In this document: positions 1 through 40,726 of the stretch, piece after piece
How positions within the stretch are numbered: position 1 is the stretch's first letter
Layout of the letters: the number at the start of each line of letters is the position of its first letter
Virus record (IMG/VR): IMGVR_UViG_3300028393_000140
Coordinates: 1 to 40,726 of that record
Strand: one strand, 5' to 3'
From: a virus
Length of the DNA stretch: 40,726 nucleotides
Position numbers and translations under genes: made by a program
Notes under the pieces: model-generated
Database searches by the model: none
The model's input: the letters and a program-made list of their open reading frames with translations, nothing else
What the model was told of the DNA's origin: nothing

Positions 1-196
1 CTTTCCTGAAGTAACAGACACCAATAGGCAGCGAGTTGTTATCGTCGCTAAGCGAGTGTGTGGATCTTGTATCCATCAAACTGAATGTGCTGAGTGGGCT
101 ATCGCCAACGAACAACACGGTATTTGGGGTGGACTAACTCCAATGGAACGCCGAACAATTCGTATAAGAAAAAAGATGAAGTTTCCGGAGGGTTAA
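1..196 (+). CDS. whiB: WhiB-family regulator, 3' part (duplicate of the gene at 40466)
   Basis: This is the carboxy-terminal part of the same WhiB gene whose complete copy lies at 40466-40720. It is truncated here only because the contig is cut inside the gene. It carries three of the four iron-sulphur cysteines (CxxC then C six residues on) and the GIWGG turn typical of WhiB proteins. Its stop codon (194-196) abuts the GTG start of the helicase gene, so the two genes are joined in one operon across the contig ends. Confidence 0.93.
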   Translation, partial: FPEVTDTNRQRVVIVAKRVCGSCIHQTECAEWAIANEQHGIWGGLTPMERRTIRIRKKMKFPEG

Positions 197-202
197 GTGC
201 TT
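1..202. repeat. Terminal direct repeat, left copy
   Basis: Bases 1-202 match 40525-40726 with a single mismatch: T at 76 against C at 40600. The mismatch is synonymous (both codons are His of WhiB). This shows that the contig wraps around on itself, as expected for a circular assembly of a circularly permuted or terminally redundant phage genome. The mismatch argues that the two copies come from different molecules of a population rather than from duplicated reads. Confidence 0.95.
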
Positions 203-1024
203 AGTCTTACTAGGGCTTGGAGTGGTGTAACAACCAAGGCTACTCCCCTGCCCGATGTGTGGCCTGTACTTAAAACTGCACAGATTAGATTCCGTAGGGG
301 TCAAGTCTGTATGGTTGCAGCAGCGCCAAACGTAGGTAAGTCTATGTTTTCTCTGGTTTATGCGTTGAAAGCAGAAGTACCAACGTTATTCTTTTCCGCC
401 GATACCGATACAGCAACTGTAATGATTCGAGCAGCTTCACATTTATCAGGTCACTCTCAAATTACTGTTGAGACAAACCTCAATGTTAATACTGGCTATT
501 ACAATAAATACAACGAGAAGATGAAGCACATATCCTGGGTCTTTGACTCTTCGCCATCATTAGATGACATTGAGTTAGAGATCAAGGCATACATAGAGTT
601 GTATGGGATTGCTCCTGAGTTGATTGTGATAGACAACCTGATGAATGTGGCTGCCGAAACAGATAATGAATGGGCAGGGCTTCGCGCTATTATGATGGAG
701 TTGCACGATATGGCTCGAAAGACTGAAGCCTGTGTGCTAGTTCTCCACCACGTTAGCGAGCAGAGTGAGTACGGCAATACCTTTAATGCCCCACCTCGCA
801 GGGCTATACACGGCAAGGTAGCCCAACTACCTAGCCTTATCCTTACTCTTGGCTTTGATCCATTACGCAAGGAGTTGAAGGTGGCAGTAGTGAAGAATCG
901 CTACGGTCCACACGCTGCCGATGGCACAGTAAATACTCCATTAGCTGTAGATTATGCAACGTGTCAGATCAGCGAGATGCACTTTCAATCTAATAGGTTT
1001 GACCAAGGGAGTATGTACCAGTGA
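197..1024 (+). CDS. DnaB/RecA-like replicative helicase ATPase
   Basis: Predicted 275 aa ATPase of the DnaB/RecA fold, probably the replication-fork helicase. A Walker A loop, PNVGKS, is at residues 44-49; the usual first glycine is replaced by alanine. A Walker B strand, LIVID, is at 142-146. A later LVLHH segment and a VVKNRYG motif resemble the core of hexameric DnaB-type helicases. It lacks a DnaB N-terminal domain, so it corresponds to the motor domain only, as in many small phage helicases. The GTG start at 197 directly follows the whiB stop and has a GGAGG ribosome site five bases upstream. Its end overlaps the next gene by four bases (GTGA). A RadA- or RepA-like ATPase is the main alternative. 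Confidence 0.75.
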   Translation: MLSLTRAWSGVTTKATPLPDVWPVLKTAQIRFRRGQVCMVAAAPNVGKSMFSLVYALKAEVPTLFFSADTDTATVMIRAASHLSGHSQITVETNLNVNTGYYNKYNEKMKHISWVFDSSPSLDDIELEIKAYIELYGIAPELIVIDNLMNVAAETDNEWAGLRAIMMELHDMARKTEACVLVLHHVSEQSEYGNTFNAPPRRAIHGKVAQLPSLILTLGFDPLRKELKVAVVKNRYGPHAADGTVNTPLAVDYATCQISEMHFQSNRFDQGSMYQ

Positions 1025-1371
1025 GTGTCAAGTACAACAAGGTCAAGGGTGCTGCCTTTGAGATAGACATTATGAAGTGGTTTAGATCCCTGGGCTTTGA
1101 CGCTGAGCGCTTACGCTTGGCAGGAGCTGAAGATGAAGGTGATGTAGTAGTGGTCGTTGCTGGTAAGACCTACCTCTTTGAGTGTAAGAACACTCAGTCG
1201 CTGCAACTTGATGAGTTCTGGCGGCAGATAGAGGTAGAGGCTAAGAACTATGCCAAGCAACGAAAGATAGATCCTCCTTTGCACTATGTGTTATGGAAGC
1301 GCAAGCGCAAGGGAATCAATAAGACTTGGGTAATCCAAGAACTAGAGCAATGGCTAGAGGAGAAGAAATGA
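1021..1371 (+). CDS. Holliday junction resolvase-like PD-(D/E)xK nuclease
   Basis: A 116 aa protein with the compact layout of archaeal/phage Hjc-type resolvases: Glu14 in the first helix, Asp41 in a GDVVV strand, and Glu54-x-Lys56 in the next strand (FECKN). The motif spacing and length fit the family, which cuts four-way junctions during recombination or before packaging. It starts with GTG and overlaps the helicase stop by four bases. It is translationally coupled to the next gene by an ATGA overlap. A VRR-NUC or generic restriction-like nuclease is an alternative. Confidence 0.72.
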   Translation: MSVKYNKVKGAAFEIDIMKWFRSLGFDAERLRLAGAEDEGDVVVVVAGKTYLFECKNTQSLQLDEFWRQIEVEAKNYAKQRKIDPPLHYVLWKRKRKGINKTWVIQELEQWLEEKK

Positions 1372-1580
1372 TAGGCGGTTTACCTCAATACCAAATTACT
1401 TGTAATTGCGGTATGAGAATTACTGGACTTAATGAAAAGAATCTTGTTAGTTTAGTAAAACTCCATCTTGAATCAGGTATTTATCACACTGCTTATGTAT
1501 TTCTTAATAGACTTATGCCAGGTGATAGTGAATTAGAAAGAGTAATTAAAGAAGCAACATCTATAGGAGGAAAGAAATGA
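1368..1580 (+). CDS. Small CxC protein, unknown function
   Basis: A 70 aa protein of unknown function. A CNCG pair near residues 10-13 suggests half of a metal site, followed by a helical region. The ATG at 1368 is preferred over the upstream in-frame ATG at 1326 because it sits behind a strong GAGGAG site and gives the ATGA overlap with the nuclease stop that is common in this operon. It overlaps the next gene by four bases. Confidence 0.7.
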   Translation: MIGGLPQYQITCNCGMRITGLNEKNLVSLVKLHLESGIYHTAYVFLNRLMPGDSELERVIKEATSIGGKK

Positions 1581-1699
1581 CACCAACACCAGACGGAATA
1601 ATCAGTACCTCTAAGGTATGGAGTGGAGATCAACCACAGACTCAAGAGGAAGTAGATGCAGCAAAGAAGGCGGAAGAGGAGAATAAGAATGAAGGTTAA
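1577..1699 (+). CDS. Very small acidic protein, unknown
   Basis: A 40 aa ORF starting ATGA over the stop of the previous gene, with AGGAGG eight bases upstream. Its C-terminal half is rich in Glu, Lys, Ala and Gln and likely helical. No family is recognised. Overlapping starts and stops on both sides and the strong ribosome site support real translation. Confidence 0.6.
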   Translation: MTPTPDGIISTSKVWSGDQPQTQEEVDAAKKAEEENKNEG

Positions 1700-1853
1700 A
1701 TACAAGCAATCACGCAGGATAGATTCAATAGGGTCAATCTTTAGAGCGATTTTTAGTATCAGTTATTTTGACAATGATGAAAGTCGCAAAGCACTAACAA
1801 TAGTTTTCTTAAATCGTGAATGGTACTGGGCTATTGGGAAGTCGGAAGCATAA
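1689..1853 (+). CDS. Small basic protein, unknown
   Basis: A 54 aa ORF from ATG 1689, placed after a GAGGAG site and overlapping the preceding gene by 11 bases. The N-terminus is strongly basic (KVKYKQSRR), followed by a hydrophobic stretch (IGSIFRAIFSISYF) that could be amphipathic. No function can be assigned. Its stop shares an A with the next ATG. Confidence 0.5.
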   Translation: MKVKYKQSRRIDSIGSIFRAIFSISYFDNDESRKALTIVFLNREWYWAIGKSEA

Positions 1854-2026
1854 TGATCTGTTACGAATGTACTAGAGCTGGCGAGGAGAATAGCGCCGGA
1901 CATTTCAAGCGTAGTGCTAACCACCACGAGAAGTGCAAGGGATGCGAATGTCAACACAAGACTGGTCACGGGTGGTTCGTAAGCAAAGATTCAAAGGCTC
2001 CGTTGATGCAAATACAATCCCCATAG
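1853..2026 (+). CDS. Small zinc-finger-like protein
   Basis: A 57 aa ORF starting in a TAATG overlap. It holds CYEC near the N-terminus and CKGCEC with nearby histidines in the middle, the layout of a small zinc-binding protein. Its 3' part overlaps the primase zinc-finger gene by 79 bases in another frame, so the C-terminal tail may be little constrained. Function unknown. Confidence 0.55.
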   Translation: MICYECTRAGEENSAGHFKRSANHHEKCKGCECQHKTGHGWFVSKDSKAPLMQIQSP

Positions 2027-2325
2027 GAGTAATCGTTACCCACTTCGGAGGGGAAGTGAGAGATGGCAGGGCAGTATCAGTGCGCTGCTGTCTCCACAAC
2101 GACTCTCGAAGGTCTGCTGTTATTAACACCATAGATAACTTGTACTTTTGCCACACCTGCGGCAAAGGGGGCAACGCTGTAAACATTATTCAGATCATAG
2201 AGAACTTGGAGTTCAAGGATGCCCTCGTTAGAGCAGTTGAAATCGCTGGCAGTAGCAGCCCATCACTACGCGGATCACATAAGTCCCGACGCACTAGCGT
2301 ATCTCGCAGGTCGTGGAATCTCTGA
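1948..2325 (+). CDS. DNA primase CHC2-type zinc-binding protein
   Basis: Zinc-binding half of a split primase, about 125 aa from ATG 1948. Cys47-x2-His50 and Cys68-x2-Cys71 form the CHC2 zinc ribbon that reads template DNA in DnaG/T7 gp4-type primases, followed by the typical helix pair (FKDALVRAVEIAG). ATG 1948 is chosen because AAGGG lies six bases upstream; GTG 1933 and ATG 1942 are in-frame alternatives. The last 107 bases overlap the TOPRIM gene in a different frame. The C-terminal tail there is Ser/Arg-rich. The two genes together supply a primase. Confidence 0.82.
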   Translation: MSTQDWSRVVRKQRFKGSVDANTIPIGVIVTHFGGEVRDGRAVSVRCCLHNDSRRSAVINTIDNLYFCHTCGKGGNAVNIIQIIENLEFKDALVRAVEIAGSSSPSLRGSHKSRRTSVSRRSWNL

Positions 2326-2872
2326 GCAGGTAGCTGGACTCTATTCACTAGGCACCATTACCGATCCTGCCAATGGTCACGAGTCCCATAAAGGGTGGTT
2401 ATCTATCCCTTACTTTACCGCTAATGGCCTATGCGTAGGCTTTAAGTTTCGCCGCTTAGATGATGGCAAACCCAAGTATGGCTCACCACTAGGGCAAAAG
2501 TCCCACCTCTATAACGTCACTGACATCACCAAGGACTCACCAAACATAGTGGTATGCGAGGGTGAGTTAGATGCAGTCGTAGCCTCCGGCGTATTAGGTA
2601 TGCCAGCAGTAGGTGTACCAGGAGTAGCAGCGTGGAAGCCACACTTTGCTAAGTTATTAGGTGGCTATGAGAATGTATTTGTAGTAGGAGATAACGACAT
2701 TAAAGATGATGGCTCTAATCCAGGAGCTGAGTTCTCTAGGCGTGTCGCAAGCGAGGTGATGAACGCAACAATAGTAAACTTACCCGCAGGTAGTGATCTC
2801 AACGATTACTTCCTTAACTATGGCGAGGACGCGGCGAGAAGATTACTGATGGGAGAGGGCGCTAATGTATGA
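2219..2872 (+). CDS. DNA primase TOPRIM-domain protein
   Basis: A 217 aa catalytic half of the split primase. The TOPRIM metal-binding core is visible as CEGELDA (Glu114) followed by VVGDND (residues 155-160) and DDGSNPGA, as in T7 gp4-like primases. The N-terminal part (residues 20-100) matches the region that precedes TOPRIM in phage primases. The ATG lies inside the CHC2 gene, one frame over, with a weak AAGG site, so translation is either coupled or produced by a +1 shift from the CHC2 frame. No helicase domain is fused; the separate ATPase at 197 would serve that role. Confidence 0.83.
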   Translation: MPSLEQLKSLAVAAHHYADHISPDALAYLAGRGISEQVAGLYSLGTITDPANGHESHKGWLSIPYFTANGLCVGFKFRRLDDGKPKYGSPLGQKSHLYNVTDITKDSPNIVVCEGELDAVVASGVLGMPAVGVPGVAAWKPHFAKLLGGYENVFVVGDNDIKDDGSNPGAEFSRRVASEVMNATIVNLPAGSDLNDYFLNYGEDAARRLLMGEGANV

Positions 2873-3281
2873 ATCAAGTTCCACCGGAAATGATGGAATT
2901 AGTCCTCGTACTACAGAACTTGGGGCTGGAGATCCTGGCTTTGAATGGTTCAGAGCAGACCATCTTAGTAAGAATAAAACCAGTACGCCATTAAGTGACC
3001 ACCCTGCCGTTCTTTCCTATCGGCAAGAGGGTGTATCTACAGATAGTTTAGTTTCTTTTATTGAATCCTTCGCTTCCCTTCGCGCTAGTCGAGTCAAGAA
3101 GATTGGTCATCAACAGTATTCCCTTGCAAAAGGGCAGAAGTTTGAGACTTTCTCCGCCGAAGAAACTATTAAAGAATTGATTGAAGAGTTAGCAGATGCC
3201 GGCAACTACATTGATTTCCTTGCTATTAAGTTGCTCAACCTAGTATCAACTATAGAACAGAGCGATCTTTATTGTGACTGA
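2865..3281 (+). CDS. MazG-like nucleotide pyrophosphohydrolase domain protein (tentative)
   Basis: A 138 aa protein. The C-terminal half (residues 85-130) has a helix with the pattern ETIKELIEELADAGNYI. This resembles the acidic EExxE...D helices of all-alpha NTP pyrophosphohydrolases (MazG/dUTPase-2-like), which bind magnesium and cleave (d)NTPs. The N-terminal half is unlike any family I know. It overlaps the primase stop by eight bases. The acidic helix is seen directly; the enzymatic role is inferred. Phages use such proteins to adjust nucleotide pools or counter ppGpp. Confidence 0.45.
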   Translation: MYESSSTGNDGISPRTTELGAGDPGFEWFRADHLSKNKTSTPLSDHPAVLSYRQEGVSTDSLVSFIESFASLRASRVKKIGHQQYSLAKGQKFETFSAEETIKELIEELADAGNYIDFLAIKLLNLVSTIEQSDLYCD

Positions 3282-3909
3282 TAAACTCCATCCCACTCTC
3301 TACGACATTGTTCCAAGCGTAGCGAGTGTAGTATCCAAGCGGTTTCGCCATTGGGTTGAGCGAGAAGATGTTATTCAAGAGTGCTGGTTGTGGGCGACGT
3401 TAAAGAACAGAACCTTCTGCGAGCTACTAGATGAGCCTGATCCTGAGAAGCGGGTGCAGAACGAGAAGCGTATAGCCTGGCAGATGAAGCGAGTAGCAGA
3501 ACGCTACTCTCGCAAAGAGAAAGCCAATAAGTCTGGCTATCAAACTAGCGATGAATCTTTCTATGAAACTACCACTATCGCTCAACTACTGCCCTTTGTT
3601 ATCTCCTCCGTTGTCTCTGGTGTTGCCTTGCAACAAGCCCAAGAGATGATTAACGATGGTACTCCTAAAAAGCCTAGCGTTCCTGCTGAGAGTGGCAACC
3701 TGCTGGCTATGCTCATTGACATCAAGCGTGGGTATCTTAAGTTAGAGGTAGAAGAGAAAGACATACTTGAGAAGCGCTACCTTGATAGCTGGACTCTTGA
3801 ACGAATTGCTCAGTACTTCGAGTGCGCTATCTCCACCGCAGATCGCAGGTGCGCCAGTGCTATGCGTAAACTACAAGAAAACTTAGGCGGTAACACTCCT
3901 TGGAATTAA
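3274..3909 (+). CDS. Sigma-70-like transcription factor
   Basis: A 211 aa protein with a degenerate sigma-70 layout. Residues about 14-42 (VVSKRFRHWVEREDVIQECW) resemble region 2, which binds core polymerase and the -10 element. Residues about 155-205 (EKDILEKRYLDSWTLERIAQYF and following) form the region 4 helix-turn-helix that reads the -35 element. The middle is poorly conserved. The start is GTG 3274, overlapping the previous stop by eight bases. Together with WhiB, which in actinobacteria binds sigma region 4, it likely redirects host RNA polymerase to phage promoters. Confidence 0.7.
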   Translation: MTDKLHPTLYDIVPSVASVVSKRFRHWVEREDVIQECWLWATLKNRTFCELLDEPDPEKRVQNEKRIAWQMKRVAERYSRKEKANKSGYQTSDESFYETTTIAQLLPFVISSVVSGVALQQAQEMINDGTPKKPSVPAESGNLLAMLIDIKRGYLKLEVEEKDILEKRYLDSWTLERIAQYFECAISTADRRCASAMRKLQENLGGNTPWN

Positions 3910-4286
3910 AAGAGCCAGAGTTATTTGATTACTTGAAAGAGTTTCATTACTCAGACCTAGAGAAATCCGATGAGTTTGACACTTGGGATTGTGTATCCCT
4001 TGAGCATAAGATGTTTATAGAATTGAAATCTCGCAAGACTCACTACGCTGAACTGCTGATTGAAGAGATGAAATACCAGGCTCTAGTGATGGCAGCAGGT
4101 ATGCGCTCGCTGACTCCTTGGTACATTAACGCCACTCCAGAGGGTATCTGGGGCTTCAACCTTGCCACTTTACCCGCCCCAACTTGGGCTGATAAGTGGC
4201 TGCCTAATACAACAGAGTTTTCTAATAAGTCCTCGCGCAATAAGCTCGTGGGATTCTTTAAGGTAGAAGATGGAGTTGCGTTTTGA
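3900..4286 (+). CDS. PD-(D/E)xK nuclease-like protein
   Basis: A 128 aa protein starting at TTG 3900 inside the end of the sigma-like gene. Residues 28-50 contain an acidic DTWDCVSLEHK segment followed by a FIELKSRK strand. This is the D...(E)xK arrangement of restriction-like nucleases, and basic residues plus helices follow. Phage proteins of this small type are often annotated only as hypothetical. The motif is visible; catalysis is inferred. The position between sigma factor and FmdB-like protein gives no further clue. Confidence 0.5.
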   Translation: MELKEPELFDYLKEFHYSDLEKSDEFDTWDCVSLEHKMFIELKSRKTHYAELLIEEMKYQALVMAAGMRSLTPWYINATPEGIWGFNLATLPAPTWADKWLPNTTEFSNKSSRNKLVGFFKVEDGVAF

Positions 4287-4459
4287 TCTATAGTTTTAAG
4301 TGTGAGTGTGGAAACTTGAGTGATCTTGAGCGATCTATCCACTCCAAAGTAGATACTCCTATGTGTGATCTCTGCGCTCAACCTATGCACCGGATCTTTT
4401 CACCGCCCACTATCACCTTCAAAGGTAAGGGCTTTTACTCTAACGATAAGCGCCAATAG
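4283..4459 (+). CDS. FmdB-family small zinc ribbon protein
   Basis: A 58 aa ORF starting TTG 4283 over the previous stop. It has the FmdB layout: an N-terminal YSFKCECG pair, a second CDLC pair at residues 28-31, then the family's PPTITFKGKGFYSND tail. FmdB proteins are putative transcriptional regulators of unknown mechanism. It is the last gene before the hairpin at 4464 and closes the rightward early operon. Confidence 0.82.
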   Translation: MIYSFKCECGNLSDLERSIHSKVDTPMCDLCAQPMHRIFSPPTITFKGKGFYSNDKRQ

Positions 4460-4463
4460 TAAA

Positions 4464-4488
4464 GCCCCCTGCAAAGGTTACAGGGGGC
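4464..4488. terminator. Hairpin between convergent operons
   Basis: An eight-base-pair perfect stem (GCCCCCTG/CAGGGGGC) with a nine-base loop, located five bases after the FmdB stop and before the end of the leftward operon. On the minus strand it is followed by TTTACTATT, on the plus strand by no T-run. It therefore reads best as a terminator for the leftward operon and a weaker one for the rightward operon. Confidence 0.65.
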
Positions 4489-4544
4489 CTACTACGCAGG
4501 GTGTGACGGAAAGGTGTATCGCACCCCACTACCCGATAGAAAAA

Positions 4545-5342
4545 TTACTGGGTCAAAGTATCACAGATGTTACCAATCAACCACTCAACTACAGGCACAG
4601 CCACCGCATTACCCATCTGCTTGTACCTGGCTGAGTCTGATTGTCCTGCTGTCCAGTCATCAGGAAAACCCTGCAACCGCTCGCACTCTAAAGGTGTGAG
4701 CCTTCTTACCTGAGTCTGAATCTCTGCTGCCATACCTCCCCCATTTCGTCGAAGCGTTGGTGATACCTCTTCACTTGGTTGAGCATCAAGTCCTTGTGTG
4801 TGACTAAAGATTGTTGCCACTCCGTGACCTCCAACTGTATCTATTGTAAACATAGGTTCACCTGCTTCACCAAAGCCCTTGCCTTGAGGACCTGCGGTAT
4901 CGCTTCTACCAATTACTGTACCTTGTATGGCGTAAGCCACAGACTGTGCGCCAGTTCTATCTAGCGTATAAGAGGGATCATTTTCATTACCTACACCCAA
5001 GCCATTTTGTTCTTTATTCATTTCTCTTCCATCTTGTATTGGGTAGTAAACCATAGGCATATTGTTTCCTCCCGTACCCATACGAGCTTGTAATGTGTTG
5101 ATAACTCCACCTTGGATTCGCACATCATCTACTCGATTACCATAAAAGATGATAACAGTTGTTCGCACATCACCATTATCAAAAGCATTTAGCGTTGGCA
5201 TAACGCCTCCCTCCACCCAAGTTTCGTAGTCATCCTCGTTCTGCGCTCGCCTACTCTTTGTGAACCACAAGGTTTTCGCTTCCTCCACCAAGATCACCAC
5301 CTGCGGATCGTAGTGTTCCCACTCCCTCTTTGTACCCACCAA
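4545..5342 (-). CDS. DNA cytosine-5 methyltransferase, C-terminal part (second frame)
   Basis: C-terminal portion of the methyltransferase that begins at 6063, read in another frame. Genuine coding probably starts near 5258, where the frame continues SRRAQNEDDYETW. The end (RRLTPLECERLQGFPDDWT ... YKQMGNAVAVPVV) is motif IX/X of C5 methyltransferases, which completes the SAM pocket. Between lies a long target-recognition region built from loosely repeated units ending in patterns such as PTLNAFDN, NTLQARMGTGG, YTLDRTGAQ, FTIDTVGGHG and PTLRRNGGG. Neither frame alone contains a full enzyme. It is the last gene of the leftward operon. Confidence 0.8.
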   Translation of the reverse strand: MVGTKREWEHYDPQVVILVEEAKTLWFTKSRRAQNEDDYETWVEGGVMPTLNAFDNGDVRTTVIIFYGNRVDDVRIQGGVINTLQARMGTGGNNMPMVYYPIQDGREMNKEQNGLGVGNENDPSYTLDRTGAQSVAYAIQGTVIGRSDTAGPQGKGFGEAGEPMFTIDTVGGHGVATIFSHTQGLDAQPSEEVSPTLRRNGGGMAAEIQTQVRRLTPLECERLQGFPDDWTAGQSDSARYKQMGNAVAVPVVEWLIGNICDTLTQ

Positions 5343-6063
5343 AAGAGGAGGGAGTAACTACCACATTATCTTCTGGTCTTTTGTATGAGGTGGAGGTTAT
5401 GGTTGCAGGTCCTTCTGTGTACCCTGCGAAACTTGATTGACCAAAGCTTCTTGGAGCGCCGGCGGTAGCGTCTTGCCCCTCTTGTTGGCTCGACGCAGGA
5501 TTCCCTCGCAAGCCTTGGGACTTAAAAAGTATTTCGGCAACGCTGTCGGAAATAGAACGTCTGCCAACGATGAAGATACGCCGCCTCCGTTGGGGTACTC
5601 CGAAGTATTGAGCATCAAGCACACGCCACCCAACAGAATACCCGATGTCGGCCATCGTCCCGATGACGACTCCAAAATCTTTTCCTTCGTTACTGGATAG
5701 CAGACCAGGGACGTTTTCGATGAGGAAGTATTCGCTTTTCGTTTCTTCCACAAGTCTTGCAATTTCCCAGAATAACCCGCTTCTTTCGCCAGCAAGACCA
5801 GCCCTTTTGCCAGCAACGCTGAGGTCTTGGCAGGGAAATCCTCCTGCAATAATTCCTGTGCTTGGATTAAATCCTGCTCCAATTAAATCACTCCCTTTTA
5901 CTGTAGTTACATCATCAAATAATTTACTATCGGGAAAATGCTTTGCCAATACACTCTGGCAATGCTTATCTATTTCTACGGAGGCAACGACCTTTACGCC
6001 GTTGCGCTCCATAGCCAGATCAAAACCGCCCACACCTGCAAATAGGGAAACTCCTGTAATCAT
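5251..6063 (-). CDS. DNA cytosine-5 methyltransferase, N-terminal part (frameshifted)
   Basis: Catalytic portion of a Dcm-type methyltransferase that transfers methyl from SAM to C5 of cytosine. Motif I FAGVGG is at residues 8-13, the catalytic PCQ at 77-79 (Cys78), ENV at 116-118, and QRRRR (motif VIII) at 158-162. The frame ends soon after NLVVHKE with a stop, while motifs IX-X lie in the overlapping frame at 4545-5342. Removing one base from the AAA run (plus strand TTT at 5257-5259) joins both halves into a protein of about 500 aa. This may be a sequence error, an inactivating mutation, phase variation or recoding. Its ATG follows the transglycosylase stop directly (TAAATG). The likely role is protecting phage DNA from host restriction. 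Confidence 0.88.
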   Translation of the reverse strand: MITGVSLFAGVGGFDLAMERNGVKVVASVEIDKHCQSVLAKHFPDSKLFDDVTTVKGSDLIGAGFNPSTGIIAGGFPCQDLSVAGKRAGLAGERSGLFWEIARLVEETKSEYFLIENVPGLLSSNEGKDFGVVIGTMADIGYSVGWRVLDAQYFGVPQRRRRIFIVGRRSISDSVAEILFKSQGLRGNPASSQQEGQDATAGAPRSFGQSSFAGYTEGPATITSTSYKRPEDNVVVTPSSFGGYKEGVGTLRSAGGDLGGGSENLVVHKE

Positions 6064-6501
6064 TTAGTACCAGTTGTGTCGCTTGTGGAAGTGCAAGGCT
6101 CTGCAAGGTGTGTGGTGGCGGACAGAGATGTATCTAAGACCGCGTAGGATTTGAATAGCAGGGTCGCTGCTGCTTTCTCCAAGGATCTGAGCAATGCCGT
6201 AAGCTGTGCTTCTTGGTTTGCCCTTACTGTTTCTTGGTCTGGCGTAGGTATCAAACCTACTTTCAGAGGTCCAAAGGGTGAGAAGGCATTGGGATTGACT
6301 GCCTCTCCACCCGTAACCAATCGAAGCGTAACTGACTGCGAGCTTGCGGTTATAGTTCTTTTCACTTGTTGTCGCCTTCCTCTCCATAAACAAGGGAAGA
6401 ATCTCCACCCTGGGCGTTGCTATGTTCGATACTGGTATGAATACCCACAATAAAATCAGTATTACCATCAAGGTCAATCCACTTTTTACCCTGCGATTCA
6501 T
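6064..6501 (-). CDS. Membrane-anchored lytic transglycosylase-like protein
   Basis: A 145 aa protein with an N-terminal hydrophobic segment (residues 9-28), probably a signal anchor, then a lysozyme-like SLT domain. The pattern LLTLWTSESRFD (Glu80 as presumed catalytic acid), TAYGIAQI, QILRGLRYI and a final HNWY match the actinobacterial secreted transglycosylase type, which cleaves peptidoglycan glycan strands. Two cysteines (72, 133) could form a disulphide outside the cell. ATG 6501 with GAGGAG ten bases upstream is chosen; a shorter start at 6387 would lose the anchor. The first 140 bases overlap the gene at 6362-6649 in another frame. Confidence 0.78.
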   Translation of the reverse strand: MNRRVKSGLTLMVILILLWVFIPVSNIATPRVEILPLFMERKATTSEKNYNRKLAVSYASIGYGWRGSQSQCLLTLWTSESRFDTYARPRNSKGKPRSTAYGIAQILGESSSDPAIQILRGLRYISVRHHTPCRALHFHKRHNWY

Positions 6502-6649
6502 CTGCTTGTTTCTCCTCTTCCAAAAATACCCGATACTCTTCGGGGTATTTCTTTGCAAGTTTCACAAGCGCACGATCTCGCGCTCGTCTGTAGTTCCTTT
6601 GCCACACCTCTCGTGTGATTGCAACTTTAAGCCTCTTCTCATTAACCAT
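6362..6649 (-). CDS. Conserved-looking acidic/basic protein, unknown
   Basis: A 95 aa protein: a basic helical N-terminal half (REVWQRNYRRARDRALVKLAKKYP) followed by an acidic half. No family is assigned. ATG 6649 is preferred over 6670 because a GGAAGAG site precedes it. Its 3' half overlaps the start of the transglycosylase gene, so bases 6362-6501 appear to encode two proteins. It also overlaps the stop of the tiny membrane gene upstream. Confidence 0.65.
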   Translation of the reverse strand: MVNEKRLKVAITREVWQRNYRRARDRALVKLAKKYPEEYRVFLEEEKQADESQGKKWIDLDGNTDFIVGIHTSIEHSNAQGGDSSLVYGEEGDNK

Positions 6650-6731
6650 TAAGTTTCTCTTCCAATACAATTAGTCCGTAAGTGATAAGTAAAGTAATGC
6701 TTAATCCTACTATGAATACTAAGTTCTCCAC
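6642..6731 (-). CDS. 29-residue single-span membrane peptide
   Basis: A GTG-started ORF of 29 codons, four bases after the stop of the upstream gene, with AAAGGG seven bases before the start. Almost the whole peptide is one hydrophobic helix (NLVFIVGLSITLLITYGLIVL) with a charged EEKLNG tail. It overlaps the next start by eight bases. Its size, topology and position just before a transglycosylase gene suggest a membrane accessory or holin-like peptide, but that is inference. Confidence 0.5.
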   Translation of the reverse strand: MENLVFIVGLSITLLITYGLIVLEEKLNG

Positions 6732-6732
6732 G

Positions 6733-6993
6733 CTATGCCCTTTCCATAGTGTCCACAATTACCGCTTTTACCAGCTCGGTAATGTCTAAAGGCCGTCCCA
6801 CTATGTGGGCGTCCTCATCGTCTAGTTCCCACCCTGATACAAGCAGGCGAGATCCGGTAGGAGATAGGCGAAAGTATCGAATAGCCTCCGGTGAATTTTC
6901 GCCGCCCCACACATCAACGCCATCGGGTCCGACTACTTCATAGAAGCTCGTTAGCCCGCTCTTGGTAGGGTGAAATGAAATAACCTCTCCCAT
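6733..6993 (-). CDS. Small protein, unknown
   Basis: An 86 aa protein from ATG 6993, with AGAGGG six bases upstream; the in-frame ATG at 7023 lies inside the previous gene. It looks like a beta-rich fold with a helical C-terminus (ITELVKAVIVDTM). No motif is recognised. The start shares one base with the previous stop (TAATG), so it is coupled. Confidence 0.68.
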   Translation of the reverse strand: MGEVISFHPTKSGLTSFYEVVGPDGVDVWGGENSPEAIRYFRLSPTGSRLLVSGWELDDEDAHIVGRPLDITELVKAVIVDTMERA

Positions 6994-7133
6994 TAGTTGC
7001 CCTCTTTCTGCGCTGGTAAACACGGTACACAGTAGGCTTGATGAGGTTTTTCAATGTTGCCCTCACGATCAGCCCACACAATGTCATCTTCATCAAAATC
7101 ATTTGCACATACAAAACAGGTGTAATTACTCAT
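6993..7133 (-). CDS. Small zinc-finger protein (2 x CxxC)
   Basis: A 46 aa protein with CFVC near residue 6 and CVPC near residue 35, and acidic residues between them: a minimal treble-clef or zinc-ribbon fold. GAGGGAGAAGG lies just upstream of the ATG, and the gene overlaps its neighbours at both ends. Function unknown; it may bind nucleic acid or act as a protein adaptor. Confidence 0.68.
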   Translation of the reverse strand: MSNYTCFVCANDFDEDDIVWADREGNIEKPHQAYCVPCLPAQKEGN

Positions 7134-7254
7134 CGCCTTCTCCCTCTACTAGCTCTTTCTTAATGTCACTAACCGTCTTTTCTGGATTCTGCTGCTCACT
7201 TATCCGTAAATAAGAGTGCAAAATACCGGTAAATACCGGCGGTAAATTGTTCAT
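7126..7254 (-). CDS. Very small protein, unknown
   Basis: A 42 aa ORF from ATG 7254, with GGAAAGG about nine bases upstream; an in-frame ATG at 7302 would give 58 aa but has no well spaced site. The C-terminus is charged and helical (SDIKKELVEGEGDE). A 14-base sequence, CAAAATACCGGTAA, lies inside it (7219-7232) and recurs at 9131-9144. Function unknown. Confidence 0.55.
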   Translation of the reverse strand: MNNLPPVFTGILHSYLRISEQQNPEKTVSDIKKELVEGEGDE

Positions 7255-7440
7255 AGCTGTTACCTTTCCCGTAACTATTGGAGGTGATTTACCTCCCGCC
7301 ATCTCCCTCGGTTGGACCCAGGGAGGTAGCAGGTAGCCTACCACAGCCTAAAGTTGCTACTCTCGCCGTCGCCCTCTTCCTCGATACCGGTTTTCCAGGT
7401 TTTGCGAGAATCGGGGCGCATCGCGCTCAGCTCGTCGCCA
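7255..7440. promoter_or_regulatory. Spacer with two tandem hairpins
   Basis: This 186-base gap in the leftward operon holds two perfect six-base-pair hairpins: GGAGGT/ACCTCC (7280-7296, five-base loop) and CTCCCT/AGGGAG (7303-7325). The first contains Shine-Dalgarno and anti-Shine-Dalgarno-like sequences. A 27-codon minus-strand ORF (7421-7338) is possible but weakly supported. It may control translation or RNA stability of the downstream small genes. Confidence 0.4.
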
Positions 7441-7566
7441 TTATCGAATCAGGATTTCACGCAAGCAAGGCAGACAAGCCCAATACCTGCCTTGTTTGGC
7501 GGTGGTAACGGTGGTCTTTTGTCGGCATTTGTAGCAGGCGATCTCCGCCCCTAGTTCGGCTCTCAT
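7441..7566 (-). CDS. Small zinc-finger protein (2 x CxxC)
   Basis: A 41 aa ORF starting ATGA over the previous stop. CYKC near residue 11 and CLPC near residue 31 form a compact four-cysteine site with basic residues around it. Its architecture resembles the protein at 6993-7133, so the two may be diverged paralogues. Function unknown. Confidence 0.62.
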   Translation of the reverse strand: MRAELGAEIACYKCRQKTTVTTAKQGRYWACLPCLREILIR

Positions 7567-7724
7567 TTAGCGGATTCCTCCTTGATGTGTTCGCGGAATA
7601 ATCGAACAGCCTCGCGCTTGGTGTAGCCGTAATAGACACGGGTGAGGAAGATAGTGTCGTCTTGGGTTTCAAGTGCGCCTGTGATCTTGTAAGCCCCACT
7701 ATGGGCGATTTTTTCAATCGTCAT
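7563..7724 (-). CDS. Small protein with YYGYTKREA motif, unknown
   Basis: A 53 aa ORF starting in an ATGA overlap with the previous gene and ending in one with the next. The C-terminal half reads VYYGYTKREAVRLFREHI. The same idea (YIGWTRKEAW) appears in the protein at 7857-8216, which suggests a shared fold. A basic amphipathic helix is predicted. No function is known to me. Confidence 0.65.
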   Translation of the reverse strand: MTIEKIAHSGAYKITGALETQDDTIFLTRVYYGYTKREAVRLFREHIKEESAK

Positions 7725-7870
7725 TTTGTCCCCCAATTTTCGCAGATTTCTTGCACGGCTTGATCTAGTAAATCAATTAGGGTTTCAATTTCTTTATTGT
7801 TCAGGCTTGCCACCATTTCTTTAGTGACTTCAGATTTCCAAACGATTTTTTGGGAATTAGAAACCGACAT
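7721..7870 (-). CDS. Very small acidic helical protein, unknown
   Basis: A 49 aa ORF from ATG 7870 behind GGAGGAATCAA. Mostly helical and acidic toward the end (EIETLIDLLDQAVQEICENW). The upstream ATG 7915 is less likely, because the ribosome site fits 7870 and that start gives a short overlap with the preceding gene. Function unknown. Confidence 0.62.
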   Translation of the reverse strand: MSVSNSQKIVWKSEVTKEMVASLNNKEIETLIDLLDQAVQEICENWGTK

Positions 7871-8216
7871 TTGATTCCTCCAATTTGAAAGCTTTTTGCT
7901 TTTTCTGCCAATCAAGAGCCGACAGGGTGGTGTAAATTCCTGTCAGGGTTTGCCAAGCCTCTTTTCTTGTCCATCCGATGTAACCAAGTGTGAGGTGTAG
8001 CGGATCGTAGTGAGCAGATCGGTATTTAGTGCCACCTGTTGCGAAGATTCGCCAAGCGTTGCCATAGGTGGGGCTACCGTATTGAAGAATTAGGTGTGGC
8101 GTACACATAGAGGAAAATTCACTTTCTAATTCCTCCCCCTCTAGTAATCCAAGTTCGGTGAGGTATTCGCTTATCATCTCCACACGCTTTTCTAGCATTT
8201 GATTAGTTATTTCCAT
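7857..8216 (-). CDS. Hypothetical protein with GYIGWTRKEAW motif
   Basis: A 119 aa protein. The N-terminus is an acidic helix; the middle (PHLILQYGSPTYGNAWRIFATGG) looks beta-rich; the C-terminus carries GWTRKEAW, similar to the 53 aa protein at 7563-7724. ATG 8216 has AAGGAAG six bases upstream. ATG 8234, six codons earlier, has an AGGTGA site that can be buried in a hairpin. Which start is used may therefore depend on RNA structure. Function unknown. Confidence 0.65.
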   Translation of the reverse strand: MEITNQMLEKRVEMISEYLTELGLLEGEELESEFSSMCTPHLILQYGSPTYGNAWRIFATGGTKYRSAHYDPLHLTLGYIGWTRKEAWQTLTGIYTTLSALDWQKKQKAFKLEESNVGF

Positions 8217-8234
8217 TTGTTCTTCCTTTTCCAT

Positions 8235-8302
8235 TTACAGATTCACCTAGGCTCATCAGGTGAGGCGTTTACCTCACGACACCCCGAAAGGGGTGTTTCG
8301 CC
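8235..8302 (-). promoter_or_regulatory. Leader with mutually exclusive hairpins
   Basis: Three inverted repeats lie in this 68-base gap upstream of the gene at 7857-8234. They are ACACCCC/GGGGTGT with a GAAA loop (8279-8296), GTGAGG/CCTCAC (8260-8277) and TCACCT/AGGTGA (8243-8263). The last two share bases 8260-8263 and cannot form together. The third covers the AGGTGA that serves as ribosome site for ATG 8234. This looks like a translational switch or an RNA processing site. Confidence 0.45.
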
Positions 8303-8470
8303 TTAATTCCTTTCTAGTAATTCAAGCGCGATTTTGTAGCCCGAAACCTCGCCTTTTAGGTGGTTTACATAGTTTGAATCGTCGTAAGTTTTTGAAGATT
8401 CTGTTTTGAGGTAACTTTCTGTTGTGTTGATGAGGTTAGTTAGTTTGTTTTTTATTTCCTGGTTTTCCAT
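8303..8470 (-). CDS. Small helical protein, unknown
   Basis: A 55 aa ORF from ATG 8470 with AAAGGA eight bases upstream; the upstream in-frame ATG 8503 lies inside the previous gene. Two predicted helices (QEIKNKLTNLINTTESYLK and VNHLKGEVSGYKIALELLE) suggest a helical hairpin. Its start shares a base with the preceding stop. Function unknown. Confidence 0.62.
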   Translation of the reverse strand: MENQEIKNKLTNLINTTESYLKTESSKTYDDSNYVNHLKGEVSGYKIALELLERN

Positions 8471-8637
8471 TATTTGTTCCTTTCGTAGTGATCTAATTGG
8501 CATTTCACACCGTCAGGTGTGATCGTGCATTTCTTCGAATACACGGCGTGATGTGTGAAATCAAAATAAGCAACAAAAGCCAAGAGCAAAAGACTTGCAA
8601 CGGCTAGGCAAGAAAGCGCAATTTCTTTCGGTTTCAT
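8470..8637 (-). CDS. Small membrane protein with exposed cysteine pair
   Basis: A 55 aa ORF: a hydrophobic helix at residues 6-25 (IALSCLAVASLLLLAFVAY) after a short KPKE N-terminus, then a hydrophilic tail with two cysteines (KKCTIT and VKCQLD) that could form a disulphide outside the membrane. TAATG overlaps join it to both neighbours. It could be a superinfection-exclusion or lysis accessory protein, but nothing in the sequence settles this. Confidence 0.62.
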   Translation of the reverse strand: MKPKEIALSCLAVASLLLLAFVAYFDFTHHAVYSKKCTITPDGVKCQLDHYERNK

Positions 8638-8816
8638 TAGATTATCTCCACTAATTCGGCTTCTTGGATTTGGGTGGAATAGTCTGCGTCTGCGCTTTCT
8701 TCGTCCACAGGCTCCTCTACTTGTGCGATTACTTGATTGAGCAGGTTTTCTATCTCTTCGGTAGCGATCTTGCGATCTGTTGTGAAATCAATCGTCAAGC
8801 GGTAGGCGTTGCTCAT
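8637..8816 (-). CDS. Small acidic protein, unknown
   Basis: A 59 aa ORF, strongly acidic in its second half (VEEPVDEESADADY) and helical in the middle (TEEIENLLNQVIAQV). AGGAG lies about eleven bases before the ATG. Acidic proteins of this size in phages are sometimes DNA mimics, but there is no direct evidence here. Confidence 0.6.
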   Translation of the reverse strand: MSNAYRLTIDFTTDRKIATEEIENLLNQVIAQVEEPVDEESADADYSTQIQEAELVEII

Positions 8817-8821
8817 TAGTC

Positions 8822-9001
8822 TTATTCTCCTCTTGGTAGGTCTGCGGTTAGTAGTGCATAAGTATCGGCGTTAATCTCGCCCTTGCTAGTTACTTCGGTG
8901 TAACAGGTAGGACATACGCCTCCTATAAATTGCTCGTGATAGTTATCCATACATTTATTGCAGGCTTGCATACAATCGCCTAAGTGAAAGGTTGTTGCCA
9001 T
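8822..9001 (-). CDS. Small zinc-finger protein (2 x CxxC)
   Basis: A 59 aa ORF with CMQACNKC near residues 10-17 and CPTC near residue 33, a four- or five-cysteine metal site. GAGGAG sits eight bases before the ATG. A 150-base gap upstream separates it from the gene at 9153-9275. Function unknown. Confidence 0.65.
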   Translation of the reverse strand: MATTFHLGDCMQACNKCMDNYHEQFIGGVCPTCYTEVTSKGEINADTYALLTADLPRGE

Positions 9002-9152
9002 TATTTAATCTCCTCTTCGATGTGGGGGTTTTCCACTCTCCAAGCATAACAGAAAGATGGGTGAGGCTACCCTAGGCAGGGAAGGCGTTTGCTCAGCTTT
9101 TGATCTATCAATACCAGGATGAGAGTTAGACAAAATACCGGTAATTGTCCAT

Positions 9153-9275
9153 TTAGCTCGTGGAATCGTTAGTAAGTTCTTCAATGAACTGTTGAAAGCG
9201 GAGGCGGTCTGCCTCGTTCATTGGCTCTGCTTTCGGCAGGTTTGAAAGTAGTTCTTCGATCCATTTGGTATTCAT
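9153..9275 (-). CDS. Very small acidic protein, first gene of the leftward operon
   Basis: A 40 aa ORF with AAAGGA eight bases before the ATG, helical and acidic (KWIEELLSNLPKAE, then FQQFIEELTND). It is the most upstream leftward ORF I can support. Function unknown. Confidence 0.5.
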   Translation of the reverse strand: MNTKWIEELLSNLPKAEPMNEADRLRFQQFIEELTNDSTS

Positions 9276-9552
9276 TGGGTGTTCCTTTCCTTGGCTTGGG
9301 TTCGTTCCCATTACTACTTAGACGCATTGGGTAGGGTTTGGGTTCTCTGTTTCGGGGGGAGATTGTGCCGTGTTGTTAGCCCGCCCTGCCCCTCCTACTA
9401 AGCCCCTCCTGCTCTCATTCGGCTACGATCTGCCACCGCTTGCCTCCATAAGCAGGGGCAGGCAAGGCTCTGGCAGGGGGAAAACGCGACCCCCCATTGT
9501 TTAATTCTCTGTCTTTGTGTGTTATGTACCGTAGATAGATATATTTCCTAAA
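9276..9552. other. Non-coding GC-rich repeat region (possible origin or packaging site)
   Basis: There is no credible gene in this stretch. It is much richer in G and C than its surroundings. It contains a direct repeat GCCCCTCCT (9388-9396 and 9402-9410), a distant inverted repeat CCTGCCCCT/AGGGGCAGG (9385-9393 and 9454-9462), and a GGGGG/CCCCC hairpin (9476-9494) followed by an AT-rich stretch. Its place next to the terminase gene and between divergent operons makes an origin, packaging site or control region plausible. Confidence 0.45.
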
Positions 9553-9580
9553 GTGAAAGAAATGTCCGTATTGGTATACT
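9553..9580 (+). promoter_or_regulatory. Putative rightward promoter (extended -10)
   Basis: TATACT at 9575-9580 is preceded by TGG (an extended -10) and by GTGAAA at 9553-9558 with a 16-base spacer. It would drive the RNA region and late operon. The same spot reads TATAGT on the minus strand, so it could also fire leftward. Confidence 0.45.
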
Positions 9581-9653
9581 ATAGTAGTGAGTTGCATCAC
9601 AAAGTAGAAGTATTTTTACTAGAAAGCGGGAAATCACCTATTTTTCCTGCCTT

Positions 9654-9805
9654 ATACTATATAGGGGCTGTAAAACCGCGAGTGGTGAGTTTTACCTGTG
9701 CGGTGACTCTTACGAGTCCCCCTAGGGACGAGGACTATCTTACCCCTCACTTCGCTGTAGCTCGTTCGGGTGCTAATGCACCGTAAGGTGCGGTGCACCT
9801 TTTTT
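9654..9805 (+). ncRNA. Putative structured small RNA with own promoter and terminator
   Basis: TATACT at 9654-9659 would place a transcription start near 9664-9666. From there to a T-run at 9800-9805 there is no credible ORF but dense complementarity: TAGGGG/CCCCTA (9662-9667 with 9719-9724), GTAAAAC/GTTTTAC (9670-9676 with 9689-9695), GACTC/GAGTC (9705-9709 with 9714-9718), alternative GTCCC/GGGAC (9716-9720 with 9725-9729), and a terminal hairpin. The first three form a nested branched fold. A tRNA is excluded because there is no T-arm. It may be a free small RNA or a leader that controls the late operon. Confidence 0.45.
9778..9805 (+). terminator. Intrinsic terminator with competing antiterminator
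   Basis: GGTGC-GGT-GCACC (9787-9799) is followed at once by TTTTTT (9800-9805), a classical terminator. The same GGTGC can instead pair with an upstream GCACC (9778-9782, four-base loop), which would prevent terminator formation. This three-segment layout lies 25-55 bases before the terminase start. Confidence 0.6.
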
Positions 9806-9859
9806 AGTTGGGTGCAGTCTATCTCTAGTATGAAATTAAATACTTCCCCTAGTAATAAG

Positions 9860-11760
9860 ATGAAGGCACTCACGCCGCGCCACTTAAAGGAAGTCACCCC
9901 ATTAGCGAGAACTCAGCAGACATAGCCAAGCGACTTATCCTCGCCGCAGTCGCACAAGGTAACACTATAGAGTCCGCGTGTGGTCAGGCAGGAAAGTCTC
10001 TCAAGACTTATGAGTACTACCGTCGCACCGATAAGGTATTTGCAGACAAGGTAGATCGAACTCGCCTAGGACTTAAAGATAAGAAGTTTGCAACCGGTGA
10101 CTTACACGACATTACCTTTGCTGAGTTTCGTGGGCGCTTCCTACACCAAAAGACTTTTCCACACCAGCAGAACCTAGTAGATGTAATTGAGGGTCGTGAC
10201 CCTGCTTGGCTACACCCCAGTATGAAATACGAAAAAGGTGTCGGGGAAAACCGCATCCTCTTAAACATTCCGCCTAACCACGCAAAGTCAATTACGATCA
10301 CGGTTGACTATGTGACTTGGAAGATCGCCCAGAATCCTAACTACCGCATCCTGATAGTTTCTCAAACTCAGCGCCTTGCGGCAGACTTCTTGTACGCCAT
10401 CAAGCAGCGCCTTACCCACCCAATGTATGCCGATCTCCAATCGGCCTATGCAGCAGGTGTCGGGTTTAATTCAAAGAGCGCCTCGTGGCAAGCAACTCGT
10501 ATCACCTTTGGTGATGAGCTGCGAGAGTCTGGTGAGAAAGACCCCAACATTGAGGCAGTCGGTATCGGCGGTCAGATCTACGGTAAACGCGCCGATATGA
10601 TTATCGTGGACGACGCGGTGACTCTATCTAACGCTAATGACTTTGAACGACAGATCAAGTGGTTAACCCAAGACGTTCGATCCCGTCTTAACCCTACGGG
10701 TAAGTTAATCGTTATTGGAACCCGTGTAGCCTCAGTAGACTTATACCGAGAGTTACGCAATCCCGATAGATACCCAGGCGGAGTTATCCCTTGGACTTAT
10801 CTGGCTATGCCGGCACTACTTGAAACCAATGAGAACCCTGATGAGTGGGTAACGCTATGGCCTTTCAGTGACCAACCCTTTGATGGTCAAAAGGATGAAG
10901 ATAAGACAGAGGATCAACTCTATCCTCGTTGGAATGGTCGCAACCTTTACAACGAACGCCAAGCGATGGACACCCCAACTTGGGCGCTAGTCTATCAACA
11001 ACAAGACATCTCCGATGATGCCATCTTTGATCCAGTATCTGTTCGTGGTTCTATAGATGGAATGAGAAAGTCTGGTCCATTAAACCCAGATGCTCCAGGT
11101 CATCCCAAAGATCTTAATAACTTTGTTATCGTTGCAGGACTTGACCCCGCTATTGTGGGAGATACAGCAGCAGTAGCTTACGCTATTGATCGCAATACCC
11201 ATAAACGATACATACTAGATGTAATTAAGATTACCCGTCCAAGCCCTGCGGCTATTAGAGAGTTAATCTTTAACTGGACTTCTATCTACCACCCTAGCGA
11301 GTGGATCATTGAGAAGAACGCCTTTCAAGCCTTCCTTACTCAAGACGAAGGTATCCGTCAGCATTTGAATACTAGAGGTGTGCATCTTCGAGAACACACC
11401 ACTGGCAATAACAAGTGGGACGCAGGATTCGGTGTGGCATCTTTGTCCACCCTCTTTGGTAGTAAACAAGCAGATGGAAAGCACCACCGAGATAATCTTA
11501 TCCACCTGCCTAGCGATCAGACAGAAAACGTCAAGGCTCTAGTAGAGCAGTTGATTACGTGGTCGCCTACTACTAAAGGCAAAACCGATATGGTGATGGC
11601 GCTGTGGTTCTGTGAGATCAGAGCCAGAGAGATGCTCAACTACGGACAGTACGCAAAGCATCATATGCGTAACCCGTTCTTGTCAAATGCTGAAATGAAA
11701 AAACGTGTAGTCGTCAACATAGACGAACTACTAGCAGATCAAAATAAGTACTTCGTCTAA
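9860..11760 (+). CDS. terL: Terminase large subunit (apparent frameshift near 9897)
   Basis: DNA-packaging ATPase-nuclease. The ATPase half has a deviant Walker A PPNHAKS (about 10270-10290), QTQRLAADF, and Walker B MIIVDD (about 10597-10614). The nuclease half has a GLDPAIVGD strand near 11140, a WIIEKN segment and a final KTDMVMALW. The main frame is open from 9859 but has no ATG, GTG or TTG until 10222, although the 120 upstream codons look conserved (a helix-turn-helix-like IAKRLILAAVAQGNTI region). A start at ATG 9860 (or 9830) in another frame reads MKALTPRHLKEVTP and would join at the CCCC run (9897-9900) if one C were added. This points to a missing base or recoding. The fallback start is ATG 10222. 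Confidence 0.88.
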
Positions 11761-11770
11761 GGAGATAACA

Positions 11771-11938
11771 ATGGCAGCAGCAAAGAAGATTACAAAAAAG
11801 GCAGCCTACGCTGCTTACGAAAAGACAGAACCAAAAGCAACTAAGAAGATGGAAATGAAAAAGGGCGAGTCAAAGTCTGAGAAGGCTCGTGAAACTAAAG
11901 TTGGTATGGCAATGATGAAGAAAAAGGGAAAGAAATAA
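11771..11938 (+). CDS. Small lysine-rich protein
   Basis: A 55 aa ORF behind AAGGAG; nearly one third of residues are lysine, with Ala, Glu and Met making up much of the rest. It lies between the terminase and portal genes. Similar tiny basic proteins occur at 13906, 24220, 24491 and 24667, all near head genes, so binding to packaged DNA or capsid interior is plausible. It overlaps the next ATG by one base. Confidence 0.62.
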   Translation: MAAAKKITKKAAYAAYEKTEPKATKKMEMKKGESKSEKARETKVGMAMMKKKGKK

Positions 11939-12126
11939 TGGCGATTACTCCAAGCTACAAAACAGAATCTGTTGAAGAAGAATACATTGACAAGGGTGCA
12001 GTAATGACCCCACAAGTTAATCCAATGGTTGAAGCCAGATACAGCGCAGCCGAGGCAGAAGCTACAGCAAATGACAAAATTGAATGGCCTACTAAAGTTG
12101 CTGGTCGCACCGACCAAGGATTCTAA
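11938..12126 (+). CDS. Small protein, unknown
   Basis: A 62 aa acidic protein, TAATG-coupled to the previous gene. It contains an EARYSAAEAEATAND helical stretch. No family is recognised. Its position just before the portal suggests a head-assembly role, by context only. Confidence 0.6.
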   Translation: MAITPSYKTESVEEEYIDKGAVMTPQVNPMVEARYSAAEAEATANDKIEWPTKVAGRTDQGF

Positions 12127-12136
12127 GGACAAATAA

Positions 12137-13888
12137 TTGTTATCAGTCAAAGAGATCACCGCTAAGGTAAGTCGCTTACAAACCAAATACGCTTCGCGTG
12201 ATGGTCGTATGCGCGACGTGCTTTCAGCGCGACAGGGAGACATTTCTAAGGTCTACCCTTCGATGTTCTCTGAGGAGTACCCAAAGCCTTTAGTTGCAAA
12301 TATGATTGACGTGGCAGCACGTGACTTAGCAGAAGCTATGGCACCACTGCCCTCATTCAACTGTTCTGCAACCAATATGGTTTCTGATACTGCTCGCAAA
12401 GCAGCAGACCTACGGGCAAGAATTGCTAACTACTATGTAGATCGTAGTGAGTTACAGATTCAGATGTATACCGGTGCCGATTGGTATAACACCTACGGTA
12501 TGCTCATTGGGCGCATTGATACAGATTACGAAACAAACGATCCAATCATTCAGTTGATTAACCCATTTGGTGCTTATCCTGAAGTAGATCGCTTTGGTCG
12601 TTGCTTGTCCTTAACACAGATCGTTGGTATGGACGCTGAAACTTTGGCTGCTATGTATCCAGAGTTTAGAAATCAACTAATGAAGAACAATACCTTTACC
12701 CCAGGTTCTCCTTATCTTTCATTAGTTCGCTACCACGACAAAGATCAAGATTTAATTTATGTACCAGATCGTCAAGACTTAGTTCTATCTCGCGTACCTA
12801 ACCCAGTAGGTGAGTGTTTAGTTAAAGTAGCTATGCGCTCCTCCATTGATGGTGAAGCACGTGGTCAGTTTGACGACATCCTTGCAGTGCAATTAGCCCG
12901 CGCTCGCTTCGCAGTACTTCAGATTCAGGCCGCCGAGAAATCCATTCAGGCACCTATTGCCATACCTCAAGATGTACAAGAACTGGCGCTCGGCCCTGAT
13001 TCTATTATGCGCTCTGCTAACCCACAGCAGATCCGTCGCGTTCCTTTGGAACTTCCAGCAGGAGTGTTCCAAGAGTCCGGTGTATTGGAGCGCGAACTTC
13101 GTATCGGCGCTCGTTACCCAGAGTCTCGTTCTGGAAACCTAGACGCTTCCGTTGTAACAGGTCGTGGTGTACAAGCTCTACAAGCAGGCTTTGACTCACA
13201 AATCAAAGCAGCACAAGCACAGTTTGCTCGACTCTTTACCGATCTTATCTCAATGTGTTTCCGCGTTGATGAAAAGATGTTTGGTAACAGAATCAAAGAA
13301 ATTCGTGGCATTGATGATGGCACACCGTTTACATTAAAGTATTCACCTGCTAAGGCAATCGCAAAAGATTACACCGTAGATGTTCGTTACGGCATTATGT
13401 CTGGTATGAATCCAAACAATGCAATCGTTGCATTGCTACAGATGCGTTCCGACAAGTTAGTATCACGTGATTATGTACGACGCGAGATCCCAGTGGAAAT
13501 TAACGTTACCCAAGAAGAACAGAAAGTGGACATTGAAGAGATGCGCGATGCGCTTCGTCTTGCTGTATCACAAACTGCTCAAGCAATTCCTCAATTAGTA
13601 GCACAAGGTCAAGATCCTTCAAAGATCATTACCTCACTTGCTGAAATGATTAAGGGTCGCCAAAAGGGTATGCAAATTGAAAACATTGTGGAGAAGGCGT
13701 TTGCGCCGGAACCACAACCTGCAACTCCAGCAATGGGGATGCAACCACCGGTAGCAGGAGCGGCCCCCGTCCCTGCCTCGCAGCCTACTCCAGTACAACC
13801 TGGCGGTGCGGCCCCTGCTGCTGGCGGCGCTCCTCAAGGCAGACCAGACATTGCATCATTGCTCGCATCAATCGGCGGCGCGGCATAG
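12137..13888 (+). CDS. Portal protein
   Basis: A 583 aa portal protein, the dodecameric ring at the capsid vertex through which DNA enters and leaves. The N-terminal part reads like the wing and clip region of phage portals (YPSMFSEEYPKPLVANMID, then DWYNTYGMLIGRIDTD and NPFGAYPEVDRFG). A long helix near residues 420-500 fits the stem/crown, and a Pro/Ala/Gln-rich tail follows. It starts at TTG 12137 with GGAC upstream. The position after the terminase supports the call. Exact portal family unclear. Confidence 0.8.
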   Translation: MLSVKEITAKVSRLQTKYASRDGRMRDVLSARQGDISKVYPSMFSEEYPKPLVANMIDVAARDLAEAMAPLPSFNCSATNMVSDTARKAADLRARIANYYVDRSELQIQMYTGADWYNTYGMLIGRIDTDYETNDPIIQLINPFGAYPEVDRFGRCLSLTQIVGMDAETLAAMYPEFRNQLMKNNTFTPGSPYLSLVRYHDKDQDLIYVPDRQDLVLSRVPNPVGECLVKVAMRSSIDGEARGQFDDILAVQLARARFAVLQIQAAEKSIQAPIAIPQDVQELALGPDSIMRSANPQQIRRVPLELPAGVFQESGVLERELRIGARYPESRSGNLDASVVTGRGVQALQAGFDSQIKAAQAQFARLFTDLISMCFRVDEKMFGNRIKEIRGIDDGTPFTLKYSPAKAIAKDYTVDVRYGIMSGMNPNNAIVALLQMRSDKLVSRDYVRREIPVEINVTQEEQKVDIEEMRDALRLAVSQTAQAIPQLVAQGQDPSKIITSLAEMIKGRQKGMQIENIVEKAFAPEPQPATPAMGMQPPVAGAAPVPASQPTPVQPGGAAPAAGGAPQGRPDIASLLASIGGAA

Positions 13889-13905
13889 TACTAGGGGAGG
13901 TGAAT

Positions 13906-14046
13906 ATGAAAAAAGGAACACACGCACCAGCATCAATGTCTAAGCCAGTTGAAGGCAAGAAGGCAGGAGACAAGGTATCTGGCGGTAAAGTTATGGCTCC
14001 ATTCGCAGGAGCTGCTAAGCCAGGCAACAAAGTAAAAAAGGGTTAA
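13906..14046 (+). CDS. Small basic protein
   Basis: A 46 aa ORF behind GGGGAGGTG, rich in Lys, Gly and Ala and ending NKVKKG. Similar in composition to the protein at 11771-11938. Probably a virion-associated nucleic-acid-binding peptide, by composition and position only. Confidence 0.6.
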   Translation: MKKGTHAPASMSKPVEGKKAGDKVSGGKVMAPFAGAAKPGNKVKKG

Positions 14047-14075
14047 TAAAATTCTTTATGTGAGGGGTACTGGGC

Positions 14076-14297
14076 GTGGATAACGACAACCTTCCGCGTC
14101 CAGTACGTTTCGCAGATTTTCTTGTAATACTCGCAGGCTTTATGCACAACATTGCACAGAGTGTGGAAGTCTTTACAAGCGAAGTAATGGAGCTTTCTAT
14201 TTACCACGCTAACCGAAAGACCAAGATTAATCGTGCTTGGCAAGAGATGACATCAGATTTAGAAACTATCGAGGAGGATACAGATGGCGCTAGCTGA
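14076..14297 (+). CDS. Small protein, unknown
   Basis: A 73 aa protein from GTG 14076. An amphipathic or hydrophobic stretch (FADFLVILAGFMHNIAQSVEVF) in the first half and an acidic end. It overlaps the next gene by 14 bases. Function unknown; it is embedded in the head gene cluster. Confidence 0.6.
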   Translation: MDNDNLPRPVRFADFLVILAGFMHNIAQSVEVFTSEVMELSIYHANRKTKINRAWQEMTSDLETIEEDTDGAS

Positions 14298-14706
14298 CAG
14301 CACCAACCCACTTAAGGGTGTATCAGGTCCTGGTAAATTCGCAAAGCGAACAGACTTACAATTTAAGCCAGATTCTTATGGCGACGGAGTCGCTATGGAT
14401 GCACTCAAGTCTGGTGCTCCATTAGCCAGCACTCCAGATGTACGCGGTGCTACTAATACACAAGTACGCCAAGCAGCGCAATCTGCTGGACAAGCGCCTA
14501 CTTCTCTTTATGCTCCAACTGAGCGACCACAAGAACCCGTTACTCACGGTATAGATGTTGGTGCCGGTGCAGGTTCTGAAGCATTAACAATGAAATCCCA
14601 ATTTGCTCAAGCAAAACTTTCTGACACTCTTGCACAAATGCTTCCCTTTGACACATCTGGTGAGATAGGTATTTTGTATCAGCGAGCAGTCGCTAGAGGT
14701 ATGTAG
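14284..14706 (+). CDS. Virion-region protein, unknown
   Basis: A 140 aa protein behind GAGGATACAG. The first two thirds are low-complexity (Ala, Gly, Pro, Thr), and the last 40 residues are helical (SQFAQAKLSDTLAQMLPF). It directly precedes the giant internal-protein gene and shares one base with its start. Probably structural; family unknown. Confidence 0.6.
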   Translation: MALADSTNPLKGVSGPGKFAKRTDLQFKPDSYGDGVAMDALKSGAPLASTPDVRGATNTQVRQAAQSAGQAPTSLYAPTERPQEPVTHGIDVGAGAGSEALTMKSQFAQAKLSDTLAQMLPFDTSGEIGILYQRAVARGM

Positions 14707-17700
14707 TGGCTAATCCAAATTTAGATTCAGCCGCAATCCAAGCGGGACTTAATGGACAACAGAAGTCACAAGTTGATGGTCTATCTAAACTACTAGACTC
14801 CCACCGCGCCCTTCTTGCTATGCCTGAAAAACAAGCACAAGTTGCTTTTGCTCAGAAACCACAAGATCAACAAAATGCACACGTTGCCTTATTTGGTGGT
14901 AACAATAGTCCTGTTGGCTGGTTAGGTGACGCTGCTCATTATGTAACTAGCGCAGCCAAAACTGCAATAGCTGCACCATTCAAAGCGCTTAACGAAGTCT
15001 CTGACTTTATGACTCGTATCTATCGTACTGGTGCCATTGCTGTAGATCAAGGTGTAGACCTTAGTAAAGCCTTTCAGATTGCTAATGACAAAGGCGATAA
15101 AGTATTTAGTCCAAACCGTATTGCTGCTGCTGAACAAAAGTACGGCAAGGATATGGTTTCTGTGGCAACTAAGGTTGCCTCTGGTCAATCACTAGATTCA
15201 ATTCTTGCAACTGGTACAGATGCCGAAAAGCAAATTGCCTCTATTGCAGCACAGAAGAAAGACCCACTCTTTCAAGATACACTTGATGCAGTTCAAGCAG
15301 CTAAGTATTCTCCTGGTCGCCAGTTAGCAAACTTACTTCTTCCAGAAGGTATGGAAGGCTCAGGTGCTTTATACAAAGGTATCTCAGGTTTCGCAGATGC
15401 AGGATACCGAGTATTTGCAGATCCTACTCTTGCACTTGGCAAAGCCAAGAAAGCCTACGATGCTGCTAACTATGCACTCTTTAAGATTGTCGGTAACGCT
15501 GAGAAATTAGACGAAGTATTTGCAAAGCCAACAGTTGTAAATTTCTTTAATACCTATGGCGAGCAACTTGATAAACTTGCTACTGCTCGTAAAGCAGGAG
15601 ATGTCAAGGCAATGGAGATCCACTCCACTCAACTGCGTCGCCTAGCTCCTGAGTTTGGTCCTACAGCAGTAGATGAATTTATTAAAGTAGGCGTTAAAGA
15701 CGCAACTACTGCTCGTAACTATTTACAAAACCACGTTGACGTATCAGCGATTCTACAAGGTCAATCAGCTCGTAAGACACCTTTGATCCCTCGCTTAGAT
15801 GCTTCTCGTCGCGCTCGCGTAATGGCTCTTACTGCAACTGATAAAGTCTTTAACATTGACAAAGTAGGACAAAAACTTGTTAACGCTTTGTACGGTGATC
15901 GGGACATTCAAACTCAAGAGATCCTTACTGGTCTTACACAGAACGCAGAAGCCATTGGCGCAGCAGAGCGCCAAGTAGGTAAGTTCAAACAAGATGGTGC
16001 TATGCGTTTATCTTTTAATCAAATCGGTGGAAAGATTGACCGCTTTGCAGCAAAGTTTACTGCTATCCCGTATTTCAAAGATGGATTCTTTGATGTGGCA
16101 TCTCGTGATGCTCAGACACAAGTTTACCGCCTTGCTCGACTAGCAAACACTCGTTACCATTCACGCATTATTGCTGAAGCATTTGCTGCTGGCGATGAAG
16201 GCCAAAAGAAACAAATCTTTACTGGTGTATGGAATACCCTTGCTGAAATTCGCGGAGTATCTCGTACCGAATCTGGACAAAGTTATATGTCTGAGTTTGC
16301 TGGTAAAGGTTTAGAGAAGCGTTACTCAGCAGACATTATTGCTAATAAGGTAGATAGCCTAGGTAACATTGTTACTGAACACGTCAGCCCATCAAACATT
16401 GATGGCGAACAGATGGCTCTCTTTCCACACCAGTTGTCAACCGCTATGGCTGTTCCTTCTATTGCAGACTTAGATCGCTTATCTGCTCGTTCCGGTCTTA
16501 TCGGAAAGATTATGGGAGTGTCTCATCAAAAGTGGGCTGAGAAGATGACCTCAATGTGGTCTATTGGAACTTTGGCTGGTCCTCGATTCCCAGTACGTAA
16601 CGCAGCAGAAGATCTTATGATGCACGTTGCCGCAGGAGATTCTACTTGGGGAATGGTTAAAGGTCGTTTCCTTTCTACCAAACTGCGTCAAGCAGAAGCA
16701 CAAGGCAACCTTGGTTTTATTAATAAACTTGTTATGCGTAAGCAAACTGATAAATACCAAAAGCAAATTGCTGAAGCAATCGCCAACGGCGATGTTAATG
16801 CCACTCGTACAATAATGGTTAATGCTCTTTTGGAACACGGCCTACCAGCAAAACTAGATGAAGAAGGTTCTGCGATTCTTGCAGAGATCGCTCGTTATGG
16901 TCGCCTTGATGAAGTTTTATCTGCCGTATCAGAAGGTGGCAAAAATGCCCTTCGTGGTGGAGATCAATTTTTAAGCACTACTAATGATGTCTCTAAATTT
17001 GGCAAAATGGGCGCTTTGGAAATTAACGGCGTAAAGTACAAGCAATCAGTTGGCGATAAGAGCTTTACTCAGATGAACCCAGTAGCTAACAAGCAGAGCC
17101 GAATTTCTTGGTTAATTCAACTTGGTATTACTAGTAATGACTCATTAGCAAAAATTGCAGTTGCAAACCTTAATGATGAAAAAACTGCTATTGCTGAAAT
17201 GACTAAATACCTTAATGGTTTGACAGATGTTGAACGAGGTCGTTTTCAACTTTACTCACGCGGATTGACTACTCAAGATCATTCCAAGAGAGCATACGAC
17301 GCAGTAAAAAATCTTTATTCAAAAGCAGATGGAACAATTAACCAAGATCTATTAAAGAAAGTAGTAAGAGTAGATGAAAAAGGAATCAGCAGAGTCTCTA
17401 CTGCTGACCTTCATTTGGAAGATCTACCATCAACAGCTAACCTTGCACCTACCTTTATTCACGGCCCGACGCTAGTACCAGTATCAGATACCGGTAACTT
17501 TGCTTCAAGTTTGGTAGACAAGGCTTGGGACTATATGGGCGAATCTAATGCTCGTTTTTCTCGTGAGCCTATTGTTATTGACGCTATGATTCGTATTCGT
17601 AAGGATATGGTCTCTTCAGGTTTTGATAAGCATTACCTAGATCAGATGACTGCTGGACTTACTGGTGATAACCTCGTTATGGCTCAAGAAACAGCAAAGC

Positions 17701-19337
17701 GTCACTTAGTTTCTATTGCAGAAGAAATGGCAAAGAGCCGAGTACTACAGTATGTGGATAATCCTGCTGTTCGTAGCCAACTTGCTATGTCTGCTCGTAA
17801 CTTTGCTCGCTTCTATCGAGCTACCGAGGACTTTTATCGCCGCGTTTATCGCACAGTTAAGTACAATCCAGAAGCATTAACTAGAGCAAGCCTTATTTAT
17901 GAAGGAATTGCTCACTCTGGCTTTGTGCAAACCGATGATAATGGGGATCAGTACTTCTTTTACCCAGGACTAACCCCTGTGTACAAGGTAATGAACAAGG
18001 TAATGCACATTTTTGGTGTTAAAGATGCTTTCCAAGTTCCAATTCCAGTGGAGTTTGGTGGCAAACTCAAGATGATTACACCATCTATGAACCCAGACTC
18101 ACTGTTTCCAACTTTTGCGGGTCCTTTAGCCAGCGTTCCAATCAAAATGATTGGCAATGTTATTCCACAAGTTAAAGATTTAGAGCAATACCTGACTGGT
18201 AACTATGGTCAAGATCAACCTATGATCTCTGCCATTCTACCTGCTCACGTAAATCGTTTACTTCAAACTCTTAGTGCGGATGAACGTAATTCACAGTACG
18301 CATCTGCTGCCCGTAAAGCTGCAACTTACCTTGAGGCTTCAGGTCACGGACTTGATGTAAAAGTAGATCCAGTAACTGGTGAAGAAATCCCACCAACTGC
18401 TGGTGAGATTGCAAAGTACCAAGATAAATTACAAGCATCTACCCTTACTATTTTGGGATTACGCTTTGGCTTTGGATTCTTTGCTCCTGCTTCCCCTCAA
18501 GTTACTCTCAAGTCAGATATGGCTAAGTGGGTGCGCGATAACGGACGTACTAGTTATAAGCAAGTATTCAATAACCTCATCACCCAGTACAACGGTGATA
18601 TTGATAAGGCTACTCAAGACTGGATTAAACTCTTCCCAGATCAAATGCCTTACACCGTATCTGAGTCCGAAAGCAATGTTGTAGCTAATGTTCGCGCTGT
18701 TAGCAGTGCAAATGGTTGGGTTCAAGAAAACCAAAAACTACTGGCTCAATACCCAGAAGCAGCAGCTTTCTTAATTCCACAAGTGGGCAAGTTTGATTTT
18801 AATGCTTACAAGTTACTGGCAACCCAAGGTCTTAAATCTAACAAGACAGTTACAGACTTTCTCCGTCAAGTATCTGTGGCTAAAGATGCACAGACTTACT
18901 ATGCCAAAAAAGATGAGTTTGACCAACAACTTAGTTTTGCAATGTCAACAGATGTCAAGCGTCAAATTAGAGATCAATGGCAGACTTGGTCAGATCAGTT
19001 CAAGGGCGCAAGGCCCTTGCTTCAAGAACAACTTGGTTCAGGTGCTGCAAAAGCAATCGAGCGCACTAGAGCACTTGATGATCTTCGTCTAATGCTTAAT
19101 GATTCTAACGTAACCGCAGAATCTGGCACCCGTAATGTCTTAAAGCAAATGCTTGATTCTTATGATGCCTATACCTCAAACAGAGATTTTGCTAGCCAAC
19201 CAGGTAGCGGAGTATCTCAACAGTATAAAGATTCCTTAAAGACCAATACTGCTTCTGAATTACAGGCAATAGCCGCGAATAACCCGAACGCATTAGCTGC
19301 ATACAATTCTTTGTTTGCACCAATGCTTCGCCAATAA
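14706..19337 (+). CDS. Very large virion protein (internal/ejection protein candidate)
   Basis: A 1543 aa protein, the largest in the genome, starting at GTG 14706. It is overwhelmingly alpha-helical with many Ala, Lys, Gln and Asp residues and no transmembrane array, unlike a typical tape measure. It lies between portal and scaffold/capsid genes rather than among tail genes. In podoviruses this is where large internal virion (ejection) proteins that form the DNA-delivery channel are often encoded. I see no transglycosylase or other catalytic motif. A tape-measure role is less likely but cannot be excluded. Confidence 0.65.
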   Translation: MANPNLDSAAIQAGLNGQQKSQVDGLSKLLDSHRALLAMPEKQAQVAFAQKPQDQQNAHVALFGGNNSPVGWLGDAAHYVTSAAKTAIAAPFKALNEVSDFMTRIYRTGAIAVDQGVDLSKAFQIANDKGDKVFSPNRIAAAEQKYGKDMVSVATKVASGQSLDSILATGTDAEKQIASIAAQKKDPLFQDTLDAVQAAKYSPGRQLANLLLPEGMEGSGALYKGISGFADAGYRVFADPTLALGKAKKAYDAANYALFKIVGNAEKLDEVFAKPTVVNFFNTYGEQLDKLATARKAGDVKAMEIHSTQLRRLAPEFGPTAVDEFIKVGVKDATTARNYLQNHVDVSAILQGQSARKTPLIPRLDASRRARVMALTATDKVFNIDKVGQKLVNALYGDRDIQTQEILTGLTQNAEAIGAAERQVGKFKQDGAMRLSFNQIGGKIDRFAAKFTAIPYFKDGFFDVASRDAQTQVYRLARLANTRYHSRIIAEAFAAGDEGQKKQIFTGVWNTLAEIRGVSRTESGQSYMSEFAGKGLEKRYSADIIANKVDSLGNIVTEHVSPSNIDGEQMALFPHQLSTAMAVPSIADLDRLSARSGLIGKIMGVSHQKWAEKMTSMWSIGTLAGPRFPVRNAAEDLMMHVAAGDSTWGMVKGRFLSTKLRQAEAQGNLGFINKLVMRKQTDKYQKQIAEAIANGDVNATRTIMVNALLEHGLPAKLDEEGSAILAEIARYGRLDEVLSAVSEGGKNALRGGDQFLSTTNDVSKFGKMGALEINGVKYKQSVGDKSFTQMNPVANKQSRISWLIQLGITSNDSLAKIAVANLNDEKTAIAEMTKYLNGLTDVERGRFQLYSRGLTTQDHSKRAYDAVKNLYSKADGTINQDLLKKVVRVDEKGISRVSTADLHLEDLPSTANLAPTFIHGPTLVPVSDTGNFASSLVDKAWDYMGESNARFSREPIVIDAMIRIRKDMVSSGFDKHYLDQMTAGLTGDNLVMAQETAKRHLVSIAEEMAKSRVLQYVDNPAVRSQLAMSARNFARFYRATEDFYRRVYRTVKYNPEALTRASLIYEGIAHSGFVQTDDNGDQYFFYPGLTPVYKVMNKVMHIFGVKDAFQVPIPVEFGGKLKMITPSMNPDSLFPTFAGPLASVPIKMIGNVIPQVKDLEQYLTGNYGQDQPMISAILPAHVNRLLQTLSADERNSQYASAARKAATYLEASGHGLDVKVDPVTGEEIPPTAGEIAKYQDKLQASTLTILGLRFGFGFFAPASPQVTLKSDMAKWVRDNGRTSYKQVFNNLITQYNGDIDKATQDWIKLFPDQMPYTVSESESNVVANVRAVSSANGWVQENQKLLAQYPEAAAFLIPQVGKFDFNAYKLLATQGLKSNKTVTDFLRQVSVAKDAQTYYAKKDEFDQQLSFAMSTDVKRQIRDQWQTWSDQFKGARPLLQEQLGSGAAKAIERTRALDDLRLMLNDSNVTAESGTRNVLKQMLDSYDAYTSNRDFASQPGSGVSQQYKDSLKTNTASELQAIAANNPNALAAYNSLFAPMLRQ

Positions 19338-19358
19338 GATACGAGAGGAGAGAAACTA

Positions 19359-20816
19359 ATGGCTGCAAATCTTAATGAATACCTTAAGAGCGAACCAAAA
19401 GTAGTCGCTGCTCGTAAAAAACTATCTAATTTACAAGGCAAGGTTTCCGAACTAAAGACAATTGCAAATACAAACGAGGATACCAAGAAGCGTTATGCTG
19501 CTGCTGTTGCTTTGGCTACTAAAGCAGAAGATGCTTTTAACAATGCCAAATCTACCGCAACTGAATACTTTAATGCCAATAAAGAGTCAATCGTATCGGC
19601 TGATGTAGCGGCAAAGAAAAAAGGAAAAGCAGCAGGCATTGCTGAGGCTCAACGAATCAGCCAGTATCTTTCTCCAGAGCAACAACAAGCGGTTCAAAAT
19701 ACAATTACAAAAGTTCAGAAGCAACCGGATTTTCAACCAAGTCCTGCTCCTGGTGGTGTTATTTCTGGAAGCGGTGGTCTTACACCAGATGCAGTAGTTC
19801 GTAATTATGCAACTGAAATAAGCACTGCTGCGCCAACCCTTATTAGTATGGGTGACGCAGATCGTCTCAGAATAGCAAAGGGTCTTAAAGCTGCTGGCTT
19901 TATTGTGCCACTTACTGGTACTTATAATGAACAATTAGTTACTGCTTATCAATCTGCTATTACACAAAATCAAAGTCGCAACAAAGTACTTGCTACCGCA
20001 AAAATGGCAGAACAAGGATTTGACGATTTTCTTAAAGCCAAAGCAAATGAAGCTGCAGCACTTGGTGCAGGCGCTGGAACAGGTACTGGTGGTACTACTC
20101 CAACCACTACTGTATCTAGCCCAACTGAAGCAGCAGCATACATCAATCAAGTATTCAAATCAGAACTTAATAGAGATGCAACTGCTAAAGAAATTTCAAC
20201 TCTTACTAAGACGCTTAACAAAGCACAAAAAGATCCTAAAAATGCTAATCGTGTAGTTGCAGGTGCTGGTGGTGTAAATCAATACACTGGTGGTCTTAAT
20301 GTTGCTCAATTTCTTACTGATGCAGTTCGTACTTTACCTCAATTTGCATCTGAGTTTGCAACTAAGAAATCAGATACTCGATCTACTACAGCACAAGATC
20401 TTTTGGCAACAGTTCGGGCTAATGGACTTCCAATAGATCAGGCTCAATTAGATACTTGGGCTAATGATGTGCAAAATGGAAAAGACATTACTGTTATTAA
20501 AAATGGTATTAGAAAAATAGCAGCTATGGGTATGCCAGATAGCGTCAAGCAAATGATGAATGAAGGCACAGACTTAGCAACAATTTATTCTCCATACAAA
20601 ACTTTAATGGCTTCAACCTTAGAACTTAATCCTAATGACATTCAACTTAGTGACCCAACTTTGCGTATGGCTATTGGACCCGATAAGGAAATGACAACCT
20701 ATGATTTCAATAGGGCGCTCCGTAAGGATGACCGTTGGCAATACACAGACAATGCTCACCAAACAGTTTCTGACGCTGCTATGAAAGTCCTCCAAGACTT
20801 CGGATTCAAGGGGTAA
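19359..20816 (+). CDS. Virion protein with coiled-coil N-terminus
   Basis: A 485 aa protein. Residues 1-110 are a predicted coiled coil (KVVAARKKLSNLQGKVSEL and onward). A Gly/Thr-rich linker at about 230-250 (GAGAGTGTGGTTPTTT) separates two globular parts; the C-terminal part is helical. Preceded by GAGAGGAGAG. With its neighbours it likely forms the internal core of the head or the ejectosome. No family is recognised. Confidence 0.6.
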   Translation: MAANLNEYLKSEPKVVAARKKLSNLQGKVSELKTIANTNEDTKKRYAAAVALATKAEDAFNNAKSTATEYFNANKESIVSADVAAKKKGKAAGIAEAQRISQYLSPEQQQAVQNTITKVQKQPDFQPSPAPGGVISGSGGLTPDAVVRNYATEISTAAPTLISMGDADRLRIAKGLKAAGFIVPLTGTYNEQLVTAYQSAITQNQSRNKVLATAKMAEQGFDDFLKAKANEAAALGAGAGTGTGGTTPTTTVSSPTEAAAYINQVFKSELNRDATAKEISTLTKTLNKAQKDPKNANRVVAGAGGVNQYTGGLNVAQFLTDAVRTLPQFASEFATKKSDTRSTTAQDLLATVRANGLPIDQAQLDTWANDVQNGKDITVIKNGIRKIAAMGMPDSVKQMMNEGTDLATIYSPYKTLMASTLELNPNDIQLSDPTLRMAIGPDKEMTTYDFNRALRKDDRWQYTDNAHQTVSDAAMKVLQDFGFKG

Positions 20817-21955
20817 TGATGGCAACTGTTGATCCAGCAGCTTTAGGTAGATACTTTGGTGGCGTAGGTCCTGCTCCAACAGCAAGCGCAACCACAGCAA
20901 CCGATCCAACTTATAGAAATGTTGGCGGAACCATTATCCCTATTAATCAACCTAGTGGCCCTACAGGTCCTACTCTGACTACTTCGGGTACTGGTGCTAC
21001 TAAGCCTACTGGCGCTACTGGAAGTACCGGTGCTACAGGAGCAACTGTTCCAGCAGCAACACCAGTTGTCCAAAATAATACTGGTCGTCAATCTGCATAC
21101 GATCTTCTTTATTCAGAATTTACTAAGTATGGCTTAGGTTCTTTGGTAGAACCATTAAAAGGTTTAGTTACAGATGGAAACATCTCACCTTCTGAGTTCT
21201 CTCTTCGTTTACAAAACACCGATGCTTACAAACAACGCTTTTCTGCCAACCAAGATCGTATTAATAAGGGACTAGCCGCCCTGACTCCAGCAGAGTACAT
21301 TGGCCTTGAGGATCAATACCAGAGCCTTATGCGTAACTATGGACTGCCTGCTTCTTATTACAGCAAAGACTCTATGGGTACCCAAGCTGGTATGACTAAG
21401 TTGATTGCTAATGACGTATCTGCTTCTGAATTAGAAAGCCGCATTACTACAGCGCAACAACGAGTTCTTAATTCAGATCCTAATGTGATGAACGCATTAA
21501 AGCAATTCTACCCTGACATTAATACTTCAGACCTTTTGGCTTATACCCTTGATCCAACTAATGGTCTTGATAGTATCAAGCGCAAAGTAACTGCTGCTGA
21601 AATTGGTGGCGCTGCGCTTAACCAGAACTTAATGACTTCCGCAGGAAGTGCAGAAGCATTGGCTCAGTATGGAATTACCAAGGCTCAAGCCCAACAAGGT
21701 TATGCCAACGTAGCAGAGATGACCCCTCGTGGTTCACAACTTGCTGACATCTATAACCAAAAACCTTATACACAAGGCACAGCAGAAGCTGAAGTCTTTG
21801 GTACAGCAGGAGCAGCCGATGCAACTGCAAGACGTAAGAAACTTACCGCACTAGAGCAAGCACAATTTAGTGGCTCCTCCGGTGTTGGTGCTTTGAACCG
21901 CGATAGAGCGATATCAAACTATATGCTAGGTCAACCAGGAGCTGGTGCCTACTAA
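20816..21955 (+). CDS. Virion protein with short collagen-like linker
   Basis: A 379 aa protein, coupled by TAATG to the previous gene. Residues 43-80 contain Gly-Pro-Thr/Gly-Ala-Thr repeats ([21 protein letters not shown]) like the large fibre at 25604. The remainder is helical and rich in Ala and Gln. Probably a structural protein of the internal core; family unknown. Confidence 0.58.
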   Translation: MMATVDPAALGRYFGGVGPAPTASATTATDPTYRNVGGTIIPINQPSGPTGPTLTTSGTGATKPTGATGSTGATGATVPAATPVVQNNTGRQSAYDLLYSEFTKYGLGSLVEPLKGLVTDGNISPSEFSLRLQNTDAYKQRFSANQDRINKGLAALTPAEYIGLEDQYQSLMRNYGLPASYYSKDSMGTQAGMTKLIANDVSASELESRITTAQQRVLNSDPNVMNALKQFYPDINTSDLLAYTLDPTNGLDSIKRKVTAAEIGGAALNQNLMTSAGSAEALAQYGITKAQAQQGYANVAEMTPRGSQLADIYNQKPYTQGTAEAEVFGTAGAADATARRKKLTALEQAQFSGSSGVGALNRDRAISNYMLGQPGAGAY

Positions 21956-21965
21956 GTAAAGCCTG

Positions 21966-22044
21966 CTAACGGAACGACTGGCCCGTTAGAGCGACATTAA
22001 TTACCAGGAGTGGAAGCCATACAGGAAGTCCCCAAATCTGTATG
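21966..22044 (+). promoter_or_regulatory. Two hairpins in the leader of the scaffold gene
   Basis: The 126-base gap before the scaffold gene is unusually long for this operon. It holds two perfect seven-base-pair stems: CTAACGG/CCGTTAG (21966-21989) and CATACAG/CTGTATG (22018-22044). Neither has a T-run, so they are not terminators. They may mark RNA processing or translational control of the scaffold and capsid genes. Confidence 0.45.
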
Positions 22045-22081
22045 TGGTCCGCGAAACAACTAAACGAATGGGAGATGGACT

Positions 22082-22558
22082 ATGTCCAACTTAGAGTACG
22101 AGGACGACGATGATGACTTTACGCAAGTAGAGTCAAGCAATAACAATGATCTCGTCAAACAACTGCGTAAGCAGTTGAAGCAAAAGGAAAAAGAACTAAC
22201 GGAGTTTAACTCCAAGTTAGGTGAACTTTCCAAAGCCCAAAGAGAACGAGCAGTTAAAGACGTCCTCGAATCTCGCGGAGTGAATAGCAAAATTGCTAAG
22301 TTCATTCCATCGGACTTAGACCCAACTGAGGAGTCTTTGTCTAAGTGGCTCGATGAAAACAGTGATGTTTTCGGATTTGAGTCCACTGAATCCAACCAGT
22401 CTGCTGTAGATCCAGTTCAAGCTGCGGCTTATAAGAAGATGAACGGCGCAATGAATCAAGGTTTAACCCCTGATTCTAGTGATGACGTTCTGAATAAACT
22501 CTTATCAGCTAACAGTAAAGAAGAACTAGACGACATTATTCGGCAGTCTGGACTCTAA
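22082..22558 (+). CDS. Capsid scaffolding protein
   Basis: A 158 aa protein immediately upstream of the major capsid gene. Composition is typical of scaffolds: an acidic N-terminus (EYEDDDDDF), a central coiled coil (KQLRKQLKQKEKELTEF) and a helical C-terminus that would bind capsid protein. Scaffolds direct procapsid assembly and are removed before or during packaging. A GGGAGATG site precedes the ATG. Confidence 0.8.
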   Translation: MSNLEYEDDDDDFTQVESSNNNDLVKQLRKQLKQKEKELTEFNSKLGELSKAQRERAVKDVLESRGVNSKIAKFIPSDLDPTEESLSKWLDENSDVFGFESTESNQSAVDPVQAAAYKKMNGAMNQGLTPDSSDDVLNKLLSANSKEELDDIIRQSGL

Positions 22559-22583
22559 CTTCTAAACGAAAGGCAGAAGCCAA

Positions 22584-23522
22584 ATGGCAGTTCCAGGAGG
22601 TACCCCTACGGGTACATCAGCCATCAGCAATCTAGTCCAAACAGCGTATGACCAATACGTTCGTATGGCACTTCGTTCCATTCCAGTAATGCGTTCGATT
22701 GCAGATGTCAAGCCAGTACAGCAAGCAATGCCAGGTTCGTCAGTTGTATTCTCAATCTATTCTGATCTAGCTGCGGCTACTTCAACATTGACAGAAGCAT
22801 CTGATGTTAACAGCATTGCTTTAGGTAATCCAAATCAGATTACCGTAACACTTAACGAGTACGGTTCAGCCGTAACAACAACTAAGAAGTTAAACCTAAC
22901 TTCTTTCAACGACGTTGATGCAGCACTTGCTGACATCATCGCCTATAACGCTGCAGATTCTATTGACTCTGTTGTAGCCTCAGTTCTTACTTCTGGCTCA
23001 AACGTTGTCTACGCAGGAACAACTGCAACTTCAACAAACACAATCACAGCAGCAGATAAGATGCGCGTCGCGGACATCCGCGAGGCCGTCACTGAGCTTC
23101 GTACAAACAAGGCTTTGCCTCGTATTGGCGAACTCTATGCTGCTTTCTTGCACCCACGTCAGACCGCTGACCTTCGTGCTGAGACTGGTACTGGTGGATT
23201 CCAGGAACTTTCAAAGTACGTAGATCGCACTCCGTTCGTTGCAGGCGCTGTTGGTGTTATCGAAGGTGCGTTCGTTGTTGAAACACCTCGCGTTCCTTAT
23301 GCAATTAACACAAACTCACCAGCCGTAAACGTCTACAAGGCGATTGTTGCTGGTCGTGAAGCACTTGCTGAAGCACAAGGCCAAGACATCTCAACTGTCA
23401 TTGGACCACAGATTGACGCTTTGCGTCGCTTCCACACAATCGGTTGGTACTACTTTGGTGGCTTTAATCGCCTCCGTGAAGCAGCACTTTACCGCATTGA
23501 GTCTGCGGCAACAGCTTCTTAA
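22584..23522 (+). CDS. Major capsid protein (N4-gp56-like)
   Basis: A 312 aa HK97-fold coat protein resembling the N4-gp56 family: a beta-rich N-terminal arm (VVFSIYSDLAAATSTLTE), a strand block ending EYGSAVTTTKKL, a long helix with INxxD-like spacing, LHPRQTADLRAE, then GVIEGAFVVETPRVP and a closing WYYFGGF strand. Codon choice looks more optimised (many GTT, CGT and GAC codons) than in its neighbours, as expected for an abundant protein. Upstream: scaffold. Downstream: a UUCG hairpin. Confidence 0.88.
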   Translation: MAVPGGTPTGTSAISNLVQTAYDQYVRMALRSIPVMRSIADVKPVQQAMPGSSVVFSIYSDLAAATSTLTEASDVNSIALGNPNQITVTLNEYGSAVTTTKKLNLTSFNDVDAALADIIAYNAADSIDSVVASVLTSGSNVVYAGTTATSTNTITAADKMRVADIREAVTELRTNKALPRIGELYAAFLHPRQTADLRAETGTGGFQELSKYVDRTPFVAGAVGVIEGAFVVETPRVPYAINTNSPAVNVYKAIVAGREALAEAQGQDISTVIGPQIDALRRFHTIGWYYFGGFNRLREAALYRIESAATAS

Positions 23523-23536
23523 CTTGCTAATGGGAG

Positions 23537-23560
23537 GGGCGGGGGCTTCGGCTCCCGCCC
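23537..23560 (+). terminator. UUCG-capped hairpin after the capsid gene
   Basis: A ten-base-pair GC stem (GGGCGGGGGC with GCTCCCGCCC, one G-U pair) closed by a TTCG tetraloop, 14 bases after the capsid stop. No T-run follows, so it is probably a leaky terminator or a 3'-end stabiliser that raises capsid mRNA over downstream genes. Confidence 0.6.
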
Positions 23561-23579
23561 TATCTCTTGAGAGGAATTT

Positions 23580-23909
23580 ATGGCTTATTCATTTACATCA
23601 CCTTGGGAGTGGCAAACCTGGGGCGCAGGCAAGGCTTGGCCTGATAAGTACTCTCGCTTAGCTGGTCGCCCAATTACCGGTGGAACCAGTACTGGAGACA
23701 TTCCTCCGTATATGACAGATGTTCGTCGCCCACTAACTTTAATTGTTAACGGTACTAGTGTTGAAGCGAATATGTACCCTTACCAAAATACTCTTGCTGA
23801 CGCTGATGCTTACTATCTTGGCGGTCACGAGTACACACTGACAGACGCACAAGCGCAAATTTTAATTAACGCAGGTTACGGATACTGCCTAAAACCGATT
23901 GTAGAATAA
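23580..23909 (+). CDS. Head-region protein, unknown
   Basis: A 109 aa protein behind GAGAGG. Tyr/Trp/Gly-rich N-terminus, then a beta-rich middle and a helix (LTDAQAQILINAGYG). The position right after the capsid gene suggests a capsid decoration or head-completion protein, which is inference. The stop overlaps the next ATG by one base. Confidence 0.6.
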   Translation: MAYSFTSPWEWQTWGAGKAWPDKYSRLAGRPITGGTSTGDIPPYMTDVRRPLTLIVNGTSVEANMYPYQNTLADADAYYLGGHEYTLTDAQAQILINAGYGYCLKPIVE

Positions 23910-24190
23910 TGTCCTGCACAGCATCTTGCAAAACCAAAGATCACGATTCTTATGCTCAATGCTTACGCCAGAATATGCCAATGATTGATGGCGGTGCTAC
24001 GCCTACTAGAACTAACGCTTCTATGAACGGAATCAAGAAAGACGAGAAAGAACTAACTTCCTACTATGACGCATTGCGTCAAGGTGTCGAGCCAGTCTCC
24101 ACTAGGAAGAAAGACATTGACAATGCTATGGCAGTAAGCAATGAAGTAGGCAGAGCCTTTGATGGCAACACAATGGGATTTAAGGGCTAG
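23909..24190 (+). CDS. Small protein with N-terminal cysteines
   Basis: A 93 aa protein. Three cysteines in the first 18 residues (SCTASCKTKDHDSYAQC) may bind a metal or form crosslinks. The rest is hydrophilic and helical. TAATG-coupled to the previous gene. Function unknown. Confidence 0.6.
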   Translation: MSCTASCKTKDHDSYAQCLRQNMPMIDGGATPTRTNASMNGIKKDEKELTSYYDALRQGVEPVSTRKKDIDNAMAVSNEVGRAFDGNTMGFKG

Positions 24191-24219
24191 TGGTCCTTAA
24201 GTAGAAACAGGAGCAATAA

Positions 24220-24393
24220 ATGAAGTTCGCAAAAGCAATGAAAGGCGATGGCGGGGCTGAGTCTACTAAGACCACTAACTATCGCAAGGGTTCTACAACA
24301 GGAATTACTCCATCAACAATGACAGTAGCTCCAGTAACTACTAAAGGAAACACTGCCAAGTTCTCTAATGGCAAGAAATCGGTAGGCAAATAA
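24220..24393 (+). CDS. Small basic Thr/Lys-rich protein
   Basis: A 57 aa ORF behind ACAGGAGC; rich in Lys, Thr and Gly. Overlaps the next ATG by one base. One of five tiny basic proteins in the head cluster; probably binds DNA or capsid, by composition only. Confidence 0.58.
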   Translation: MKFAKAMKGDGGAESTKTTNYRKGSTTGITPSTMTVAPVTTKGNTAKFSNGKKSVGK

Positions 24394-24494
24394 TGTGTGC
24401 TAACTGTGGTTGCGGCTATGCAACATACGATGACGTTCAGACGGGTGCTCCTGGCTCAGCAGTGGGAGAAGAAACACTCGGTGAGAAAGAATGA
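24393..24494 (+). CDS. 33-residue cysteine-motif peptide
   Basis: A TAATG-coupled ORF of 33 codons starting MCANCGCGYATYDD. Three cysteines within six residues suggest a metal site. Overlaps at both ends (the next ATG lies in its stop) support translation. Function unknown. Confidence 0.5.
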   Translation: MCANCGCGYATYDDVQTGAPGSAVGEETLGEKE

Positions 24495-24667
24495 AGAAGG
24501 CGCACCCAGGATTCAAAGCAGTAGCCAAGAAAGTTGCTGCCAAGCAAGGTGTCTCAATGGAACGTGCGGGTGCAATAGTTGCTGCGGGTGCGAGGAAAGC
24601 CTCCAAGAAAGCAGTTGCTGCTAACCCACGTTTGAAGAAAGTAACAGGCGTTAAGAAGGGTATGTAA
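24491..24667 (+). CDS. Small lysine/alanine-rich basic protein
   Basis: A 58 aa ORF starting ATGA over the previous stop. Lys and Ala make up about half of it in a helical, histone-tail-like pattern (KAVAKKVAAKQG, RKASKKAVAANPRLKK). Likely a DNA-binding virion or condensing protein; the resemblance is one of composition. Confidence 0.6.
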   Translation: MKKAHPGFKAVAKKVAAKQGVSMERAGAIVAAGARKASKKAVAANPRLKKVTGVKKGM

Positions 24668-24972
24668 TGGCAAAGACTCCAGCGTGGCAACGTAAAGAAG
24701 GCCAGAACCCCAAGGGTGGTCTAAACGCTAAGGGTCGAGCTAGTGCTAAGGCAGAAGGCAGTAACTTAAAGCCGCCAGTAAAATCTGGTGATAACCCACG
24801 CAGAGCAAGTTACCTTGCTCGTGCAGCCGGTAATCCTGGACCTGAGCGCAAACCTAATGGAGAGCCAACTCGTTTGCTTTTATCTTTGCAAGCGTGGGGT
24901 GCATCTAGCAAAACAGATGCTAAAAAGAAAGCAGCAGCAATATCTGCTCGCAATAAGACTAAGAAAAAATAG
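24667..24972 (+). CDS. Basic protein resembling DUF6321-type phage proteins
   Basis: A 101 aa basic protein, TAATG-coupled. The pattern GGLNAKGRASAKAEGSNLKP, PPVKSGDNPRRASYLAR and PTRLLLSLQAWG matches a small conserved family in phage genomes that I recall as DUF6321; the name is from memory and unverified. Function unknown. It ends the run of small basic genes. Confidence 0.6.
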   Translation: MAKTPAWQRKEGQNPKGGLNAKGRASAKAEGSNLKPPVKSGDNPRRASYLARAAGNPGPERKPNGEPTRLLLSLQAWGASSKTDAKKKAAAISARNKTKKK

Positions 24973-24981
24973 GGGGATAAA

Positions 24982-25268
24982 GTGCCACTAGGTACATTTG
25001 GATCAACGCTTAATGACGAATTGAACCGTCTTGCTAATGGTGGCACTTATCCTGCTATTACTGCTTACAAAGATCAGGCAGGAGCAGCCCAGGCTTGGGC
25101 TGCCACAAGGTCTATTGCTCTTGGAAATATTACCGATCTAGTGGGAGTGCTGAATTACATTGCGGGTATTACGAATCCTAAAGATATGCTTGCCCTTGCT
25201 GGTGTCTGTAATTACATTGCAGGCACTTATGGTCTGGAGGCTTCTGCGGCTCTGGGATTGGTGGCATC

Positions 25269-25272
<4 letters not shown>
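24982..25272 (+). CDS. Small virion-region protein, unknown
   Basis: A 96 aa protein from GTG 24982 with GGGGG upstream. Helical, with an internal near-repeat: VLNYIAGIT and VCNYIAGTY. No family known. It precedes the fibre-associated genes, so a structural role is likely. Confidence 0.55.
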
Positions 25273-27679
<2,407 letters not shown>

Positions 27680-27688
27680 ACTTATCTA

Positions 27689-28270
27689 GTGCGAGTTAAT
27701 GAGTATTTTGACAAGGTTGTAGTAATCAATCTTGATAGACGCAGTGACCGTATGGAACAAGTAGATGCTCAACTCAAAGAGTTGGGTATTGAGTACGAAA
27801 GATTTTCTGCAATAGATGGCAAAGAATTAAAGATAAGTCCTATTATCGCTGGTACTCAATCTCACGTTGCGGTGTTAAAGAAGTACCTAGGTCAGAAAGT
27901 TTTGATCCTAGAAGATGATGCTCATTTCGTAGATGGTTTTAATGAAAAGTTTGCTGAGGTAATACAGACACTGCCCCAAGACTGGGACATTCTATACCTT
28001 GGAGCATTAGTTGCCAAAGATACTGGAAAGTTAATTCCAATAAATAAACACTGGCACAAGCAAGTAGTTAGTACTGGAACTCAAGCCTATTGTATTCTCC
28101 CCGCTAGGGTGCAATTCTTCTTAAGTAAATTAGATGGTTACGAATGGTACATAGACATCGGATTAAGAGTATCGGCTGAAGGTTACAAAGCATACATAAC
28201 TCAACCTAATCTAGTAACGCAATTCCCCTCGTTCTCGGATTTACGACTCAAAGAGGTGAATGACTTTTGA
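27689..28270 (+). CDS. Glycosyltransferase family 25-like
   Basis: A 193 aa enzyme starting at GTG 27689. The N-terminus VVVINLDRRSDR (residues 10-21), the SHVAVLKKYL helix and LEDDA (74-78, metal-binding acidic triad) are the signature of GT25. That family includes bacterial LPS galactosyltransferases and animal collagen galactosyltransferases. It would move a sugar from a nucleotide sugar to an acceptor. It follows the collagen-like fibre gene, so the fibre is the natural candidate acceptor. Its stop overlaps the TTG start of the next glycosyltransferase. Confidence 0.82.
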   Translation: MRVNEYFDKVVVINLDRRSDRMEQVDAQLKELGIEYERFSAIDGKELKISPIIAGTQSHVAVLKKYLGQKVLILEDDAHFVDGFNEKFAEVIQTLPQDWDILYLGALVAKDTGKLIPINKHWHKQVVSTGTQAYCILPARVQFFLSKLDGYEWYIDIGLRVSAEGYKAYITQPNLVTQFPSFSDLRLKEVNDF

Positions 28271-29340
28271 AGGTAGCAATTTACGCTATTGCATTGAATG
28301 AAGAAAAACACGTCAAGCGTTGGTATGAGACAAGCCAAGAAGCTGATTACCACTTGATAGCAGATACTGGATCTACTGATAACACAGTGAAGATAGCCAA
28401 GAAACTTGGCATTAAAGTATTTAACATTAGCATTAAGCCTTGGCGCTTTGATGATGCTCGCAATGCAGCATTGGCACTAATACCTGCTGACATTGATTAC
28501 TGCATCATCCTAGATATGGATGAGATGCTCAAGCCTGGGTGGAGACAAGAACTACAAAAGGCTTACGACAAGGGTGGCATTACTAGACCACAGCATAGAA
28601 TCGTTACGGACTTTAATCCTGATGGAACTGCTGCTGTAGAATTTAATGCTAATCGAGTTCACACTCGCAATAACTACCGGTGGAAGTATCCTATCCACGA
28701 GGTAGTTAGTCCTTATCAATTAGAAGAAACTGTCTTTGACATAGATTTGGAAGTTCACCACTTCCCTGATAATACTAAATCTCGTGCCCAGTATTTAGAT
28801 ATGCTGGCTGCGGCATACGACGAAAACCCAATAGATTCAAGGGTTTTGTACTACTACGGCAGAGAATTATTCTACCGAGGAAAGTTCCTTGAGGCTAGAG
28901 AAGTCCTTAAAGAGTACTTAAAGTACACAGAGTTTCCTGCGGAAAAAGGTTATGCCCTTCGCTTCCTAGCAAAGTGTGATCCTAAGAACGCAGAAGAATA
29001 CCTTTTACAAGGAGTGGAGACATTCCCTTGTAAGGAAGCAGTCCTTGCACTTGCTAATCATTATTACATAATGAAGCAGTGGAAAGAATGTTTCTTTACA
29101 GCCGAAGAAGGTATAAAGATCACACAAAAGTATAAAAACTTTATGTCCGAGAATTGGGCTTGGGGACATATGGGTTATGACTTAGCAGCAATTTCAGCGT
29201 GGCAACTAGAAGATTGGGACACCGCGCTGAGATACGGAGAGATGGCATTAGAGCTATCTCCAGAAGATGAAAGACTCCAAACCAATGTTAATTTCTATAG
29301 GGAGAAAGTAAATGGCAACCTTTCAGCAAATGACCGATGA
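28267..29340 (+). CDS. Glycosyltransferase family 2 with TPR-like C-terminus
   Basis: A 357 aa protein starting at TTG 28267. Residues 1-120 are a GT-A fold: AIALNEEKHV, ADTGSTDNT (nucleotide-binding, residues 32-40) and LDMDEML (DxD metal site, 82-88). Residues 200-350 are paired helices with TPR spacing (YALRFLAKC, AVLALANHYY, YDLAAISAWQL). TPRs in glycosyltransferases position protein substrates, as in O-GlcNAc transferase-type enzymes. Together with the GT25 enzyme it may decorate virion proteins. Its end overlaps the adaptor gene by 29 bases. Confidence 0.83.
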   Translation: MKVAIYAIALNEEKHVKRWYETSQEADYHLIADTGSTDNTVKIAKKLGIKVFNISIKPWRFDDARNAALALIPADIDYCIILDMDEMLKPGWRQELQKAYDKGGITRPQHRIVTDFNPDGTAAVEFNANRVHTRNNYRWKYPIHEVVSPYQLEETVFDIDLEVHHFPDNTKSRAQYLDMLAAAYDENPIDSRVLYYYGRELFYRGKFLEAREVLKEYLKYTEFPAEKGYALRFLAKCDPKNAEEYLLQGVETFPCKEAVLALANHYYIMKQWKECFFTAEEGIKITQKYKNFMSENWAWGHMGYDLAAISAWQLEDWDTALRYGEMALELSPEDERLQTNVNFYREKVNGNLSANDR

Positions 29341-30214
29341 GGTTCGTAGTAACCTCGCAGGCTTTACGCTTCGCCAAGATCGCATTACTAACCTTACCAA
29401 CGCTGGTGGTATCGGTACTAGTGATCTAGCAATTACTATTGGCAGTGCTGAAAACCTTGCTAAAGGTGTAATTGAAATTGATAATGAACTTATTTGGATT
29501 AACTCTTTTGATAAGAACTCTTTAACTCTTAACGCAATCGCTGGCTTTGGTCGAGGATACGGCGGAACTACACCTTCCCCACACGCAGTCAATGCTCAAG
29601 TAACCCTGACTCCTACCTTCCCAAAAGTAAATATTCAAAAAGCACTTAACGACACAATCAACTCTTTCTACCCAAAGCTCTTCGGTGTATCTTCAACCAC
29701 CTTTACTTTTAACGCAGCACAGGTAACTTACCCATTACCAGATGATGCTCGTGACGTACTCTTTGTCTCTTGGCAAACTGTGGGTCCTAGCAAAGAATGG
29801 CTACCTATTAACAGATGGCGTATTGACAGAATGGCAAATACCAATGCCTTCAATACAACCAAGACTGTCAGCATCTATGACAAGGTTCAACCTGGTCGTA
29901 CTGTTCAAGTTTACTACTCCATTATTCCAAACACTATGACTAATGCCAATGATGATTTTGCAACAGTTACTGGTCTACCAGAATCTTGCCGCGATCTAGT
30001 TATCTACGGTGCTTCATACCGTCTCTTGTCCTACATTGATACAGGTCGTTTTAACCTATCTAGTGCTGAAGCAGACCTTAATGATACTAAGCTGCCTTCA
30101 AATGCTGGTGCTTCCTCTTCTAAGTATGTCTTTGCTCTATACCAGCAACGTCTACAAGAAGAGGCTAATAAGTTGCAAGATCGTTTCCCAATTCGCGTTC
30201 ATTACACCCGCTAG
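29312..30214 (+). CDS. Head-tail adaptor-like / tail-base protein
   Basis: A 300 aa protein from ATG 29312 behind GGGAG. The N-terminal 100 residues are beta-rich (LAITIGSAENLAKGVIEIDN, LIWINSF). The C-terminal 80 residues form helices (CRDLVIYGASYRLLSYIDTG, YQQRLQEEANKLQDRFP) like connector/adaptor proteins that bind the portal in short-tailed phages. The gene is placed among fibre genes rather than after the portal, which is unusual. A fibre-attachment protein is the alternative. Confidence 0.58.
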   Translation: MATFQQMTDEVRSNLAGFTLRQDRITNLTNAGGIGTSDLAITIGSAENLAKGVIEIDNELIWINSFDKNSLTLNAIAGFGRGYGGTTPSPHAVNAQVTLTPTFPKVNIQKALNDTINSFYPKLFGVSSTTFTFNAAQVTYPLPDDARDVLFVSWQTVGPSKEWLPINRWRIDRMANTNAFNTTKTVSIYDKVQPGRTVQVYYSIIPNTMTNANDDFATVTGLPESCRDLVIYGASYRLLSYIDTGRFNLSSAEADLNDTKLPSNAGASSSKYVFALYQQRLQEEANKLQDRFPIRVHYTR

Positions 30215-30228
30215 TAGAAGGACAATAA

Positions 30229-31083
30229 ATGGCTACTCGTAAATTCTCATCCACCAGCATTGATACAACGCTGGCTGCTGGTGGTGTCTCATCTAGTGCT
30301 ACAACTATGACAGTGGTAACTGGTACTGGTGCAACCCTGATGGGTGGTATCACACTTACTGCTGGAGATCAGTTCACAGTAGCCCTTGATCCCGATACAG
30401 TTAATGAAGAAATTGTCTTTATTACCGCTCAATCGGTTGACTCCTTTACAATTACTCGTGCTAGAGCAGGTACCTCTGGTGTAGTTCACGCGGCTGGTGC
30501 AACTGTCCGTCACGTACTTACTAGCAATGATCTTGATTTCTTTAACACAGCAGTTCAACCAGCTACCTTGACAACTAAGGGTGACACCTATGTAGCCACA
30601 GCATCTGCAACTGTTACAAGGTTAGGTGCTGGCTCTAACGGTCAAATACTTACAGTAGATTCCACTGATGCTAAGGGAATTAAATGGGCTGATGCCCCAA
30701 CTGAATTACCTTCACAGACTGGTAATAGCGGTAAGTATCTTACAACAAATGGAAGTGCAACTTCTTGGGCTGCGGCAGTATCTACTCTTGATCTTTCCTT
30801 CAATGCTCAAACTGGTACTACCTATACCCTGATTTCTAGTGACCTCAACAAGTTGGTTACTCTGTCAAATGCAAGTGCAATTACCTTGACAGTTCCACCA
30901 TCAGTATTTACCGCAGGTCAGCAAATAAACATTCAGCAACTAGGTGCGGGTCAAGTCACCGTAGCGGCTGGTGCTGGAGTTACAATTACCGGTACTGGTA
31001 CTAAGTTGAGAGCACAGTACAGCGCGGCAACTTTGGTTTGCACATCAAGTAACAACTTTACCTTGATTGGGGACATTGCGTAA
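30229..31083 (+). CDS. Tail/receptor-binding protein with repeated C-terminal module
   Basis: A 284 aa protein, beta-rich and Thr/Ser/Ala-rich. Residues 1-100 contain a carbohydrate-binding-like segment (FTVALDPDTVNEEIVFITA, ITRARAGTSG). Residues 185-284 (NAQTGTTYTLISSDLNKLVT to LIGDIA) form a module that recurs as the whole of the protein at 31406-31768. It shares one base with the next start. Confidence 0.65.
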   Translation: MATRKFSSTSIDTTLAAGGVSSSATTMTVVTGTGATLMGGITLTAGDQFTVALDPDTVNEEIVFITAQSVDSFTITRARAGTSGVVHAAGATVRHVLTSNDLDFFNTAVQPATLTTKGDTYVATASATVTRLGAGSNGQILTVDSTDAKGIKWADAPTELPSQTGNSGKYLTTNGSATSWAAAVSTLDLSFNAQTGTTYTLISSDLNKLVTLSNASAITLTVPPSVFTAGQQINIQQLGAGQVTVAAGAGVTITGTGTKLRAQYSAATLVCTSSNNFTLIGDIA

Positions 31084-31406
31084 TGGCAACTACTAAAGTA
31101 CTAGGGCAGTCTTATCCGAGCGCCGCTACAGCAACAACGCTGTACACCTGCGCTGTAGCAAACGGCACCGTTATCTCCACAATCAATGTATCTAATACCA
31201 GCACAACTGCTGACACAATCCGCATTGCTGTTCGACCAGCAGGTGCGACTTTGGCTAACCAGCATTATCAGGCTTACAACGTCTCTATTCCTTCCAACGG
31301 TGTCTATACCTGGACAGTGGGTGCAACCCTTGCCAATACAGATGTTGTCACGATCTACTCAACTAATGGTACTTGCGCTTTTAGCGCATTTGGACAGGAG
31401 CAGTAA
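31083..31406 (+). CDS. Small beta-rich tail protein
   Basis: A 107 aa protein, TAATG-coupled on both sides. Strand-rich (TLYTCAVANGTVISTINVSN, IRIAVRPAG) with a jelly-roll-like feel. Probably a fibre or decoration component; no specific family. Confidence 0.6.
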   Translation: MATTKVLGQSYPSAATATTLYTCAVANGTVISTINVSNTSTTADTIRIAVRPAGATLANQHYQAYNVSIPSNGVYTWTVGATLANTDVVTIYSTNGTCAFSAFGQEQ

Positions 31407-31768
31407 TGTCAGTCAGCCTAATCTCTAGCGCAGCCTCACCTATTGGCTCAGTCACCGTCAATGCTCAGACTGGTACCTCATACACCTTTGCTGCATCTGA
31501 TTCTTTTAACACTTTAGTTACTTTGACTAACGCCTCTGCTATCGCAGTGACTATTCCAACCAATGCCACTACAGCCTTCCCAGTAGGAACTGTGTTAAAC
31601 TTCTCACAGAATGGAGCTGGTCAGGTGACAGTATCGGGTGCCTCTGGTGTAACTCTTACTTCCGTTGGTGTAACTGCGGCTACCCCCAAGACTCGCGTTC
31701 AGTACTCAGCAGGATCTGCAATTCAAACTGCGGCTAATGCCTGGCTAGTGATAGGAGATATTGCCTAA
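31406..31768 (+). CDS. Tail protein, paralogue of the C-terminal module at 30229
   Basis: A 120 aa protein, clearly homologous to the last 100 residues of the protein at 30229-31083: NAQTGTSYTFAASDSFNTLV, LTNASAIAVTIP, NGAGQVTVSGASGV and a closing WLVIGDIA all align in order. A tandem duplicate that became a free-standing gene. Likely part of the distal fibre. Confidence 0.68.
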   Translation: MSVSLISSAASPIGSVTVNAQTGTSYTFAASDSFNTLVTLTNASAIAVTIPTNATTAFPVGTVLNFSQNGAGQVTVSGASGVTLTSVGVTAATPKTRVQYSAGSAIQTAANAWLVIGDIA

Positions 31769-32340
31769 TGTCACCTATTCTTGGTATCTACGCTTCACAG
31801 GTTAGCGGACATCTATGGGCGCCCACTGGCGCCTATGAGTCTATTGCTACGACTACTTTAAGTTCAAACACATCCACTATTACTTTTAGCTCAATTCCTA
31901 GCACCTACACTCATTTACAATTACGAGCAATTTTAAGAGATACATCCGCAGCAAACGGTTCACAAGACCAAATTTGGTTCAACAATGATACAACCAATTT
32001 GTACAACGACCATCAATTATACGGTACTGGCAGCGCAACTGGTGCTTCGGGAGCAACTGGTTCAAGAGCAGCAATTTATGGAATTGACCGTATTTCTTCT
32101 GGTAATGATACCGCCAGCGTATTTGGTGCATTTATTATAGACATTCTTGATTATGCAAATACTAATAAATACAAAACTGTTCGTTCATTGGCTGGTTATG
32201 ATGCAAATGGTAGCGGACAAGCAAAACTGGCTTCTGGACTTTATATGTCTACCAACGCCATTAATAGAATTGATATGACTTGCCAATCAGGTAGTCCTTT
32301 TGCTACCTACTCATCATTCGCCCTCTATGGAATCAAGTAA
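31768..32340 (+). CDS. Receptor-binding-type tail protein, paralogue 1 of 3
   Basis: A 190 aa protein, beta-rich. It shares a scheme with the next two genes: a T(V/I)TFSSI strand near residue 35, a YKTVRSLAG-type strand in the middle, and a final TYSSFALYGIK. This repeated layout marks a tandem family of tail or host-recognition domains. It starts in a TAATG overlap. Confidence 0.62.
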   Translation: MSPILGIYASQVSGHLWAPTGAYESIATTTLSSNTSTITFSSIPSTYTHLQLRAILRDTSAANGSQDQIWFNNDTTNLYNDHQLYGTGSATGASGATGSRAAIYGIDRISSGNDTASVFGAFIIDILDYANTNKYKTVRSLAGYDANGSGQAKLASGLYMSTNAINRIDMTCQSGSPFATYSSFALYGIK

Positions 32341-32349
32341 AGGATAACG

Positions 32350-32844
32350 ATGGCTCAAACTTATACGCCGCTTGCTACTCAAACACTTGGTAGTGCAGTA
32401 GCTACTGTTACATTCTCTAGTATTTCAAGTGCTTATACAGATTTAATTTTAGTAATGCAAGCAAAAAACTCTGTTGGCACATCAAATGTAAGAATACAAT
32501 TTAATTCCGACACTGCTACTAATTATTCTACAACATTTTTAGACGGCAATGGAACAAGCACTTTTTCATCAAGAACTACAAGCGGTACTTTTGCGTATCT
32601 TGATAACTATGGACAAATTCAAAATAACTTTAATTCAAGCATTGTTGCTCACATTATGAATTACAGCAATACAACAACTTATAAAACAATTCTTGCTCGA
32701 TCAAACAACGCCGCTGCTGGTGTTGATGCAATAGTCAGTTTGTGGCGTTCTACGGCAGCAATCAGTACTATTACCTTGACACAAGGTAGCAACAATTATG
32801 ACATCGGCTCAACCTTCTCACTCTATGCGATAAAGGCGGCTTAA
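32350..32844 (+). CDS. Receptor-binding-type tail protein, paralogue 2 of 3
   Basis: A 164 aa protein with the same plan as its neighbours: VATVTFSSISSAYTDLILVM at the start, YKTILARSN in the middle and STFSLYAIKAA at the end. The central loops differ strongly, as expected for receptor-binding variation. GGATAACG precedes the ATG. Confidence 0.62.
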   Translation: MAQTYTPLATQTLGSAVATVTFSSISSAYTDLILVMQAKNSVGTSNVRIQFNSDTATNYSTTFLDGNGTSTFSSRTTSGTFAYLDNYGQIQNNFNSSIVAHIMNYSNTTTYKTILARSNNAAAGVDAIVSLWRSTAAISTITLTQGSNNYDIGSTFSLYAIKAA

Positions 32845-32846
32845 TT

Positions 32847-34232
32847 ATGGCTAACACACTTGTCCTGCTTGAAAAAGTAACAGTCGGAGCTGCTGGCGCA
32901 GCCAGCGTTACCTTCTCCAACATTCCCCAGACTGGGTATAACGATTTAGTTATTAAAGTATCTGCAAGAGATACAACTACTGCTTATGCTTCTTCGGCTG
33001 GTATTTCTTGGCAAGTGCAATTTAATGGTTTAACTACAAATCTTACTGGCCGTTACATTTTTGCTGGTGGTAGTGGAACGCCATCATCAGGTACAGATGC
33101 TTCCAACATCTATGGTTCTAACTCAACTGGTTTAGATACTGCCAGCACATTTGGTAATGGTGAAATTTACATACCCAATTACACTTCAAGCAATTACAAA
33201 TCTATGAGCATTGACGCTGTTTCGGAAACTAACGCAACAGCAGCAGGTTCTCGACTTAACGCTGGTCTATGGTCAGCAACAGCAACAATTACTTCTGTTA
33301 AGATTCTTGCTTATTCAGCCTTTGCCCAATACTCAACCTTCTCCCTCTACGGCGTATCCAATGTCAGCACCACACCACTTGTTGCCCCTAAAGCAACAGG
33401 CGGTGACATTATCCAGACTGACGGTACTTACTGGTATCACGCCTTTATTAACTCAGGATCATTCACTCCTGCTACTCCATTAAATTGTGACATTCTTGTT
33501 GTTGCTGGTGGCGGCGGAGGTGGATTTGATACCAATGGTTCTGCGGGCGGCGGTGGAGCGGGTGGATTATTAGGATTTAATTCTCAAGTTGTTGCCGCAT
33601 CTGCTCAAACAATAACTGTTGGCGCAGGTGGTGCGGGAAGCAGTAGTAGTTCTAACGGAACAAATGGAGTGGATTCACAATTTGCTGCTTTAACCTTAGT
33701 TAAAGGTGGTGGTGGAGGTTCATCTCGACAAAATGCTTCAAGCGGTGGATCGGGCGGTGGTACAGGTGATGGCAGTAACGGTACACAATGGACGCCTGGT
33801 TCTCCAACATCAGGTCAAGGTTATGCAGGTGGTTACGCGGCTTTGATTCAATTAAGTGCAGGTGGCGGTGGAGGTGCAACTGCGGCTGGTGGTAATGCGG
33901 CATCTAACAACGGTGGAGCAGGTGGCGCAGGTTCATCAACTTATTCATCGTGGGGTAGTGCAACTTCTACTGGGCAAAATGTAAGCGGCACTTATTATTA
34001 TGCGGGAGGCGGCGGCGGCGCTGCTTATTATTCATCAGGCACTCTTGGTGCAGGTGGAAATGGCGGCGGAGGTGCTGGCGCTAAAGCATCTGTAACAGCA
34101 ACAACAACAGGAACGCCGAATACAGGCGGAGGCGGAGGCGGAGGCGGCACAGCAGTTGGGCAAACTACAGGTTCTCAATTTTATGGCGGCGCTGGCGGCT
34201 CAGGCATTGTTATAGTTAGATACACAGTCTAA
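32847..34232 (+). CDS. Tail fibre adhesin, paralogue 3 of 3 fused to a glycine-rich domain
   Basis: A 461 aa protein. Residues 1-168 repeat the domain of the two preceding genes (ASVTFSNIPQTGYNDLVIKV to STFSLYGVS). Residues 200-461 form a glycine-rich domain with many runs of four to eight glycines, ending GGSGIVIVRYTV. This type is seen in phage adhesins, where polyglycine sheets carry variable loops that bind the receptor. Likely the host-range determinant. Confidence 0.72.
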   Translation: MANTLVLLEKVTVGAAGAASVTFSNIPQTGYNDLVIKVSARDTTTAYASSAGISWQVQFNGLTTNLTGRYIFAGGSGTPSSGTDASNIYGSNSTGLDTASTFGNGEIYIPNYTSSNYKSMSIDAVSETNATAAGSRLNAGLWSATATITSVKILAYSAFAQYSTFSLYGVSNVSTTPLVAPKATGGDIIQTDGTYWYHAFINSGSFTPATPLNCDILVVAGGGGGGFDTNGSAGGGGAGGLLGFNSQVVAASAQTITVGAGGAGSSSSSNGTNGVDSQFAALTLVKGGGGGSSRQNASSGGSGGGTGDGSNGTQWTPGSPTSGQGYAGGYAALIQLSAGGGGGATAAGGNAASNNGGAGGAGSSTYSSWGSATSTGQNVSGTYYYAGGGGGAAYYSSGTLGAGGNGGGGAGAKASVTATTTGTPNTGGGGGGGGTAVGQTTGSQFYGGAGGSGIVIVRYTV

Positions 34233-34243
34233 GGAGAAATAAA

Positions 34244-34543
34244 ATCGCACATTTCGCAGAGATAGATTCAAACAACATAGTCACCCGCGTACTTGTCGTG
34301 GCAAACGAGCAAGAGCATCGCGGTCAAGACTTCCTAGCCAATGACCTTGGCTTAGGCGGTAACTGGATTCAAACCAGTTACAACGCTAACTTCCGTAAGC
34401 ACTATGCAGGAATTGGAATGTCTTATGATGCATCACTAGATGCTTTCATTCCGCCTAAGTGCCACGATAGCGCAACACTTAATACTGAAACTTGCTTATG
34501 GGATTGCCCTGATGCAAGTCACGTCATAATCCAAGGAGAATAA
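34244..34543 (+). CDS. Tail-associated protein with apparent ATC start
   Basis: A 99 aa protein. The frame reads (I/M)AHFAEIDSNNIVTRVLVV from an ATC codon at 34244, placed exactly seven bases after AGGAG. The N-terminus AHFAEID is one I associate with a widespread small phage protein that normally starts MAHFAEID. The first canonical start is GTG 34298, which would cut off this conserved region. So the start is either a true ATC codon or a G-to-C change/error. The protein has a GNWIQTSYN motif and FIPPK, common in phage tail operons; function unknown. Confidence 0.72.
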   Translation: MAHFAEIDSNNIVTRVLVVANEQEHRGQDFLANDLGLGGNWIQTSYNANFRKHYAGIGMSYDASLDAFIPPKCHDSATLNTETCLWDCPDASHVIIQGE

Positions 34544-34545
34544 TA

Positions 34546-34779
34546 ATGTCAGATACACCACAGAAGTTGATCGTAGATGTTGAAAAAGGTACACACACCT
34601 ACGTTGACCTAACCCCTGCCGAGATTGCAGAACGCGATCAGATGGCAGCTCAGGCAGACCTAGATCGCGCAGAGCGCGAGGCTAAAGAACAGGCAGAAGC
34701 TGACGCTAAGTTAGCAGCGCAGGCTAAGTTGCAAGCACTGGGTCTAACTGGCGAAGAGATTGCCGCTATCACTAAGTAA
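34546..34779 (+). CDS. Small coiled-coil protein
   Basis: A 77 aa protein behind AAGGAG. Short N-terminal strand region, then a charged Ala/Glu/Gln helix (AEREAKEQAEADAKLAAQAK) and a LGLTGEEIAAI helix at the end, a pattern often found in tail-fibre chaperone or assembly proteins. Function unknown. Confidence 0.62.
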   Translation: MSDTPQKLIVDVEKGTHTYVDLTPAEIAERDQMAAQADLDRAEREAKEQAEADAKLAAQAKLQALGLTGEEIAAITK

Positions 34780-34852
34780 CTTTTACTTACTTGCTTTACC
34801 ACCTGAGTATGTGGCTAAACTGCTTACTTTTATTTCTACTGGAGGTTAATCA

Positions 34853-37033
34853 ATGGCTTATGGCAGTGACATCACCGAGGCAATTCCGGTAACACTTTCC
34901 AACCCAGTTGGTAATCAGAACTACAGCCTTACTGGTGTAGCTTATGACATTGCTATTGGCGGTAAGCCCTTCTTCCAAGATGCAGCAGATGACACTCCCT
35001 ATCGTCGAGTCACTGCTCAGTACCGTAAACAACAATTAGATACTACCCGTGAGCCTGGTGAGCAGACTCTTACTGGTTGGTGGCTTCGTTCTCAGTCAAC
35101 TTTTCACTTAGGTCAAGGTATTAAGTTCTTTGAGCCAGCACAAGATGAGACACTTCGTTACCAGTACACCTACTCCAAGGGTTGTAATGTGTGGGAAAAA
35201 GGTCAAGTAACCCTACTTAAGAGCCTTAATACAACTCACTACACCACCGGTAATCTTCAACCTAACAAGCGACCATTCCAAATTGCTCGCTCTATCCGCC
35301 CTAGCTGGACTGTTACTAACAAGGCACTTACTTCCAATGTGGCAACTCTTACTATTGGAACCCACCTACTTACTGTAGGTTCAACAGTCAACATAGATGG
35401 CATAGACGCTACCTTCAATGGCACTTATGTACTTACCGCAGTTGCTAGTACAACTATTAGTTATGCCAAGACCAACGTTAACGTTACCTCTGTTGCTTCA
35501 ACTGGCCTAGTAACCCAAGATTCTGTTCTTCTCTGGGATCAATACGATGGTGACAAGATTGACATAGGCGGTAAGTTAACACACTTTATTGATTACACAG
35601 CAGGTGTAGATGAGCCAGTTTATGCCATCTGCGATGATGGAACTTACGCCTACTGGATAACTAACAAAACAGCAGGTGGTGCTAATAAGATCCACGTGTA
35701 CAAGAAGCCTCTTACTGGAGATGTAACTACCACTGATACTTTGATGTTTACCGCTACAGGCATTGTGGCAACTAACGCAGTAATTGAGTTCACTAAAGAA
35801 CGCTTGGTTATGGCAGTTAATAACTCAGTTTATGAGTTTGCAACTACTGCCTCTGCCCTGCCTACTGCTGTTTATAGCCATCCAAATACTAGCTTTATCT
35901 ATACTAGTATTACTTCAAGTGGAGCAGCCATCTACCTTGCAGGATACAATGGTATCCAATCTACTATTCAAAAGTTTACCCTGACAAGCAACGGTTCTAT
36001 GCCAGTACTTACCAGTGCTATCACCGCAGCAGAACTTCCAGTAGGTGAAATTGTTTACAAGGTTTATTACTATCTTGGCTTTATGGCTATCGCTACAAGC
36101 CTTGGTGTACGCATTGCAGATGTGTCAGTCACTGATGGATCTATCTCCTACGGCCCATTACTATTTGAATCAGAGCAACCTGTCTATGACGTTGCCGGAT
36201 ACGACAAGTATCTTTGGTGTGCCACTAACGTAGATGGCAACCCTGGCGTAACCCGTATAAACCTAGGTCAACAAGTGGGAACTAACCTAGTCTTTTCCTA
36301 CGCTTGGGATCTTTACGACCCAAGCCTGACTGGGTTCACTACAACTTCTTGCGCTTTTGTTGGTAATACTAATCGCTTATTATTTTGCACAGCAAACAAT
36401 GGTGTGTCTAATGGAAGCATTTACATTGAATCTGCAACCAATCTAATCCCTACTGGTATCTTGCACACAGGCTACATTCGATACAACACACTTGAATACA
36501 AGTTGTTTAAGTACATTAATCCTCGCTTTGATACAACCGATGGTGGTATGAACATTCTCTCGGTAGATCAACTGGGTAATGAATACACTATTGGTAGTTT
36601 CCCACAAGGCTCTGAAGTGGGTCAAGTGGGTATTTCATACCCTTCCCAAGCTCAGCAGTTTATGGGATTTGAATTTACCTTTACTCGCTCTACTACTGAT
36701 GCCACTAAGGGTCCAACTTTTACTGGTTATCAAGTCAAGGTATTGCCAGCAGTTCCTCGTCAACGCCTAATCCAGTATCCACTTTCTTGCTATGACAGTG
36801 AGAGCGATAAGTTTGGTAACAAGGCAGGCTATGAAGGATCATCTTATGATCGCTTGACTGCACTTGAAGCGGTTGAATCTAATGGTGACACTATCAAGAT
36901 TGAGGACTTCCGTACTGGTGAGTCCTATACCGGAATTATTGAAGAGATTGACTTCATCAATAAGACCCCTACCGATAAACGCTTTAGTGGTTTTGGTGGA
37001 ATGTTGCTCGTCACTATCCGTTCAATGAGTTAG
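34853..37033 (+). CDS. Large tail protein (tail-needle/nozzle or receptor-binding candidate)
   Basis: A 726 aa beta-rich protein behind GGAGG. Near residues 160-220 it has an Ig-like module (ATFNGTYVLTAVASTTISYA) similar to one in the collagen-like fibre. The centre has repeated strand pairs resembling a beta-propeller (VDEPVYAICDDGTYAYWIT, EQPVYDVAGYDKYLWCAT). The C-terminus is globular. Its size, late position and propeller-like centre fit a tail nozzle of a short-tailed phage. No catalytic motif is seen. Confidence 0.6.
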   Translation: MAYGSDITEAIPVTLSNPVGNQNYSLTGVAYDIAIGGKPFFQDAADDTPYRRVTAQYRKQQLDTTREPGEQTLTGWWLRSQSTFHLGQGIKFFEPAQDETLRYQYTYSKGCNVWEKGQVTLLKSLNTTHYTTGNLQPNKRPFQIARSIRPSWTVTNKALTSNVATLTIGTHLLTVGSTVNIDGIDATFNGTYVLTAVASTTISYAKTNVNVTSVASTGLVTQDSVLLWDQYDGDKIDIGGKLTHFIDYTAGVDEPVYAICDDGTYAYWITNKTAGGANKIHVYKKPLTGDVTTTDTLMFTATGIVATNAVIEFTKERLVMAVNNSVYEFATTASALPTAVYSHPNTSFIYTSITSSGAAIYLAGYNGIQSTIQKFTLTSNGSMPVLTSAITAAELPVGEIVYKVYYYLGFMAIATSLGVRIADVSVTDGSISYGPLLFESEQPVYDVAGYDKYLWCATNVDGNPGVTRINLGQQVGTNLVFSYAWDLYDPSLTGFTTTSCAFVGNTNRLLFCTANNGVSNGSIYIESATNLIPTGILHTGYIRYNTLEYKLFKYINPRFDTTDGGMNILSVDQLGNEYTIGSFPQGSEVGQVGISYPSQAQQFMGFEFTFTRSTTDATKGPTFTGYQVKVLPAVPRQRLIQYPLSCYDSESDKFGNKAGYEGSSYDRLTALEAVESNGDTIKIEDFRTGESYTGIIEEIDFINKTPTDKRFSGFGGMLLVTIRSMS

Positions 37034-37045
37034 GAACCTATTGTA

Positions 37046-37315
37046 ATGAATCCGACAGACTGGTCAGGCATTGTTTATGCCTATTTCTTTGTAGGTACAG
37101 CAAGCCTTTACGGAGTATGGCGGGCCTTTCATCACGCAATGGTTACTGTTATTGCTCAAGCCAATGAAGAGATTTGCTCTCGATTAACTCGTATTGAGTA
37201 TCAGCTCTATAACAATGGTGGCGAGTCTATGAAAGATGCAGTAGATCGCATTGAAAAAGATGTTATTGAGTTACGGATTAACCAAGCTGCTATTCAAACT
37301 AAGTTGGAAATGTAA
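37046..37315 (+). CDS. Membrane protein with coiled coil (lysis cassette)
   Basis: An 89 aa protein: one hydrophobic helix at residues 8-30 (GIVYAYFFVGTASLYGVWRAF) and a charged coiled coil (SRLTRIEYQLY, VDRIEKDVIELRINQAA). It is coupled by TAATG to the endolysin gene. The layout fits a holin accessory, antiholin or DUF2746-like membrane protein. Which is not decided by sequence. Confidence 0.6.
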   Translation: MNPTDWSGIVYAYFFVGTASLYGVWRAFHHAMVTVIAQANEEICSRLTRIEYQLYNNGGESMKDAVDRIEKDVIELRINQAAIQTKLEM

Positions 37316-37812
37316 TGGGAATCAGAGAAGATTTTGTAGCCAAGGCTAGAGCTGAAATAGGCACAGTTGAGGGCGAGAATAATGACACCAAGTACGGAGT
37401 CTTTACCAAGAAGAACCACCTGCCTTGGTGCGGCAGCTTTATTATGTGGTGCGCCCACGAGGTGGGCTTTAAGGCTATGCCTGATGTGGTCTACACACCA
37501 GCAGGGGTAGCAAAGTTTCAAGGCACTGGTGCTTGGTCTGCTGCTAATAGCGCCAAGCCACAACCAGGGGACATAGTGTTCTTTGATTTCCCAGGTGGAG
37601 AAAATGTAGATCACGTGGGAATTGTAGTAAAAGATAATCTTGACGGCACCGTTGTTACCGTTGAGGGCAACACCTCACCAGATAAGAAACCTAATGGATC
37701 ACAGTCCAATGGGGGAGAAGTCTGTATGAAGGTACGAGCCTACAAGAAAGACAACACTCGCAAACTTCCGCTATTCGTAGTGGGATTTGGCAAACCGAAA
37801 TGGAGCAAGTAA
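37315..37812 (+). CDS. CHAP-domain endolysin
   Basis: A 165 aa peptidoglycan hydrolase. The CHAP domain spans almost the whole protein: catalytic Cys39 in LPWCGSFIMWC, His100 in DHVGIV and an acidic/Asn position in VEGNTS (117-121). CHAP enzymes cut amide or endopeptide bonds of peptidoglycan. No separate wall-binding domain is present. It is flanked by membrane-protein genes, a standard lysis cassette. Confidence 0.87.
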   Translation: MGIREDFVAKARAEIGTVEGENNDTKYGVFTKKNHLPWCGSFIMWCAHEVGFKAMPDVVYTPAGVAKFQGTGAWSAANSAKPQPGDIVFFDFPGGENVDHVGIVVKDNLDGTVVTVEGNTSPDKKPNGSQSNGGEVCMKVRAYKKDNTRKLPLFVVGFGKPKWSK

Positions 37813-38006
37813 TGGATAGCAAGATGAAAGAACAAATGACCAGCATTGCTGGTACTTATGGTCGAGCATTTGTAACCGGTGCTGTAACTGCTTTTACCTT
37901 GGGTAAGACTAGCCCTAGTGACATTTTGAAAGCTGGCATCGCAGCAATTATCCCAGTGCTTTTGCGTTGGGCCAATCCAAAGGATTCCTTCCCAAAGAAG
38001 GGTTAA
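37812..38006 (+). CDS. Holin-like small membrane protein
   Basis: A 64 aa protein from ATG 37812 (TAATG with the endolysin stop, GGAG seven bases upstream); ATG 37800 is an in-frame alternative. Two moderately hydrophobic stretches (FVTGAVTAFTLG and ILKAGIAAIIPVLLRWA) and a basic tail resemble a two-span holin. Last gene of the late operon. Confidence 0.65.
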   Translation: MDSKMKEQMTSIAGTYGRAFVTGAVTAFTLGKTSPSDILKAGIAAIIPVLLRWANPKDSFPKKG

Positions 38007-38028
38007 CCTGAAAACGCTGCGAGGCGGT

Positions 38029-38069
38029 AGCCCCCTGCTCCTTAATTGGAGTGGGGGGCTCTATTTTTT
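38029..38069 (+). terminator. Strong intrinsic terminator of the late operon
   Basis: A 13-base-pair stem (38029-38041 with 38048-38060, two G-U pairs) with loop TTAATT, then T6 at 38064-38069. It lies 23 bases after the last late gene. Its tail overlaps the stop of the opposing gene at 38068, so the hairpin may serve both directions. Confidence 0.88.
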
Positions 38070-38301
38070 ATGCCAAAAATTCGGGGTTATCAGCAGGACA
38101 GGGAACTTGTACTAGGTTCCCGCAACTGACGCAGGTGGCATCTAAGAACCACCAGGCTATGTCATACTCTTCAAACTGCACTATTACGTTGAACATAGTG
38201 GAGCCACAGGCGCAAACGTGGGTGGGTCCCATAAAGCGTAGGTCGGAAACATACTTACTAGGTAGCTTGTTTTTTAACAGGGTTGGTAGACGGAAACGCA
38301 C
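38068..38301 (-). CDS. Zinc-ribbon protein, lone leftward gene
   Basis: A 77 aa protein from GTG 38301 with GAGAGG nine bases upstream. The pair CAC (30-32) and CVSC (57-60) form a zinc ribbon around a beta-rich core (MFNVIVQFEEYDIAWWFL). ATG 38232 is a shorter alternative start. It is transcribed alone from its own promoter (38362-38390), unlike every other gene here, so it may be expressed at a distinct time. Function unknown. Confidence 0.75.
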   Translation of the reverse strand: MRFRLPTLLKNKLPSKYVSDLRFMGPTHVCACGSTMFNVIVQFEEYDIAWWFLDATCVSCGNLVQVPCPADNPEFLA

Positions 38302-38316
38302 AGTCTGCTACCTCTC

Positions 38317-38337
38317 CACAGCCCGTCGAGGGCTGTG
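38317..38337. promoter_or_regulatory. Perfect eight-base-pair hairpin in the leader of the leftward gene
   Basis: CACAGCCC/GGGCTGTG with loop GTCGA, lying between the predicted leftward start site (about 38355) and the GTG at 38301. There is no T-run. It could stabilise the leader, block the ribosome site or serve as an operator. Confidence 0.5.
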
Positions 38338-38361
38338 CCGTTAACTCGCCTTACGGCTCGT

Positions 38362-38390
38362 ATTGTAACGACACCAACAGCACTAGTAAA
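38362..38390 (-). promoter_or_regulatory. Leftward sigma-70-type promoter
   Basis: On the minus strand TTTACT (38390-38385) and TACAAT (38367-38362) are separated by exactly 17 bases. The start would be near 38355, giving a leader of about 54 bases that includes the hairpin at 38317-38337. Confidence 0.62.
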
Positions 38391-38414
38391 GGAATAAGGC
38401 ACTCACGGCGTGTC

Positions 38415-38433
38415 GCGTGTTACACTTCACTAA
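38415..38433 (+). promoter_or_regulatory. Rightward early promoter, probably leaderless
   Basis: TACACT at 38421-38426 is directly preceded by TGT (an extended -10). Six bases separate it from the ATG at 38433. Initiation at the usual distance would fall on the A of the ATG, giving a leaderless mRNA, a common mode in actinobacteria. No good -35 box or ribosome site is visible. Confidence 0.55.
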
Positions 38434-39002
38434 TGACAACACTCACTGGTATCCAAGGTAACGGCTTTGTTGTACTCGCCGCAGATTCACAGATCACAGA
38501 AGATAACCTTCGGACGATCTCTAGTAGCACTCCCAAGATTGTCACACGTGGCAAGTATGTTATTGGGATAGTGGGAGATACCCGCCCAGGTGACATCTTG
38601 AGCTACAACTGGAATCCGCCAGTGTATAAAGGTGAAGATCCTATTCAATTTATGGGAAAGAAAGTAGTGCCTAGTATTATCACCGCTTTTAATCAGAACA
38701 ACTACACGTGGGGTACCAGTGATAAAGATTCAGGTTTTGATTACCTGATCGCTTTTAACGGCAACCTCTTTCACATTGCCTGCGATATGTCCTTTATCCA
38801 AGCAGATCACGGTCTCTATGGTCTAGGTACCGGTGGTCAGTTTGCTATGGGTTATCTCTGGGCTATGAAGGACTCCAGCTATGAGTACGAGTGGGACATT
38901 GACTCCTCTAAGTCTTTCGCCACCGATTCAATTAAATGTGCCAGCATACTTGACACCAATACTGGACTGCCTGTACAACTGGTTACTCAGGAGAGGAACT
39001 GA
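38433..39002 (+). CDS. Proteasome beta-subunit/HslV-like Ntn peptidase
   Basis: A 189 aa protein starting MTTLTGIQGNGFVVLAAD. After removal of Met the first residue is Thr, the nucleophile of proteasome-type threonine peptidases. Asp17 falls exactly at the proteasome position, Lys34 is one place from the canonical Lys33, and a GLGTGGQFAMGYLWA segment near residue 130 corresponds to the conserved GSG region before the last helix. There is no long propeptide, as in HslV. ATG 38433 is chosen over the upstream in-frame ATG 38283 because homology begins here and the promoter sits just upstream. First gene of the early operon. It may degrade host or phage proteins, alone or with host regulatory ATPases. 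Confidence 0.82.
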   Translation: MTTLTGIQGNGFVVLAADSQITEDNLRTISSSTPKIVTRGKYVIGIVGDTRPGDILSYNWNPPVYKGEDPIQFMGKKVVPSIITAFNQNNYTWGTSDKDSGFDYLIAFNGNLFHIACDMSFIQADHGLYGLGTGGQFAMGYLWAMKDSSYEYEWDIDSSKSFATDSIKCASILDTNTGLPVQLVTQERN

Positions 39003-39003
39003 A

Positions 39004-39156
39004 ATGGAAAAGACCGTAGCAATACAAATGCAAGAATTACTTGCAAGAATTGAAGATGAAGTAAGCATTATGAAGCGTGGCGATAATGATTGCTGCCACA
39101 ATTACGAACGCAGATTGTTAGATGTTCTTGACTTTGAGAAGTCTAAAATCAAATGA
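39004..39156 (+). CDS. Small charged helical protein, unknown
   Basis: A 50 aa ORF behind GAGAGG, one base after the peptidase stop. Helical, with a CC pair in the middle (NDCCHNYERRLLDVL). It overlaps the nuclease gene by four bases. Function unknown; its pairing with the peptidase gene might mean an adaptor or inhibitor, which is speculation. Confidence 0.58.
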   Translation: MEKTVAIQMQELLARIEDEVSIMKRGDNDCCHNYERRLLDVLDFEKSKIK

Positions 39157-40103
39157 AAGAATTACTTATACAGATCCTTCGAGATAAAGATGCTTCTCGT
39201 TCTCGTAGTACACAAACCCAAGTGGGTCCATCAGAATTAGGCGGCTGTCGTCGTAAGGTCTGGTATCGGTTGAACGATCAACCAGAGACTAACGACAATG
39301 AGTTAAAGCTCGCTGCCATTATGGGAACAGCGATCCACGCTGAGATAGAAAAAGCCTTAGCCATAGCCGATCCTAGCGGGGAGAAGTATATGGTTGAGAC
39401 AGAGGTTGAATACGGCGATATGAAAGCCCACATTGACCTCTACATCCCAGAAACTGGTGACGTAGTTGACTGGAAAACTGTAAAGGTGAAGAACCTTTCC
39501 TATTTTCCAAGTCAGCAACAGCGTTGGCAGGTTCAGGTCTATGGCTACTTGCTTGAAAAATCGGGGAAGGGGAAGCCTCGAAACGTCAATCTTGTAGCCA
39601 TAGCCAGGGATGGCGATGAACGAGATGTAAGGGTTCACTCTGAACCTTATGATCCCGTGATGGCACAGCAAGCCTTAGACTGGTTAGCTGCTATTAAAGA
39701 TTCCAACGAGGTACCTGAGCCAGAACGCGAAGCAAGTTTTTGCCAGCACTATTGCAAATACTATGACGTTACTGGTGAGATGGGATGCGTTGGTCTAAAA
39801 AAAGGTCGTACCGGTAGCGTAGAGTTACCGGTGATTGAAGATGCTGAGGTGGATAAGAACGCCTTGTTGTATCTGCAATTAGATCAAGAGATAAAACTCT
39901 TAACGAACCAGCGCGACGGTTTGAAAGAAGCGTTAGCAGGTATCAAAGGAGTTACACCTACTGGAGTTTACGTTGATTGGATTCCAGTAGCAGGTCGCAA
40001 GACTATTGACACCGATGAAGTTGAGAAGGCTATGGGTGTCATACCCTACAAACAAGGAGAGGAATCTCAACGGATTTCTGTCAAATTAACTGGAGGAAAG
40101 TAA
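39153..40103 (+). CDS. Cas4/RecB-like PD-(D/E)xK exonuclease with Fe-S cysteines
   Basis: A 316 aa nuclease. VGPSELGGCRRKVWY carries Cys32. The active site is His62 (GTAIHAEIE), Asp95 (HIDLYIPE) and Asp106-x-Lys108 (VVDWKT), with a following QVQVYGYLL helix. Three more cysteines (197, 201, 212) complete a four-cysteine set as in Cas4/AddB-type iron-sulphur nucleases. It likely processes DNA ends during phage recombination or degrades host DNA. No CRISPR genes are nearby, so it is not part of a CRISPR system. The C-terminal 100 residues are helical and unassigned. Confidence 0.83.
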   Translation: MKELLIQILRDKDASRSRSTQTQVGPSELGGCRRKVWYRLNDQPETNDNELKLAAIMGTAIHAEIEKALAIADPSGEKYMVETEVEYGDMKAHIDLYIPETGDVVDWKTVKVKNLSYFPSQQQRWQVQVYGYLLEKSGKGKPRNVNLVAIARDGDERDVRVHSEPYDPVMAQQALDWLAAIKDSNEVPEPEREASFCQHYCKYYDVTGEMGCVGLKKGRTGSVELPVIEDAEVDKNALLYLQLDQEIKLLTNQRDGLKEALAGIKGVTPTGVYVDWIPVAGRKTIDTDEVEKAMGVIPYKQGEESQRISVKLTGGK

Positions 40104-40462
40104 TGGCTGCGAGTGAAAACACAGTGTTTCAGATTAACTTCAAAACTAATGCTGGCACACTAATTAACATTTACGCTAAGGATGCTCACGATCTTGAGGC
40201 GCACCTAGCTACGATTCAGGATGTATCAACGCTGATTAATAGCGTTAACACCACACTTAATGGAAGTTCAGTAGCGGCAACTAACGTTGCCTACGCTGAG
40301 GCAGCACTGGGTGCTGCACCTACCGGTGGAGATGCACCAACTTGTAAGCACGGTCCTATGACTTATCGAACTGGTCAGGGTGCAAAGGGTCCTTGGAAGG
40401 GTTGGATGTGTCCAGCTCCTAAAGGCGCGATAGATAAGTGTGACACCGTCTGGGTTAGATAA
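40103..40462 (+). CDS. Zinc-finger protein, possible single-strand DNA-binding role
   Basis: A 119 aa protein, TAATG-coupled to the nuclease. Beta-alpha N-terminal domain (VFQINFKTNAGTLINIYAKD), an Ala/Gly linker, and a C-terminal metal site: Cys81-x-His83, Cys103 and Cys113 around GPWKGWMCPAP. Aromatic and basic residues near the zinc site suit nucleic-acid binding. Function not established. Confidence 0.62.
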   Translation: MAASENTVFQINFKTNAGTLINIYAKDAHDLEAHLATIQDVSTLINSVNTTLNGSSVAATNVAYAEAALGAAPTGGDAPTCKHGPMTYRTGQGAKGPWKGWMCPAPKGAIDKCDTVWVR

Positions 40463-40465
40463 CCT

Positions 40466-40720
40466 ATGCGGGTCCCTTTGCAATTTGAGGAACCCTTATG
40501 TGCTGAGATCGGGATGGATGCTTTCTTTCCTGAAGTAACAGACACCAATAGGCAGCGAGTTGTTATCGTCGCTAAGCGAGTGTGTGGATCTTGTATCCAC
40601 CAAACTGAATGTGCTGAGTGGGCTATCGCCAACGAACAACACGGTATTTGGGGTGGACTAACTCCAATGGAACGCCGAACAATTCGTATAAGAAAAAAGA
40701 TGAAGTTTCCGGAGGGTTAA
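40466..40720 (+). CDS. whiB: WhiB-family Fe-S transcription factor
   Basis: An 84 aa protein with the WhiB signature: Cys12, Cys40-x2-Cys43 and Cys49 to hold a [4Fe-4S] cluster, the GIWGG turn (residues 60-64) that contacts sigma region 4, and a basic tail (RRTIRIRKKMK) for DNA binding. WhiB proteins are restricted to actinobacteria and their phages, so this marks the host group. It lies between the zinc protein and the helicase (at 197 after circularisation). Its ATG has no strong ribosome site; an inverted repeat GGTTA/TAACC sits just before it. Confidence 0.95.
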   Translation: MRVPLQFEEPLCAEIGMDAFFPEVTDTNRQRVVIVAKRVCGSCIHQTECAEWAIANEQHGIWGGLTPMERRTIRIRKKMKFPEG

Positions 40721-40726
40721 GTGCTT
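40525..40726. repeat. Terminal direct repeat, right copy
   Basis: The same 202 bases as 1-202 with one synonymous mismatch (C at 40600 against T at 76). The unique circular length is therefore about 40,524 bases. Confidence 0.95.

Follow-up and report, generated by a model that had tools for sequence, protein, structure and literature searches.

Why would a bacteriophage place a proteasome-like threonine peptidase at the head of a replication operon, and what would such an enzyme act on? The question is raised by a freshwater virus, IMG/VR virus record IMGVR_UViG_3300028393_000140, analysed here over its full 40,726 nucleotides ("the window"). An initial annotation had described a proteasome beta/HslV-like protein heading an early operon and had proposed, among other roles, that it joins or poisons the proteasome of the host. 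The fold, the active site and the place at the operon head all stood up to our analysis, whereas the joining or poisoning of the host particle found no support. The features to which we refer are the following.

38029-38069 (+): terminator-like hairpin with a T run, seen in the sequence itself; it lies behind the lysis genes and parts them from the early operon
38068-38301 (-): conserved divergent gene of 77 aa with zinc-ribbon-like cysteine pairs (CxCG...CxxCG) and a GTG start
38406-38415 (+): conserved promoter/operator motif CGGCGTGTCG, with the core GGCGTGTC/GACACGCC, common to loci with the Ntn enzyme and loci with the metallopeptidase
38421-38426 (+): -10-like element TACACT of a leaderless-type start, its end 6 nt from the ATG
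38433-39002 (+): proteasome-like Ntn-hydrolase (threonine peptidase), 189 aa, with catalytic Thr1, Asp17 and Lys34, and Gly47
39004-39156 (+): small ORF of 50 aa between the peptidase and the Cas4-like gene, a spacer that varies between phages
39153-40103 (+): Cas4-like PD-(D/E)XK exonuclease, which served as an unbiased anchor
40103-40462 (+): L5/D29 gp49-like protein (PF25690, PHROG_364)
40466-40720 (+): WhiB-like regulator, a marker of an actinobacterial host
197-1024 (+): DnaB-like helicase, which follows WhiB in the operon when the contig is closed over its redundant ends

The peptidase is the first gene of an exonuclease-WhiB-helicase operon, and the placement made by the initial annotation holds across hundreds of contigs, in which lysis genes are followed by the divergent zinc-ribbon gene, the peptidase, small ORFs, the Cas4-like exonuclease, the gp49-like gene, WhiB and DnaB. 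The ends of the window overlap by about 202 nt (1-202 equals 40525-40726 with one mismatch), and the operon therefore runs from WhiB on into DnaB at 197. The genome, of about 40.5 kb, is thus closed into a circle or has terminal redundancy, although IMG/VR lists it among linear ones. The WhiB gene, a portal related to those of Streptomyces phages and the relatives of DnaB (all from actinobacterial phages wherever a host is named) point to an actinobacterial phage. In Streptomyces phage Immanuel3, gp32 in the corresponding slot looks WhiB-like and no peptidase was found there. Gene content and the presence of its own promoter suggest that the operon is early. The region upstream of the peptidase may look empty but is not entirely non-coding: the zinc-ribbon gene lies there on the opposite strand, divergent from the peptidase. 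Homologues of it occur in most related loci and also in peptidase-less phages, there beside WhiB and a sigma factor; its product gave no Pfam match and no DNA-binding domain was found in it.

Elsewhere in the window, a 1543-aa protein of the structural region (14706-19337) has no PHROG match, resembles the RNA polymerase domain of virions at a sub-threshold level only (E 0.055), and could be an ejected virion protein. Two adjacent ORFs at 4545-6063 (minus strand) each match DNA methyltransferase families; they may be two subunits, or a single gene that a frameshift has split. PADLOC returned zero defence matches, and no Rfam or tRNA features were found.

As described in the initial annotation, the product of 38433-39002 begins Met-Thr-Thr (MTTLTG). 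Numbered after removal of the methionine, it has Thr1, Asp17 and Lys34, the last one place off the canonical Lys33, and the GxGxGG segment noted near 130 is GLGTGG at residues 130-135 (Met = 1). Thr1, Asp17, Lys34 and Gly47 are unchanged in every one of 60 distinct close homologues and in all 47 diverse homologues, with identity down to 22%; across about 220 aligned loci they are kept in every row that has a letter in the column. This conservation is far beyond chance. The Pfam family Proteasome (PF00227) matched at 23.2 bits against a cut-off of 22.4, over residues 2-43 only, and PHROG_1040 ("peptidase HslV family") matched the full length (E 3e-20). Because a sequence search of the PDB gave only weak matches, to HslV, the fold was modelled. 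AlphaFold2 with 14 close homologues as input reached a pLDDT of 47.6 and that model was discarded; the alignment of 47 diverse sequences used instead gave a pLDDT of 89.8 and a pTM of 0.87. The top Foldseek match of this model in the PDB was Thiobacillus BPH (E 3.7e-12, TM 0.71-0.75), followed by yeast 20S beta2 and then HslV; in all, 1228 PDB chains reached E <= 1e-3. Among viral models, 40 matched at E <= 1e-3, one of them an 'HslV' from an uncultured phage and another a protein of a Gordonia phage. The absence of an Ntn-hydrolase fold, or homologues without Thr1, Asp17 and the lysine, had been named as evidence that would overturn the assignment; the comparison found the fold, and the three residues are invariant. 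As far as sequence and structure prediction go, the protein is thus established as a genuine proteasome-like Ntn hydrolase with its Thr1 active site intact.

Group I of the proteasome-like homologues comprises BPH, HslV, AAH, CPH and PPH (Fuchs, Alva and Lupas, 2021; PMC8665760), of which PPH, AAH and CPH have been reported in phages (PMC8665760). The window protein is like these in its fold, in Thr1/Asp17/Lys/Gly47, in the absence of a propeptide and in its compact subunit. Identity with PPH is ruled out by length and helix content, PPH having about 140 aa and lacking H2, whereas the 189-aa window protein has predicted helices at the H1 (residues 50-58) and H2 (70-88) places, ahead of a strand at 102-108. 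Since the predicted H1 is short, ring assembly may deviate from the BPH/HslV type. The NCBIfam models for HslV scored 20.0 and 19.5 bits against cut-offs of 137 and 157.75, and the model for bacterial 20S beta (PrcB; TIGR03690, NCBIfam) gave no match at E <= 0.1; PrcB and HslV proper nonetheless have the fold and the catalytic residues in common with the window protein. It may belong to AAH, to CPH or to an additional group I subfamily. Neither near the peptidase gene nor among the annotated window genes (the small ORFs being partly scanned) did we recognise a partner of the HslU or Mpa type, and these annotated genes include no AAA+ unfoldase.

Relatives of the window peptidase are encoded in at least 586 IMG/VR stretches and, by tblastn, in 29 records of annotated phages. 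Those of the PHROG_1040 type occur in Actinomycetia phage DSL-LC01 (annotated HslV, and also adjoining WhiB), Arthrobacter phage Hum25 and Microbacterium phage Pumpernickel (annotated 'protease'), and Vibrio phages. The earlier survey reported AAH from no phage specific to Actinobacteria, and its authors saw nothing in the genomic context that hinted at function (PMC8665760). Scans of genome collections, non-exhaustive and dependent on exact matches to short peptides, gave zero actinobacterial host copies with alignment A1 and just three weak matches, in Chromatiales and Burkholderiales MAGs, with alignment A7, again without an actinobacterial host copy; we therefore claim no host origin.

A narrower view of function comes from phages of the same lineage that carry a small HExxH protein in place of the Ntn enzyme. 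Scans that used the Cas4-like gene as anchor, and so made no selection for the peptidase, gave 154 loci: 130 had the Ntn enzyme, 19 the HExxH metallopeptidase, none had both, and the five with neither were truncated, with less than 235 nt of sequence upstream of Cas4. The corresponding counts for all Cas4-bearing loci fetched, which include loci found via the peptidases and some duplicate contigs, were 213, 43, 0 and 5. Exactly one of the two enzymes was also found in each of 38 phage records (31-44 kb) that were searched whole, having been picked through either enzyme or through Cas4. In the replacing gene, H53, E54 and H57 as well as E74/E75/D78 are invariant in nine aligned members and likewise in a broader set, so that both HExxH and a downstream acidic ligand are present in this putative Zn metallopeptidase. 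It is assigned from the motif together with a Pfam match, to DUF6782, that is weak (E 6e-8); the protein also weakly matches M78 (ImmA/IrrE-like) and SprT.

On a tree of Cas4 and DnaB with 113 representatives, the slot changed state at least eight times under both LG+G4 and LG+C20, and 6-7 of the changes are forced by well-supported branches. In one pair of loci (L210/L220) the sequences agree at about 80% identity as far as the metallopeptidase start and do so again from its stop onwards; thus one cassette replaces the other. Identity patterns indicate that the swapping is partly exchange within a shared gene pool and not repeated capture from outside, and the state changes are therefore not all independent inventions. 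The repeated swapping for an unrelated metallopeptidase suggests that the slot requires a dedicated protein-cutting enzyme of whatever chemistry. Since two unrelated peptidase chemistries exchange, the selected trait would be proteolysis of a substrate and not a structural contact with the host proteasome.

The exchange bears on two other readings. A proteasome-beta-like fold in an actinobacterial phage would fit a subunit that joins or poisons the host Pup-proteasome, as the initial annotation had proposed. We regard this as extremely unlikely, given that the nearest structures are BPH and the protein is closer to the BPH/HslV type, that the bacterial 20S-beta model found no match at E <= 0.1, that catalytic residues unneeded for poisoning are strictly conserved, and that occupation of the same slot by an unrelated metallopeptidase is unexpected under joining or poisoning. 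The Ntn family also includes non-peptidases, connectase for instance being a ligase (PMC8665760), and the window protein could in principle be an amidase or a connectase-like ligase. That is very unlikely in our judgement, because a HExxH peptidase-like protein substitutes for it in the same slot and the proteasome-type catalytic set is conserved.

Both enzymes appear to be read from the same kind of promoter. In 170 of 196 Ntn loci and 36 of 40 metallopeptidase loci, the 120 nt ahead of the start contain the 8-mer GACACGCC in one orientation or the other; the rest of these loci has it at a rate of 0.0054 per 120 nt. A TAnnnT box at -15 to -6 precedes 67% of the Ntn genes and 83% of the metallopeptidase genes, compared with 1% of the downstream operon genes, and Shine-Dalgarno-like 4-mers are depleted (33% and 13%, versus 88%). 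Together, the shared motif, the box and the depletion argue for one leaderless-type promoter common to both enzymes, and the leaderless look that the initial annotation had attributed to the promoter in the window, where we find TACACT 6 nt before the ATG, extends to the lineage. The window has a second exact copy of GGCGTGTC at 2739-2746, within the primase region, and other genomes of the group likewise have single copies of the motif in their replication modules. A phage-encoded sigma factor (3274-3909) could be the reader of the conserved promoter.

A motif that sits between the zinc-ribbon gene and the peptidase gene might also be an operator. Destruction of the repressor ImmR by ImmA offers a model for such a switch: the zinc-ribbon protein would repress the early operon via GGCGTGTC, and the peptidase would destroy it. 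The divergent arrangement is found in 119 of 162 Ntn and 25 of 36 metallopeptidase loci, and the weak match of the replacing enzyme to the ImmA/IrrE-like M78 and to SprT points the same way. However, the zinc-ribbon gene is retained in phages that have no peptidase, its product is without a recognised DNA-binding domain, the motif precedes the early operon of ct2KA10 and F5 although no peptidase gene comes first there, and the genes examined include no integrase. We thus consider a repressor-cleaving switch distinctly unlikely.

A related clade places its homologue elsewhere. 'Ca. Planktophila' is among the most abundant freshwater bacterial groups. Two phages of this sister clade, LanE43AprE7 and AprF5 (OX376640/OX376641), were cultured on it (PMC10202952), and their portal (about 50%), terminase, helicase, primase and sigma factor are related to those of the window. 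Their peptidase gene lies directly behind the portal, whereas that of the window heads the early operon. F5, the one of the two genomes read whole, has a single proteasome-like gene (locus L275; OX376641, 17155-17691). The paper on these phages makes no mention of a protease or proteasome (PMC10202952), and the two records carry no annotation. The sister-clade homologue starts 13-18 nt after the portal stop codon in 80 of 80 loci retrieved with a homologue, E7 and F5 included; the window and sister-clade peptidases are about 30% identical (32% for E7/F5). In a portal-anchored scan of this clade, 46 of the 69 loci with enough downstream sequence had the homologue and 23 did not. Eighteen of these 23 records were read whole and have neither enzyme, and five of the 18, with at least 37 kb read in each, have no HExxH ORF either. 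The peptidase function is therefore dispensable in the broader sense. A rule of exactly one peptidase is rejected as universal for the whole portal-defined group by these 18 records and is confined to the Cas4-operon lineage.

For the sister clade, linkage of the gene to the portal points to a late role in morphogenesis, and such a role is the main rival to an early function in the window. The position right after the portal is usual for prohead proteases, and these are known to be replaced by non-homologous ones. The enzyme could then mature or clear a head, scaffold or ejection protein, its gene having been relocated from the structural cluster in the lineage of the window, and no other maturation protease was recognised among the structural genes of the window. 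The gene adjoins the portal in the sister clade but in the window lies at 38433, in the early operon, with its own promoter and a terminator-like hairpin between it and the late genes. Some sister-clade phages have the same portal without such an enzyme, and the two groups, at about 30% identity, may differ in role. For the window, we consider a morphogenetic peptidase unlikely, although less so than the other alternatives. Literature searches on prohead and nucleophile aminohydrolase found nothing, and those on phage proteasome and freshwater actinophage found nothing relevant.

On balance, we lean towards a dedicated, early, ATP-independent peptidase that acts on one specific substrate, a reading that is somewhat probable. 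The slot's peptidase would be synthesised early from a leaderless transcript, and removal of the methionine would free Thr1. The subunits could then assemble into a small BPH/HslV-like homo-oligomer without an AAA+ partner, and the assembled enzyme would cleave or clear one specific host or phage protein. The likeliest candidates for that protein are a factor or defence component of the host and a phage protein that regulates the early switch. It is plausible that the role is early and directed at the host.

Proteasome-like proteins of viruses have been described before (PMC8665760; PHROG_1040), and the protein taken alone joins a known group. PHROGs gives no role for PHROG_1040, nor does its annotation cover the place at the operon head, the exchange with a metallopeptidase or the promoter motif that both enzymes share. 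To the extent of the literature searched, these three features are new, as are the relatives linked to the portal in cultured phages of Nanopelagicales. Proteasome relatives in viruses, known since 2021, have so far offered no clue to what they do, and their genomic surroundings were uninformative in the paper that described them (PMC8665760). In the present lineage the surroundings do inform: slot and promoter are fixed, and an unrelated peptidase replaces the enzyme in nature, which makes the function testable by complementation. Since the sister clade has phages cultured on 'Ca. Planktophila' (PMC10202952), the portal-linked alternative is directly testable on virions. More broadly, and tentatively, a widespread group of freshwater actinophages may possess a conserved protease slot in the early operon, in which one peptidase is obligatory while its fold and chemistry (threonine or HExxH zinc) are indifferent, both kinds serving a shared essential substrate; this is possible, with the greater weight against it. 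If this reading of the slot is true, it would be, to our knowledge, the first case of a viral proteasome relative and a metallopeptidase acting as functional equivalents.
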